A stretch of 64,000 nt of DNA from Halobellus limi (GTDB lineage Archaea; Halobacteriota; Halobacteria; Halobacteriales; Haloferacaceae): positions 1,612,001 through 1,676,000 of the forward strand of contig NZ_CP031311.1 of assembly GCF_004799685.1 (NCBI RefSeq), in the 5' to 3' direction. The notes below the pieces were generated by a model. It had not been told where the DNA came from and did no database searches. It saw only the letters and a list, made by a program, of their open reading frames with translations. Below are positions 1-64,000 of this stretch, piece after piece (the first letter of the stretch is position 1; every line of letters begins with the position of its first letter). The translations under genes were made by a program, and so were the position numbers.

Positions 1-1
1 C

Positions 2-712
2 GGCACCGGGCTCAACACGCATCCGGAGTTCCCCGAGCGCGCCGCCGAGTACATGTCCGAGGAGACGGGCCTCTCGTTCCGACCGGCGGACAGCCACTTC
101 GAGGCGCAGGCCGCCCACGACGCGATGAACGAGGCCCACGGCGCGCTCCGCACGGTCGCGGGCTCGCTGAACAAGATCGCGAACGACCTCCGGCTGCTGG
201 CGTCGGGGCCGCGGAACGGCCTGGGCGAGATCGAACAGCCGGAAAACCAGCCCGGGAGTTCGATCATGCCCGGCAAGATCAACCCGGTCGTCGCCGAGGC
301 GGTCAACCAGGTCCACAAGCAGGTCGTCGGCAACGACGCCGCCGTCGCCGCGGGCGCGGCGGAGGGACAGATCGATCTGAACCTCTACAAGCCCGTCCTC
401 GCGCACAACTTCCTCCAGTCGGCCGAACTGCTCGCGAACGCCTCCGAGGTCTTCGCCGAGCGCTTCGTCGCGAAACTCGAGGCCAACGAGGAGGTCTGTC
501 AGGAACAGGTCGAGCGGTCGATGGCGCTGGCGACGGCGCTGAACCCGACGATCGGCTACGACAAGGCCAGCGAGGTCGCGAAGGCGGCGCTGAAGGAGGG
601 GAAGACGGTCCGAGAGGTCGTCGTCGAGAAAGGGTACCTCACCGAGGAGGAGGCCGACGAGGTTCTCGACCCCGAGTCGATGACCTACCGCGGCATCCTC
701 GGCGAGGACTGA
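2..712 (+). CDS. fumC: Class II fumarate hydratase, C-terminal part (runs off left edge)
   Basis: Reversible hydration of fumarate to malate in the TCA cycle; cytosolic homotetramer in the fumarase/aspartase superfamily. The frame is open from base 2 and begins with GTGLNTHPEF, the conserved early block of this superfamily. The signature loop GSSIMPGKINPV, which carries the catalytic serine, lies about 90 residues in, and the C-terminal helical domain is complete to the TGA at 710-712. The N-terminal half lies outside the window. The SS-loop is shared with aspartate ammonia-lyase, so fumarase rather than aspartase is favoured on overall resemblance and on how common it is in haloarchaea. Confidence 0.9.
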   Translation, partial: GTGLNTHPEFPERAAEYMSEETGLSFRPADSHFEAQAAHDAMNEAHGALRTVAGSLNKIANDLRLLASGPRNGLGEIEQPENQPGSSIMPGKINPVVAEAVNQVHKQVVGNDAAVAAGAAEGQIDLNLYKPVLAHNFLQSAELLANASEVFAERFVAKLEANEEVCQEQVERSMALATALNPTIGYDKASEVAKAALKEGKTVREVVVEKGYLTEEEADEVLDPESMTYRGILGED

Positions 713-902
713 GCCGGCGGTCGGTGTCGCACTCGGGGCGTTAAACAGGCCTCTTCGGGGATCTCTCGGGCGGTCTCGGAACCTCGCTCGGGCAGTCTCG
801 GGACCTCACTCGGGCGCTCTTGCCTCCGACCGCGCTCGACCCGCGAACGCGACTCGGCCGCGCGCTCGCACACTTATTGCCCCTGCGGCCGCACGTGGGC
901 GT

Positions 903-1670
903 ATGGCGGGTCCGACCCCCGACGAACTGCGTTCCGTCGTCGATCGGTTTCCGACGCCCCCCGACGCCGAGGCGTTCGGCCGCGCCGACGAACTGCTCGA
1001 CGGCACGTACAGCGCGATCGCCGAATCGTGGTATCCGGAGTTGCGACGCCTCGCGACCGCGTACGCCGAGGGCGACGTCCTCCGCGAATCGGTGCTCGAA
1101 CACGTCGAGGCGGTCCCCTCCTTCCGGATCTCGGAGGGGGCAACGCCGCTGACTCGGCGGCGCGAGGCGCTCGCGACCGCCGCCGAGACGCTCGATTCGG
1201 TGGCCGAGGTCTCGGCGTGGTACGACGACCTGCGGACGCTGCTCGCGGACTCGCCCGACTCGCGTTCGCTCCTCGAACGGCTCCTCCACGACTTCGGATA
1301 CGCGGCCGCCCACGTCCTCTTCCTCGGTGCGTCCTCGCCGGAGCAGGTGGTGCGCCGACTCCGCTGGGCCTACCGGACCGTGGGCGTCCGGATCGATTCG
1401 GTGAGCTCTGAGGCCGGGACCGAACGAACGACGTTCACGTGTCCGTACCGGGACGTCGCGGCCGGGCGGTGCGGCAAACGGTGGGTGTGCCACGAGAAAC
1501 TCGACCGCGTCGACGACGGCTACGTGACCTACCTCCGGGAACGCGGGATCGACTACCAGCGGCCGCGCGGCTGCGCCGAGTCCGAGCGGTGCCACTCGTC
1601 GGTCGCGCGGGACGGTCCGTCGCAGTGGTGGCCGAAGACGCCGCCCTCAGCGGTGGAGCGTGAACCGTGA
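903..1670 (+). CDS. Conserved haloarchaeal protein with C-terminal Cys cluster
   Basis: 255 residues, function not recognised. The N-terminal two thirds are helical and acidic, without a signal peptide or membrane segment. The C-terminal 65 residues hold five cysteines and two histidines (FTCPYRDV, GKRWVCHEKLD, RGCAESERCHSSV), a spacing that suggests a metal or Fe-S site; this is inference. The stop overlaps the GTG start of the downstream methyltransferase by 4 bp (GTGA), so the two are probably translationally coupled and may act together. The ATG is preceded by a short A/T-containing stretch consistent with a leaderless start. Confidence 0.7.
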   Translation: MAGPTPDELRSVVDRFPTPPDAEAFGRADELLDGTYSAIAESWYPELRRLATAYAEGDVLRESVLEHVEAVPSFRISEGATPLTRRREALATAAETLDSVAEVSAWYDDLRTLLADSPDSRSLLERLLHDFGYAAAHVLFLGASSPEQVVRRLRWAYRTVGVRIDSVSSEAGTERTTFTCPYRDVAAGRCGKRWVCHEKLDRVDDGYVTYLRERGIDYQRPRGCAESERCHSSVARDGPSQWWPKTPPSAVEREP

Positions 1671-2365
1671 CGCCGAGCGGTTCGGATCGGGACGGACCCG
1701 CGCCGTTCGACCTGGACGCCGCCCGGCGCATCCGCCGGGAGTACGGCGCGTGGGCCCCGATATACGACTGGTTCGCGCGGGCGACGGCCTCGATCGGCGG
1801 CGTCCGCGACGGCTGCGCGGCCGCGCTCGACCTCGATCCGGGCGATACCGTCGTCGACTTCGGCTGCGGCCCCGGCGTCAACTTCCCGGTGCTGCGCGAG
1901 GCCGTCGGGGCCGACGGCCGCGTCGTCGGCGTCGACGTCACCGGACCGATGCTCGACCGGGCGCGGGGGCTCGTCGAGCGGCGCGGCTGGGAGAACGTCG
2001 CCGTCGTGCGGGGCGACGCCACGAGACCGCCGGTCCGATCGGTCGACGGCGTGCTCTCCACGTTCGTCACCTCGCTGTTCGCGGACCCCTACGCGGTCGT
2101 CAGCGGGTGGTGCGACCTCGCCGACAGCGTCGTCGTGGCCAACTTCGCGCCCAACGGGGGACGCGCGGCCAACGCCGCCCTCGGGGCGTTCGCCCGGCTG
2201 AACGCGACCCTGTTCGACGTCGAGGCGGCCGATCCGCTCGGGCAACTCGAGGCGCGGACGGCCGAGTCGCAGCGCGCGCTGGCGGACTGTCTGGACACGG
2301 TCGTCTCCCGGGACTACGTGTTCGGTACGATCCGTCTGCACGCCGGCCACCGTCGGGACCCGTGA
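1667..2365 (+). CDS. Class I SAM-dependent methyltransferase
   Basis: 232 residues, Rossmann-fold methyltransferase of the Methyltransf_11/25 type. Motif I is VVDFGCGPGVNFPVL, followed by the acidic end of strand 2 (VVGVDVTG) and the motif around VVRGDATRPP. The N-terminus (YGAWAPIYDWFARA) resembles UbiE/quinone or lipid methyltransferases, but the substrate cannot be told. It starts at GTG 1667, inside the stop codon of the upstream Cys-cluster gene, so the pair form an operon. Confidence 0.85.
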   Translation: MTPSGSDRDGPAPFDLDAARRIRREYGAWAPIYDWFARATASIGGVRDGCAAALDLDPGDTVVDFGCGPGVNFPVLREAVGADGRVVGVDVTGPMLDRARGLVERRGWENVAVVRGDATRPPVRSVDGVLSTFVTSLFADPYAVVSGWCDLADSVVVANFAPNGGRAANAALGAFARLNATLFDVEAADPLGQLEARTAESQRALADCLDTVVSRDYVFGTIRLHAGHRRDP

Positions 2366-2580
2366 ACCGGCGACGGGGTGTCGGCGACGGGGTGTCGGCG
2401 ACGGGGCGAGGACTCGGACCGATGTCCCGGAGCCGGGCTACTTCGCGGACCGATGTCCCTGAGTCGGGTCACTGCGCGGACCGATGCCGCGGAGTCGGAA
2501 CACTGCGTCGAGGTCTCGCCGTGAGACACCACTCGTGGGAAAATCGATACGTTGATACTCGCTTTCGTCGAAATCCGCGT

Positions 2581-2745
2581 ATGCAGGGTCTCCAGTACAG
2601 TCGCGACCGCGGTCGGGACCTCCTCGAGTGCCGACACTGCGGTGCGACGTTCCCCGAGGGAAGGGCGACGACCGACGGCTGGCACTACGCCTGCCCCGAG
2701 TGCGACGAGGGCAGCGGCATCGGCGACGGACTGCGACGGCTGTAG
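2581..2745 (+). CDS. Small CxxC zinc-ribbon protein
   Basis: 54-residue protein with two knuckles, CRHC and CPEC, separated by about 24 residues; this is the usual architecture of haloarchaeal zinc-finger microproteins. The ATG follows a TATA-like GATACGTTGATA stretch about 20-30 bp upstream, fitting a leaderless transcript. A longer same-frame extension upstream is arginine-rich, non-protein-like sequence and was not used. Role unknown; such microproteins are often regulatory or adaptor proteins. Confidence 0.65.
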   Translation: MQGLQYSRDRGRDLLECRHCGATFPEGRATTDGWHYACPECDEGSGIGDGLRRL

Positions 2746-2783
2746 GTCTTTTTCCCTCACCGTTCGGTCGCCGCGGACTGAAT

Positions 2784-2792
2784 CATTTTTTA
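2784..2792 (+). promoter_or_regulatory. TATA-like box for gatE
   Basis: A CATTTTTTA tract sits 26-34 bp before the gatE ATG, the spacing of a haloarchaeal TATA box for a leaderless mRNA. No Shine-Dalgarno sequence is seen near the ATG. Confidence 0.45.
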
Positions 2793-2817
2793 CGCCGGGA
2801 GTGCGCACTCACTCGTA

Positions 2818-4686
2818 ATGACCGCGTACGACTACGACGATCTCGGCCTCGTCGCGGGCCTGGAGATCCACCAGCAACTCGACACCGCGACGAAGCTGTT
2901 CTGTCAGTGTCCGACCGACGAGCGCGATCCCGACTCGGCGACGCGCTCGTTTTCGCGCTACCTCCACCCCACGAAGAGCGAACTCGGCGAACTCGACGAG
3001 GCCGCCCTCGAGGAGAGCCGCGTCGAGCGCGAGTTCGAGTACCTCGCCTACGACTCGACCTGTCTCGTCGAGGAGGACGAAGAGCCCCCGCACCGGCTCG
3101 ACGCCGAAGCGCGAGAGGTCGCGCTACAGATCGCCGAACTCCTCGATATGGAGCCGGTCGATCAGGCGCACGTGATGCGGAAGCTCGTCATCGACGGGTC
3201 GAACACCTCGGGGTTCCAGCGGACCTCTCTCGTCGCACAGGACGGTCGGATCGAGACGAGCGAGGGGCCCGTCGGCGTCGAGGACCTGCTGCTCGAAGAG
3301 GAGTCGGCCCAGCGCGTCGAGGAGCGCGAGGACGGCGTCACCTTCTCGCTGGACCGCCTCGGCGTCCCGCTCGTCGAGATCGGCACGCGACCCGACATCG
3401 ACTCCCCCGAGCAGGCCCGCGAGGCCGCCGAGACGATCGGGATGCTCCTGCGCTCGACCGGGTCGGTCAAGCGCGGCCTGGGGACGATCCGTCAGGACGT
3501 CAACGTCTCCATCGCCGAGGGCGCGCGCGTCGAGATCAAGGGCGTCCAGGCGCTCGATCAGATCGACGAGATCGTCCGTCAGGAGGTCGGCCGGCAGGTC
3601 GAACTCCTGGATATCCGCGAGGAACTCCACGAGCGGGACGCCGCCGTCGGCGACGTGGTCGACGTCTCCGAGGTATTCGAGGGGACCGACTCCGGCGTGA
3701 TCGGCGGCGCGCTCGCCGACGGCGGCTCGGTGACGGCCGTCCCGCTGTACGGCTTCGACGGCCTCGTCGGCCGCGAGATCCAGCCGGATCGACGGCTCGG
3801 CACCGAACTGTCGGACCACGCCAAGCGCCACGGCGCGGGCGGCATCTTCCACACCGACGAACTGCCGGCCTACGGCGTGACCGAGGCCGAGGTCGAGGCG
3901 CTGTGCGACGCCGTGAACGCCGGTGAGGGCGATGCGGTCGCCATCGTCGCCGCCGACACCGAGACCGCGGAGCTGGCGATCGAAGCGGCAGCCGAGCGCG
4001 CGGAGACCGCGCTCGACGGCGTCCCCGAGGAGACGCGCGGCGCCAACGACGACGGCACGACGCGCTACCTGCGTCCGCTGCCCGGCGCGGCCCGAATGTA
4101 CCCCGAGACGGACGTCCCGCCGGTCGAACTGGCCCCCTCGGCCGTCGAGACGCCCGAACTGCTGACCGAGAAGGTCGAGCGCTACCAGGCCGAGTTCGGC
4201 CTCGACGCGGGCCTCGCAGAGCAGGTCGCCTACGGGCGCCGGATGCCGCTGTTCGAACGGGCCGTCGACGAGGGGATCGACGCGACCTTCGCGGCGGGGC
4301 TGCTCGAATCGACGCTCACGGAACTCCGACGCGACGACGTCGCCGTCGCGGAACTGACCGACGAGCACCTGCTCGGGGTGATGCGCCTCGTCGAGGACGG
4401 CGAGTTGGCGAAGGAGGGCGTCACCGACGTGCTGGAAGAACTGGCCGCCGACCCCGCCCTCACCGCCGAGGAAGCGGTCGAGGAGGCGGGACTCTCGGGC
4501 GTCTCCGAGGCCGACGTGCGCGACGCGGTCGTCGACGTCGTCGAGCGGAACGCCGAGCAGGTCGAAGACGAGGGAATGGGGGCGTTCTCGGGACTGATGG
4601 GCGAGGCGATGGGCGCGCTCCGCGGGAAGGCCGACGGCGAGGTCGTCAGCGACGTGCTCCGCGAGGAGATCCAGAAGCGTTCCTGA
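2818..4686 (+). CDS. gatE: Glu-tRNA(Gln) amidotransferase subunit E
   Basis: 622 residues, full length for archaeal GatE. With GatD it converts Glu-tRNA(Gln) to Gln-tRNA(Gln), the archaeal route to charged glutaminyl-tRNA. The GatB/E signature GLEIHQQLDTATKLFCQCP opens the protein. The GatB/E catalytic cradle follows, with an AspRS-like insertion in the middle and a C-terminal YqeY-like helical tail (about 480-622) ending in VVSDVLREEIQKRS. No gatD is adjacent; in haloarchaea the two are often apart. Confidence 0.95.
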   Translation: MTAYDYDDLGLVAGLEIHQQLDTATKLFCQCPTDERDPDSATRSFSRYLHPTKSELGELDEAALEESRVEREFEYLAYDSTCLVEEDEEPPHRLDAEAREVALQIAELLDMEPVDQAHVMRKLVIDGSNTSGFQRTSLVAQDGRIETSEGPVGVEDLLLEEESAQRVEEREDGVTFSLDRLGVPLVEIGTRPDIDSPEQAREAAETIGMLLRSTGSVKRGLGTIRQDVNVSIAEGARVEIKGVQALDQIDEIVRQEVGRQVELLDIREELHERDAAVGDVVDVSEVFEGTDSGVIGGALADGGSVTAVPLYGFDGLVGREIQPDRRLGTELSDHAKRHGAGGIFHTDELPAYGVTEAEVEALCDAVNAGEGDAVAIVAADTETAELAIEAAAERAETALDGVPEETRGANDDGTTRYLRPLPGAARMYPETDVPPVELAPSAVETPELLTEKVERYQAEFGLDAGLAEQVAYGRRMPLFERAVDEGIDATFAAGLLESTLTELRRDDVAVAELTDEHLLGVMRLVEDGELAKEGVTDVLEELAADPALTAEEAVEEAGLSGVSEADVRDAVVDVVERNAEQVEDEGMGAFSGLMGEAMGALRGKADGEVVSDVLREEIQKRS

Positions 4687-4840
4687 TACCCGGTACCTCG
4701 CGAACGGGACCCAGAACCAATTCAGGGACCCGCCGTGGCGGCGGGGGGAACCGAACGGATTCGGGACGTAGGAGAGACGCGATTATGCGATTTGATATCT
4801 GGCACCGAAGGGTTTTCACCGTGCTCGGTGGCCTGCAGGT

Positions 4841-6751
4841 ATGGCAGAGGCGACGGGCACCACCGCGGGGGGAACCGAATTCGGTGACGGAGTCCGGGGA
4901 ACCGTCGGGGAGATCATCAAGTACACGCCGAGCGGCTACTCGATCCCCGACGAGTCGTGGCGTCGTCGTCACCGCAACATCGTTGTCCTGCTCCTCGCAC
5001 ACATCCCTCTGCTGTTCGCGCTGGGGATGTACGAGGGGACGGACTCGTTCACGGGGGCGACGATCCCGGGCCGGCCGCTCTCGCAGATCCTGCTCCGGGT
5101 GGGCGTTCTCGGCGCCCTCGCCGCGCTGGCGAGTTGGCCGCGGCTCGGCCGTCGGACGCGGACGACGCTCGCGACGGTCGGGCTCGCCACGGGGTCTGCG
5201 ATCCTCGTGTACTTTTCGGGGGGGTACATCGAGGCGCACTTCCACTTCTTCGTCGTGATGGGCGTAGTCGCGATCTACGAGGACTGGCTCCCGTTCCTCG
5301 TCGGCATCGTCTACGTCGCGATCCAGCACGGCGTCTTCGGGATGTTGAACCCGGGCGAGGTGTACAACCACGCCGCCGGTGCCAACAACCCCTTCGTGTG
5401 GGCGGGGATCCACGCGGCCTTCGTCCTCGCGCTCTCGGGCGCGTTGATGGCCAACTGGTACTCGATCGAGCGCTCCCGCGAGGAGACCAGAAAGCAACTC
5501 GCCGAGACCGAGGAGGCAGAGGAGTTGAAGGCCGAGGCCGAGCGGCGACAGCGCGAGGTCGAGCGACTCAACGACCATCTCGAAACCAAGGCCAACGCCT
5601 ACAGCGCGACGATGGCGCGAGCGGCCGACGGCGAACTCACCGTCCGACTCGACACGGAGAGCGAGAGCGAGGCGATGACGCAGATCGGCGAGGCCTACAA
5701 CGAGATGATGGACGAGATCGAATCGGCGATCGCCGACATCCAGACGTTCGTCGGGGAGGTCTCGGACGCGAGCGAGGAGGCCAACGCGGGGGCCGACGAG
5801 GTCAAACAGGCCAGCGCGGAGGTCAGCGAGGCCATCCAGGAGATATCCGGCGGCACGGCCGACCAGCGGGAGATGTTAGAGGAGGTCTACGGCGAGATGA
5901 CGGACCTCTCGGCGACCGTCCAGGAGGTCGCGGCGTCGGCCGAGACCGTCGCGGAGACCTCACACAAGACGGCCGAGGTCGCCGAGGCGGGCGAGTCGAC
6001 CGCGCGGGGCGCGATCGAAGACACGCGCGACGGACAGGACGCGATCGACTCGACGGTCGAGCACGTCGAACGCCTCGACGAGCAGATGGCGGAGATCGGC
6101 GAGATCGTCGAACTCATAAGCGACATCGCAGAGCAGACGAACCTGCTGGCGCTGAACGCGAACATCGAGGCCGCTCGCGTGGGAAGCACGGGCGGCGCGG
6201 GCAGCGGCGACGGGTTCGCCGTCGTCGCCGACGAGGTCAAGCAACTGGCCGAAGAGACGCAGGAGTCGGCCAACGACATCGAGGAACTGATCGAGGAGAC
6301 GCAGGCGCAGACGGCCCGAACCGTCGAGGAGGCCCGGACCGCCGAAGAGCACGTACAGGAGGGCGTCGAGGCGGTCGGAGACGTCCTCGACGCGTTCACC
6401 CAGGTCGTCGAGAACACCGACGAGACCGACAGCGGGATCCAGGAGATCAGCGAGGCGACCGACGATCAGGCGGCCAGCGCCGAACACGCCGTCTCGCGGG
6501 TCGAGGAGGTGGCCGAGATCAGCCAGCGCACCGCCGACGAGGCCGAGAGCGTCTCCGCGGCCGCAGAGGAGCAGGCGGCGTCGATCTCGCAGGTCAGCTC
6601 GAACGTCGAGTCGCTCGCTGCCCAGGCGGAGCGACTCCAGTCGCTGGTGTCGGACTTCGAGGCCGGAGAGACGTCGGAGTCGCCGGCGGGCGGTCCGGAC
6701 GCGGGAGCGGGCGAGAGCGTCGCCGTCGGCGACGGCGGACGGCCGGAGTGA
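4841..6751 (+). CDS. Methyl-accepting chemotaxis transducer with polytopic N-terminal domain (HtrVIII-like)
   Basis: 636 residues. After a short cytosolic leader, residues about 45-205 form six hydrophobic segments rich in His (EAHFHFF, IQHGVF, IHAAF). A linker/HAMP-like coiled coil follows, then the long cytoplasmic signalling helices with the hairpin motif [15 protein letters not shown] and [15 protein letters not shown], ending acidic. The layout matches the Halobacterium HtrVIII aerotaxis type, in which a six-helix domain with haem-ligand-like histidines was described. Oxygen sensing here is therefore inferred from resemblance only. A small Gly/Ser-rich insertion (STGGAGSGD) sits in the hairpin region. 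There are no che genes nearby, so it would signal to a remote CheA/CheW. Confidence 0.85.
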
Positions 6752-6755
6752 GCGG

Positions 6756-7757
6756 TCACTCGATCGGCACGCGAGTCACGGACGCCGCGCCTTCGTCGGC
6801 CAGTTCACGGAGTTTCGCGATGCGGTCCTCGATTCGCGGGTGCGTCGAAAAGACCTCCCTGAGCCGTCGCTCCTCCTCGGACTCGACCTCGCCGTGGGTC
6901 CACACCGGCGAGAGCGAGCCGAACTCCCGCGACGCCGCCCGGTCCAGTTTCCGGAGTGCGCTCGCGAGCGCCAGCGGCCGCCCGGTCACCTCGGCGGCCC
7001 GCTCGTCGGCCGCGTACTCCCGCCGTCGCGAGTACGCCCGGAACAGGAGCGTCGCGGTCATCCCGACGACAGCGACGCTCGTTTCCACGGCACGTCTGAC
7101 GCGTCCCGGGAGGGTGTCCGGCCACGAGTACGGATCGCCACGGTTCCACGCGACGAAGAGCGCCGTCCCCGTGAGGAGGAACACCGCGGGCGAAAGCAGG
7201 AGTTCGAGCGCGATCACGACGAGTTGAGAGAGCGACAGCGCCACGGTCCCGACGAACCCGTCGCGCCGTTCGAGGTGCGCCAGTTCGTGTGCGAGCAGCG
7301 CCTCGAACTCCGCCCGATCGAGGAGATCGAAGAGCGACGCGTTGAGGACGACGGTCCGTCGCCCGGCGGTTTCGAGCGCGAACGCGTTCGGCGCGTCCAG
7401 GCGCGCGACCAGCAGTCGCGGCCGATCGACCGCCATCGACGCCGCGAGGTCGTCGAGCAGCGCGTAGACGCCAGGCAGTCGTGGTTCCGGCATCTCTCGC
7501 GCGTCGATCCGGTCGAGCACGCGGCGCGTTCCCACGCGGACGGACAGGTATGCGACGACGAGCGTGCCGACGAGGAGTCCGACCCCGGCCGCCACCGGAT
7601 CGACGCGGACCTTCCAGAGCGCCGACAGCACGGCGAGGCTCCCGGCGGCCAACGCGCCGTAGACGAGGAGCGCGACGACGCCGGCGACGGCGGTCAGTAT
7701 TCGATGCTGTCGGCGGTTCGGCGTTCCCTCGCGCGGACCGGACGGCGGAGCGGACAT
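6756..7757 (-). CDS. M48 family (HtpX/Ste24-like) membrane zinc protease
   Basis: 333 residues. There are two N-terminal membrane helices (about 20-75), the zinc motif HELAH at residues 157-161, another hydrophobic pair around 170-215, and the third zinc-ligand block RREYAADERAAEVTG. This is the HtpX/CAAX-protease-like layout associated with membrane protein quality control. It ends 4 bp after the stop of the convergent chemotaxis gene. Whether it is HtpX itself or one of several haloarchaeal M48 paralogues cannot be settled. Confidence 0.88.
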   Translation of the reverse strand: MSAPPSGPREGTPNRRQHRILTAVAGVVALLVYGALAAGSLAVLSALWKVRVDPVAAGVGLLVGTLVVAYLSVRVGTRRVLDRIDAREMPEPRLPGVYALLDDLAASMAVDRPRLLVARLDAPNAFALETAGRRTVVLNASLFDLLDRAEFEALLAHELAHLERRDGFVGTVALSLSQLVVIALELLLSPAVFLLTGTALFVAWNRGDPYSWPDTLPGRVRRAVETSVAVVGMTATLLFRAYSRRREYAADERAAEVTGRPLALASALRKLDRAASREFGSLSPVWTHGEVESEEERRLREVFSTHPRIEDRIAKLRELADEGAASVTRVPIE

Positions 7758-7811
7758 CTGGGTTCGGGTTGCTTCGGGGAGTCGATCGACGTTGCGTCGG
7801 TGTCGAGTGCG

Positions 7812-8633
7812 TCAGTCGTGACCTGGGTCCGCAGTCGGTTCGGCGGCGTCCGCGTCGCAGTCGTCGGTGTGGTCGCCGAACGTCCTGTCTCCGAGGAGGT
7901 CGTTCGCGCGCCGGAAGATCCCGGTGAGGGTGGTGATCTCCCGCTCGGTCGGATGCGCGCGACCGAGCAGCCGTCGCATCATCACGCTCGTCTTCTCGCG
8001 TTTGTGCTCGCGACCCTCGATGGCTCGGTGGAACTCCTCGAAGAACTCGTAGAAGCGGTCGATCTCGGCCTCCGAGGCCCGTTCGCGCTCGACGTCCGGC
8101 AGCTGCGTCTCCTCGACCGTCAGCGACCGGAGTTCGTAGAAGAGGATCGTCGCGGCCTGGCCGAGGTTCAACACCGGATACTCGCCGCTGGCGGGGATCG
8201 AACACACCTCGTCGAGCCGTTCGAGCTCCGAGTTGTCGAGGCCGGTCCCCTCCCGGCCGAAGACGAGCGCCGTCTCCGTCTCCACGGTTTCGAGGCTCTC
8301 GCGCACCTCGACGGGGGTCTTGAACGGGAAGCGCACGTGCTTGCGGCTGTCCTCGTTCGTGATCGCGGTGGTTCCGATCGTGTGGTAGTTCTCGACGACC
8401 TCCTCGAAGGTCACCTCCTCGGCGTTCGGGAGGACGTCCTCGCGGGCGTGCCCGGCGAAGCCGTACGCCTCGCCGTCCTCGTCGAGTTCGGGCGGATCGA
8501 CGAGCTTCAGCTCCGAGAGCCCGAAGTTCTTCATCGCGCGGGCGATGGTGCCGACGTTTCCGGGGGTCTCCGGCTCGACGACGACGACGACCGGCTCTCG
8601 GCGGCGAGTCGACTCGTGGCTGTTTCCGGACAT
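7812..8633 (-). CDS. trmJ: tRNA 2'-O-ribose methyltransferase, TrmJ-type SPOUT enzyme
   Basis: 273 residues. SPOUT (SpoU/TrmH) methyltransferase that in the TrmJ family methylates ribose 32 of tRNA. Motif 1 is PETPGNVGTIARAMKNFG, motif 2 FGREGTGLDN, and motif 3 IPASGEYPVLNLGQAATI, which forms the trefoil knot and binds SAM. The C-terminal helical extension (about 185-255) is typical of TrmJ dimers. Its ATG abuts the stop of the upstream gene at 8634 with no gap, so the two share a transcript. Confidence 0.88.
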   Translation of the reverse strand: MSGNSHESTRRREPVVVVVEPETPGNVGTIARAMKNFGLSELKLVDPPELDEDGEAYGFAGHAREDVLPNAEEVTFEEVVENYHTIGTTAITNEDSRKHVRFPFKTPVEVRESLETVETETALVFGREGTGLDNSELERLDEVCSIPASGEYPVLNLGQAATILFYELRSLTVEETQLPDVERERASEAEIDRFYEFFEEFHRAIEGREHKREKTSVMMRRLLGRAHPTEREITTLTGIFRRANDLLGDRTFGDHTDDCDADAAEPTADPGHD

Positions 8634-9215
8634 CTACTTCGTGGGGTAGTCGCGACCGAGATCCACGTCGCCGAGCGACGGCGCGTCCTCGCCCTCCTCG
8701 ACGGTCGTGATCTCGCCGGTCTTGAGGTCGATCCGCTTGCGCTCGCCCTCGTAGTTCTCGTTGAGCCGGCGGTTGAGTTCGGCGGGGTCCGGCGGCGTCG
8801 GCAGCTTATCGGGGTCGGTGTCGACGTGTTCGAGCCCGCCGTAGCCCTCCGGCGCGCGGTTGCCGGCGAGGAACCACTCGTGGAACTCGTCGCGGAACGT
8901 CTCCGTGCCGGCGGCCTCCTTCCCGCCCTCCTCGCGGAACCAGTAGAGGAAGTCCGCCTCGTGCTCCGAACAGAGAAGCACCTCCTCCATCGGTTCGCCG
9001 TAGACGATCTCGGCCCCGTTGGCGCGGCGCTTCTCGGACTCGCCGTGGACGAGGTAGCAGGCGTCGCAGGGCTTCTCCTGGAGGTACGTCAGACGGATGA
9101 GTCGCTTCCGGGTGTCGTCGGGCACCGAGTCGAGCGCGCGGAACTCGCCGTCGTCGGTGAACACCTCCTCCTCGTCGAAGCGCCAGCCGCGGAGACCGAT
9201 GCTGACTTTGGCCAT
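8634..9215 (-). CDS. Conserved haloarchaeal protein with CxxC, upstream of trmJ
   Basis: 193 residues from the ATG at 9215 (MAKVSIGLRGWRF). An in-frame extension to 9431 is possible but is low-complexity Arg/Ser sequence and was rejected. The protein has CDACYLVHG and a later LCSEHEADFLYWF, four potential metal ligands, and an acidic C-terminus. Domain not recognised. Translational linkage to trmJ (abutting stop and start) and its RNA-enzyme neighbours hint at a role in RNA metabolism, but that is only context. Confidence 0.75.
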   Translation of the reverse strand: MAKVSIGLRGWRFDEEEVFTDDGEFRALDSVPDDTRKRLIRLTYLQEKPCDACYLVHGESEKRRANGAEIVYGEPMEEVLLCSEHEADFLYWFREEGGKEAAGTETFRDEFHEWFLAGNRAPEGYGGLEHVDTDPDKLPTPPDPAELNRRLNENYEGERKRIDLKTGEITTVEEGEDAPSLGDVDLGRDYPTK

Positions 9216-9345
9216 TGGCGGACGATAGCGGGTCTGCGGATAAAAGGGACGCGTCTCGACCGGAGACGTCGATGCGGTCGCTGACGGCTGACGACCGGGC
9301 GACCGGAACGTGCGGCTTTTCCTTCCCCCGCGAGAACGGAGGGGT

Positions 9346-11475
9346 ATGGACCCGAAGCGGGAGCTCACGAGCGTCGACCTGGCCGCCCTCGTCACCGAAC
9401 TGAACCGGTACGAGGGGGCGAAGGTCGACAAGGCCTACCTCTACGGCGACGACCTGCTCCGCTTCCGGATGCGCGATTTCGACCGCGGCCGGGTGGAACT
9501 GATCCTGGAGGTCGGCGACACGAAGCGGGCGCACGTCGCCGACCCCGAACACGTGCCCGACGCGCCCGGGCGGCCGCCGAACTTCGCGATGATGCTGCGG
9601 AACCGGCTCTCCGGCGCGGACTTCGCGGGCGTCGAACAGTTCGAGTTCGATCGCATCCTCGTCTTCGAGTTCGAGCGCGACGACGAGAACACCCGGATCG
9701 TCGTCGAACTGTTCGGCCAGGGCAACGTGGCCGTCCTCGACGAGACCGGCGAGGTCGTCCAGAGCCTCGAGACCGTCCGACTGAAGTCCAGAACGGTCGC
9801 CCCCGGCTCTCAGTACGAGTTCCCCTCCTCGCGGCTGGACCCGCTGACGGTCGGCTACGAGGCGTTCGTCCGGAACATGGACGACTCCGACACCGACGTG
9901 GTGCGGACGCTCGCGACGCAGTTGAACCTCGGCGGCCTCTACGCCGAGGAGGTCTGCACCCGCGCGGGCGTCGAGAAGACGACGGCCATCGCCGAGGCCG
10001 GCGAGACGGAGTACCGCGCGCTCCACGACGCGCTCGACGACCTCCGGACCAGGCTCCGGTCCGGCGAGTTCGACCCCCGAATCTACACCGACGACGACGG
10101 CGCGGTCGTCGACGCGACGCCGTTCCCGCTGAAGGAACACGAGCGCGAGGGCCTCGACAGCGAGGCCTACGACTCCTTCAACGACGCCCTCGACGCGTAC
10201 TTCTACCGACTGGAGGTCGAAGAGGAATCGGAGGCGGAGGAGCCGACCAGCACCCGCCCGGACTTCGAGGCCGAGATCGAGAAGAAAAAGCGCATCATCG
10301 ACCAGCAGGAGGGCGCCATCGAGGGGTTCGAAGAGCAGGCCGAGACCGAGCGCCGCCGCGCCGAACTGCTGTATGCGAACTACGACCTCGTCGACGAGGT
10401 GCTCTCGACCGTCCGGGAGGCGCGCGAGGAGGGCGTCCCCTGGGACGAGATCCGCGAGACGCTCGACGCGGGGGCAGAGCAGGGAATCCCCGCTGCGGAG
10501 GCCGTCGTCGACGTCGACGGCTCGGAGGGGACGGTCACGATCGAACTCGACGACACGGAGGTCGAAGTCGACGTCGACGACGGCGTCGAGAAGAATGCCG
10601 ACCGCCTCTACACCGAGGCAAAGCGGGTCGAGGAGAAGAAGGAGGGCGCGCTCGCGGCGATCGAGAACACCCGCGAGGAACTCGAAGCCGTGAAGAAACG
10701 CCGTGACGAGTGGGAGGCCGAAGACGAAGACGACGAGGGCGAGACGGAGGGAGAAGGCGAAGCGGACGACGAGTTCGCGGACCGCGACTGGCTCTCGATG
10801 GAGTCCATCCCGATCCGGAGCTCCGAGGAGTGGTACGAGCGGTTCCGCTGGTTCCACACCTCCGACGGCTTCCTCGTCATCGGCGGCCGAAACGCCGACC
10901 AGAACGAGGAGATCGTCACGAAGTACCTGAACAAACACGACCTGTTCTTCCACACGCAGGCCCACGGCGGCCCGGTGACGATCGTGAAGGCGACGGGGCC
11001 CTCGGAGCCGTCCGAGGAGGTCGAGTTCCCCGAGTCGACGAAGGAGGAGGCCGCCCAGTTCGCCGTCTCGTACTCCTCGACCTGGAAGGAGGGCCGGTAC
11101 GCCGGCGAGGCGTACATGGTCACGCCCGATCAGGTGTCGAAGACGCCCGAGTCCGGCGAGTACATCGAGAAGGGATCGTTCGTCATCCGGGGCGACAGAA
11201 CCTACTTCAGAGACGTCGCCGCCGAGGTCGCAGTCGGCGTCCAATGCGAGGGCCAGACGCGGGTGCTCGGCGGGCCGCCGTCGGCGATCGAAGAGCGCGT
11301 GGCCACGTCGATTCGGGTGCAACCGGGTCGGTACGCCCAGAACGACGCCGCGAAGATGCTCTACCGGGAGTTCAAAGAGCGCTTCGCCGACCAGTCGTTC
11401 CTCCGGAAGGTCGCGAGTCCGGACAAGATCCAGGAGTTCCTGCCGCCCGGCGGGAGCGAGATCGTCGAGGACTGA
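9346..11475 (+). CDS. rqcH: RqcH/NFACT-family ribosome rescue factor
   Basis: 709 residues. NFACT proteins bind obstructed 50S subunits and, in bacteria and eukaryotes, direct C-terminal tailing of stalled nascent chains. Seen here: an NFACT-N domain (1-about 230), a long helical coiled-coil middle (about 300-480), an acidic low-complexity linker (EDEDDEGETEGEGE), and the NFACT-R domain with DLFFHTQAHGGPVTIVKATG and a basic tail. The ATG at 9346 starts MDPKRELTSVDLAALV; an earlier in-frame codon at 9310 adds only 12 non-conserved residues. The gene lies within 4.3 kb of pelota, another ribosome-rescue gene. Confidence 0.92.
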   Translation: MDPKRELTSVDLAALVTELNRYEGAKVDKAYLYGDDLLRFRMRDFDRGRVELILEVGDTKRAHVADPEHVPDAPGRPPNFAMMLRNRLSGADFAGVEQFEFDRILVFEFERDDENTRIVVELFGQGNVAVLDETGEVVQSLETVRLKSRTVAPGSQYEFPSSRLDPLTVGYEAFVRNMDDSDTDVVRTLATQLNLGGLYAEEVCTRAGVEKTTAIAEAGETEYRALHDALDDLRTRLRSGEFDPRIYTDDDGAVVDATPFPLKEHEREGLDSEAYDSFNDALDAYFYRLEVEEESEAEEPTSTRPDFEAEIEKKKRIIDQQEGAIEGFEEQAETERRRAELLYANYDLVDEVLSTVREAREEGVPWDEIRETLDAGAEQGIPAAEAVVDVDGSEGTVTIELDDTEVEVDVDDGVEKNADRLYTEAKRVEEKKEGALAAIENTREELEAVKKRRDEWEAEDEDDEGETEGEGEADDEFADRDWLSMESIPIRSSEEWYERFRWFHTSDGFLVIGGRNADQNEEIVTKYLNKHDLFFHTQAHGGPVTIVKATGPSEPSEEVEFPESTKEEAAQFAVSYSSTWKEGRYAGEAYMVTPDQVSKTPESGEYIEKGSFVIRGDRTYFRDVAAEVAVGVQCEGQTRVLGGPPSAIEERVATSIRVQPGRYAQNDAAKMLYREFKERFADQSFLRKVASPDKIQEFLPPGGSEIVED

Positions 11476-11551
11476 TACTGATCACTCGCACCTTTCACCG
11501 CCGGACGCCACCCCCGTTGGCGACGCTCGGCGAGACGAGAGTAATCAGTAT
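11475..11551. repeat. Dispersed dyad repeat, copy A (3' end of rqcH)
   Basis: Begins on the last base of the rqcH stop codon. Outer arms ATACTGAT (11475-11482) and ATCAGTAT (11544-11551) are exact inverted complements, with a second nested dyad around ACCCCCGTT. A diverged second copy lies at 33813-33893, also starting on a stop codon. It could form a transcript-end hairpin or be a small mobile-type repeat. Confidence 0.6.
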
Positions 11552-11660
11552 GGGTGGTCGACGCTAATACCACACCACTGTCACGTTACGACCGGATTAG
11601 GGGAGGATAAGCCGTCTATGTTTATCTCCTGTGACAGCGTACTGATCGGTCTGAGCGAAC

Positions 11661-11690
11661 GCTGCCGTCACGGCGTCTCGTGACGCCAGC
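11661..11690 (+). other. Hairpin upstream of the first DUF4013-like gene
   Basis: GCTG, one mismatch, then CGTCACG pair with CGTGACG and CAGC around a 6-base loop. It lies 20 bp before the start codon, within the probable 5' leader, so it could affect translation initiation. Function is inference only. Confidence 0.4.
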
Positions 11691-11700
11691 GGCATCGCTC

Positions 11701-11707
11701 GGTGATC
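11701..11707 (+). promoter_or_regulatory. Shine-Dalgarno sequence deciding the start at 11711
   Basis: GGTGATC matches the archaeal anti-SD tail and is 3 bases from ATG 11711. A GTG at 11702 in the same frame lies inside this SD, which argues against that earlier start. Confidence 0.6.
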
Positions 11708-11710
11708 ACG

Positions 11711-12430
11711 ATGATACAACAGTCACTGCAGTACCTCCGGAACGACGAAGAGCAATGGGTAAAGACCGTCCTCATCGGTGGCATCCTCACGCTGTTGAGC
11801 GTCCTCGTCGTCCCCTCGTTCCTCGTCCTCGGGTACCTCGTTCGGGTCGTCCGCGGGACGATGCACGAGAGCGAACAGCCGCCGGTCTTCGACGAGTGGG
11901 GCGACCTGTTCGTCGACGGGATCAAGGCCTTCGTCGTGGCGTTCGTCTACGGCCTCGTCCCGGGCGTCATCGCGACCGTCGTGATCGGGGGGAGCGTCCT
12001 CTCGTTCGTCGTCGGCGGCGGCTCCGAGTCCGCCAGCCTCGTCGGGCTCGGAATGGCCGGCCTCCTCGTCGGCGGCCTGCTCGCGTTCGTCCTGAGCCTG
12101 CTGGCGGCGTACGTCATTCCGGCCGCCGTGGCGGCCTTCGCCGAGACCGACCGCCTCGGCGCGGCGTTCTCGATCGGCGACCTCCGGCCCGTCCTCACGT
12201 CGGGCACGTACGCGACCGCCTGGGTCTACGGCATCGCGATCGTCCTCGCGGCCAGCCTGATCGCCGGCGCGCTGAACGCCGTCCCGGTCATCGGAACGGT
12301 CATCGGGGGATTCATCGCCTTCTACGCCGCCGTCGCGGCCTACTACCTCATCGGTCACGCGTGGGGCGAACTCCGCGACGTCGAACTCAACGAGCAAGAC
12401 GACGCGATGGGCGAGTCGCCGGCGGTGTGA
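11711..12430 (+). CDS. DUF4013-like polytopic membrane protein, paralogue 1
   Basis: 239 residues. It opens with a short polar N-terminus (MIQQSLQYLRNDEEQWVKT) and a membrane helix that ends GYLVRVVRGTM. A conserved soluble patch PPVFDEWGDLFVDGIKAF follows, then several long hydrophobic segments. This order is the DUF4013 family pattern as I recall it. Function unknown; the family is common in archaea and is usually annotated as an integral membrane protein. It forms a tandem pair with the next gene, about 170 bp downstream, to which it is clearly homologous. Confidence 0.8.
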   Translation: MIQQSLQYLRNDEEQWVKTVLIGGILTLLSVLVVPSFLVLGYLVRVVRGTMHESEQPPVFDEWGDLFVDGIKAFVVAFVYGLVPGVIATVVIGGSVLSFVVGGGSESASLVGLGMAGLLVGGLLAFVLSLLAAYVIPAAVAAFAETDRLGAAFSIGDLRPVLTSGTYATAWVYGIAIVLAASLIAGALNAVPVIGTVIGGFIAFYAAVAAYYLIGHAWGELRDVELNEQDDAMGESPAV

Positions 12431-12598
12431 TACCCTCGGCTGTGTCCTGATCCGCCGGCGCCGACACCGCGATTCGGCGTGCCGGACCCCGGCGGTCGCG
12501 AGATCGGCCGCCCACCCCCGCTCGACGTCGTCGAGGTCGGTCGATTTGACGTCGGATAGGCGCAAGAATTACTTGTTTGCGTCGTGAGATCCGAGCCG

Positions 12599-13294
12599 AT
12601 GCTGTCAGATGCCCTGTCCTACCCGCTGAACGGTGATAGTCCCCTCCGAACGATCCTCGTCGGCGGCCTCCTGAGTCTGCTCACGGTGTTCGTGATCCCC
12701 GTGTTCTTCCTCCAGGGGTACTACGTCCGCATCCTCCGCGGCGCGTCGAGCGGCGACTCCGAGCCGCCGACGTTCTCCGACTGGGGCGACCTGCTCGTCG
12801 ACGGGTTGAAACTGTTCGCCGTGAACCTGCTCGTCTCGCTCGTCGTCCTCGTGGTGATGTTCGTCGTCGCCGCCATCTTCGGGGCGGGATCGCTCCTCTC
12901 GGGTGCCGGTCCCGCGGCCGACCCCGGAGCGGGGGTCGGCGGGATCTTCGCCGTCTTCGGCGTGCTCGGGTTCCTCCTGTTCGTCGCCGTCGTATTGGCC
13001 GTTGGTTTCGTCGCCCCCGGGATGTTCGCGAACTTCGCCCGCGAGGACTCCATCGCCGCGGCGTTCGACGTCTCGACGATCATCGACGGCGTGACGACGA
13101 GCGAGTACCTCGTCGCGTGGGTGCTCGCCGTCGTCGTCGGTCTCGTCCTCGGCTCGATCGCTAGCCTCCTCAGCGTCGTCGTCGTCGGCATCTTCGGCCT
13201 GTTCTACGTGCAGGTGGTGACGTACTACCTGTTCGGCCGCGGGTTCGCCGCCGGCCTCGACGAGAAGCGCGGCGGCGCGGCGACGACGTACTAG
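12599..13294 (+). CDS. DUF4013-like polytopic membrane protein, paralogue 2
   Basis: 231 residues from ATG 12599 (MLSDALSYPLNGD), with the same framework as its upstream neighbour: an IRTILVGGLLSLLTVF-type first helix, GYYVRILRG, PPTFSDWGDLLVDGLK, then four to five hydrophobic segments. An in-frame codon 15 bp upstream is less likely because DUF4013-like proteins start close to this position. TATA-like ATTACTTG lies about 30 bp upstream, so it can be transcribed on its own. The duplication looks old, given how diverged the pair is. Confidence 0.8.
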   Translation: MLSDALSYPLNGDSPLRTILVGGLLSLLTVFVIPVFFLQGYYVRILRGASSGDSEPPTFSDWGDLLVDGLKLFAVNLLVSLVVLVVMFVVAAIFGAGSLLSGAGPAADPGAGVGGIFAVFGVLGFLLFVAVVLAVGFVAPGMFANFAREDSIAAAFDVSTIIDGVTTSEYLVAWVLAVVVGLVLGSIASLLSVVVVGIFGLFYVQVVTYYLFGRGFAAGLDEKRGGAATTY

Positions 13295-13367
13295 TCGTGT
13301 GAGGTGCGAGCGGTTCACCGCCGACTCACGGCCTTCGGCCGTTCGTCGGCGTGTTTTTCCCTCCGCC

Positions 13368-13388
13368 GTGAGACGCGAAGCGTCTCAC
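13368..13388. other. Perfect 9-bp hairpin, one of several between the DUF4013-like pair and pelota
   Basis: GTGAGACGC, loop GAA, GCGTCTCAC. Two further dyads follow in the same 224-bp gap: CTTGCT/AGCAAG at about 13395-13422, and a GTGGGTTCC...GGAACCCCAC arm pair around 13431-13470. Together they make the spacer unusually structured; they may act as a terminator or be the remnant of a palindrome-rich mobile element. Confidence 0.5.
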
Positions 13389-13518
13389 GAGCCTTGCTTC
13401 GCTTCGCTCAGCAAGACAGGTTTTTGCACGGTGGGTTCCCGCAGCGAACGCAGTGAGCGAGGAACCCCACCGCGTCAAAAAGGTGGATGTTTAGGCCCCG
13501 GACCTCGGAGGATCGGGT

Positions 13519-14586
13519 ATGCGAATTTCGAGTCGCGGCCACGGCGAGGAGGGTCGCGAGCGGATGACACTCGTCCCCGAGAACGTCGACGACCTGTGGC
13601 ACCTCTCGCACGTCCTCGAATCGGGCGACCTCGTCTCCGGTGACACCACGCGGCGGATCCAGCGAGACGACGAACAGCTCAGAGACACCGGCGGCCAGCG
13701 CGAACACCTCTTCGTCACGATCGAGGTCGACGACGTCGAGTTCGCGCGGTTCGCGAACCGCCTGCGCGTCGGCGGCGAAATCGTCGACTGCTCGCGGGAG
13801 GACCAACTCGGCCACCACCACACGATCAACGTCGAGGAACACGACGAGGTGACGATCGAGAAGCACTTCAAGCCAGATCAGGTCGAGCGGATCGAAGAGG
13901 CCGAGGAGGCCGCCGAGAACGCCGACGTCGCGGTCGCGACCGTCGAGGAGGGCGAAGCGCACATCCACACCGTCGCGCAGTACGGAACCGAAGAGCGCTT
14001 CTCGTTCACCGCGCCGACCGGGAAGGGCGAGTACGCCCGCCCGCGTTCGGAACTCTTCGCCGAGTTGGGCGAGGCGCTCTCCCGGATGGACGTCGACGCG
14101 ATCATCCTCGCGGGGCCGGGGTTCACGAAGCAGGACGCCCGCGACTACATCGAGGAGAACCACCCCGAGGTCGCGGACCTGCTCACCGTCGTCGACACGG
14201 CGGCGGTCGGCGACCGCGGGGTCCACGAGGTGCTGAAGCGCGGCGCGGTCGACGAGGTACAGACGCAGACGCGAATCTCGAAGGAGGCGTCGCTCCTCGA
14301 CGACCTGATGGAGGGCATCGCGACGGGCGAGAAGGTGGCTTACGGCATCGACGAGGTCGCCGAGGCCGCGGAGTTCGGCGCCGTCGAGACGCTTCTCGTC
14401 CTCGACGACCGCCTGCGACGGGAGCGGCAGGGCGACGGCGACTGGGATGTCGACGTCAACGAGGTCATCCAGACGGTCGAACGGAAGGGCGGCGAGGTCA
14501 CCGTCTTCTCCGGGGAGTTCGACCCCGGCCGGCAGTTGCGGAACCTCGGCGGGATCGCGGCGCTGCTGCGGTACCGACTGCAGTAG
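13519..14586 (+). CDS. pelA: mRNA surveillance protein Pelota
   Basis: 355 residues, the usual archaeal length. Pelota (Dom34) is an eRF1-like factor that, with aEF1A and ABCE1, splits ribosomes stalled on broken mRNA. The N-terminal SH3/Sm-like domain ([29 protein letters not shown]) is followed by the central eRF1-2 domain with the expected lack of a GGQ motif. The C-terminal eRF1-3 domain ends [18 protein letters not shown]. The A/T-containing AAAAAGGTGGATGTTTA upstream may hold its promoter. Confidence 0.94.
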
Positions 14587-14641
14587 CGTCGGGTCGCCTG
14601 TCGGCCCCCCGCCCGTCAGAGTTGGAAGACGACCTCGACCG

Positions 14642-16363
14642 TCAGAGTCGGAAGACGACGGACTCGTAGGGGCGGAACGTTCTGCCCACGGGAGTCGCCT
14701 CCGAGTCGTAGTTCGAGAGGAGCGTCGTCGCGTTCGCGGATCGGAGAGCCGCCTCGTCCGGATCGAACGCGGCCGACTCGTCCGACCAGTTGAGCACGAT
14801 CAGCAGCCGCTCGTCGTCGAGGGTCCGGGTGTACGCGTATATCTGTTCGTCGTCGGGGAGAAGCAGGTCGTACTCGCCGTAGACGAGCGCGTCCTCGCGG
14901 TGCCGGAGGTCGATTAGCCGCCGGTAGTGGTGCCAGATCGAATCCTCGTCGGCGCGTGCGGCTTCCACGTTGATTGTTGGATAGTTCCCGTTGACGTCGA
15001 ACCACGGCGTCCCGGTCGTAAAGCCCGCGTGCTCGTCGTCGGACCACTGCATCGGGGTCCGCGCGTGGTCTCGGCTCACGTAGTTGACGAACTCCCGCAG
15101 GTCCGCGAAGGAGTCGGCGCGGCCGTCGTCGACGGCGTCCTCGACGGCACCGACCGTCATCGGATCGTCGAGAGCCGTCAGACTGTCGAACTCGGTATTC
15201 GTCATCCCGATCTCCTCGCCCTGGTAGACGAACGGCGTCCCGCGGGTCGTAAGCAGGAAGGTCGCGAGCAGTTTCGCGCTCTCGACGCGGTAGGCGTCGT
15301 CGTCGCCGAACCGCGAGACGATCCGGGGCTGGTCGTGGTTGCCGAGGTACTGGGCGGTCCAGTCGTCGCCGAGTTCCGTCTGCCAGCGGCTCATAATCTC
15401 CTTGAACTCGACGAGGCTCCACTCGCCCCACTCGCTCGGGTCGAACCGCCCGCGCGGACTGACGTCGACGTCCATGTGCTCGAAGTGGAGTAACATATTC
15501 AGCCCGTCGCCGTCCTCGCCGAGGTACTCGCCGGCGCGGTCGACGGTCGTGTCGGCCATCTCCGCGACGGTCATCACGTCGTAGTTCGCGAAGGTCCGAT
15601 CGTACAGTTCCCGGAGGTATTCGTGGATTCTCGGCCCGTGGCTGAACACCTCGATGCCGGTGGGTTCGCGGTCGGCCTCCCCGTCCGGGAGCCCTTCGGG
15701 CTTCGAGATGTAGTTGATCGCGTCGACCCGGAACCCGTCGATGCCCTTCTCCAGCCACCACTCCACGAGGGCTGCGACGTCCTCACGCACGTCGGGATTG
15801 CGCCAGTTGAGATCCGGCTGCTTCTCGTCGAAGAGGTGGAGGTACCACTGCTCCCGTTCGTCGTCGTAGGTCCAGGCGGATCCGCCCATGAACGACCCCC
15901 AGTTGTTCGGCGGGACCGGATCGCCGCGCTCGTCGGTCCCGCCGTCGCGCCAGTAGTAGTAGTCCTCGTAGCCGGGCTCGCGCCGGCGGGACTTCTCGAA
16001 CCACTCGTGTTCGTCGGAGGTGTGGTTGACCACCAGATCCATCAGCAGCCGGATGTCGCGGTCGTGTAACTCCGTCAAGAGCCGCTCCCAGTCCTCGATC
16101 GTGCCGAACTCCTCGGCGATCGATCGGTAGTCGCTGACGTCGTAGCCGTTGTCCGCCTGCGGCGACTCGTAGACGGGAGACAGCCAGACGACGTCGACGC
16201 CGAGGGCGTCGAGGTACTCGACCCTCTCTGTGATCCCCGGGATGTCGCCGACGCCGTCGCCGTCGCTGTCGTTGAAACTCCGCGGGTACACCTGGTAGAC
16301 GACCGCCTCCTTCCACCACTCCCGGTCAGTCGGGTCGGCCTCTCGTGAGCTGTCGGGGGTCAT
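14642..16363 (-). CDS. GH13 alpha-glucosidase / oligo-1,6-glucosidase
   Basis: 573 residues, probably cytosolic (no signal peptide). The (beta/alpha)8 catalytic motifs are all present: region I DLVVNH (109-114), region II FRVD with nucleophile D214, region III VAEM with acid/base E268, and region IV NHDQPR (342-347). The sequence resembles the oligo-1,6-glucosidase/alpha-glucosidase subfamily, which cleaves terminal glucose from malto- and isomalto-oligosaccharides. The start is the ATG at 16363; a GTG 9 bp earlier is possible. It faces pelota tail to tail, with no sugar transporter beside it. Confidence 0.9.
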   Translation of the reverse strand: MTPDSSREADPTDREWWKEAVVYQVYPRSFNDSDGDGVGDIPGITERVEYLDALGVDVVWLSPVYESPQADNGYDVSDYRSIAEEFGTIEDWERLLTELHDRDIRLLMDLVVNHTSDEHEWFEKSRRREPGYEDYYYWRDGGTDERGDPVPPNNWGSFMGGSAWTYDDEREQWYLHLFDEKQPDLNWRNPDVREDVAALVEWWLEKGIDGFRVDAINYISKPEGLPDGEADREPTGIEVFSHGPRIHEYLRELYDRTFANYDVMTVAEMADTTVDRAGEYLGEDGDGLNMLLHFEHMDVDVSPRGRFDPSEWGEWSLVEFKEIMSRWQTELGDDWTAQYLGNHDQPRIVSRFGDDDAYRVESAKLLATFLLTTRGTPFVYQGEEIGMTNTEFDSLTALDDPMTVGAVEDAVDDGRADSFADLREFVNYVSRDHARTPMQWSDDEHAGFTTGTPWFDVNGNYPTINVEAARADEDSIWHHYRRLIDLRHREDALVYGEYDLLLPDDEQIYAYTRTLDDERLLIVLNWSDESAAFDPDEAALRSANATTLLSNYDSEATPVGRTFRPYESVVFRL

Positions 16364-16456
16364 AACGAACACGTCCCGAGACGCCGCGTCGCCTAATCTG
16401 TCTTCGGATGGCCCTCGGTGCGTCCCGACCCCGCGACGCCCGCCCGCGGTCCGCGC

Positions 16457-17455
16457 TCACTCGCCGGTGAGCGCCTCGCTGCCGGGCGCGAAGTCGATCG
16501 TCTGCCCGAGTCCGGCCTCCTCGGCCTTCTCGTAGAGCAGGTACGCGCCGGCGACCGTCTCGATGCCGGTCCCGCCGCTGTCGAAGACGGTGATCTCGTC
16601 GTCGGACTCCCGGCCGGGGGCGTTGCCCGCGACCACGTCGCCCAGTTCGGCGTGAACGTGGTCCTCGTCGACGACGCCGCCCTCCAGCGCGGCGATGAAC
16701 GAGCCGGCGTCCCGGGTGACCCGCGCTTCGAGGTCCGGAACGTACGTCGCCTTCTCGATCGTCTTCGCGTCCAGTTCCCGCTTGTCCGGATCGTACTGCC
16801 CCATCGCGGTGACGTGCGTCCCCGGTTCGAGGTCGTCGCCGTCGAAGACGGGGTCGCTCGCGTTCGTCGCGGTCACCACCACGTCCGCCCCCTCGACGGC
16901 CGCGGCGGCGGAGGCGACGGCGGCGACGCTCGCGTCGAGGCGGCGGTCCATCTCCCCGGCGAACGACTCGCGGTGTTCCTTCGTGGGCGAGAACACCCAG
17001 ACGGTCTCGAGGTCCCGGACCGTCGCCAACGCGCGCAGTTGCCCGCGGGCCTGCGGACCGCTGCCGATGATCGCCGCCGAGGAGGCGTCCGCGCGAGCGA
17101 GTTCGTCGGCCGCGACGGCGCCGGTCGCGCCCGTCTTGAACGGGTTCATACTCGCGCCGTCGACCATCGCGATCGGTTCGCCCGATTCGGCGTCGAAGAG
17201 CGGCGTGGCGAACCACGCGTCCTCCGCGCCGAACCCCGCGCTGTACATGTAACCGCCCATCGCGCCGGTGTCCGGGAGTACGGCGGCGTACGTCGTGAGA
17301 AAGCCCGGCGGCTCGGCGTTCGTGAGCTTCGTCCGGGGTTCGGCCGGCGCACCCTCACCGCGCTGTCGGTACCCATCGCGAACCGCGTCGACGAACTCGG
17401 CGGGCGTCGCGAGCCCGTCGACGTCCGCGCTCGTCAGGAACAGCGTCTCGGTCAT
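16457..17455 (-). CDS. Ornithine cyclodeaminase / mu-crystallin family protein
   Basis: 332 residues. NAD(P)-dependent enzyme family whose members deaminate ornithine to proline or act as alanine dehydrogenase or imine reductase. The substrate-side N-terminal domain carries MVDGASMNPFKTGA and the Rossmann domain carries AAIIGSGPQARGQLRAL. The C-terminal region VFDSGGTGIETVAGAYLLYEKA is typical. The exact substrate cannot be assigned. The gene is transcribed alone, ahead of the alpha-glucosidase gene on the same strand. Confidence 0.88.
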   Translation of the reverse strand: MTETLFLTSADVDGLATPAEFVDAVRDGYRQRGEGAPAEPRTKLTNAEPPGFLTTYAAVLPDTGAMGGYMYSAGFGAEDAWFATPLFDAESGEPIAMVDGASMNPFKTGATGAVAADELARADASSAAIIGSGPQARGQLRALATVRDLETVWVFSPTKEHRESFAGEMDRRLDASVAAVASAAAAVEGADVVVTATNASDPVFDGDDLEPGTHVTAMGQYDPDKRELDAKTIEKATYVPDLEARVTRDAGSFIAALEGGVVDEDHVHAELGDVVAGNAPGRESDDEITVFDSGGTGIETVAGAYLLYEKAEEAGLGQTIDFAPGSEALTGE

Positions 17456-17661
17456 ACGCGTGCGTTCGACGGCCGCTGGTAAGAACGTGCGGGAAACCGT
17501 CGAGTCAGTCGGCGGCGTCGCGTAGCGATCGGGAGTGCACAGGGGTCGAGGCGAGCGTCCACGAAATCACGCGAGAGAGGAGAAGTGAGACTGACGAACG
17601 GAGAGAGGAGATACGTGAGAGAGGAGGAGAAAACGTTCGACCGACGACGTGATACCGTCGC

Positions 17662-17892
17662 TCAATCCGCGTTCTGGAACTGTCCCGTTCTCCCGTTCTC
17701 GTTGCTGCGGCGTGTCCCCCGAGTCTCGGTCGGCGGCCGGACGAAGAGCGCGTGGCCGATGATCCCGATGGTGACGGCGGCGGCGACCGGCAGGGCTTGC
17801 GTGAGCGCGAGACTCGTCTGCATCAGCCCGCCGGTGAATCCGAAAAGCGTCAGCGGGATGAGACCGAGCACGTAGTCGTAATACCCTGGCAT
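17662..17892 (-). CDS. Small two-helix membrane protein
   Basis: 76 residues: a short aromatic N-terminus (MPGYYDYVLG), one hydrophobic segment, a second around residues 35-52 (VAAAVTIGIIGHALFV), and a polar Arg/Asn-rich tail. Similar short two-helix proteins are common and uncharacterised in haloarchaea. A good TATA-like box lies upstream, and codon use matches the core genome. Function not recognised. Confidence 0.6.
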   Translation of the reverse strand: MPGYYDYVLGLIPLTLFGFTGGLMQTSLALTQALPVAAAVTIGIIGHALFVRPPTETRGTRRSNENGRTGQFQNAD

Positions 17893-17920
17893 AATACAAC
17901 GCGTACTACGTGGGTATGTG

Positions 17921-17928
17921 TTATAATT
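17921..17928 (-). promoter_or_regulatory. TATA box for the small two-helix membrane protein
   Basis: TTATAATT lies 29-36 bp before the ATG at 17892, in an A/T-rich island within high-G+C surroundings. It suggests a leaderless or very short-leader mRNA. Confidence 0.5.
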
Positions 17929-18084
17929 GTTTCCCGTAGCTGACGCCGATAGTCCGCTACACCACTACGATGGTTCTCTATAAGTTATAGGCGGCGCCCA
18001 CACGACGAGACTCGGGCGGGAGAAAACCCCCGGGGAGGCGTCGACATCGGTGCGTTGAATTGTTCGCTCCTCCGACGGGGAGAC

Positions 18085-19425
18085 GTGAACTCGAACGATC
18101 GGTCGATCGTCGCCCTGGTGATGCTGGCCCACGGGATGGTGCACACCTACGAGCTTTCGATCCCGATCTTCGTCTCGATCTGGCTGACCGAGTTCGACGT
18201 CCTCTCGCTCGGGTTCGTCGAGGTCGGAGTGACCGAAGCGACGCTCGGACTGGTCGTGACGGCGGGGTACGGCCTCTTCGGCGTGGGGGCGCTCCCCGGC
18301 GGCGTGCTCGTCGATCGGGTCGGCTCCGCGCGGCTCATCACGCTCTGTCTGTTCGGGATGGCCGGCTCGTTCGTCCTGCTGGGCCTCGCGCCGAACCTGC
18401 TCGTCGTCGCCCTCGCGCTGCTGCTTTGGGGCGCGGCCGCGAGCGTCTACCACCCGGCGGGGCTCACGCTCCTCTCGAAGGGGGTCACAGAGCGCGGGAC
18501 GGGCTTCGCCTACCACGGGATCGCCGGCAACGTCGGCACCGGGCTGGGGCCGCTCCTGACCGCGATTCTCCTGCTGTTCGTCGACTGGACGGTCGTCTCC
18601 GTCCTCCTCGCGCTCCCCGCGCTCGCCGCCGGCGCGTACGCGATGCGCGCGCGGTTCGACGAGACGGCGGCCGTCGACGCCGTCGACGACTCCGTAGACG
18701 ATTCCGACGGCGACTCCGTCGGCGACGACAGGGCCGGGACGGGAGTCGCGTCGCTCGCGGAGTTCGGCGTCGAGAGCCGGCGGCTCTTCGCCGGCGCGTT
18801 CGCGCTCGTGTTCGTCGTCGTGATGGCCTCGGGACTGTACTACCGCGGCGTCCTCACGTTCCTGCCGAACCTGCTGGAATCGCTGCCGGGGTTCGAGCCG
18901 ATCCCGCTGACGTCGGCGCTCCCGGCGCCCGTCACCGACGCCCTCGGCGTCCAACCCGACTCCGAGCGCGCGATCAACCCCGAGCGGTACTTTTACTCGG
19001 GACTGCTCATCGTCGGCGTCCTCGGCCAGTACCTCGGCGGAAAACTGACGGACAGGATCCCCGTCGAGGCCGGCCTCGCGGGCGGATTCGGCCTGCTGGC
19101 GCTCCTGGCGCTGGTGTTCCTCCCGGCGGCGAACGCCGGCCTCGCTCCGCTCCTCGTCGTGGGCGCCGTCCTGGGCTGTGCGCTCTTTCTCGTCCAGCCG
19201 TTCTACCAGGCGACCGTCGCGGAGTACTCCCCCGCGGGGACGCGCGGGCTCTCCTACGGCTTCACCTACCTCGGCGTGTTCGGCGTCGGGGCGCTCGGCG
19301 GGGCGATCGCCGGGACGATCCTGACCTACGCGACGCCCGCGGCGCTCTTTCTCACGCTCGCCGCGTTCGGTGCCACGGGGTCGGGCGTCGGCGTCTACCT
19401 CCTGCGGCGGCGTCGGGCAGTCTGA
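18085..19425 (+). CDS. Major facilitator superfamily transporter
   Basis: 446 residues from GTG 18085, with twelve hydrophobic segments and a polar acidic central loop (DAVDDSVDDSDGDSVGDD). The loop after helix 2 carries the MFS motif A-like GGVLVDRVGSARL, and the second half has GGKLTDRIPVEAG. The N-terminus MLAHGMVHTYELSIPIF recalls the fosmidomycin-resistance-like branch; substrate unknown. A TTG 30 bp upstream could extend it but adds only polar residues. Confidence 0.82.
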   Translation: MNSNDRSIVALVMLAHGMVHTYELSIPIFVSIWLTEFDVLSLGFVEVGVTEATLGLVVTAGYGLFGVGALPGGVLVDRVGSARLITLCLFGMAGSFVLLGLAPNLLVVALALLLWGAAASVYHPAGLTLLSKGVTERGTGFAYHGIAGNVGTGLGPLLTAILLLFVDWTVVSVLLALPALAAGAYAMRARFDETAAVDAVDDSVDDSDGDSVGDDRAGTGVASLAEFGVESRRLFAGAFALVFVVVMASGLYYRGVLTFLPNLLESLPGFEPIPLTSALPAPVTDALGVQPDSERAINPERYFYSGLLIVGVLGQYLGGKLTDRIPVEAGLAGGFGLLALLALVFLPAANAGLAPLLVVGAVLGCALFLVQPFYQATVAEYSPAGTRGLSYGFTYLGVFGVGALGGAIAGTILTYATPAALFLTLAAFGATGSGVGVYLLRRRRAV

Positions 19426-19469
19426 AACACCGACAGAAGACACTTACCCGAATCCGCCGACGTCCGGTC

Positions 19470-20116
19470 GTGAGCCCTCCCTCCACCGCGCGGAGACGCG
19501 AGCTCCTCACTGCCCTCGGTGTCGCGGCGGCGACGACCGCCGCGGGCTGTCTCGATCCGACGCCAGCGAGCGAGACGCCTGACGGGGCTTCGTCCTCGAT
19601 CTCTGGGAACTCGGCATCGACCGAAACCGGCAGTCAGACGACTGATACCGACGTTCGGACGACCGATACCGACGTTCCGACGGGCGCCGATGTCAACTCG
19701 CCCACCGCCGCGACGCCCACCGAACCGCCCAGGGACGGACCCGACCCATTCTACGTCGAGAACCACGCTCCGGGGATCGCTGTGTGTCGCTGTCAGTGCG
19801 AAACGCGGACACCGAGGAGGTGGTCCTCGACGGCACGTACACCGTGCCGGGGGCGAAGGGAATCGCCTTCGAGTCGATCGGCGTCGTCGGCGAATCCTTC
19901 GTCGTCGAGGCGATCCTCGACACCGGCGAACGGGTGGACGAGGACTGGGAGGTCCGCGTCTGCCCGCCGGAGTTCCGCGGAACCGGACTGAACAACGCGG
20001 GACTGCTTCGGATCGACGACGACGTCAGGGTCGTGAGCAACGAGTGCGATTTCGTCGTCGTCGACAGGCCGGAGACGTACGAGTGGGATCCGGAAGAATC
20101 GAACTGTACGGGGTGA
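19470..20116 (+). pseudogene. Putative Tat lipoprotein, single-base frameshift
   Basis: GTG 19470 begins a twin-arginine-style signal (TARRRELLTALGVAAATTAAGCLD) with lipobox AAGC, then a Thr/Ser/Asp-rich linker with a near-repeat (TTDTDVRTTDTDVP). The frame reads to VENHAPG and is then lost. A second frame continues from about 19776 as RCVSLSVRNADTEEVVLDGTYTVPG and runs to TGA 20114-20116. Adding one G to the GGGG at 19772-19775 restores a single reading frame of about 215 residues. It is either a sequencing error in a homopolymer or a recent null allele. The domain (Cys-containing, beta-rich) is not recognised. Confidence 0.65.
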
Positions 20117-20159
20117 GAAGAGGGGCCCGCGCCGACCGGCGCGGACGGCGTGAGCGCGG

Positions 20160-20582
20160 TCACCCGACGACTTTGAAGAAGACCCACCGCCCCACGACCA
20201 GCGCGACCGCGCCGGTGAGGAACATCACGACGCCGAACGAGACCTGGAACCCGCCGGGGAACAGCGACGACGCGCGGAGCGCGAACCCGACGATCGAGGC
20301 CGGGATCCACGCGCGGACCGCCAGCGGGATCGCCGCCTTCGCCGACTCGGCCGCGCCGGCGGAGTACGCGCCCACGAGCGGCGCGGCGACCGCCCAGCCG
20401 ACGAGGAACGGGACGAGGGTGAGCAACCAGCCGACCGGTGCGGTCGTGAGGTAGTCGACGCCGTTGTGGTTGACGACGCCGATCGTGAGCACGGCCGCGA
20501 GCGCCAGCACGTCGACGACGGCGAGGGGTGCCGCCCCGGCGTCGATGCGTCGAGCGAGGAACGACTCCTCAGAGGTTGACAT
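20160..20582 (-). CDS. DUF3054-like membrane protein
   Basis: 140 residues with four hydrophobic segments. The block HNGVDYLTTAPVGWLLTLVPFLVGW and the later AIPLAVRAWIPASIVGFALR match the DUF3054 pattern as I recall it. Function unknown. It ends about 40 bp after the broken lipoprotein gene, convergent with it. Confidence 0.8.
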   Translation of the reverse strand: MSTSEESFLARRIDAGAAPLAVVDVLALAAVLTIGVVNHNGVDYLTTAPVGWLLTLVPFLVGWAVAAPLVGAYSAGAAESAKAAIPLAVRAWIPASIVGFALRASSLFPGGFQVSFGVVMFLTGAVALVVGRWVFFKVVG

Positions 20583-20664
20583 ACGCGAGGATTCGGACGC
20601 TCCCTAATGGCTCTCTCGGAATCGATCCGCGACCCCTTCGGCTCCGGACATCGCCCCGCTTCGA

Positions 20665-21261
20665 TCACTCTCCCGACGGAACGCGTCCCACGACCACGTA
20701 CTCGAACCCCTCGCGGACGATTCGCGCGTCGAACCCGGCCGCCGCGAGCGACTCACAGAGCCCCTCGGGGTCCCAGAACGTCGAATCGAACCCGACCGCT
20801 CGCTCGGCGGCGACCAGCGCCCTGCCGCGGACGCCACGCGGGTGGAACTCCTGGACGACGAGCACGCCGCCCGGGGCGATCACCCGCGCGGCCTCAGAGA
20901 GCGCCGCTTTCGGATCCGGAAGGTGGTGCAGCGCGTCGACGACGACCGCGGCGTCGACGGCGTCCTCGACGATCGGCAGCCGGCCGGCGTCGCCGCGGAC
21001 GGCCTCGTGACCGGCGTCGCGGGCGCGGGCGAGCATCCCGGCGGAGATGTCGACGACGACGGGGTCGATCCCGGCGCGCCGGAGTCCTCGCGAGGCGCGC
21101 CCGGTGCCGCCCGCCAGGTCGAGCACCCGTTCGATCGGTCGGTCGGCGAACGCGAACCCGTCGCGAAGCGGGCCGATCCGCGCCGGCGGCATCGCGACGT
21201 CGTAGATACGAGCCAGTCGGTCGAAGAAACGGACGTCGCCGGGACCGAAGCGGGAGGACAT
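20665..21261 (-). CDS. SAM-dependent methyltransferase (UbiE-like)
   Basis: 198 residues from ATG 21261 (MSSRFGPGDVRFFDRLARIYD). Class I methyltransferase: motif I is VLDLAGGTGRASRGL, then VVVDISAGML at the end of strand 2, VRGDAGRLP, and the post-motif DALHHLPDPKAAL followed by PGGVLVVQEF. This is the Methyltransf_11/UbiE layout, but the substrate cannot be read off. A much longer same-frame extension upstream is antisense to the acetyltransferase gene and was rejected. Confidence 0.85.
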   Translation of the reverse strand: MSSRFGPGDVRFFDRLARIYDVAMPPARIGPLRDGFAFADRPIERVLDLAGGTGRASRGLRRAGIDPVVVDISAGMLARARDAGHEAVRGDAGRLPIVEDAVDAAVVVDALHHLPDPKAALSEAARVIAPGGVLVVQEFHPRGVRGRALVAAERAVGFDSTFWDPEGLCESLAAAGFDARIVREGFEYVVVGRVPSGE

Positions 21262-21360
21262 ACCCCGCGGTTCGACCCTGATCGAAAAGGACCTGTCGCC
21301 GCGTGAGACCCGGACGTCGCACCGCCGGACTCTTGCGCCCGTCCGTCGTAGGCACCCGCT

Positions 21361-22041
21361 ATGGAGTTCGTCGTGCTCGGGTGGCCGCCGGACGGGCCGA
21401 CCCTTCGGTTGGACTACCGGAACTTCGCCTACGCGGGAAAGTTCGTGATGTCGAACACGGGGAAGGCGGTGGTCCGCGAGCCGAGCGACCGCGAGGCCGG
21501 TTCCGCGGCCTCCGACGCTGCCGACGACAGCGACGCCGTCGATTGCGATCCCGACGACGGCAACCACGCCGCCGACCACGAGCCCGAAGCCGACGACGAC
21601 TACGCCTCCGGCGTCGTCGCCGCGCTCGCGTTCAACGCGGACCGGACCGACGACGCGACGCTTTGGTACCGCTACGTCACCGTTCACGCGGCGGCGAAGG
21701 GCGAGAGGCTCGGTCCGCGCCTCGCGGCGTTCGTCGCCTCGCGGGCCGTCGAGCGGGGGTACGAACGACTCAGAATCGCCGTCAACAACCCCTTCGCGTA
21801 CGAGGCGATGTACAAGGCCGGCTTCGAGTGGACCGGCGAGGAGACGGGGGTCGCGGAACTCGTGCTGGAACGGCGCGCGGAGGGGACGCCGGCGACGAGG
21901 CTTCGCGGGGCCGACGCCGGGACGTACCGATCGGGGCTGGATCGGTTCCGGGAGCGCGACCTCGGCGACCCGGAGGCGTCGTTCCTCCGCGACCGGGTCG
22001 GTGCCGGCCTCCCCGATGCGTGCGATCCGCCCGAGGCGTAG
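21361..22041 (+). CDS. GNAT family N-acetyltransferase
   Basis: 226 residues. The N-terminus ([31 protein letters not shown]) is followed by an acidic spacer, then the acetyl-CoA-binding core ([54 protein letters not shown] is the region 21676-21836). Its C-terminal extension is Arg/Asp-rich. Substrate unknown. It is divergent from the methyltransferase gene, with 99 bp between the two starts. Confidence 0.8.
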
Positions 22042-22140
22042 CGCCACCTCGGTTCCGACGTAGTGCCGACTCCGTTCCGACACACGCCGCCTCGGCCCCG
22101 ACGTACCCTAACCCCGCTCCGACGTCGCGCCAACCCCGAG

Positions 22141-22148
22141 GATTAAAT
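22141..22148 (+). promoter_or_regulatory. TATA-like box for fen1
   Basis: GATTAAAT lies 25-32 bp before the fen1 ATG, consistent with a leaderless transcript. Confidence 0.45.
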
Positions 22149-22172
22149 CGACGGCCGACCGAACGCACACCG

Positions 22173-23153
22173 ATGGGAAACGCAGATCTACGGAGTCTGG
22201 CGGTGCTCTCGGACGTCTCCTTCGAGGAGGTGGCGGGCAGCGTCGTCGCGGTCGACGCGCACAACTGGCTGTATCGTTACCTGACGACGACGGTCAAGTT
22301 CACCCGCGAGGAGGCGTACACGACCGCGGCGGGCGACGAAGTGGCGAACCTGATCGGCCTCGTCCAGGGGCTGCCGAAGTTCTTCGAGCACGACCTCGTT
22401 CCGGTGTTCGTCTTCGACGGCGGCGTGACCGAGCTGAAAGACGAGGAGGTGGCCGAGCGACGCGAGGCGCGAGAGAAGGCCGAAGAGCAGCGGAAGGAAG
22501 CCGAAGAGCGCGGCGACGCCGTCGCCGCCGCGCGCCTGGAGGCCCGGACCCAGCGGCTGACGGACGTGATCCACGAGACGACGCGCGAACTGCTCGAACT
22601 GCTCGACGTGCCGATCGTCGAGGCCCCCGCGGAGGGCGAAGCGCAGGCGTCGCACATGGCGCTCCGCGGCGACGTCGACTACGTCGGCAGCGAGGACTAC
22701 GACACGCTGCTTTTCGGCGCGCCCTACACGCTCAGACAGCTGACCTCGAAGGGCGACCCCGAACTGATGGACCTCGACGCGACGCTCGCCGAGCACGACA
22801 TCACCCGCGAGCAACTCGTCGACGTGGCGATCCTCTGTGGGACTGACTTCAACGAGGGGCTCTCCGGCGTCGGTCCGAAGACGGCGCTGTCGGCGGTCCG
22901 CGAGCACGGGGACCTCTGGGCCGTCCTCGACGCGCGCGAGGCGTACATCGAGCACGCCGACCGGGTCAGAGAGCTCTTCCTCGATCCGCCCGTGACCGAC
23001 GACTACGCGTTCGAAACCGACATTTCGCCGGACGTCGACGCCGCGCGGGCGTACGTCACCGAGGAGTGGGAGGTCGACGCCGACGAGGTCGCCCGGGGGT
23101 TCGAGCGCATCGAGTCCTCGCTGGTGCAGACCGGCCTCGACGAGTGGACCTGA
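22173..23153 (+). CDS. fen1: Flap endonuclease 1
   Basis: 326 residues, archaeal FEN1 length. It removes 5' flaps during Okazaki fragment maturation and long-patch repair. The XPG-N domain starts [17 protein letters not shown] with the catalytic Asp in [14 protein letters not shown]. The helical arch is acidic and lysine-poor, as expected in halophiles. The XPG-I block [15 protein letters not shown] and [13 protein letters not shown] supplies the other metal ligands, and the H3TH motif is [19 protein letters not shown]. The C-terminus ends in GLDEWT, without an obvious canonical PIP box; the terminal QTGLDEW resembles a weak one. Confidence 0.94.
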
Positions 23154-23277
23154 GCACCTCGACGATCGCTCGTCTCTCGGCGGAGCGCCCGTCGTGGCGA
23201 CGGAACGACCCCGGTAACTCAAACGCGCATTCGACCTTTCCCAACCGGTTTAGTGTCCGCTTTCGAACCTAGCGTGA

Positions 23278-23846
23278 ATGCGTCGCCGCCGTTTCCTCTC
23301 GGCTGCCGCCCTCACGCTCGCCCCCTGAGCGGTTGCGCGACCCTCCCGTCGAGCGGCGGATCGGAAACGCGAACGCCCGAGCCGCTTCCCACCACCGGCG
23401 ACGGCGGGCTCATCGAGTTCGACGCCGGCGACCCCTTCGACAGTCGGCGCGTCGGTGAGCCCGCCGACGCGGCCCACCACCGAGTGGTCATCTGGAACGA
23501 CGACGCCGACAGTCGCGACATCGGCGTCCGGCTCCGCCGACCGGAGACCGACGAGGCGCCGCTCGACGTGGCACCGACGTTCCCCGCGTACGGATCCCTC
23601 CGGATCGACGTGTTCCGCCGTGCCGACTACGTGCTCCGCGTGGACCCGCCCGACGGGACTGACCGGAGGCTGGGCGTCCGACGGGACTTCGTCGACTGCA
23701 ACGACTCGGCGACCCACGTCGCCGTTCGACCGGACGGCAGCGTCAGAGCCCGCGTCGTCTCGACGGCTCTCGCCTGCGACGTCGCCTCAGAATCGGGCGA
23801 GGATGCCCCGACGACACCGGAGGGAACTCCCGCCTCGTCGGTGTAG
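23278..23846 (+). pseudogene. Putative lipoprotein, single-base frameshift in the signal peptide
   Basis: ATG 23278 encodes MRRRRFLSAAALTLAP, a twin-arginine-type signal, but TGA 23326 stops it. Adding one C to the CCCCC at 23321-23325 joins it to the open frame that continues LSGCATLPSS (lipobox LSGC) and runs about 170 residues to TAG 23844-23846. The mature part has a beta-rich pattern (HHRVVIWNDDADSRDIGVRL...). An alternative GTG at 23274 keeps one frame open but gives no signal peptide. It is either a sequencing error or a true null mutation. Confidence 0.65.
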
Positions 23847-23957
23847 CGGGTATCCGCCTCGCCAACGCAGCCAGCGTCGAACGCGCAGCGCGCCGGTCGA
23901 GGCGCCGATTCGGGTCTGCGCGGTAGCTTTTTGTCCCGTCGCGGTCCCTCGTTCGGT

Positions 23958-25280
23958 ATGTCCGTTCTCGGGATGGGTCGCTCTCGGCTCTCGTGGTGGG
24001 CGGTCGGCCTCGCGCTCGGAGCGGCGCTCTCGTACGTGGTCTACTCCTTCGTCGGCACCTTCGTCTTCGGGCTCTTTCTCTACTACTCGACGCGGCCGAT
24101 CTACCGCCGGATCAAGACGCGGATCCGACCGCCCAGTCTGGCCGCGGCGGTCTCGCTTTTCCTCCTGGCGTTGCCCGCGCTCGCGCTCGTCTCCTACACC
24201 GGTGCGATCGCGGTCAGCGAACTCATCCGGCTGACCAACGAGGGGCTGTTCGACCTCTCGCAGTACCCGATCTCCGCGGAGCAACTCGCGAGGCTGACCG
24301 ACGTCGAACAGGCGCTCGAGTTCGAGCTCGACGCGATCACCGTGCCGCGGATCCAGCAGCTGTTCTCGTCGATCGGTTCCGCGGGCAACGTCGTCGCCTT
24401 CCTCGGAATCGGGCTCGTTCACCTGTTCGCGATGATCGCCTTGGCGTTCTACCTGCTCCGAGACGACCGAAAGCTCTCGCGGTGGGCGCGCGCCCGCGTC
24501 GCCGACGACAAGGGCGTCCTGGAGGCGTTCCTCGGGGCCGTCGACCGCGATCTGACGAAGATCTTCTTCGGGAACATCCTCAACGCGGTCCTCACCGGGA
24601 CGATCGGCGTCATCGCCTACACGCTCTTGAACATAATCGCACCGCCAGGCGTGGCGATCCCCGCCGCGGCGCTCGTCGGGCTTCTCGCCGGCGTCGCGAG
24701 CCTCGTTCCGGTCGTCGGAATGAAGCTGGTCTACGTCCCCGTGACCCTCTATCTCGCCGCCACCTCCTACCTCGCGGACCCGACGACGCTGTGGTTCACG
24801 GCGGTCTTCGCCGCCGTGTCGTTCGTCGTCGTCGACACCATCCCGGACCTCGTGCTCAGGCCGTACATCTCCGGACGCAACCTCCACGTCGGAGCGGTGA
24901 TGATCGCGTACACGCTCGGGCCGCTGCTGTTCGGCTGGTACGGGATCTTCCTGGGGCCGATCATCCTCGTGCTCGTGGTGAACTTCGCGCGGCACGTGCT
25001 CCCGGTGTTGATCGCCCGCGAGTCGCTCGTCCCCTACGCGGTCGATCCGGGCGTGGACTCCGCCGTAGATCCTATCGGAGTGAGTCCAGCGGACTCAGAG
25101 GTCGCCGTCGACGAGCCCGTTCCGGGGCCGGAAGACGGCGAAACGGCGTCGAATCGAGACGAACGTTCGGCGACGGAGGGCAGATCGCCGAGTGGCGGCA
25201 CCGAGACGGACGGCGGAACGCAACGCGAGGCGGCCGCTAGCGGGTTCGAGTTCGGTGTCGACCTCTCCGAACGCTCCTAG
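23958..25280 (+). CDS. AI-2E family transporter (PerM-like membrane protein)
   Basis: 440 residues from ATG 23958. There are two N-terminal helices ending YYSTRPIYRRIKTRIRP, a helical pair, a soluble middle domain, then the family's dense C-terminal helices with FLAAVDRDLTKIFFGNILNAVLTG-like sequence and DTIPDLVLRPYISGRNLHVG. The last 75 residues are an acidic disordered tail. The name comes from one E. coli member; many relatives transport Na+/H+ or unknown substrates, so the cargo is unknown here. Confidence 0.86.
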   Translation: MSVLGMGRSRLSWWAVGLALGAALSYVVYSFVGTFVFGLFLYYSTRPIYRRIKTRIRPPSLAAAVSLFLLALPALALVSYTGAIAVSELIRLTNEGLFDLSQYPISAEQLARLTDVEQALEFELDAITVPRIQQLFSSIGSAGNVVAFLGIGLVHLFAMIALAFYLLRDDRKLSRWARARVADDKGVLEAFLGAVDRDLTKIFFGNILNAVLTGTIGVIAYTLLNIIAPPGVAIPAAALVGLLAGVASLVPVVGMKLVYVPVTLYLAATSYLADPTTLWFTAVFAAVSFVVVDTIPDLVLRPYISGRNLHVGAVMIAYTLGPLLFGWYGIFLGPIILVLVVNFARHVLPVLIARESLVPYAVDPGVDSAVDPIGVSPADSEVAVDEPVPGPEDGETASNRDERSATEGRSPSGGTETDGGTQREAAASGFEFGVDLSERS

Positions 25281-25292
25281 AAACCGGTTCGA

Positions 25293-25589
25293 TCAGTCGT
25301 CGATGCCGTCGAAGGAGACGTTGATGTACGTGCTCTCCCAGTCCTTCCGCGCGGCGATCTCGCGGCGGCCGCGACGGGTGAGCGTGTAGTAGTTCGTGCG
25401 ACGGTCGCGCTGTCCCTTGTCGACGAGGCCCTTCTCGACCAGCGTGTCCAGATTCGGGTAGAGCCGGCCGTGGTGAATCTCCTTCTCGTAGTACTCCTCG
25501 AGTTCCTCTTTGATCGCGAGACCGTGCGGTTCGTCGAGGCCGGCGATCACGTACAGCAAGTCGCGCTGAAATCCTGTCAGGTCGTACAT
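25293..25589 (-). CDS. PadR family transcriptional regulator
   Basis: 98 residues, essentially one winged-helix domain of the PadR type: LTGFQRDLLYVIAGL, then recognition helix and wing EIHHGRLYPNLDTLVEKGLVDKGQRDRRTNYYTLTRRGRREI. It lacks the C-terminal dimerisation domain of long PadR proteins, like other short haloarchaeal ones. Its stop is 12 bp from the convergent AI-2E-family gene. It is probably autoregulated from the A/T-rich dyad just upstream (TACT-8 bp-AGTG around 25600-25614). Confidence 0.88.
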   Translation of the reverse strand: MYDLTGFQRDLLYVIAGLDEPHGLAIKEELEEYYEKEIHHGRLYPNLDTLVEKGLVDKGQRDRRTNYYTLTRRGRREIAARKDWESTYINVSFDGIDD

Positions 25590-25908
25590 CTGCTTATTCT
25601 ACTCGTATATTAGTGTTCTCCAAAATAAACATGTCGACCTCTGTTGTGGGCTGAATACCCGGTAACGTGGTGAGCAGCGACGGAGTACCAATGAAGGCTC
25701 GACATACATATCTATCATTTTACGTCTTCGCAGTCAGTATACGAATATGTCTATACGAATACAAAATTCGGGGGACAGGACCGCCGGACGCGCTCGGAAA
25801 AACACGGTCAGCCCCGCCCCGGCGACGCCCCGAGTCCGCGGAAGGACGGGCGAATACGCCCTCTCGATGGTCGTGTCACTCCCGGGTTCGTTAGTACGCG
25901 AAAAGGAA

Positions 25909-25938
25909 GCAAGCCGCGTGAAAAACGCGGATGCTTGC
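25909..25938. repeat. Hairpin 1 of a palindrome-rich element
   Basis: GCAAG-CCGCGT pairs with ACGCGG-(AT)-GCTTGC around a GAAAA loop. Together with the next hairpin it resembles the subterminal palindromes of IS200/IS605-type elements and of their non-autonomous derivatives in haloarchaea. No transposase gene is present. Confidence 0.4.
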
Positions 25939-25958
25939 CGCCCTGAATTGGTCCCCGC

Positions 25959-25989
25959 TGACGCTTCGGCCCTCCAAAGCGAAGCGTCA
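25959..25989. repeat. Hairpin 2, perfect 10-bp stem
   Basis: TGACGCTTCG (25959-25968) and CGAAGCGTCA (25980-25989) are exact inverted complements with an 11-base loop. It lies 20 bp after hairpin 1. Confidence 0.5.
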
Positions 25990-26101
25990 CTTGATCCTTA
26001 CCGACTGCTGTACATAAATATATCGGCTGCGACGAGCCCCCGTCTCCGAGCGCTCCCTCCCGTCGCGACGCGCTTTTCTCTCTGGGTGGATAGATGAGCG
26101 T

Positions 26102-26815
26102 ATGCGCATCCGTGGTCGCCGCCGCTGCAAGGACTGCGGCCGGGAGTGGTCGTACTACGAGACGGGGAGCGTCACCTGTCCGGACTGCGGGAGCCTGCGG
26201 AGCGTCGGCGTGGGTGAACGGGAGCGACACACCGACAGCGCCGTCGAACTCGATCTCTCCGAGCACCGCGCCGCGCTCGGCGAGCACACCGACATCGACG
26301 ACGTCGCCGACGAGTTGAAGACGACGCTGCGGGACTACGTCCGACAGCGGGGGTTCGTCCGCGGTGGGGAGCTGCTGACGGTCGACGACACGGTCCTGGC
26401 GGCCGCGGAACTGCTTCACGCCGTGGACGTTTTCGAGCGAACGCGCGATCCCGACGAGGCGACGCGCCTGTACGTCCTGGGGTTGCTCCGCGGCGCCGAC
26501 GACGGCGAGCGTCCGGCCCCGTCGGCGGTCCCCGATCCGATGACCGACGCGCGCGGGCTGGCGTACGCGTCGGTGCTCTCGGAGTTCTGCTCGGACCTCG
26601 GCACGTGGCTTGACGACAACCCGGATCCGGCCGCCAGCCGGGTCCGCGAGACGATAGACACCCACGTCACGCGCGTCGAGGCGGTACACGGTGACGTCCC
26701 GGTCGAATCCTCCGAGGCGCTCGTCACCGCGTCGCGGGAACTCGTCGCGTACTTGACCGAGGACGACGAAGCCGCGCTCTCGACTGCGCGCGACCGACTC
26801 TCCCGGCTCGGGTGA
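26102..26815 (+). CDS. Haloarchaeal zinc-ribbon protein (TFIIB-type N-terminal ribbon)
   Basis: 237 residues. The first 35 hold a zinc ribbon, CKDCGREWSYYETGSVTCPDCGS. The rest is an all-helical, acidic domain without membrane segments. I recall uncharacterised haloarchaeal families of this form (DUF7117-like), but no function is known. A nucleic-acid-binding or scaffold role is plausible from the ribbon. TATA-like sequence is weak; the ATG is close to a GATAGATGAGCGT stretch. Confidence 0.75.
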   Translation: MRIRGRRRCKDCGREWSYYETGSVTCPDCGSLRSVGVGERERHTDSAVELDLSEHRAALGEHTDIDDVADELKTTLRDYVRQRGFVRGGELLTVDDTVLAAAELLHAVDVFERTRDPDEATRLYVLGLLRGADDGERPAPSAVPDPMTDARGLAYASVLSEFCSDLGTWLDDNPDPAASRVRETIDTHVTRVEAVHGDVPVESSEALVTASRELVAYLTEDDEAALSTARDRLSRLG

Positions 26816-26893
26816 CGAGGGTCGGAACGGCCTCCGACCGGGCCGCAGGCCGACGGCAATCTCTTTGTCCGGTGCCGATCCACGTGTTCGTCG

Positions 26894-27130
26894 ATGGGCG
26901 ATCAGTTCGATCAACACGCCGTCAGACACCGGATGAAGCTCCTCCGATCCGACGGCGACGTGACGCTGTATGAGAACCGAGACGGGGTCGAGTGTCCCGC
27001 CTGTGGAGATCCGTTCTCACGAGTCCTGCTCACCGAGCGCCGATCACACTCGTTCGACCTTTCGGAAACGGCGCGACTCTGCGTCTCTCGCGAGGAGGAC
27101 CGGCTCGTGGTGTGTACACACGACCGCTGA
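26894..27130 (+). CDS. Small haloarchaeal CxxC protein ('flagella cluster' type)
   Basis: 78 residues: a conserved start DQHAVRHRMKLLRSDGDVTLYENRDG, a CPACGDPF knuckle, then LTERRSHSFDL and a later single Cys. Homologues, as I recall, are annotated in some haloarchaea as 'flagella cluster protein' because of position near archaellum genes. No archaellum genes are present here, so that label should not be read as a function. Confidence 0.65.
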   Translation: MGDQFDQHAVRHRMKLLRSDGDVTLYENRDGVECPACGDPFSRVLLTERRSHSFDLSETARLCVSREEDRLVVCTHDR

Positions 27131-27388
27131 GGCCCCGCCAGGTTTCCAGCGAATCGATGGACAGCCGCGACTTCCGGAGGGACCGTACCAACCCGGAGAA
27201 CCCGAAACGAACCGCGAGTGCGCCGAGCCTTCTTATGCGATGACGGGACCACACCGCGCGTGACCTGAACTCGGGCCGCGACGGTCACGGCGGTGCGCGG
27301 CGCGCCGTCGCGGCGACTGGAAGATGCGCCGCCTGTTCGCCCCCGTCGTCAGCGACGTCGCCGTCTCGCCGGGACCGACACCCCGAAC

Positions 27389-28912
27389 TCAGCCCTTGAT
27401 GTTGCAGACGGGGAACGTCCGGGCGACCTTGTCGCCGATCCCTAATTCGTCGGAGACGCGGACGACCTCGTCGACGCTCTTGTAGACGCCCGGGGCCTCC
27501 TCGGCGACCGTCGCGCCCGATTGGGCCTTCACGTAGATCTGCTCCTGGTCGCGGAGTTCCTCCTGGACCGTCTCGCCCCAGTACTCGTTCTTCGCCTGCG
27601 TCCGACTCATCGTCCGTCCCGCGCCGTGCGCCGTCGAGCCGAAGGACACCGCCATCGACTCCTCGCCGCCGCGGAGGACGTACGAGCCCGCCCCCATGCT
27701 GCCGGGGATGATGATCGGCTGTCCCACGTCGCGGTAGGCGGCCGGTAGCTCCGGTCGGCCGGCCGGGAAGGCGCGCGTCGCTCCCTTCCGGTGGACGTAG
27801 AGCTCTCGCTCCGCTCGATCCACTGCTTCGTCGGGAGCCGCGGGACGCCCGTCGGCGTCGACGCCGACCTCGTGGACTTCCTTCTTCCCGATGTTGTGCG
27901 CGACGTCGTAGAGCAGTTCCATCTCCATCGACTCCCAGTCCCGCTCGAAGACGCGCTCGAAGACGCGCCGGGTCCGGTGCATGATGAGCTGTCGGTTCAC
28001 CCACGCGAAGTTGATCGCCGCGCACATCGCGCCGTAGTACTCCTCGGCCAACTGCGAGCCCGCCGGCGCGGCCGCCAGTTCCTTGTCGGGCAGCTCCGCG
28101 AGGAGGTCGCCGTGTTCCCGTTCGATCTCTCGGAGGTAGTCCGTGCAGATCTGGTGACCGAGGCCGCGGGACCCGCAGTGGATCAGCACGACGATCTGAT
28201 CGGCTTCGAGTCCGAACTCCGTCGCGACCTCCGGTCGGAAGATGTCGGTGACGCGCTGCACCTCCAGGAAGTGGTTCCCGGAGCCGAGGCTCCCGACCTG
28301 GTTCTTCCCGCGGTCCTTGGCCTTCTGAGAGACCGCGTCGGGGTCGGCGTCGGGACGCATCCCCTCGTCCTCGCAGTGGGCGAGGTCGTCCTCGACGGCG
28401 TAGCCGTGTTCGAGCGCCCAGTCGACGCCCCGGTTCAGGATCGATTCGAGCGTGTCGCGGTCGGACTCGACGATGCCGCCGCCGCCGAGTCCCGACGGCA
28501 CGTTCGCGAAGAGCGCGTCGACGAGTTCCTCCTCGTGACCGACGACGTCGTCGTAGGTCAGGTTCGTCCGCATCATCCTGACGCCGCAGTTGATGTCGTA
28601 GCCGATCGCGCCCGGCGAGATGCAGCCGGTCTCGACGTCCGTCGCGCCGACGCCGCCGACGGGGAACCCGTAGCCCTGGTGGCCGTCGGGCATACAGATC
28701 GCGCGGTCTGCGATCCCCGGGAGGTGCGTCGCGTTCCGGAGCTGCTGGAGGGTCTTGTCGTCGCCGATCTGTTCGAGCAGCGCCTCGCTCGCGAGCACTC
28801 GTGCGGGGACGTTCATTCCGCCTTCGCGGGGGATCTCCCAGACGTGCTCGCGGACCCGTTCGAGGCGGACGCCGTTGTACTCGAGGACCTCGGGGTCGTC
28901 GTGATCGCTCAT
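27389..28912 (-). CDS. rtcB: RNA-splicing ligase RtcB
   Basis: 507 residues. It joins tRNA exon halves with 2',3'-cyclic phosphate and 5'-OH ends using GTP and Mn2+, through a GMP-histidine intermediate. Seen: the early metal-binding block GCISPGAIGYDINCGVRM with catalytic-site Asp/Cys, the metal ligands in SGNHFLEVQ and IHCGSRGLGHQI, the GMP-His region near PGSMGAGSYVLRGGEESM, and SFGSTAHGAGRTMSR. It ends at DKVARTFPVCNIKG, the usual conserved C-terminus. No archease gene is adjacent. Confidence 0.95.
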   Translation of the reverse strand: MSDHDDPEVLEYNGVRLERVREHVWEIPREGGMNVPARVLASEALLEQIGDDKTLQQLRNATHLPGIADRAICMPDGHQGYGFPVGGVGATDVETGCISPGAIGYDINCGVRMMRTNLTYDDVVGHEEELVDALFANVPSGLGGGGIVESDRDTLESILNRGVDWALEHGYAVEDDLAHCEDEGMRPDADPDAVSQKAKDRGKNQVGSLGSGNHFLEVQRVTDIFRPEVATEFGLEADQIVVLIHCGSRGLGHQICTDYLREIEREHGDLLAELPDKELAAAPAGSQLAEEYYGAMCAAINFAWVNRQLIMHRTRRVFERVFERDWESMEMELLYDVAHNIGKKEVHEVGVDADGRPAAPDEAVDRAERELYVHRKGATRAFPAGRPELPAAYRDVGQPIIIPGSMGAGSYVLRGGEESMAVSFGSTAHGAGRTMSRTQAKNEYWGETVQEELRDQEQIYVKAQSGATVAEEAPGVYKSVDEVVRVSDELGIGDKVARTFPVCNIKG

Positions 28913-28985
28913 ATCTCCATAGACGACGCCCCGCGAGGAAAGCGTTCCCTTCGTGACCGCCTCCGAAGGGCGGCGGAGCGGCCCG

Positions 28986-29441
28986 CTACTCCTGGTAGGC
29001 GATCCGGACCTGCTCCCACTTGTTCTTCGACTCCAGATGCGTCTGCAGCGCGTCGGCGTACTCCTGGGTCAACCGTTCGGCCGCGGCGATGCGCTCTCGG
29101 TCCGATCCCCCGCTCGTCCCGTTTCCGAGCCCGAGCGCACCCTTGATTTGATCGACGACGCCGCCCGACGATCCGCCGGAACTGTCGTCTCCGGGCGCAC
29201 CGCCCATCTGCGCCATCTGCGATTGGATGTTGTCCAGCTCCGGCATAATCTGCGGGAGCTTCTCGGTGTCGGCGACGATCCGCGCCTGCTCGGGATCGTC
29301 GGCGTACTCGATGTCCAACTCGGTCGCGGTCATAATGAGTCCCCACTCCTGACTCGAGAACTCCGAGTTCTCGACGCGGTCGGTGAACTCCCGATCGACA
29401 GCCATCCGATCCCCGACGATGCTGTCGGTCCAGTCTGACAT
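28986..29441 (-). CDS. DUF5799-like haloarchaeal protein
   Basis: 151 residues from ATG 29441 (MSDWTDSIVGDRMAVDREFTDRV). The N-terminal domain (EWGLIMTATELDIEYADDPEQARIVADTEKLPQIMPEL is the region about 29230-29350) matches DUF5799 as I recall it. A Gly/Ser/Asp-rich hinge and a helical tail follow. Cytosolic, function unknown. It is transcribed divergently from the HAD hydrolase gene. Confidence 0.78.
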   Translation of the reverse strand: MSDWTDSIVGDRMAVDREFTDRVENSEFSSQEWGLIMTATELDIEYADDPEQARIVADTEKLPQIMPELDNIQSQMAQMGGAPGDDSSGGSSGGVVDQIKGALGLGNGTSGGSDRERIAAAERLTQEYADALQTHLESKNKWEQVRIAYQE

Positions 29442-29539
29442 ACGCTCCCGTAGGTCAGTCGTCGGTTTGAGCGTTTCCCTCACGGTCCGTCTGGACCGTC
29501 GAGGAACGCGTTTTTATCGACGGAGATCAGGGAGTACGT

Positions 29540-30823
29540 ATGGATCGGTACGACCTCCTCTATACGCTCTACGAGGAGTACGAGACGGACACGCTGCGGG
29601 ATCTCCAGAACTTCGTCGATCTCTTTCCTCCCGTCGACTCCCGGGTCGCACTCGAGTACTGGGAGGACGCGAGCGACGAACTGGCCGACCGGAAGGGCGA
29701 CATCGCCCAGTCGTTCGCCGCGGGTGAAACCCTCGCGAACATCGCCGCCCGCGCGACCCGCGAGCAGACGTTCACCGCCCTCGACCTCCACTCGAAGTAC
29801 GGTCGCTCGGTGAACGCGCTCGTGCTCGACGTCGACGAGACGCTGCGGTCGGCCGGGCAGACGGACAACGAGATCCCGCGAGAGACGCTGCACCTCCTGA
29901 CGCAACTGCACGAGACCGGGGTCCCGATCGTGATCTGCACCGGACAGACCCTCGAGAACGTGAAGGGATTCATGATCCAGGGCCTCGGAACCGAGCTGGT
30001 TCACTCCGGATCGTTCAGCATCGTCTACGAGGCGGGGACGGGCGTGTTCACGCCCGGACACGGGTCGGACACGAAGCGGCTGCTGTACGAGACGCTCGAC
30101 GAGGAGATCCAGGAGGTCTTCTCGCTGGTCCGCTCGCGCGTGCTCACCGCCGCGCCGGGGGAGCTGCGCCGCTCGCTGCACCTCCAGGGCAACGAGTTCA
30201 ACGTCACGCTCAAGCCGAACTTCGACGTCGGCAGCGACGCCGCCGCGGAGGTCATCGACCGGGGGCTCGTGTACCTCATCGACCTGCTCGGCCGCGCCGT
30301 CGCCGAGACCGTCGAGGGCGTCGACGACGTGGGGATCGAAGTCCGCGACGTCGACGGCGACGGGCGCGATCGCCCGACGGGTTGGGCGCGGGCGTACTAC
30401 GCCGACGCCGACCCGGAGATCGCCGACGTGCTCGCCGCCGAGGACGCGACCCCTGACTGCGACGTCGAAGTCGTCCCGGAGCCGATCCGCGAGCGGTTCG
30501 ACCGGATCGACGTCGGATACTACCACGCCGACGCCGCCGAGATCGGCTCGCTGGACCTGGACAAGCCGACGGGCGTCGACGAGGCGCTGGACGTCCTAGA
30601 AATCGAGGACCCGTTCGTGCTGGTGATGGGCGACAGCAAGTCCGACCTCCGGGTGATGGAGTGGGCCGAGGAGGCCGACGCCGGCCTCGCGGCGGCGCCG
30701 CGGCACGCCTCGGAGTCGGTCCTCGAACACGTGCGGTCGACCGACGAACTGGTGTACGAACCCGGCGACGCCGGCTCGATCCTGCGGACCGTGTCCGTGT
30801 TGAACCAGCTCTCGGAGTGGTGA
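29540..30823 (+). CDS. HAD-superfamily hydrolase
   Basis: 427 residues. An N-terminal helical extension of about 90 residues precedes the HAD core: motif I VLDVDETLRSAG with two aspartates, motif II ICTGQT, and motif IV MGDSKSDLRVMEW. A cap domain sits between motifs II and III. The layout is Cof/sucrose-phosphatase-like, so the substrate is probably a small phosphate ester. The helical N-terminal extension looks haloarchaea-specific. Confidence 0.82.
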   Translation: MDRYDLLYTLYEEYETDTLRDLQNFVDLFPPVDSRVALEYWEDASDELADRKGDIAQSFAAGETLANIAARATREQTFTALDLHSKYGRSVNALVLDVDETLRSAGQTDNEIPRETLHLLTQLHETGVPIVICTGQTLENVKGFMIQGLGTELVHSGSFSIVYEAGTGVFTPGHGSDTKRLLYETLDEEIQEVFSLVRSRVLTAAPGELRRSLHLQGNEFNVTLKPNFDVGSDAAAEVIDRGLVYLIDLLGRAVAETVEGVDDVGIEVRDVDGDGRDRPTGWARAYYADADPEIADVLAAEDATPDCDVEVVPEPIRERFDRIDVGYYHADAAEIGSLDLDKPTGVDEALDVLEIEDPFVLVMGDSKSDLRVMEWAEEADAGLAAAPRHASESVLEHVRSTDELVYEPGDAGSILRTVSVLNQLSEW

Positions 30824-30850
30824 GGTCGACGCCGCCCGCTCGGGGACCGT

Positions 30851-31156
30851 CTACGTATCTGCGTCGTCAGGGATCGTTTCGGCCTCGTCGTCCGCGGCCT
30901 CGACCCCGAAGTAGCCGGGTTCGTCCCCGACCGGATCGTTGATCACCAGCTCGTCGGCGTGCACCATCAACCAGGGGATCGTCCAGGCAACGACCCGCTC
31001 TTCGGTGTCGGCGTCGAGTTCAACGTCGGGGTCGAGGCCCTGGAGGAGCCGCGCGATCTCCGGAACGGTGTACATCAGCTCTGGGTCGAGAACCTCGTCG
31101 GGGTCGTACAACCGGTAGGGGTACAGCGTCTCGAACGCGTCCTTCGGTCGGGGCAT
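30851..31156 (-). CDS. DUF5827-like haloarchaeal protein
   Basis: 101 residues, strongly acidic, cytosolic. Its start MPRPKDAFETLYPYRLYDPDEVLDPELMYTVPEIARLLQGL (region 31034-31156) matches the short family I recall as DUF5827. Function unknown. It ends 27 bp from the convergent HAD hydrolase gene. Confidence 0.72.
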   Translation of the reverse strand: MPRPKDAFETLYPYRLYDPDEVLDPELMYTVPEIARLLQGLDPDVELDADTEERVVAWTIPWLMVHADELVINDPVGDEPGYFGVEAADDEAETIPDDADT

Positions 31157-31185
31157 ACTCCCCTCTCGTCGGCGGGACGGAAAAG

Positions 31186-31323
31186 TTCCGTCGGGTCCGT
31201 TCGGCCTTCGGCCTCACTTCCCCGACGACTTCCCACTCGTTTCACTCGCGGGAATTCCGTCGGGTCCGCCCTGCCTTCGACCTCACTTACCCGACGACTT
31301 CCCACTCGCTTGATCGCCGGCGC
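31186..31323. repeat. Two tandem copies of a 69-bp repeat
   Basis: Both units start TTCCGTCGGGTCCG (31186 and 31255) and share CCTCACTT-CCCGACGACTTCCCACTCG. They lie in the 378-bp spacer between the DUF5827-like gene and the dihydropteroate synthase gene. No coding potential is evident. Confidence 0.7.
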
Positions 31324-31334
31324 GCAGCGCCGGC
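31316..31334. other. GC-rich hairpin after the tandem repeat
   Basis: GCCGGCGC, loop GCA, GCGCCGGC: a perfect 8-bp stem. The remainder of the 31157-31534 spacer shows no gene; a TATA-like ATATG is near the dihydropteroate synthase start. Confidence 0.5.
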
Positions 31335-31534
31335 TTCCAGCGGGACCGAATGTCCCGCCCGGATCGCGGGAATCTCGTCGGATCCGGCCGTCGACGACCG
31401 CGTCGTCGCGACGGTCGAGGTCGCCCTGAGGACTCGCCAGCGGACGCCCTCGATCCCACGACCGCCCCCGACGACTGTCCCCGCCGTCCGTCCGCTGCCA
31501 GTCAGTATATGTGTCCGCCCTCCCTGGATCGGGT

Positions 31535-32803
31535 ATGCGAACTGTGGACGCCGCCGGACTGGAGATCGGCGACGAGCATCCGCCGCGGATCATGGGAGTC
31601 CTGAACGTCTCGAAGGAGTCGCCCTACGACCCGAGCGTCTTCGACGACCCGGGGGAGGCCGCCGCCTACGTCGATCGGGAACTCATCGACCAGGGCGCGG
31701 ACATCGTCGACGTCGGCCTGGAATCGGCGAACAAGCGCTTCGAGGTCCTCTCCGCCGAGGAGGAACTCGACCGGCTCGACACGGCGGTCGAGACGCTCGA
31801 AAGCGTCTCCGGCGACGCCGTCTTCTCGATCGAGACGCGGTACCACGAGGTCGCAGAGGAGGCGCTCTCGCGGGGGTTCGACATGGTCAACGACATCTGC
31901 GGGTTCGCCGACCCGGAGATGCCGCGCGTCTGCGAGGACCACGACGTCGCGGTCGCGAAGATGGCCTCGCCGCCGGATCTCACCCGCCCCGGCGCGGTCG
32001 AGTCCGTGGACTGGGCGGCGCGGAGCGCCGCCGAACGGGAGCGTGGCCGCGGCTACGCGGACGACGTCTACGACGCGCTCTCGCTGAACGGCTTCACCGA
32101 CAAGACGCTCCTCGACCCGGCCTTCGGCGGGTGGTCCGAGGAGAAGACGACCGAAGACGACCGGGAGACGTTCCGGCGGCTCCGAGAGTTTCGGGGGTTG
32201 GGGTACCCGATCCTCGTCTCGATCAACCGGAAGAACTTCCTCCGGGAGGTGACCGGCCGCTCGACCGAGGAGGCGCTGCCGGTCTCGCTGGCGGCGACGT
32301 CGATGGCGGTCGAGCGCGGCGCACACGTGATTCGGACCCACGACGTCGAAGAGACCAGGGACGCCGCGTACGTCGGCCACGAGTTCGCCCGCTCTCGACT
32401 CCGGGGGACGACCGACGGCCGCGACGCCGGCGACGTGTCCGTCGAGGAACTCGACGTGACGACGACGCGGGAGGCCGAACGACACCTCGACCGCCTCGGC
32501 GCCGAGGAGTCGGTCGCCGGCGACGCCGTCGTTCGCGTCGTCGAACTCTCCGAGCTCTCGGATCCGGCCGTCGGCGCCCTCTCGGCCGCGGCGGCGGAGA
32601 CCGGCGTGACCGTCGTCGCGGACGGGTCGGCCACCGAACGGGTCGCTTCCGCCGACGGCGGCGAACCCCACGCGGGGCGCCGCGTCCTCCTCTTCGGGAC
32701 CCCGAGAGGACTCGCGGGACTCGAAACGGCGGTCGGTGACGGGGCCGGTTCCGAGGCTCTCTCCGACGCGCTCGGGATGATCGCGGCGTCCGTCGACTGC
32801 TGA
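31535..32803 (+). CDS. folP: Dihydropteroate synthase
   Basis: 422 residues from ATG 31535. Condenses 6-hydroxymethyl-dihydropterin diphosphate with p-aminobenzoate in folate synthesis. The pterin-binding TIM barrel occupies about 1-265: MGVLNVSKESPYD (first phosphate/pterin loop, variant of NVTPDSF), DIVDVGLESANKRF, NDICGF, KMASPPD, and near the end SINRKNFL and RTHDVEETRDA. The C-terminal 150 residues are a less conserved extension seen in haloarchaeal versions. It lies one spacer away from mptE, which makes its pterin substrate. Confidence 0.85.
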   Translation: MRTVDAAGLEIGDEHPPRIMGVLNVSKESPYDPSVFDDPGEAAAYVDRELIDQGADIVDVGLESANKRFEVLSAEEELDRLDTAVETLESVSGDAVFSIETRYHEVAEEALSRGFDMVNDICGFADPEMPRVCEDHDVAVAKMASPPDLTRPGAVESVDWAARSAAERERGRGYADDVYDALSLNGFTDKTLLDPAFGGWSEEKTTEDDRETFRRLREFRGLGYPILVSINRKNFLREVTGRSTEEALPVSLAATSMAVERGAHVIRTHDVEETRDAAYVGHEFARSRLRGTTDGRDAGDVSVEELDVTTTREAERHLDRLGAEESVAGDAVVRVVELSELSDPAVGALSAAAAETGVTVVADGSATERVASADGGEPHAGRRVLLFGTPRGLAGLETAVGDGAGSEALSDALGMIAASVDC

Positions 32804-33117
32804 GCGGCTCGGACCCCTTCCGATTCCGACGTGTAGCGACGTCTCCCACCCCGACTCTCGGACGGATGTATCGATTTCCCGCGTCAGACACCGCCTATCC
32901 ACTGTCGGATTCGATTCAACACGGGAAAGCTTATGACAGATCGATTGAAACCGGACAACTGGAAGCCGGAAGGGCACGCGGGTAGGGGTACTTGGTGCCA
33001 TTCCGGCTCACGCCGTCACGACCGTGAGCGACAGCTATCGGAACGGTTGCGATCGAGTACTCGCCCGATCGAACGGCCGCGTGCGACCGAACGAGCGGAC
33101 TCCCCATACGCCATCCC
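32804..33117 (+). other. 314-bp structured spacer between folP and mptE
   Basis: It contains a two-tier hairpin: AGCCGGAA (32964-32971) with TTCCGGCT (33001-33008), and inside it GGCAC (32973-32977) with GTGCC (32995-32999), loop 17 bases. A second hairpin CTCACG/CGTGAG (33007-33028) overlaps its 3' arm, so the two compete. A third dyad CGATCG/CGATCG is at 33050-33071. A 62-codon frame from ATG 32933 ends in an ATGA overlap with the mptE start, but is Arg-rich and unconvincing. Could be a regulatory leader or a small RNA. Confidence 0.4.
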
Positions 33118-33813
33118 ATGAACTTCGAACGCTGGAACCCGATCTACGAATCGATCCTCCGTGACTTCGGCTACCCCAGAGACGGCGACGAGCGCGCCCG
33201 CGACGTCGTCGCCGCCTACGCGGAGCCGTTCGACTTCGACCGTCTCGACTGTACGGGCGACGCAGTCGCCGTCGTCGGGGCCGCGCCGTCCGTCTCCGAG
33301 GAGGTCAACCGCGTCGCCGACGCCGACCGGACGTTCGCCGCCTCGACGGCCGCGGACGTCGTTCGCGACGCCGGCCACGACGTGGACCTGATGGTGACCG
33401 ACCTCGACAAGAACCCCGAGACGGCCCGGGAGTTGACCCGCGAGGGGACGCCGGTGGCGGCGCACGCCCACGGCGACAACGTCCCGCTGGTCGAAGAGTG
33501 GCTCCCGCGGCTGGAGACGGCGCACGTGCTCGCGACGACGCAGGCCGCCCCCGTCGACGCCGTCTACAACTTCGGCGGCTTCACCGACGGCGACAGGGCG
33601 GCGTTCATCGCCGACGCGCTCGGCGCCGCGGAACTCCGATTCGTCGGCTGGGACTTCGACGATCCGACCGTCGACCCGGCGAAGGCGAAGAAACTCCGGT
33701 GGGCCGAGCGACTGCTCCACTACCTCGAACGGCGTCGCGGCGAGCGGTTTTCGGTTCTGGACGGCCGGCGCGGTGGGATCGATCCGATCCCGCTCGACCC
33801 GTCCGAGGACTGA
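33118..33813 (+). CDS. mptE: 6-hydroxymethylpterin diphosphokinase (MptE, DUF115)
   Basis: 231 residues. The archaeal replacement for FolK: activates 6-hydroxymethyl-dihydropterin with ATP for folate or methanopterin synthesis. The family's MNFERWNPIYESILRDFGYP start, VVGAAPSVSEEVNR, VTDLDKNPETARE, HAHGDN and GWDFDDP...KAKKLRWAERLL blocks are all present. It follows folP, so the two probably serve consecutive folate steps. Its stop codon begins the second copy of the dyad repeat. Confidence 0.92.
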   Translation: MNFERWNPIYESILRDFGYPRDGDERARDVVAAYAEPFDFDRLDCTGDAVAVVGAAPSVSEEVNRVADADRTFAASTAADVVRDAGHDVDLMVTDLDKNPETARELTREGTPVAAHAHGDNVPLVEEWLPRLETAHVLATTQAAPVDAVYNFGGFTDGDRAAFIADALGAAELRFVGWDFDDPTVDPAKAKKLRWAERLLHYLERRRGERFSVLDGRRGGIDPIPLDPSED

Positions 33814-33893
33814 CACTGATCACGCTCACTCTTCACTGCCGAGCGTCACCCCCGTTGTCGGCGCTCGGCGGGAAGAGACGAGGGTACTCAGTA
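33813..33893. repeat. Dispersed dyad repeat, copy B (3' end of mptE)
   Basis: Diverged copy of the 11475-11551 repeat. Shared segments include GAGGACTGA-ACTGATCAC at the 5' end, ACCCCCGTTG in the middle and CTCGGCG-GAGACGAG then CTCAGTA/ATCAGTA at the 3' end. Its inner arms GCCGAGCG and CGCTCGGC pair perfectly. Confidence 0.6.
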
Positions 33894-33953
33894 CGACGTC
33901 GTCCCGACCCGATCTGCCGACACGTTGACGGCGGGGGCGTCCCTCCCCCCGGT

Positions 33954-35423
33954 ATGCAGATCCACTGGCACCGGCGGGACCTCCGGCCGGCGGACAACCG
34001 GGCGCTGGCGGTCGCGGCCGGCGGGGCGCCTCCGGACGATCCCGGCGCCCCCGAAGGGGAAGAGCAGAGCGGCGAGCCGACCCCCGTCGAGGACCTGGGG
34101 CCCGTCGTTCCCCTGTTCGTCTTCGACGACGCCGTCCTCGAACACGCCGGCGACGCCCGCGTGCGGTATCTGCTCGACGCGCTCGCGGAACTGCGCGCGT
34201 GGTACCGCGAGCGCGGCTCGGACCTCGTCGTCGCCCGCGGCGATCCCGTCGAGGTCCTCCCGGAACTGGCCGCCGAGTACGACGCCGAGCGGGTCGTCTG
34301 GAACCGGGATTACTCGGGACTCGCCCGCGAGCGCGACGCCGGGGTGCGCCGGGCACTCGACGAGGTCGACGTCGACCGGGCGTCGTTCCACGACGCGATC
34401 TTCCACGAACCCGGGTCGATCACGACCAACGACGGCGAGCACTACTCGGTGTACACGTACTTCTGGAAGAAGTGGCGGGACAGAGAGAAGCCCGACCCGC
34501 TTCCGGCGCCCGACGCCGACGCGCTCGCTGCCGTCGACGGCGGCGATCTGCCGAGCATCACGGGACTGGGGTTCGAGGAACCCGAAGCCGATGTGCAGAG
34601 GGCTGGAACCGACGCGGCCCGCGACCGGCTCGAAACGTTCTGCGCGGACGGGATCTACCGTTACGACGAGGACCGGGACTATCCGACCCGCGACGGCGTC
34701 TCCCGCCTCTCGACGGACCTGAAGTTCGGCACGATCGGGATTCGTGAGGTGTACGCGGCGACCGCCGACGCGAGAGAGCGCGCCGCGGCCGAGGAGGCCG
34801 AGTCGGTCGAGGAGTTCCAGTCGCAACTCGCCTGGCGGGAGTTCTACACGCACGTGCTCTTTTTCAATCCGGGGGTCGTCTCAGAGAACTTCCGGGAGTA
34901 CGAGAACGACATCGAGTGGCGGAACGACCCCGACGAGTTGGACGCGTGGAAACGCGGCGAAACCGGCTATCCGATCGTCGACGCGGGGATGCGGCAGCTG
35001 AAAGCGGAGGCGTACATACACAACCGCGTCCGGATGATCGTCGCCTCGTTTCTCACGAAGGACCTCCGGGTCGACTGGCGGGAGGGCTACGACCACTTCA
35101 GGGAGTTCCTGGCCGATCACGACACCGCCAACGACAACGGCGGCTGGCAGTGGGCGGCCTCGACGGGGACGGACGCCCAACCGTACTTCCGCATCTTCAA
35201 CCCGATGACCCAGGGCGAGCGCTACGACCCCGACGCCGAGTACATCAAAAAGTACGTGCCGGAACTCCGCGACGTCGACCCCGAACTCATCCACGGGTGG
35301 CACGAACTGTCGCCGACGCAGCGCGCGCGAACGGCCGGGGACTACCCCGAACCGATCGTCGATCACGGCGAGCGGCGGGAGGCTGCGCTCGCGATGTTCG
35401 AGGCCGCCCGAGGGGAGGAGTGA
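33954..35423 (+). CDS. phr: Deoxyribodipyrimidine photolyase, class I (CPD) type
   Basis: 489 residues from ATG 33954 (MQIHWHRRDLRPADNRALAVA). Light-driven repair of UV-induced pyrimidine dimers. The N-terminal alpha/beta antenna domain is followed by the helical FAD-binding domain: SRLSTDLKFGTIGIREVY, FQSQLAWREFYTHVLF, YPIVDAGMRQLKAEAYIHNRVRMIVASFL (region 34966-35052), and NGGWQWAASTGTDAQPYFRIFNP. An insertion of about 30 acidic residues sits near residue 30-60. A longer upstream extension in the same frame overlaps mptE and was rejected. Confidence 0.93.
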   Translation: MQIHWHRRDLRPADNRALAVAAGGAPPDDPGAPEGEEQSGEPTPVEDLGPVVPLFVFDDAVLEHAGDARVRYLLDALAELRAWYRERGSDLVVARGDPVEVLPELAAEYDAERVVWNRDYSGLARERDAGVRRALDEVDVDRASFHDAIFHEPGSITTNDGEHYSVYTYFWKKWRDREKPDPLPAPDADALAAVDGGDLPSITGLGFEEPEADVQRAGTDAARDRLETFCADGIYRYDEDRDYPTRDGVSRLSTDLKFGTIGIREVYAATADARERAAAEEAESVEEFQSQLAWREFYTHVLFFNPGVVSENFREYENDIEWRNDPDELDAWKRGETGYPIVDAGMRQLKAEAYIHNRVRMIVASFLTKDLRVDWREGYDHFREFLADHDTANDNGGWQWAASTGTDAQPYFRIFNPMTQGERYDPDAEYIKKYVPELRDVDPELIHGWHELSPTQRARTAGDYPEPIVDHGERREAALAMFEAARGEE

Positions 35424-35460
35424 CGGCGATCGGGACAGTCGCGGTCCTCACAAAAGGTGC

Positions 35461-35506
35461 GGTAACCACCCACGGTTTCGCGCCCGGTCGAACGTACCGT
35501 GTTACC
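35461..35506. promoter_or_regulatory. Inverted repeat upstream of superoxide dismutase
   Basis: GGTAAC (35461-35466) with GTTACC (35501-35506), and ACGGT (35472-35476) with ACCGT (35496-35500). It lies just before a TATA-like CTTAACGTTTAAC (35515-35527), so it is placed as a possible operator for sod; it could also terminate the photolyase transcript. Confidence 0.4.
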
Positions 35507-35564
35507 ACACCTCTCTTAACGTTTAACAGGAATCCGACCGTGTAGTGGAATGGAGGTTCAACAT

Positions 35565-36164
35565 ATGAGCTACGAACTCGATCCCCTTCCGTACGACTAC
35601 GACGCCCTCGAACCGCACATCTCCGAACAGGTCCTCACGTGGCATCACGACACGCACCACCAGGGCTACGTGAACGGCTGGAACGCGGCCGAGGAGACGC
35701 TCGAAGAGAACCGCGAGGCGGGCGACTTCTCCTCTTCGGCCGGCGCGATCCGGAACGTGACCCACAACGGTAGCGGTCACATCCTCCACGACCTCTTCTG
35801 GAACTCGATGTCGCCGGAGGGCGGCGACGAGCCGACCGGCGCGCTCGCGGACCGAATCGAGGAGGACTTCGGCTCCTACGAGGCCTGGAAGGGCGAGTTC
35901 GAGGCCGCGGCGTCCGCCGCAGGCGGCTGGGCGCTCCTCGTCTACGACTCGTTCTCGAACCAGCTGCGCAACGTGGTCGTCGACAAGCACGACCAGGGCG
36001 CGCTCTGGGGCAGCCACCCGGTGCTCGCGCTGGACGTCTGGGAGCACTCCTACTACCACGACTACGGTCCGGCCCGCGGCGACTTCGTCGAGAACTTCTT
36101 CGAGGTCGTCGACTGGGAGGAGCCCAGCGCCCGCTACGAGCAGGCTGTCGAACTCTTCGAGTAA
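35565..36164 (+). CDS. sod: Superoxide dismutase, Fe/Mn family
   Basis: 199 residues. Converts superoxide to peroxide and oxygen in the cytosol. N-terminal YELDPLPYDYDALEPHISEQVLTWHHDTHH supplies the first metal histidine (H27) and gateway residues. HILHDLFWNSM holds the second His and DVWEHSYYHDYG the Asp and His ligands. Start at ATG 35565 is fixed by GGAGGT 7 bp upstream; an earlier in-frame ATG at 35550 would lie before that SD. Mn versus Fe cannot be decided from sequence alone, but haloarchaeal enzymes studied use Mn. Confidence 0.94.
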   Translation: MSYELDPLPYDYDALEPHISEQVLTWHHDTHHQGYVNGWNAAEETLEENREAGDFSSSAGAIRNVTHNGSGHILHDLFWNSMSPEGGDEPTGALADRIEEDFGSYEAWKGEFEAAASAAGGWALLVYDSFSNQLRNVVVDKHDQGALWGSHPVLALDVWEHSYYHDYGPARGDFVENFFEVVDWEEPSARYEQAVELFE

Positions 36165-36291
36165 GCGACGGTACGCGGCGACGCGCGTCGTACACCCCGG
36201 ATTTTTTTGACGGTCGCACCCCGGAGCCGTGGCTGAAATCTGGATGTGAGTCTTGGGTATGCTTATGCCCCCCGGCGGACAGGAGAGGGGT

Positions 36292-37077
36292 ATGGCCCTC
36301 CAACTCGGCCGGACGTTCAGCGACGGCATCAGACGGGTTCTCACCCGAACCGGCGGCGCGCTGTTCGCGGCGCTGCTCGCCATCCAGTTCCTCGTTCAGA
36401 CCTCGATCAACACGGCGGTGCTCGGGTTCGTCCCGCCCGAAGCCTCGGAGCAACTGCAGGGGATGCTCGGGCTGACGCTCCCCGTCTCGGGGACGGTCGG
36501 CGCGCTCCTCTTTCTGCTCGCGTTCGTCCTTTCCTCTATGTACTTCGTCGGGCTGTCGCGGGCGCTCACCCGACCGATGGACGAACTCTCGACCGTCCCC
36601 GCGACACTGTTCACCCGACGTCTCGGACGCGCCACGCTCTCGATGCTCGTCGGCGGCATCGTCGTCGGGATCTCCGTCTCGATCGGGATGGCTATGCTCT
36701 TTCTCCCGGGGATCTTCCTCGCCGTCTGCTTCCTGTTTTTCATCTTCGAGGTCGGCGTCGAGGACCGCGGCGTCGTCGACGCGCTCAAGCACAGTTGGGG
36801 ACTCTCCCGCGGGAACCGACTGAAGCTCGCCGTCGTCGTGATCCTCGCCGGCGTCATCGGCGGGGTCGTCGGCGCCGTCGGCGCTCTGTTCGACCTGGTG
36901 AGTTCCCCGCTCGTCGCGGAAGTGGTCACCAACACGCTCAGTAGCCTGCTCTTCGTCGTCCTCTACGGCATTATGGCCGCGGCGTATCTCCAGGTCCGCG
37001 ACGCCGGCGACGGCGGGTTCTCCGGCTCCGAAACCGCCGGCACCACGGAACGCGGCGTCGGAACCGAAGGGCTGTAG
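36292..37077 (+). CDS. Polytopic membrane protein of a haloarchaeal family
   Basis: 261 residues from ATG 36292 (MALQLGRTFSDGIRRVLTRTGGALF). There are about six hydrophobic segments with a conserved central EVGVEDRGVVDALKHSWGLSRGNRLKL loop. That layout resembles the 'glycerophosphoryl diester phosphodiesterase membrane domain'/DUF7847-like proteins. The Gly/Ser/Thr-rich tail is cytosolic. An upstream in-frame start at 36253 would add 13 residues without a better ribosome site. Function unknown. Confidence 0.75.
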   Translation: MALQLGRTFSDGIRRVLTRTGGALFAALLAIQFLVQTSINTAVLGFVPPEASEQLQGMLGLTLPVSGTVGALLFLLAFVLSSMYFVGLSRALTRPMDELSTVPATLFTRRLGRATLSMLVGGIVVGISVSIGMAMLFLPGIFLAVCFLFFIFEVGVEDRGVVDALKHSWGLSRGNRLKLAVVVILAGVIGGVVGAVGALFDLVSSPLVAEVVTNTLSSLLFVVLYGIMAAAYLQVRDAGDGGFSGSETAGTTERGVGTEGL

Positions 37078-37190
37078 CGGTCTTCACCCCGCGCGTCTCC
37101 CGGCTACAGCGCCCCGTCCGACGATCCGACGGTCGTGGTACCGCGACCCTCACAAGCCTTATCCCTCGACGGGGTTTACGTTTGTTTGCA

Positions 37191-37385
37191 ATGGCAAACG
37201 GTAAGGTTGACTTCTTCAACGACACTGGCGGCTACGGTTTCATTTCGACTGACGACTCTGACGACGACGTGTTCTTCCACATGGAGGACGTCGGCGGTCC
37301 GGACCTCGAAGAGGGGCAGGACGTCGACTTCGAGATCGAATCGTCCCCCAAGGGACCGCGCGCGACGAACCTCGTCCGTAACTAA
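37191..37385 (+). CDS. cspA: Cold-shock domain protein (CspA-like)
   Basis: 64 residues, a single OB-fold cold-shock domain: KVDFFNDTGGYGFIS carries RNP1 (GYGFI) and DVFFHM is RNP2. Binds single-stranded RNA/DNA as a chaperone; unusually acidic, as in halophiles. TATA-like TTATCCC lies about 33 bp upstream of the ATG. Two hairpins follow the stop codon, fitting a short monocistronic mRNA. Confidence 0.93.
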   Translation: MANGKVDFFNDTGGYGFISTDDSDDDVFFHMEDVGGPDLEEGQDVDFEIESSPKGPRATNLVRN

Positions 37386-37396
37386 CACCGGCTTCA

Positions 37397-37448
37397 GCCG
37401 TCTCACGACGGCGGTAGACGGAACACAATTTTCCCGAGTTCACTCGGG
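37397..37448 (+). terminator. Two hairpins after cspA
   Basis: GCCGTC-TCAC-GACGGC at 37397-37412 and CCCGAG-TTCA-CTCGGG at 37433-37448, the second flanked by AATTTT. Archaeal terminators need mainly T tracts, so these may act in mRNA 3' processing or stability instead. Confidence 0.45.
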
Positions 37449-37559
37449 TGATTTCGACGCCGACGAGCCCTTGGTCCGCAACTCGGAGTGAGTTCTCGAC
37501 CGGTCGTATCGGGGAGAGAGTCCGAAACGCTCAGTTGTACGGCCGACGTTCGACCGCCC

Positions 37560-38111
37560 GTGACTGCCGAGCGCGACACGGACGAGCGCGGCGACGACCC
37601 CCGCGACCGAGACGCACGGGAGCGGGAGGCCCGAACCGGCGTGTTCGTCGTCTCGACGGACGCCGAACGCCGGGACGCGTTCTCGATCCGCCGGGAGGTC
37701 TTCGTCGACGAACAGGGCGTCGACGAGGACGTCGAGTGGGACGAGCACGACGAACCCGGGGCGGACGCGACCCACTTCGTCGCCTACGACGACGGCGACG
37801 TCGTCGGCGCGGCGCGGTTCCGGGCCGTAGACAGGGACCCGGGGCGCGGTCCGAACGCGGGCGACGCCGACGAATCAGCGACGGGCAAGGTCGAACGCGT
37901 CGTCGTCGCCGCCGACAGACGCGGCGAAGACTGGGGTCGGCGCGTGATGAACGCCGTGGAGTCTCACGCTCGCGAGGAGGGGTTCGATCGGCTCGAACTC
38001 CACGCGCAGACTCCCGTCCGCGGGTTCTACGAGACGCTCGGCTACGAGGCGTACGGCGACAAGTTCGAGGAAGCCGGGATACCGCACGTCAAGATGGCGA
38101 AGCGCCTGTGA
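37560..38111 (+). CDS. GNAT family N-acetyltransferase (ElaA-like)
   Basis: 183 residues from GTG 37560. After an acidic N-terminal tail comes a GNAT core: RRDAFSIRREVFVDEQGVDEDVEWDEHDE, then HFVAYDDGDVVGAARFR. The acetyl-CoA strand is KVERVVVAADRRGEDWGRRVMNAVE, and it ends HAQTPVRGFYETLGYEAYGDKFEEAGIPHVKMAKRL (38003-38108). The 'FxxRxxVFVxEQ' start matches ElaA-type GNATs. Substrate unknown. A GTG at 37488 would add 24 residues. Confidence 0.8.
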   Translation: MTAERDTDERGDDPRDRDAREREARTGVFVVSTDAERRDAFSIRREVFVDEQGVDEDVEWDEHDEPGADATHFVAYDDGDVVGAARFRAVDRDPGRGPNAGDADESATGKVERVVVAADRRGEDWGRRVMNAVESHAREEGFDRLELHAQTPVRGFYETLGYEAYGDKFEEAGIPHVKMAKRL

Positions 38112-38134
38112 GGGAGTTCTCGACCGCGTTCCGA

Positions 38135-40207
38135 TCACAGTCCCCAGAAGAACACGATCCCGCCCGTCGTGACGACCGTCAGGATCAGTTGGAGCGGCGC
38201 ACCGACGCGCGCGAAGTCGGTGAACTTGTACCCGCCCGGACCGTAGACCATCAGGTTCGTCTGGTAACCGACGGGACTGAGAAGCGGCGTGCTGGCGGCG
38301 AACGTCACCGCGAGCGCGAACGAAAAGGCCTCGACCCCGAGCCGGTTTGCGACTTCGACGGCGATCGGGAGCATCAACACGACGCTGGCGTTGTTGCTCA
38401 CCATCTCGGTGACGAGCGCGGTCCCGAGATAGAACGTCGCGAGCATCGCAACCGGCGGGAGGACGGCGCTCACGGCGACGATGGCCGTCGCGATCAGATC
38501 AGCGGTCCCGGAGGCCTCGAAGGCGATTCCGAGGGGGATGACCCCTGCGATCAGGAAGATGACGTCCCAGTCGACCGCCTCGTAGGCTTCTTCCGGTCTG
38601 AGGACGCCCGAGAAGAGCATCGCGACGACGCCGGTGAGCGCGCTCACCATAATCGGGAGGTACTCGAGGGCGGCCAGCCCCACGACGCCCGCGACGATGC
38701 CGAGTGCGACCGGGATCTGTCGACGGTCGAACTGCTCCCAGCGGCCGTCGCTGGAGACGATGACGTGCGTGTCGGTCCGGAGCCGATCGAGAACGTCCTC
38801 GTTCGTCTGAACCAACAGCACGTCGCCCGCCTGCAGATCGACGTCCCGGAGTCGCTGTCGGATGACCTCGTTCCCCCGACGGACGGCGAGTACGGTCGCG
38901 TCGTACTCCCGTTCGAATCCGGCGACGCCGCTGCGACCCATCGACCACCGCCGCGGGAGCAACACGACCTCCGTGAGCGAGGTTTCTCGTTCTCTCTCCG
39001 TCGACGCCCCCTCCTCCTTGGCCCCGTCGGTCGACGCCTCTCTCCTCTCGGTCTCGTCTCCCGGCTCCCCTTCGCCCGTGGCTTCCATCGCCGCCGCGTC
39101 CGCGTCGCTCGCGGTCGGGTGCCACGCGTGACGGGTCGGTGAGAACCCCTCGGGAAGTTGCTCGCTGTATTCGCCCGCGGCGTCGACGAGTTCCGGAAGC
39201 AGTTGGAGGGAGTCGTCCTCGATGATCTGTTCGAGGGTTTCCTGGCTCGCTCTCACCGAGAGGATGTCGCCGGCTCTGATCCGCTCGCTCGGGAGGCCGC
39301 GGACCACGGTGCGACCCTCGCGGACGATCTGGAACACGTCGAGATCGAGGTCCCCGCCTCTGACCTCTCGGACCTGTGACCCGACGAGTTCGGAATTCTC
39401 GCGGACGACGACGTCGGTCAGGTAGTCCGCCATCCCGAACCGGTCCGTCGAGGTCCCCTTCGGGGAGATTCGCGCGGGGACCAAGTACCGACCGAGAGTC
39501 AGGAGGTAGACGATACCGACCGCGAGAACGACGACGCCCAGTTGCGTGAACTCGAACAGCGAGAACGGCTCCGCGCCCGGGCCGCCGATCTGCGCCCAGA
39601 TGTCGCTGGCGAGCAGGTTCGTCGACGTCCCGATGACGGTGAGCATGCCGCCCAGCATCGAGGCGAACGAGAGCGGGATGAGTAACTTCGAGGGCGACGT
39701 CCCGGTCTTCTGCGCGAGGTTCGTGACCGCGGGGATCAACACCGCCACGATCGGGGTGTTGTTGACGAAGCCCGCCGTTGGCCCGGACAGTCCGACCGTG
39801 GCGAGCAGCTGTCGCGATTCGCTGTCGCCCGCGAACGACTCCATCTTGCGGGTGAGTATCTGGATGACTCCGGTCTGTCGAACTCCCTCGCTGAGGACGA
39901 ACATCGCGAGTACGGTGAGCGTCGCAGGATTCGAGAACCCGGATACGCCCTCCTCCGGGGAGACGCCGGTCCACGGCCCGAGGAGGATGAGCGCGACCAT
40001 CAGCGCGATCGCCGTGGTGTCGATCGAGACTGGTTGCCACACGAACAGGACGAGGGCGGCGGCGACCACCGCAAGCACGACGAGCACGTCGACGGAGACG
40101 GGCAGTTCTGCGAAACGCTGTTGGAGAAGCGCGGAGTGCGACAGCGATAGTCCGCCTCCGATGTTCGGAACCACGGGAGTTACGTACCGTTCCGACGACA
40201 TCGACAT
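38135..40207 (-). CDS. SLC13-family permease with two TrkA-C domains
   Basis: 690 residues. The N-terminal half has six or more helices with SGFSNPATLTVLAMFVLSEGVRQTGVIQ and FVNNTPIVAVLIPAVTNLA, the SLC13 (DASS) scaffold signature. Two soluble TrkA-C/RCK-C-like domains follow (about 270-325 and 410-485, e.g. GGDLDLDVFQIVREGRTVVRGLPSERIRAGDIL). The second helical half has VSNNASVVLMLPIAVEVANRLG. Such proteins move dicarboxylates, sulfate or citrate with Na+; which one cannot be told. An acidic, Glu/Thr-rich loop separates the TrkA-C domains. Confidence 0.86.
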   Translation of the reverse strand: MSMSSERYVTPVVPNIGGGLSLSHSALLQQRFAELPVSVDVLVVLAVVAAALVLFVWQPVSIDTTAIALMVALILLGPWTGVSPEEGVSGFSNPATLTVLAMFVLSEGVRQTGVIQILTRKMESFAGDSESRQLLATVGLSGPTAGFVNNTPIVAVLIPAVTNLAQKTGTSPSKLLIPLSFASMLGGMLTVIGTSTNLLASDIWAQIGGPGAEPFSLFEFTQLGVVVLAVGIVYLLTLGRYLVPARISPKGTSTDRFGMADYLTDVVVRENSELVGSQVREVRGGDLDLDVFQIVREGRTVVRGLPSERIRAGDILSVRASQETLEQIIEDDSLQLLPELVDAAGEYSEQLPEGFSPTRHAWHPTASDADAAAMEATGEGEPGDETERREASTDGAKEEGASTERERETSLTEVVLLPRRWSMGRSGVAGFEREYDATVLAVRRGNEVIRQRLRDVDLQAGDVLLVQTNEDVLDRLRTDTHVIVSSDGRWEQFDRRQIPVALGIVAGVVGLAALEYLPIMVSALTGVVAMLFSGVLRPEEAYEAVDWDVIFLIAGVIPLGIAFEASGTADLIATAIVAVSAVLPPVAMLATFYLGTALVTEMVSNNASVVLMLPIAVEVANRLGVEAFSFALAVTFAASTPLLSPVGYQTNLMVYGPGGYKFTDFARVGAPLQLILTVVTTGGIVFFWGL

Positions 40208-40441
40208 AGTAGTACGGTTCCGCCCCCTCTCCGTATAGTGCTAGCGGCGGTGGGAAGACGGGGACTGACCCCCTCGGGTTTATTACCGATGACGCGGCCA
40301 CCGTCGCCGTGACGTGAGACTCACCCCGCGTCGGGCCGCGGTTGCTCGGCACGTCGGCGCGGGACGAGGTCGGGGACGTCGTGGTCGGGATCGACACCGA
40401 CGTCGACGCCCCCGCCTGCGGGTGCCGACTGTTCGCCAGAA

Positions 40442-42139
40442 TCAGGTCAGTCGCTTCGAGACGTACGGCCCGTCCTGGTGGTAGCCGAGCTTCTGCCGGT
40501 AGTACTCGCGCGCGCCGATGCCGGAGATGATCGCGAGCTTCCCGTAGCCCGCGTCGGCGGCGAGTTCCTCGGCCCGGCGGATCAGCCGTCGACCGTAGCC
40601 CCTGTGCTGCCACTCGCCCTCGCCGCTGCCGATGCCGGCCTCGCTCCCGTAGACGTGGAGCTCGCGGACGATCGCGGCGTCCGCCAGTTCCCGACGGACT
40701 GGATCGTTCGGGAACCGGAGTCGACAGAACCCAACCAGCAGGTCCTCGACGGGGTCCTCGAACGCCAGGAAGTGCTCGGTGCCGCCGGCGACGTCGTAGG
40801 TCGTCGCGTTCAACTCGACGCGCTCGGGGTCCGGGTCGGCCTCGTTCATCCCGGCCTCGCGGGCGCGGATGTCCCGGATCTCGATTCCCTTCTCCTCGGC
40901 GCGCTGTGCGGCGAGCTGTCGGAGGTTCGACTTCCAGACGCCCGCGTCGATGAAGTCCGCGGGGATGTCCCGCTGGACGCGCTGCAGCCGCGTGTACTCG
41001 GGGATCATCCCCATCACCTCGCTCACGATCTCTGCGGCCTCCTCGTTCCCGAGGGGCTCGAATTCGTCGCGGCGCCACTGGTCGTAGACGCGCGTCCCGC
41101 GGACGACGAGCGTGGGGTAGATCTTGAGGTAGTCGGGGCGGTACTCCTCGCGCTCGAACAGCTGCCGGAAGTCCTCGAGGATCATTTCCTTGGTCATCCC
41201 CGGCTGCCCCGGCATCATATGGAAGCCGACCTTGAACCCCGAATCGCGGAGCCGGCGGTTCGCGTCGATCGAGGCCTGCACCCCGTGACCGCGGTGCATC
41301 TCTCGGTTTATCCGCTCGTAGGTCGTCTGGACGCCCACCTCGACCTTCGTCGCCCCCAGATCGAGCATCCGATCGATCTGTTCGGGGTCGCACCAGTCGG
41401 GCTTCGTCTCGAACGTCGTCCCGATGTTTCGAATCTCCGCCGTCTCGTTCTCGGCGATCACGTCCTCGACGTAGCGGAACTCGGTCTCCTCGGGATCGGG
41501 TTTGAACGACTGATCCTCCGCCGGTTCGGGTTCGCTATCGAGGTCGTAGTCGTTCAGCGCCTCCAGCGCGCGCTTGACGAACCACTCCTGGTAGTCGTGA
41601 CTGCGCGCGGTCATCGTCCCGCCCATCAGGATGAGTTCGACCTTGTCGACGGGGTGGCCGATGTGCCGCAGCTGTTCGAGGCGGAGCGTCACCTGGCCGT
41701 AGGGGTCGTAGTCGTTCTGTTCGCCGCGAGCCGCGGCCGGTTCGTGGCCCGTGTACGACTGCGCGGAGTCGAACTCCGAGGCGGGCCCGCCGGGACAGTA
41801 GAGGCACTTCCCGTGCGGACACATGTGCGGCGACGTCATTATCGCGACCGGTGAGACGCCCGAGGCGGTCCGAACGGGCTTTCGCTGGACGACCTCTTTG
41901 ACCTCCTCGCGGCGGCCCTGCGGGGCGTGCCGGAGGATCTCCGCGTTCTTCGGGACCTTCGGCGAGGAGTGCGTCGAACAGGCGTCGAGCTTCGCCGACT
42001 CTAGGTCGTCGCGGCCGACGTCGCCGTCGAGGATCCGCCCGACGAGGTCCTCGCAGGTGCGTCGGAACGCCTCCGTCTCGGCGGGGTCCGGATCCGACTC
42101 GGCGTCCGCTCCCGAATCCGGCTCGGCGTCGGTGCTCAC
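40442..42139 (-). CDS. elp3: Elp3-type radical SAM/acetyltransferase tRNA-modifying enzyme
   Basis: 565 residues from GTG 42139. Elp3 makes the carboxymethyl group at wobble uridine 34 of tRNA. The radical SAM cysteines are in MCPHGKCLYCPGGP. SVxxxMTSPHM, ELILMGGTMTARSHDYQEWFV and VGVQTTYERINREMHRGHGV follow. The C-terminal GNAT domain ends HRGYGRRLIRRAEELAADAGYGKLAIISGIGAREYYRQKLGYHQDGPYVSK. The start is chosen because a near-perfect SD lies just upstream; TTG 42241 is much weaker. Confidence 0.93.
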   Translation of the reverse strand: MSTDAEPDSGADAESDPDPAETEAFRRTCEDLVGRILDGDVGRDDLESAKLDACSTHSSPKVPKNAEILRHAPQGRREEVKEVVQRKPVRTASGVSPVAIMTSPHMCPHGKCLYCPGGPASEFDSAQSYTGHEPAAARGEQNDYDPYGQVTLRLEQLRHIGHPVDKVELILMGGTMTARSHDYQEWFVKRALEALNDYDLDSEPEPAEDQSFKPDPEETEFRYVEDVIAENETAEIRNIGTTFETKPDWCDPEQIDRMLDLGATKVEVGVQTTYERINREMHRGHGVQASIDANRRLRDSGFKVGFHMMPGQPGMTKEMILEDFRQLFEREEYRPDYLKIYPTLVVRGTRVYDQWRRDEFEPLGNEEAAEIVSEVMGMIPEYTRLQRVQRDIPADFIDAGVWKSNLRQLAAQRAEEKGIEIRDIRAREAGMNEADPDPERVELNATTYDVAGGTEHFLAFEDPVEDLLVGFCRLRFPNDPVRRELADAAIVRELHVYGSEAGIGSGEGEWQHRGYGRRLIRRAEELAADAGYGKLAIISGIGAREYYRQKLGYHQDGPYVSKRLT

Positions 42140-42155
42140 CGGTGGATCACCTCCT
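42140..42155 (-). promoter_or_regulatory. Strong Shine-Dalgarno for elp3
   Basis: On the minus strand GGAGGAGGTGATCC precedes the GTG by 4 bases. It is complementary to almost the whole 3' end of archaeal 16S rRNA, which is rare in this otherwise largely leaderless genome and sets the GTG as the start. Confidence 0.7.
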
Positions 42156-42270
42156 CCGGTCGCGGCGAGGGGCGGTTCATTACCAGCTTCTCGTCCCGTT
42201 TCGGGGTTAAGCGTGTCGCTCCGGGCGGTCGGACGCAACAAAAAGAACCGCGGTCGACGACTGCCCGACC

Positions 42271-44475
42271 TCAGAGCTGGTCGACGACGGCCGCCGCGAC
42301 GGCGTCGACGACGTCCTCCCGCGCGCCGGAGAGGAACTCCACGCGGTTCTGTCGGATGCCGACGGCCGTGATCCCTCCTTCAGGGACGGCCTCGCGAGCG
42401 TCCGCGGCGGCGGTGCGGACGTCGACGCCCTCGGCGCGGACGAACAGTTCGTCCGTGGAGTAGACGACCGTCGCGGCTCGGTCGTCGTCGGCTCGGCGGT
42501 GCAGCGCGTCAGCCAGCAGCGACGTCGGCGGGAAGTCGAAGCGGTGACTGTAGGAGTCGGCGTCGAGGACGGCGACGGAGGCGCCGTCTACCTCGCGCGT
42601 CTCGAGGTTCGCTTCGGCGGTCTCGACCTCGTCGTCGAGCTTGATCCGGAACTGCTCGGAGACGTGGCCGGCGAGGCCGCCGTCGTCCTCGAACAAGAGG
42701 TCGGTGATGAGTTCGCGCTTGTCCTGATACGACTGGTAGTACGCCTCCAGTGCGACGGCCTGCCGGAGTTCCCGCGTCCGGTCGGCGTCGTAGCCGGCCT
42801 CGCTCGCGAGGTCGGCGTACGCCTGCGGCGTGTCCTGCCAGTAGCTCACGGCGGGCAGGTGGGCGAGGTCGTCGCTCGCGTCGGCGTTGACCGCGGCCGC
42901 CAGGTTGGCACCGAGTGCGCCCGTCGAGAGGGAAGCAGCGTCGACGTCGGTGAGGCTCGGCGAGACGAGGACGCTCGCCTCGTCGACGACTTCGGTGTCG
43001 ACCGCCTCGGCGTCGACGACGACCCGAGAGGCCCCGTAGACGCCCAGGAGGCCGAGGCCGTCGAGGGAGTCGGTGGTGCCGCCGACGCCGACGAGGACCA
43101 CGAGCGGCAGTTTCTCGTCGTGGCGCTCGCTGTCCTGCAGCATCCGCGTCACGTCGTTGGTCGCGGCGTCCATCCCGTAGACGGGGTCGTCGAGCGGTCG
43201 CCGGGTGAAGAAGTGGTACTCGGCGTCGGCGCGGGCGTGCTCCTCGCGGATGAGCGGCAGCACCGCGCGCTCGATGGCCGCACCGGCGACGTAGCCGTCG
43301 GCGGTGGCGGCGTGGCGGACGACGATCGGACGCGACTGGAGGACGGCGGTCCGGATCGCCTCCGCGGCGTCGGCGAGCTGGTCGGTGACGGCCGCGACCG
43401 CCCCGTCGTCGGCGAGCGGCTCGACGGTCTCGGGGCGGGCCTTCTCCGAGAGCGCGTCTTCGAGACGCTCCTCGACCGTGTCAGCTTCCTCGTCGGCGAG
43501 CACGGTCAGCTCCTCGGTCTCGACCTGCAGTTCGCCGCGTCGGAGTTCGACCTCGCCGTCGAGTCGGACGAGGTCGCCCTCGTCGACCTCGGGGTACGCG
43601 CGGACGCCGGCCTCGACGAACGCCGCGCAGTCGACGACGGCGGTCTCGTCGCGGACCTCGAAGATGGTCGGGCCGCCGGTCTGACGCGCGCCGACGATTT
43701 CGCCCTCGATCCGGACGAGTTCGCCGACGCGGTCACCGAGGGAGTCGACCGTGACGCGCTCGGGCGCTTCGGTGTCCGCCGTCGCGTCGGCGTCGTCTTC
43801 GGCTTCGTCGCCGGCCTCGGTCTCGTCGCCAGCTCCGGCCTCGTCGAACTCGAAGTCGCTCTCGTTCGCCTCCTCGCTCACAGCGGCGTCCCCGTCGTCG
43901 GACGCCGCGTCGGCGGCAGCGGACGCTTCGTCGGCGCCGACATCGGACGTCTCGTCGGTAGCAGCGGACGCTCCGTCGTCCGACTGCTCGGCTTCGGCTC
44001 CGTCGGTCGCGGAAGCCGACTGTCCGGAGTCACCGGTGGAGTCGGTGCCGTTGCCGACGCGCGACTTCGTCGAGACGCCCTTCGGCGTCTTCTTGACGGG
44101 CGTGGGTCCGTCGTCCGCCGAGCCGTTGTCGATCTCTTCGCCGTCGTCGTCGCCGTCGGGGTCGTGAACGCGCGCCCCGCGGAACTCCGACTCCGACTGT
44201 CGGATCGACCAGCCGAGGTCGATGTTGCCGTTGCTTCGGACGTTCTTCACCTGGACGAAGACGGTGTCGCCGGACTCCCAATCGAGGCTCTCGAGGCGAC
44301 GGTCGAGTTCGCTACGGTGCAGAAGCCCGGTGACCCCGGGCGCGAGATCGACGAAGACGCCGAAATCCGCGAATCCATCGACGGTGCCCTTGTAGTACCG
44401 TCCCGGCGTGAGCTGCTTTGGGGAATCTCCCCGGAAATCGAACCAGACGTCCTCGTCGTGCGTAATCCAATCCAT
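42271..44475 (-). CDS. S1/OB-fold and DHH-superfamily (RecJ-like) protein, likely inactive DHH
   Basis: 734 residues from ATG 44475. The N-terminal S1-like RNA-binding domain (KQLTPGRYYKGTVDGFADFGVFVDLAPGVTGLLH, about 20-75) is followed by a 150-residue acidic low-complexity linker. An OB-fold (SLGDRVGELVRIEGEIVGARQTGGPTIFEVRDETA, about 240-330) comes next, then a RecJ/Cdc45-like DHH superfamily region with VRHAATADGYVAGAAIERA and LPLVVLVGVGG...ASRVVVDAEAVD. The hallmark DHH triplet is replaced by DAE, and the DADG-type Asp is altered. It may bind rather than cut nucleic acid. Gene role in replication or repair is inferred from superfamily. Confidence 0.8.
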   Translation of the reverse strand: MDWITHDEDVWFDFRGDSPKQLTPGRYYKGTVDGFADFGVFVDLAPGVTGLLHRSELDRRLESLDWESGDTVFVQVKNVRSNGNIDLGWSIRQSESEFRGARVHDPDGDDDGEEIDNGSADDGPTPVKKTPKGVSTKSRVGNGTDSTGDSGQSASATDGAEAEQSDDGASAATDETSDVGADEASAAADAASDDGDAAVSEEANESDFEFDEAGAGDETEAGDEAEDDADATADTEAPERVTVDSLGDRVGELVRIEGEIVGARQTGGPTIFEVRDETAVVDCAAFVEAGVRAYPEVDEGDLVRLDGEVELRRGELQVETEELTVLADEEADTVEERLEDALSEKARPETVEPLADDGAVAAVTDQLADAAEAIRTAVLQSRPIVVRHAATADGYVAGAAIERAVLPLIREEHARADAEYHFFTRRPLDDPVYGMDAATNDVTRMLQDSERHDEKLPLVVLVGVGGTTDSLDGLGLLGVYGASRVVVDAEAVDTEVVDEASVLVSPSLTDVDAASLSTGALGANLAAAVNADASDDLAHLPAVSYWQDTPQAYADLASEAGYDADRTRELRQAVALEAYYQSYQDKRELITDLLFEDDGGLAGHVSEQFRIKLDDEVETAEANLETREVDGASVAVLDADSYSHRFDFPPTSLLADALHRRADDDRAATVVYSTDELFVRAEGVDVRTAAADAREAVPEGGITAVGIRQNRVEFLSGAREDVVDAVAAAVVDQL

Positions 44476-44561
44476 TGACAGAGTACAATGTGTCGCGCCT
44501 AAAACGATTGTCGAATTCCCGCGCACCGGGTGCGCATCCGTCGCACGGCGTCTTCGGACCC

Positions 44562-45164
44562 TCAGATCAGTCCGGCCGCCTGGAGAACGGCCTCCCCCGC
44601 GTCGAGGCCGCCGAACGCCGACCCGAAGAGCAGCGTCGCGGGGATCGCACCCGCGGCGATGGCGCGGGCGGTGGTGGTGTCGTGTACCTCCCGCAGGCCG
44701 ACGACGAGCAGCGCGGCCCCGTACAGCGTACAGACGAGACGCAACGACGGAACCGGGAGTCCGGCGGCGACGCACGGAGCCGTGGCGTAGGCGACGACCT
44801 GGACCGTCTCGCTCACGCCCGCTCGGTCACGGACGGTGAGTATCAGGATGATCGCCTGGAGCGCGGCCGTCAGGTGCAGCGCCGCGGGCGCGACGACGAG
44901 CGCCACGGCCGCGAGCGCGATCGCGGCCGAGACGGTTTCGCCGCCGGCCAGCGCGGGGATCCGCTCCGGGACGAACGCGAACAGCCCGACGGCGTACGCG
45001 ACGGCGACGGCGACGGCGAAGACCAGCCCCGGAGCCTGATCGCCCGGCGCGACGCCGTTCCGAAAGAACTGCCGCGGGCGGACGAGGACCTCGATCCACG
45101 CCCGCAGGAGTCCGCGCGGTCCGCGCTCGCGGCCGCCTTCGGGGTTCTCGACCCAGGTGGTCAC
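44562..45164 (-). CDS. Yip1-like membrane protein
   Basis: 200 residues: a soluble N-terminal stretch (RAWIEVLVRPRQFFRNGVAPGDQAPGLVFA) followed by five hydrophobic segments, the Yip1-domain pattern common in haloarchaea. Role unknown; the archaeal proteins are not shown to act in vesicle traffic. It sits 10 bp from the convergent end of nothing else: the thymidine kinase gene lies upstream on the same strand, so the two may share a transcript. Confidence 0.78.
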   Translation of the reverse strand: MTTWVENPEGGRERGPRGLLRAWIEVLVRPRQFFRNGVAPGDQAPGLVFAVAVAVAYAVGLFAFVPERIPALAGGETVSAAIALAAVALVVAPAALHLTAALQAIILILTVRDRAGVSETVQVVAYATAPCVAAGLPVPSLRLVCTLYGAALLVVGLREVHDTTTARAIAAGAIPATLLFGSAFGGLDAGEAVLQAAGLI

Positions 45165-45174
45165 GGTGTCTGAA

Positions 45175-45762
45175 TTACTCGCGGCGAAGCGTATGACAGT
45201 TCCGGCACCGCGCCTCGTAGGACTCCTCGGCGCCGACGACGATGGTCGGCTCGTCCACGTGGGCGGGTTCGCCCTCGACGAGCCGCTGGTTCCGCGTCGC
45301 CGGCTCGCCGCACTGCGAGCAGATCGCCTGCAGTTTGTCGACGTACTCCGCGACGGCCATCAGTTGCGGGAGCGGCTCGAACGGCTCGCCCCTGTAGGTC
45401 TGATCGATCCCCGAGACGATGACGCGGCGGCCGTCGTCGGCGAGGCGCTGACAGACGTCGACCAGCCCCGGACCGAAGAAGTTCGCCTCGTCGACGGCGA
45501 CGACGTCCTCGCCGTTGAGACGCTCGCGGATCTCCCAGATCCCCTCGCCCTCGCTGGGCACGACGGCGGCGTTCCACTGTCGACCGACGTGCGACCCGAC
45601 GGTCGTCTCCCCGTAGCGGTCGTCGACCGCCGGTTTGAACGCGGCGACCTCCTGCCCGGCGATCTCCGCGCGCCGGAGGCGGCGGAGGACCTCCTCGGTC
45701 TTCCCCGAGAACATCGACCCGGTGACGACCTCGATCCAGCCGCTGTTCGTGATGGCGTGCAT
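45175..45762 (-). CDS. tdk: Thymidine kinase, type II
   Basis: 195 residues from ATG 45762. Phosphorylates thymidine to dTMP for salvage. P-loop [15 protein letters not shown], the Walker-B-like [11 protein letters not shown], the lasso-loop region [21 protein letters not shown], and a zinc finger (CSQCGEPA...CRNCH) are all present at the expected order and spacing for TK1. A longer same-frame extension upstream is antisense to nothing essential but lacks conservation, so it was not used. Confidence 0.94.
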
Positions 45763-45872
45763 ACGACGTTCGAGCGCGGTCGACGCACAAACCGTTGTCC
45801 ATTCCGCGGTGGCGAGACCCCGCCGTCCAAGAGCGGAACCGTCGTCGAAAAGCCGATCAGCCGGTCCCGGTC

Positions 45873-54212: not shown

Positions 54213-55217
54213 CTACGGCTTCGCCGCCTGGTACCTCGAACCCCGCGTCGAGCCCTGCTGCTCGATCAATCCGTAACGTTCCAGCGAGTCCAGATACCGC
54301 CGCCGCGTCGGTCGGGACTTCGGCGACGACGCTTGTTCCTCGTACTTGCGATGCAGTTCACTCGCTCCGATCTCGCCGGCCTCCGAGACGATCTCGTAGA
54401 GGAGTCGCTGGTGCGTCGAGAGCAACTCGACGTTCCGGTCGTGGACCTCCGTGGTCGCGGAGTCGCTGACGGCCTCGACGAGGCCCGGGCTGAGGTGATC
54501 GAGTCCTTCTTGCTCCGCTCGCTCCGCAGCCCAGCGGAGCAGCGCGATCGCCACTCGGGCGTCGCCGGCGGCGAGATCGGCGATCGTCCCGCACGTGCCT
54601 TCGTCCAGCACTCCCGGGGCGAGTCCGGCCTCCGCTCGTCCCGTGACGATGTCGACGATCTGCTCGTCGTGGTATTTCTTCAGCCGGACCGACGTCGCGG
54701 CACGAACGCGCGATTGAACGCGCATATCGACGTTCGAGAGGAATGCGTCCTCGTCGATGCAGATCATCGCGAGCGTCACGTTCGGCTGATCGTACAGCGA
54801 CAGCAGTGGTCCGTAGTCGTCGAGGACGTCGATCTCGTCGAGGATGAAGACGAGCTGGTAGTCGGAGTCGCGAATCCGGTCGAAATACCGGCTCCGCGGC
54901 GTCGATTCACGGCTGAGATCCCGACCGATTCGAGCGTCCCGGAGTAGCGTGTGCAAGACGCCCGTGGAGGTGTTCGCCGAGAGGCAGTTCACGTAGCCGA
55001 TCCGGATGTCGAGCGTCTGGCGTTCGAGCTGCTGGCAGACGTACTTCGCGAGCGTCGTCTTCCCAGCTCCCGATGGCCCGGTGATCAGCGTGTGTTCGCC
55101 GCTAAGATTATCCTCGATCGGCCGGAGACAGGACGAAATGAGGTCGATCTCGTTGTTCCGATGCTGGAGTTCTTGGGGAACGAACTCGTCGCGGAGCGCA
55201 CGGGCGTCACGGATCAT
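54213..55217 (-). CDS. Orc1/Cdc6 family AAA+ protein (accessory paralogue)
   Basis: 334 residues from ATG 55217 (MIRDARALRDEFVPQELQHRNNEI). AAA+ core: Walker A GPSGAGKTTLAKYV, Walker B LVFILDEIDVLD, sensor-1 region LAMICIDEDAFLS, and a Cdc6-type sensor-2/lid region LKKYHDEQIVDIVTGRAEAGL. The C-terminal winged helix is SKSRPTRRRYLDSLERYGLIEQQGSTRGSRY. Shorter than the main Orc1/Cdc6 initiators and set beside mobile genes, so it probably came with a plasmid or integrated element. A GTG 3 bp upstream is possible. No ORB motif was found by eye upstream. Confidence 0.86.
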   Translation of the reverse strand: MIRDARALRDEFVPQELQHRNNEIDLISSCLRPIEDNLSGEHTLITGPSGAGKTTLAKYVCQQLERQTLDIRIGYVNCLSANTSTGVLHTLLRDARIGRDLSRESTPRSRYFDRIRDSDYQLVFILDEIDVLDDYGPLLSLYDQPNVTLAMICIDEDAFLSNVDMRVQSRVRAATSVRLKKYHDEQIVDIVTGRAEAGLAPGVLDEGTCGTIADLAAGDARVAIALLRWAAERAEQEGLDHLSPGLVEAVSDSATTEVHDRNVELLSTHQRLLYEIVSEAGEIGASELHRKYEEQASSPKSRPTRRRYLDSLERYGLIEQQGSTRGSRYQAAKP

Positions 55218-55274
55218 CACTTCCCGCTACTGGATTCGTCGACTTGTAGGCGAGCCGTCCGGAGTGAAAGTAAT

Positions 55275-55301
55275 CGAACCACCGTGAACGAGTTCGGTTC
55301 G
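55275..55301. promoter_or_regulatory. Inverted repeat upstream of the Orc1/Cdc6 gene
   Basis: CGAACC (55275-55280) and GGTTCG (55296-55301) flank a GAAC-GA-GTTC inner dyad, 58 bp before the ATG. A candidate operator or small initiator-binding site. It does not match the haloarchaeal ORB consensus as I recall it. Confidence 0.35.
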
Positions 55302-55364
55302 TGTTGAATCGGTCGGTTCAGCGTTCGAAAGCAGAAACTGGAGAATAGCGTCGCGGGGACGAAA

Positions 55365-55538
55365 TCACTCGCCGCCGTCGGGGACGGCTTCGCCGGCGTC
55401 GCCGCCGAGATCGCGGAAGTACCGTTCGGAGTGATAGTCGTCCGGCTCGCCGCCGAGGTCCTCGGCGAGATCCTCACGGACTTCCTCGCGGAGTTCCTGG
55501 ATCTGCTCTTTCGCCTCGGCGATCTCGGCGTCGGTCAT
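55365..55538 (-). CDS. Small acidic protein, cassette gene 4
   Basis: 57 residues from the ATG at 55538, whose ATGA overlaps the stop of cassette gene 3; an earlier in-frame ATG (55559) would overlap by 25 bp. Sequence MTDAEIAEAKEQIQELREEVREDLAEDLG is helical/coiled coil, then a Gly/Asp/Glu-rich tail. Unknown function. It could be an adaptor or antitoxin for the proteins upstream. Confidence 0.6.
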   Translation of the reverse strand: MTDAEIAEAKEQIQELREEVREDLAEDLGGEPDDYHSERYFRDLGGDAGEAVPDGGE

Positions 55539-55912
55539 CGGTTGCTGATCCCGTGCCATTGTTCAAATCTCTCGGTAAATCGTTGGAGGTTCTTGGCTAA
55601 ATGGTCTTCGGCGTGATCGAGAGCGACGGCGGGCGGGAGCGGCGGCGTGACGAACTCGCTCCGGAACTTCCTGCCGTCGCGGTAGATATCGATGTGGAGG
55701 CCTTCCTCGGCGACGTCGTGGCCGAAGTCGCTCTCGGGGTCGTGATCGTAGCGAACGACCGTCTGCCACTCGCCGTCGTGGAAATACTCCAGTTGCACGA
55801 CGAAGCGTGTGACGTCGCCGCTGTCGGTGTCCCTGCAGATCCGCTCCCGAAGCGGACCTGGGAGGTCGCGCTCGTACACCCGGTCGTAGTCTCTGGGTTC
55901 GTCGTCTGTCAC
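55535..55912 (-). CDS. DUF7718-like protein, cassette gene 3
   Basis: 125 residues from GTG 55912 (VTDDEPRDYDRVYERDLPGPLRER). A beta-rich segment (RFVVQLEYFHDGEWQTVVRYDHDPESDFGHDVAEEGLHIDIYRDGRKF, 55646-55789) resembles, by eye, haloarchaeal families seen with small regulators in TA-like operons (DUF7718 as I recall). Pattern 'RYDHDPE...GHD...HIDIY' echoes the TumE-type core and could hold catalytic His/Asp. Overlaps genes 2 and 4 by 4 bp each. Confidence 0.6.
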   Translation of the reverse strand: MTDDEPRDYDRVYERDLPGPLRERICRDTDSGDVTRFVVQLEYFHDGEWQTVVRYDHDPESDFGHDVAEEGLHIDIYRDGRKFRSEFVTPPLPPAVALDHAEDHLAKNLQRFTERFEQWHGISNR

Positions 55913-56190
55913 GTATCCGAACCACCGATTTCGAGAACTGTATGATGTTCGATCGGGAGTTCCCTGGCGTCGAGGATCTCGGCGATCTCCGATGCCGTGA
56001 GCGACCCACGGTTGTCGGCAGCGCGGAGCAGCTCCTCGATCTTCCCGTTCCCGTAGCCGGCGACGTCGCCGCGCATTCGGCAGTAGTACCGCGCGGCGTC
56101 GTCGAGGGCCTTCGACTTGGCGTTCTCGCCGGTCGCTTCGAGGAGGTTCTCCCAGAGACGCTGTCGTTCGTCGGCGGATTCGATTCTCAT
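55909..56190 (-). CDS. Helix-turn-helix-like small protein, cassette gene 2
   Basis: 93 residues from ATG 56190. The first half (ERQRLWENLLEATGENAKSKALDDAARYYCRMRG) resembles a ribbon-helix-helix/'CopG-like' or VapB-like antitoxin. The second half (SLTASEIAEILDARELPIEHHTVLEIG) looks like a helix-turn-helix. No confident family. Probably the DNA-binding component of the cassette. ATGA overlap with gene 1 and GTGA overlap with gene 3. Confidence 0.6.
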   Translation of the reverse strand: MRIESADERQRLWENLLEATGENAKSKALDDAARYYCRMRGDVAGYGNGKIEELLRAADNRGSLTASEIAEILDARELPIEHHTVLEIGGSDT

Positions 56191-56453
56191 TTCTTGCACA
56201 ACCCCCTCGAATCGGCGTCGATCTCGACCGACTGAGCACCGCGCTCGATGGGCTTTTTTATAAACTCACGTGAGAAACGCGTGACGCCGAATGCCAGAGG
56301 CACTCCTTCCCCGCTGACTTTCGCCCAAGCCGAGTCGATCCGCTTGTGCAATTCGTGGGATCGGTTTTCGTCGACGTGTGACCGGCAGCGATTTTCACCG
56401 ATTCGATTGCCGGCCGAGGAGCTGTTTCTGTTCATATGGGATGGGTCGCTCAT
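56187..56453 (-). CDS. Small basic protein, cassette gene 1
   Basis: 88 residues from ATG 56453. Polar N-terminus rich in Asn/Ser/Arg, then SHELHKRIDSAWAKVSGEGVPLAFGVTRFSREFIKKPIERGA. Basic charge is unusual for a haloarchaeal cytosolic protein and suggests nucleic acid contact. Function not recognised. Its stop codon lies inside the ATGA start of gene 2. Its 5' end abuts the integrase remnant. Confidence 0.5.
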   Translation of the reverse strand: MSDPSHMNRNSSSAGNRIGENRCRSHVDENRSHELHKRIDSAWAKVSGEGVPLAFGVTRFSREFIKKPIERGAQSVEIDADSRGLCKK

Positions 56454-56454
56454 C

Positions 56455-56720
56455 GGCCTCTCCGAGCGGGACGTTCGCGATGTGGTCAAATGCACGGCCG
56501 AGCGCGGCCGAACAGACGGGTGACGAGGATTTCCGCCACGTCAGTCCGCACGATCTCCGGCGACGATTCGCCCAGCGGCTCCTCGTCGACGAGCAGGTGA
56601 ACCCGCGAGTGGTGATGCAGGCCGACGGGTGGGGGTGGGACTCGTTCCAGGCGATCGAGCCGTATCTGAGCGCGCCGACGCCCGACGTCGTCGAAGAAGT
56701 CTCGGGTGAACGTCAGTGGT
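56455..56720 (+). pseudogene. Tyrosine recombinase C-terminal remnant
   Basis: Frame 1 gives LSERDVRDVVKCTAER and then loses one base near 56505. Frame 2 continues AEQTGDEDFRHVSPHDLRRRFAQRLLVDEQVNPRVVMQADGWGWDSFQAIEPYL, the C-terminal part of a haloarchaeal XerC/D-like integrase (region 56513-56680). HDLRRRF holds the His and second Arg, and EPYL the likely catalytic Tyr. The whole N-terminal half is gone, so this is a decayed integrase from an older insertion. Confidence 0.7.
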
Positions 56721-56951
56721 CGTCAGTGAGCCGGAACGCGCCCTTGATCTCGACGAGCGGCAGGGGTCGGGATAACGGACGGACTGGCCAGCACCGGAGC
56801 CCTTCTGGAACCGGGCGCGGCTGTCGCAGACGAGACAGCGGTGGATCTGACTGTCCCCGTCGCCGAAGGTCCCGGCGAAGTCCCGGCTAACGTGGGCTCC
56901 ACAATGGCGACACGGAGATGGATCCTCTGCAGAACTCCTCGTGAGATCCAT
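56541..56951 (-). CDS. Small zinc-ribbon protein (DUF7563-like), 3' end uncertain
   Basis: From ATG 56951: MDLTRSSAEDPSPCRHCGAHVSRDFAGTFGDGDSQIHRCLVCDSRARFQKGSG (56790-56951), a CxxC...CxxC ribbon of the small family (about 50-60 residues) often found in haloarchaeal prophages. Beyond about residue 60 the frame reads into the complement of the integrase remnant and becomes Arg/Ser-rich. The real protein is therefore probably truncated or fused to noncoding sequence. Role unknown. Confidence 0.5.
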   Translation of the reverse strand: MDLTRSSAEDPSPCRHCGAHVSRDFAGTFGDGDSQIHRCLVCDSRARFQKGSGAGQSVRYPDPCRSSRSRARSGSLTTTDVHPRLLRRRRASARSDTARSPGTSPTPTRRPASPLAGSPARRRGAAGRIVAGDRAD

Positions 56952-57310
56952 CATCGACTACCACCCCGAGTTTTCGAAACCGATCGCCCGACGGCGCGGG
57001 CCCGCGTATCGTGACGGGATTGGCTCCGCTGAGAGCGCCACTCTCGAATCTCTGGAACGATCGAAACCGTGGAGAAGAGCCCCTACGAACGGATTCGGGT
57101 TAGTGTCGATTCGCGTTGTTAGACTATGGGCGCTGCAGGTTGGACCGTGCTACTCGTTCGCACGCTCACTCGTAGCCCGACCCGCAGCTCCGAACCCTCG
57201 CAGGCTCGGGATTCGTCGCGATTTGAACCCGCATAGCGAAGCCGGTGGGCATCTGCGAGCGATCAAACGCGCGCCCTGTTCTCTGCTCGTTGCCATTCGA
57301 TGACCAGACC
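56952..57310. other. Spacer before the integrase, with a tRNA 3'-end-like fragment
   Basis: No gene is seen. On the minus strand, CGGGTTCAAATCGCG (57212-57231) resembles a tRNA T-arm loop, but only three of five stem pairs form, and no acceptor or anticodon arm is present. It may be a degenerate attachment site left by integration, since the intact integrase begins 80 bp further on. Confidence 0.3.
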
Positions 57311-58381
57311 ATGGTAACACAGAACACACTCGAACCCCTCGAACCATCAGACGCAGTCGAATTGTATCTGAACAACCGGGAAACCGATGGAGCGGCCGCC
57401 GGCACAGTCCGTGCTCACCGCCACCGCCTAAACCACTTCCTCGACTGGTGCGACGAACAGGAACTCGACAACCTCAACGACATCACTGGTCGAGATCTTC
57501 GCTCGTTCAAAGTTTGGCGAACCAAGAGGAGCAAGGCAGGCTCTCTCGCAAGGTCGACTCTGAAGAACAATATGGACACGCTACGCAAATTCATGCGATT
57601 CTGCGAGAGTATCGAAGGTGTCCCCAGAGACACTCATATGGCGGTCACGAGTCCAACCCTCTCCGAAGACGACGCCAACCACGACGTAGTGCCCTACGAG
57701 ACCCAAGAGAAGATTCTGGAGCGACTCAACCGCTTTCAGTTTGCGAGCTTCGAGCACGTGTTCGCACACCTGCTTCACGAATGCGGATTCCGCGTCGGTG
57801 CCGTTCGTAGCCTCGACCTGAAGGACTTCCAGCCAGAACCAATGGACCTACCTGACGGAACACGTGTTGGCCCACACATCGAGACCCACCACCGGCCGAA
57901 GACTGACACCCCACTGAAGAACGGAAAAGACTCCGAGCGACTGGTCGCTCTCAAAGACCACAGCGTCGAGATTCTCAACGACTACATCGAGTACCAGCGC
58001 CCCGATGTCGAAGATGAGTATGGCCGCAAACCCCTCGTGGTAAAGCCACGAGCAAGCAAGCGTTCATCGACACAGACGCTACGAGACATCAGCTACGCGC
58101 TCACACGACCGTGTGAATATGGGGAAGAGTGTCCGCACGACTTGGAACCGGATAACTGCGAATCCGCTCGGATGGTCAACTTCGCTTATGGATGTCCGTC
58201 GAGTATGTCCCCCCATCCGTGGCGGCGAGCGGTGATGACGCACTGGCGAGCGAACGACGTACCAATTGACGTTGTCGCGGATCGGTTCGACGTGAGTCCG
58301 AGTGTGATCGAGAAGCACTACGACGAACGGACGAAGCAAGGAAAAATGGAGCAACGCCGGAGGTACTACGACGACCTATAG
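57311..58381 (+). CDS. Tyrosine recombinase/integrase (intact)
   Basis: 356 residues from ATG 57311. SAM-like core-binding domain (about 15-105: PSDAVELYLNNRETDGAAAGTVRAHRHRLNHFLDWCDE) and catalytic domain with first Arg in HECGFRVGAVRSLDL, the HxxR block SPHPWRRAVMTHW, and the Tyr in VIEKHYDERTKQGKMEQRR. A Cys/His insertion (RPCEYGEECPHDLEPDNCESARMVNFAYGC) is typical of the haloarchaeal branch and may bind zinc. Codon use is less GC-extreme than upstream genes. Its 5' side is probably near one end of the inserted element. Confidence 0.9.
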   Translation: MVTQNTLEPLEPSDAVELYLNNRETDGAAAGTVRAHRHRLNHFLDWCDEQELDNLNDITGRDLRSFKVWRTKRSKAGSLARSTLKNNMDTLRKFMRFCESIEGVPRDTHMAVTSPTLSEDDANHDVVPYETQEKILERLNRFQFASFEHVFAHLLHECGFRVGAVRSLDLKDFQPEPMDLPDGTRVGPHIETHHRPKTDTPLKNGKDSERLVALKDHSVEILNDYIEYQRPDVEDEYGRKPLVVKPRASKRSSTQTLRDISYALTRPCEYGEECPHDLEPDNCESARMVNFAYGCPSSMSPHPWRRAVMTHWRANDVPIDVVADRFDVSPSVIEKHYDERTKQGKMEQRRRYYDDL

Positions 58382-58547
58382 GGGTTGGCACGAAGGTTCC
58401 GAACAGGCGAACAGCATCCATCCCTCATTATTTTCGCCCTCTTGATGTCCTCAGTAACCAACAGTTCTTGCGGAGATTGAAAGAGGCAGGGACATATTCA
58501 GAGGTAGAGTACCTCAATCAGAGAGTTAAGAGCCAATAGGCACCGGA

Positions 58548-59246
58548 CTACCAATTTGGATAGTAGATTCGCATCCACGGGTCACCCCTGTTCGACGCCT
58601 CAGGGATGTGGGTTAGTGATCCATTTCGAGCGGCGACTGCAAGCGCACAAGCGTCAAGAATATCGTCACGACCGACGTGTTTCCTGAGGAACCGATCCAT
58701 TGAATCATCATACACACCCTCTGCGTCAGCAAGCTCCGATTCGAGAATGGCCAGTCGTTTCTCTCGCCCCCGCTCGCTCTTCTTGCTATACGCGACCGGA
58801 TTCCCATCGTTCAGAGCATAAAAACAGAGTTCCGGGTGACTCTCTCGGAGTGTGGTTTCCGCTCTCTCATCTTGCCGTACTACCGTGTCTACTTGCTCAA
58901 TCTTCTCGCGGAGGTGCCACGCCTGCTGAGAGAGCCCTTTCCCAGCTAGTTCTCGGTACGTCGCGTTCGCTTCGTCGTAATCCGCCACGTTGAGGAGTGG
59001 CCGACAGAGCGTATCGAAAACCGAACTGCCACGACACCCGAGAAGCGTCCGCGCTTCCTCATCACATACCCGGGTCCCCTCATCAGGCAGGCCGATCGGG
59101 ATGTCGATGAGGATTCGATCCGCGTTCGCATGCGTGGCCCAGAGCGCGTCGAAGGTGGGATAACATTCTGTATCGATATCGTCATCCACCACGATTGTCG
59201 CAAACCAACCGCCCGAACAGGCGTCGACGCCAAGATGAGTTACCAT
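58548..59246 (-). CDS. DUF429 (RNase H-like fold) protein
   Basis: 232 residues from ATG 59246. DUF429 pattern: GVDACSGGWFATIVVDDDI, then ILIDIPIGLPDEGTRVCDEEARTLLG, SSVFDTLCRPLL, a helical insert, and SHPELCFYALNDGNPVAYSKKSERGREKRLAIL. Several Asp/Glu are placed as in an RNase H-like active site (D at the end of strand 1, DIPIGLP, the DACALAVAARN near the C-terminus). Its function in hosts is not established; often seen in mobile islands. Confidence 0.85.
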   Translation of the reverse strand: MVTHLGVDACSGGWFATIVVDDDIDTECYPTFDALWATHANADRILIDIPIGLPDEGTRVCDEEARTLLGCRGSSVFDTLCRPLLNVADYDEANATYRELAGKGLSQQAWHLREKIEQVDTVVRQDERAETTLRESHPELCFYALNDGNPVAYSKKSERGREKRLAILESELADAEGVYDDSMDRFLRKHVGRDDILDACALAVAARNGSLTHIPEASNRGDPWMRIYYPNW

Positions 59247-59423
59247 AGGCCACAACATCTTCCTGTCGTAATAAGATTATTTAGGCGGCTACATTTTCAA
59301 AACGAAGGCATCTTTTCCCATACCTGAGGGCACGCCATATCCGGGCGTTCCGCCAAGGTAGTCAACCAAATGGTTGAGCACCTCCTCCGGGACTCAAACT
59401 CGTACAAGTTCGAATCCACGTAG

Positions 59424-59967
59424 TTATCCCCAGATATCCGGCCCCCGTCCTCCGCTTCGAGCCACCAACAGCAATATCGTCACGACAACTACGGTGGCAT
59501 ACGTGATTGCGAACCACGTATTGGTCGGTGGTTGCTCGTTAAAGTACGCGAGGATAGCTTGACCAACAGCGGTTGCAGCTAAGAATCCCGTCGCAACTGT
59601 GAGTACGATATTTATTTGCCGACTCTCTGCACGCCACTGGTCTTCCTTCTCTGTCCGTCGTAATTCGTGTGCTACTCTGAAGCCCTCCTCTGTCAGCCTG
59701 TAGACGGCGATGCTGTCGTCGTCGAACGGCCGGAGGAAATGAACCAACTCCTCACCGAGAAGATGCTTGGTCTTCGGTCAGATCGGTCTCTGTGAGTAGT
59801 ACAGAGTCACTGGGCAGAGATTGAACTGTCTCGTATCCACTCTCCGAGACTTCTTCGGATACGCGTATATGAGATATTTCGAGAGTCACATCCGTTTCGT
59901 ACAGCATATTCAGTACGCGTGTCCATCCCCGCGTCACCCACGCTTCTCCATCAACAGTCCGCTCCAT
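59424..59967 (-). pseudogene. Winged-helix protein with two C-terminal membrane helices, split by a frameshift
   Basis: Two adjacent frames. Fragment 1 (59752-59967) is a 71-residue start MERTVDGEAWVTRGWTRVLNM ending TETDLTEDQASSR. Fragment 2, in the next frame, continues TKHLLGEELVHFLRPFDDDSIAVYRLTEEGFRVAHELRR and two membrane helices (VLTVATGFLAATAVGQAILAYF, TWFAITYATVVVVTILLLVA). A one-base change near 59765-59770 would fuse them into about 175 residues. Could be a null allele, a sequencing error or a programmed shift. Confidence 0.55.
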
Positions 59968-60092
59968 ACGGGAGGGAGACTGATGAAAATACTAAGCCTT
60001 CCTCGTTTGCGACGGAAATACAGTCTGACAGCCCCATATGAAAGGTCAGCGAGTATCTTGAACGTGTCATCGGTGGATGGAGCCTCCCTGAA

Positions 60093-62822
60093 TCAAGGGG
60101 TATAGTCCTCGGTCCCCAATCTGTCTTCTCTGATCTGTAGGGCCAAGGTATGGAGAGCTAAGAAACAAATCGCTGCTCGCTCGTGCGACATCTCGATAAT
60201 TTCACCGTGCGTGATTGTGTTTCTGAGAGTCGTGATATCGTCTTGGAGAAAGTCCCCGAATCCGCGTGGAATGAACGCCTCGATTAGCGCTCCGAGGCTT
60301 TTCGGTATCTCCTGATCCTCTTCTTCAGTAGTATCCCCGGGAATCTGTACGTATGGTCTCCCATCTCGCTTGAATATCGGGTACTCCTTATTCTCGGCCC
60401 AGTCCATGATGAATCCCTCAAACTGTGGTGTCGCTCCGTACATGAACAGCCGATAGTGACCCTCTCGATATTCCTCAGCCAGCTCGGCCATCGTCTCCCA
60501 GCGCTCCATCCGCAGTGGGCTTTCCTCGATCTCGGTGAGCATTTTCCGTATCTCTCTCTCACTGAGCCGCTCCGCTACATACTCTCTAGCCGCTTCCTCC
60601 CCTATTTCATACTGCCTCTGGAACTCCTCATACTCTTCCGGGGAGAGAAACCACGCCCATGCGAATTGGTCGTCCGGCTCGATTAATGTTGCAAGTGCCT
60701 CTCTCACGGTTTGCTCACTACATCCATTGACCACTGCTTGATCCAGCTGTCGCTGGTCGCGACGGCGCTCGGGTGGAAACGTAATTTCGTCCAGACCAGC
60801 ATCAAGCGAGTCGGTATTAATCGGAAGTTGGGAGATGTCTCGGATGGTATACTGGGAATGGACCTGTGACATCGGCTGTCCGAGGTGCTGAATCAGTAGC
60901 TCGTAGGGCTCGGAGCTCAACAGCCTGATGAGGGAATCGGGGTCGGTATCTCCGCACCACACGCCATACCAACTCTGATCGATGATCGCACCATCACCCC
61001 GATAACGATACCACGTCCCGTCTGAAAACCTCCCTATCAGCAAGTCTGGGGGATTGTCTATCGAGGAATCGAACGGGCAGAACCAGTAATCGCGCATCTG
61101 AAGCGATGCTCTCTCACTGAGTTCCTTATGGGATTCAATATAGTCTGCTACGCTTCTGAAACCTTGCCGACGAAGTTCGCGAAGTACCGTTTCCTCTGGT
61201 GGATTTTCGTCAAACTGCTGTAGGAATTCACGCAGATCGAGAGCATAGAAATCGGTACTCCCTGCGGTCACTATCTGGCCTTCCTCATCAACAGGGTCAC
61301 GGGGCCCTCTCAGCACGGGAGTCAAGAATTTGGACGGGAGGTCTAATTGGTCGACCTCCTCTGAATTCAGATAGAAGAAGTCGTTCGCGCCAGATTTGAC
61401 GCCATACTGTATCTTGTCGACTATGTCTCCGAGTTCGCGAGTCTCTTCTGCTCGAAGGAACGGGACGATTTGGGGTTCGCGCAGTACCAGCCGAGGGTTC
61501 AGCTCCCGGAGGTCTGCAGAGTTCACGAGATGAAATGAGACGCCTGTAATGTCGGCAGCATCGCTCGAATCAAGCTGCTGTATAGGTGCTTGTACCAGAC
61601 GGTTCAGCCGTGGGTCGAATTCCGGTGCCTCCATCTCGACGAGCCTGACCGCCTTGGAATCGTTGTCACTTCTATCCTTCTCGAACAAGACTATCGCAAT
61701 CTCAACACTTCGGCGCGCTCCCTCTCCCGGTTCCTCTGGATCGTCTAGTAACAGTACCGAGTGGAGTTGGCCCTGATCAAAGATATACTGGAGGAAAGAC
61801 TGTCGTGCGAGCTGCCTGAATGGAAGAACGAAGACTCCCCGCCCTCCCTCATCAAGCGACTGAATTCCTTCGGCTGTGAGATACGTCGGTAGGCTGAGTC
61901 TCGGTGAGAGACCCAGATTCAACGCCGAAGCACGCTCTTTGAGTGATTCGTTCACGTCGAGAGGCCGTCCCGAGCAGAAGCCCGCGACTACGGCTGACGC
62001 TGCCGTATCTTCCGTGTCAGGGTTGCCTTCAAATTGATCTAAATCGGTTTGTTCAGCTGGCTCTTTGAGAATGTCGTTCAGGTTACACTCTACTGCCTCG
62101 GTCCGTCGCTGTCCCGGAAAGCGGTATGCTGAGACGAGTCTTCCCACACGCGTCCCTTCGCTCGGCAGATCCACAAGCCGCAAAGCTACATCACCTTCCC
62201 GATGACAGTAGTCAAGGAGTCGGTGGGTGAGGGACCATCCATCTGAGCAGAGGTCGACGATATCCTTTGGATTATCGAAGAGTAGCCAGTTCGCCAGCAG
62301 GTCAACCATGCCCTCCTCGACATCCGGCGGCCATGCAACCGGTAGTCCTCTTAGAGTTCTGCCCGATCCCTTGATTGGCGTCCCTTCGTGATAGCCCTCA
62401 TCAGAGATTATATTCGAGAAAAAGAGCGGTAGCTCGTCCGTTGTCAACTCGGGATAATCATCGAACCCGTCAACCAACAACTTGGAGACCATCTCCCCGA
62501 GATCCTCGATAAAGGCCTCGGTCGAGTCAGACGACAGGCGTTCGGCCCCACCGCAGTGGTAATCCGAAATCCCCAATACGTGTACCATAGGAGCGGTGGC
62601 GAACACTACTCCGGAGTCATCTGGATCCAGAAGCTCTGAACCTTCTGTCAACCCCCCAGAGTGAGCGAGAGCCTCAGCTCCTAAGCACAAGAGCAGGGAT
62701 CGGGAGTCCCCAGTCACATATATCCAGTTGTCTCCGTATGAGATGATCTCCTCCACAGCCGAAGAATTCTGTAGAACGCCCTCCACATCGGCCCTGTTCG
62801 GAGGAGACAGGGTATCGGTCAT
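60093..62822 (-). CDS. Pseudo-N6-adenine-methyltransferase with HEPN-like tail
   Basis: 909 residues from ATG 62822. Residues about 160-335 follow the N6-methylase order: a 'TP'-like PVAWPPDVEEGM, a Rossmann strand IVDLCSDGWSLTHRLLD (normally DPxCGxG), RLVDLPSEG, a GNPDTED at 266 where NPPY is expected, then GRGVFVLPFRQLARQSFLQYIF (327-350). The target-recognition-type part is kept (DIVDKIQYGVKSGANDFFYL 466-485, then FLTPVLRGPRD). The C-terminus (about 835-905) has PKSLGALIEAF and LRNTITHGEI, an R-x4-H HEPN-like signature. Probably recognises DNA but does not methylate. Cotranscribed with the next gene, 50 bp upstream. Confidence 0.7.
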   Translation of the reverse strand: MTDTLSPPNRADVEGVLQNSSAVEEIISYGDNWIYVTGDSRSLLLCLGAEALAHSGGLTEGSELLDPDDSGVVFATAPMVHVLGISDYHCGGAERLSSDSTEAFIEDLGEMVSKLLVDGFDDYPELTTDELPLFFSNIISDEGYHEGTPIKGSGRTLRGLPVAWPPDVEEGMVDLLANWLLFDNPKDIVDLCSDGWSLTHRLLDYCHREGDVALRLVDLPSEGTRVGRLVSAYRFPGQRRTEAVECNLNDILKEPAEQTDLDQFEGNPDTEDTAASAVVAGFCSGRPLDVNESLKERASALNLGLSPRLSLPTYLTAEGIQSLDEGGRGVFVLPFRQLARQSFLQYIFDQGQLHSVLLLDDPEEPGEGARRSVEIAIVLFEKDRSDNDSKAVRLVEMEAPEFDPRLNRLVQAPIQQLDSSDAADITGVSFHLVNSADLRELNPRLVLREPQIVPFLRAEETRELGDIVDKIQYGVKSGANDFFYLNSEEVDQLDLPSKFLTPVLRGPRDPVDEEGQIVTAGSTDFYALDLREFLQQFDENPPEETVLRELRRQGFRSVADYIESHKELSERASLQMRDYWFCPFDSSIDNPPDLLIGRFSDGTWYRYRGDGAIIDQSWYGVWCGDTDPDSLIRLLSSEPYELLIQHLGQPMSQVHSQYTIRDISQLPINTDSLDAGLDEITFPPERRRDQRQLDQAVVNGCSEQTVREALATLIEPDDQFAWAWFLSPEEYEEFQRQYEIGEEAAREYVAERLSEREIRKMLTEIEESPLRMERWETMAELAEEYREGHYRLFMYGATPQFEGFIMDWAENKEYPIFKRDGRPYVQIPGDTTEEEDQEIPKSLGALIEAFIPRGFGDFLQDDITTLRNTITHGEIIEMSHERAAICFLALHTLALQIREDRLGTEDYTP

Positions 62823-62872
62823 CAATCAGGCATCGAACGACGAGGATATAGTTTTGATTGTGAGTTTCCGGT

Positions 62873-63640
62873 CTATGAATCGTCTGTCTCGTCGAACAGG
62901 AACACCAACTCAGCCCCCAGTTTCTTGAAGAAATCCTGCTCTGCTCGAATCCAATCGGAGGGAGACTGATCTATGGCGGGACGTTCGATTTCCGCATCAA
63001 CTTCAGCCAGCAGGGCCTCTGTCAATTCAGCAAACGACTCCCGTATCTCACCGAACCCTGTGAAGCTCTCGTCAGCTTCGAGTATCTCCGAGAGCAGATA
63101 TTCCAGTCCGACTACTGAATCGAGCTCCATCGGCTCTGAGAAGAACTTGGTCTGGTTCTCCGTGAAACCGATTGTATGTCGATCAGTGCTGTCTCCCTCG
63201 TCCATTTCCGGGAGACCATAGCAGGTTGCGAAAACCGTATTCTCTAGAATCGTCTCGTTCCTATGGTGGGAGGCGTATTCTGACATCTCGGAGAAGATGG
63301 GGGCCACGTAGTAGGTATGGGGATAGTAGTCTGCGGTCTCGATGAGCGTGTTATGCTGCTTCGCGTTCTTGATTTTGAATCTGTAGTAGTCGCTTGGGAA
63401 CTCCTTCCAGTGCCGAGCTTGTGCCCCGACCATGTGTTCCGACCGCTTGTATTGGAGGAATAGTGGTTCCATGCCGGCCCCGTTCGATATCAGCGCATCC
63501 ACGTCGTATCCGATGTCTCCCTCGATATTCTGTGTCGGAAATCGCGGTGGCTGCACCAGCGGGTAGCGCCAATTGCCCTCTTCCAATTCGCTCGTCGCAC
63601 CGTACACGAACTGCGTCTCACTGATTTCTGGCTTGACCAT
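62873..63640 (-). CDS. Probable PD-(D/E)XK nuclease
   Basis: 255 residues. N-terminal QFVYGATSELEEGNW (E18/E20 helix glutamate), then GDIGYDVDALISNG (D46/D48) and PLFLQYKRSEHMVG (Q63-x-K65). This E...D...QxK order matches restriction-nuclease-like folds, especially the branch with 'FLQFK' and a following DYYRFKI, QHNTLIE, YYVAPIFSEMSEY pattern. No helicase or specificity domain. Sits between the HEPN-tail gene and the pseudo-methylase gene in one strand-wise run. Confidence 0.6.
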   Translation of the reverse strand: MVKPEISETQFVYGATSELEEGNWRYPLVQPPRFPTQNIEGDIGYDVDALISNGAGMEPLFLQYKRSEHMVGAQARHWKEFPSDYYRFKIKNAKQHNTLIETADYYPHTYYVAPIFSEMSEYASHHRNETILENTVFATCYGLPEMDEGDSTDRHTIGFTENQTKFFSEPMELDSVVGLEYLLSEILEADESFTGFGEIRESFAELTEALLAEVDAEIERPAIDQSPSDWIRAEQDFFKKLGAELVFLFDETDDS

Positions 63641-63731
63641 CTTCCTCTTAATCGAACCAGCCGCGGAATGTGACCCAATCCACGATTATGACAAATGTTC
63701 GATGGTATAAGTATTCCTCGGGGTATATCTC

Positions 63732-64000
63732 CTATTCAGGAGTCTCGATTTGACTGATGTACGCGGTACTTCTGAATATCTCCACCAGAATCGAGGCAGA
63801 GATATCGAAGTGGGCTTCCTTGTATCGGAGATCGCCGTGGGCAGTCCGGTTGCGTAGAGCTTCTCCCACGAGGTCGTGGTACCGGAACCGGAGGTACGTC
63901 ACATACTCGTCGTCTACCAACCCATCCAGTCGATTCACGATTCCCCCGAGGGATTTGGGCAAGTCCTCACCGCGCTTGCTCCCGGTGACTGCAGTCTCTG
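63732..64000 (-). CDS. C-terminal end of a HEPN-like-tail protein (runs off right edge)
   Basis: Open frame from the window edge to TAG/TGA at 63732: about 89 residues seen, no start. Contains DLPKSLGGIVNRLDGLV, then EALRNRTAHGDL, an R-x4-H HEPN-like motif. The same order, PKSLG-alpha-helix-RN-x3-HG, closes the 909-residue pseudo-methylase protein. The upstream domain cannot be seen. The next gene (PD-(D/E)XK-like) begins 91 bp downstream on the same strand. Confidence 0.6.
   Translation of the reverse strand, partial: ETAVTGSKRGEDLPKSLGGIVNRLDGLVDDEYVTYLRFRYHDLVGEALRNRTAHGDLRYKEAHFDISASILVEIFRSTAYISQIETPE

Follow-up and report, generated by a model that had tools for sequence, protein, structure and literature searches.

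Analysis of four short ORFs on the minus strand of a 64-kb stretch of Halobellus limi DNA (the window) revealed a composite locus that holds a two-gene cassette, a conclusion in which we have high confidence. The locus very probably joins regulatory DNA (ORF 1), a small self-standing regulator-like gene (gene 2) and two overlapping genes that are mobile as a pair (genes 3 and 4) and encode a DUF7718 protein and a short acidic protein (Table 1). We favor, with somewhat better than even confidence, the explanation that this mobile pair behind gene 2 is a candidate toxin-antitoxin (TA) cassette in a three-part arrangement. A sequence-only reading of the same DNA had treated the four ORFs as one unit. 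That unit was wrongly drawn: the true unit comprises genes 3 and 4, probably a TA-like cassette under a borrowed regulator, and the TA-like function that had been proposed is a good reading for these two genes but not for all four ORFs.

Table 1. Features of the four-ORF locus, with positions counted from the first nucleotide of the window
Feature	Position	Strand	Description
ORF 1	56187..56453	-	judged no gene; spans the gene 2 promoter/operator region
Gene 2	55909..56190	-	93 aa; regulator-like, probably DNA-binding (RHH-like by motif only)
Gene 3	55535..55912	-	125 aa; DUF7718 (PF24839, E = 5e-31); candidate toxin
Gene 4	55365..55538	-	57 aa; short, acidic; DUF7718 partner; candidate antitoxin
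Distal TTGCACAA site (as read on the - strand)	56344..56351	.	160 nt ahead of the gene 2 start
TATA-like element TTTATAAAAAA	56254..56264	-	read from the sequence
Proximal TTGTGCAA site	56194..56201	-	directly ahead of the gene 2 start codon
Probable integrase C-terminal remnant	56401..56700 (3' limit approximate)	+	frameshifted; overlaps the 5' part of ORF 1 in antisense

The four ORFs lie where the sequence-only reading had placed them, and so do the three overlaps, ATGA, GTGA and ATGA. The GC-rich window contains 60 pairs of ORFs with an NTGA overlap (ORFs of at least 50 aa, every internal start allowed), so one overlap by itself is weak evidence. The overlap of ORF 1 with gene 2 is trivial, ORF 1 being non-coding, and the GTGA overlap of gene 2 with gene 3 is real and confined to this window. 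The overlap of gene 3 with gene 4 is conserved far beyond chance: a gene 4-type ORF overlapped DUF7718 by exactly 4 bp (ATGA or GTGA) in 36 of 59 DUF7718 loci. The four-gene order had no instance among 391 haloarchaeal genomes, and the co-conservation expected of all four ORFs held for genes 3 and 4, whereas gene 2 homologues occur singly. Searches of the window for tRNA and Rfam RNAs found none.

Genes 3 and 4 behave as a conserved pair. Gene 3 is indeed DUF7718-like, scoring 107 bits against a cut-off of 25, and alignment places gene 4 in a conserved family of its own. The two proteins co-diverge, with correlated distances (r = 0.77, Mantel p ~2e-4), and the overlapping pair was found in Halorientalis, Natronomonas, Halorubrum, Haloferax, Halonotius, Halovenus and Natrarchaeobius and on plasmids; loci in well-known species include VNG_RS10975/VNG_RS13465 on H. 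salinarum pNRC200 and ABY42_RS18450/ABY42_RS19555 in Hfx. gibbonsii. In the plasmid-borne and named-genus pairs both genes are annotated merely as hypothetical proteins. DUF7718 is patchily distributed (109 of 391 genomes) and occurs on mobile elements, with 20 plasmid records and three IMG/VR contigs; a search of phage records found none. The pair thereby combines two traits of type II TA systems, a conserved overlapping operon and a patchy spread that includes mobile elements. Neither gene matched a known toxin family or a PADLOC system, and no mention of DUF7718 or of the TA-like cassette was found in the literature searched, in keeping with the sequence-only reading, which had suggested that it may be unreported. 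Gene 4 is not universal, since divergent subfamilies of DUF7718 lack a recognisable copy, and in some pairs TAA replaces TGA, so that the usual gene 4 start codon is gone. The 55-kb Halomarina halobia plasmid NZ_CP119995.1 carries four DUF7718 copies (L186, L187, L201 and L203), one of them frameshifted.

Comparison of DUF7718 loci showed that the pair is exchanged between loci as a sharply bounded block. In loci L097 and L104, DNA identity is 88-100% between about -400 and +150 relative to the gene 3 stop, a stretch that opens shortly ahead of gene 3 and closes with gene 4, and is at background on both sides of it. Their near-identical pairs stand behind different genes, HicB-like in one locus and winged-helix in the other. 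The upstream genes of various loci include RHH_1, MazE-like, winged-helix and HicB-like DUF7387 genes, in several cases overlapping gene 3 by 4 bp; in many loci a recognisable regulator upstream of the pair is absent. In L102 an antitoxin-like gene and the cassette are separated by a PIN-like toxin gene reduced to its first 14 codons, as if the block had taken that toxin's place. The HicB-like protein of L097 and L103 has a DLDASDLE-type tail that the winged-helix protein of L104, although unrelated, also has; this C-terminus is apparently chimeric and was brought in with the cassette.

Gene 4 also persists where gene 3 is lost. Among 57 gene 4 copies in the loci examined, 23 lacked an intact gene 3 (six partial, 17 with no gene 3 body), a proportion that is no unbiased rate of loss since 20 orphan gene 4 loci were selected for the absence of a nearby DUF7718 match. 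In eight of the 17 loci all that is left of gene 3 is clearly a C-terminal stump that leads into the gene 4 start, and five more show this weakly. Loss of gene 3 with retention of gene 4 is what a toxin role for gene 3 and an antitoxin role for gene 4 would predict. Several orphan gene 4s adjoin ParE or PIN toxins; gene 4-like ORFs were seen downstream of a ParE-type toxin (L243), a PIN domain (L246) and a divergent DUF7718 (L253).

The gene 2 family, whose proteins have about 90 residues, is present in 38 of 391 Halobacteria genomes. Its conserved alignment pattern is MRIxxTDxRERxWExLxEATGExTKSKALDxAAxYY, and in every other haloarchaeal genome examined this regulator-like family is standalone. 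Its start resembles a ribbon-helix-helix (RHH) motif. A Pfam search gave no family above cut-off and no RHH match, a profile search of PDB sequences gave no RHH match and nothing significant, and the single-sequence model (pLDDT 50.6) was too poor for use. No family member was found in the other DUF7718 or gene 4 neighbourhoods examined, or in viral contigs.

The region ahead of gene 2 has the features of a control region. The window contains two TTGTGCAA matches against 0.17 expected in 64 kb, both in the gene 2 control region and 150 bp apart. In 27 of 30 family members TGTGCA stands no more than 16 nt from the start of gene 2, and most of the 30 also have distal sites near -135 and -160; in most gene 2 homologues the distal site falls at -156 to -163 and a TATA-like box stands at about the window's distance. 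These strictly placed TGTGCA sites suggest an autoregulated promoter with putative operators. Ahead of nearly every member of the gene 2 family lies a TGCACA / TGTGCA / TGTGCA array of strict spacing, about 160 bp long (for example window 56190-56390, L050-L079, and genomes G009 and G010); exact distal pairs numbered seven and five in two genomes and zero in the reversed control of those genomes, and some array copies stand away from the gene 2 places located in the genome survey.

ORF 1, which the sequence-only reading took for a gene encoding a basic protein, is judged to coincide with this control region, and it was rejected as a gene for its lack of a family match or codon-position bias, its odd composition and its position. 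Searches against Pfam, NCBIfam and PHROGs found no family match; the product is basic with a non-haloarchaeal composition, where those of genes 2-4 are acidic, and GC3 is weaker than in genes 2-4. Comparison with the two closest relatives, L051 and L052, showed substitutions spread over codon positions in the ORF 1 frame (13/9/17 and 22/31/29, respectively) and a coding pattern in gene 2 (3/2/9 and 11/4/32). With the closest relative, the ORF 1 region does not become alignable until about -200 of gene 2. The ATGA start of gene 2 recurs in four of 27 other homologues with a located start; the remainder have ATGC, so the upstream stop is absent there.

The surroundings of the locus contain further mobile-element and TA-like genes. 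The probable integrase remnant matches Phage_integrase (PF00589, E = 4e-4, under the curated cut-off) and has an HDLRR motif in its translation. In 56401-58381 it is joined by a DUF7563 gene and by a complete tyrosine recombinase, an association that suggests the boundary of an integrated element; GC content falls from ~0.68 to 0.54 beyond 57 kb. Directly behind the cassette, the product of 54213-55220 is an AAA protein of Orc1/Cdc6-like type that falls just short of the TIGR02928 cut-off and matches PHROG 7998 strongly (E = 3e-57). At 53045-54157, on the opposite strand and 1.4 kb away, a TumE-type gene (E = 0.0018, under the Pfam cut-off) comes directly after a DUF7342 winged-helix gene, the two forming a second TA-like pair.

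We propose that gene 2, which looks autoregulated, stands in front with its own promoter and putative TGTGCA operators, and that the block of genes 3 and 4, placed directly behind it and overlapping its stop codon, would be read from the gene 2 promoter. Across haloarchaea the block moves as one and stands behind interchangeable regulator or antitoxin-type genes, and it appears to borrow their promoters. Gene 3 would most likely be the toxin and gene 4 the antitoxin that neutralises it, with stop-start coupling of their translation, and transcriptional control would fall to the upstream DNA-binding gene, here gene 2, giving a three-part TA arrangement. For genes 3 and 4 themselves, we consider a TA mechanism slightly favored. 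Counting against the cassette reading, gene 2 is an unusual partner for a DUF7718 pair. More tentatively, and at less than even confidence, the pair could be a promoterless plug-in TA cassette, made of a DUF7718 candidate toxin, for which no PDB fold match was found, and an acidic candidate antitoxin. Such a cassette would recombine behind the regulator genes of other, often TA, operons, replacing resident toxins and taking over promoters and DNA-binding proteins.

In the AlphaFold model of gene 3 (mean pLDDT 91.6), four strands and a short helix are followed by two further strands and a pair of C-terminal helices. Alignment of DUF7718 showed invariant F37, E42, W49, H65, H73 and D75 and nearly invariant R54, D56, H57 and D66, which are natural candidates for a functional site. 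Comparison of the model with the PDB gave no usable match (best Foldseek E = 0.22, best VIA Z = 6.0), nor did Foldseek against BFVD (best E = 0.028), and a fold absent from these match lists is not thereby ruled out for DUF7718. Profiles of DUF7718 and TumE found nothing significant among PDB sequences.

The sequence-only reading had heard in gene 3 an echo of the nearby TumE-type protein, and this stood for the motif and the fold outline but not for the profile comparison. TumE is a translation-targeting toxin without a confident PDB match, in which two helices pack on a seven-stranded antiparallel sheet, and its antitoxin is the DNA-binding TumA (PMC10584680). The DUF7718 pair is similarly a small two-gene unit; its RYD...H pattern is in register with that of TumE in a profile alignment, and the gene 3 model likewise combines two C-terminal helices with antiparallel-looking strands and has no confident PDB match. 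In contrast, the DUF7718 partner is a short acidic protein encoded downstream, the model has six strands against seven in TumE, and gene 3 had no match to Pfam TumE (PF20126, DUF6516) at E up to 1. Profile-profile alignment by hhalign of DUF7718 with haloarchaeal TumE was not significant, at a probability of 0.6% with the first alignment and 1.4% (P = 0.037) with an enlarged one, so homology with TumE is not supported by profile comparison and gene 3 was not filed under TumE. A divergent TumE toxin of the DUF6516 superfamily, a question of family and not of layout that is compatible with the cassette reading, is doubtful. No TumE was found in viral contigs.

Other explanations of the locus assign the ORFs different roles. 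The chain of 4-bp overlaps had been taken to imply that all four ORFs are subunits of one stoichiometric complex, which is extremely improbable given that ORF 1 is non-coding regulatory DNA, that gene 2 elsewhere never adjoins DUF7718 and that co-conservation is limited to genes 3 and 4. Alternatively, gene 3 could be a toxin whose antitoxin is the upstream DNA-binding protein, here gene 2, leaving gene 4 as an accessory or a translational spacer. The antitoxin-like genes just upstream in many loci (RHH, MazE-like, HicB-like or winged-helix), several with the 4-bp overlap, fit this assignment, as does the precedent of TumA (PMC10584680). Nevertheless, near-identical gene 3 proteins follow unrelated upstream genes, gene 4 follows gene 3, and the gene 2 family occurs without DUF7718 in almost all genomes, making the assignment distinctly unlikely. 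Marginally less unlikely is a mobile accessory pair with another job, such as a nucleic-acid-binding regulator or an anti-element function. The lack of a match to known toxin families or PADLOC and of a confident Foldseek fold match would agree with such a pair, as would the few copies on contigs classed as viral, whereas the TA-gene surroundings, cassette exchange, patchy plasmid spread and loss of gene 3 are all TA-like and argue for the candidate TA cassette.

Several known systems share features with this candidate TA cassette. Three-component TA systems such as omega-epsilon-zeta encode a separate DNA-binding regulator, an antitoxin and a toxin in one operon. The locus described here similarly has a DNA-binding regulator, as predicted for gene 2, separate from the candidate antitoxin and toxin, but the regulator swaps between unrelated families and the constant part is only the two-gene block. 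Antitoxin families of type II TA systems (HicB-, MazE- and RHH-type) lie upstream of the DUF7718 pair in several loci; in contrast to those systems, the usual toxin is not found at the DUF7718 position; in L102 one PIN start breaks off at the cassette. Gene 3 clearly belongs to PF24839, well over the curated cut-off, whereas the Pfam entry gives no function, and the present analysis adds a partner gene and cassette-like behaviour. Should gene 3 prove toxic and gene 4 neutralise it, a function-less haloarchaeal family present in ~28% of the sampled genomes would become a TA family, one for which our searches found no solved structural relative, and the cassette would be a clear natural example of the rewiring of a TA operon through regulator swaps.
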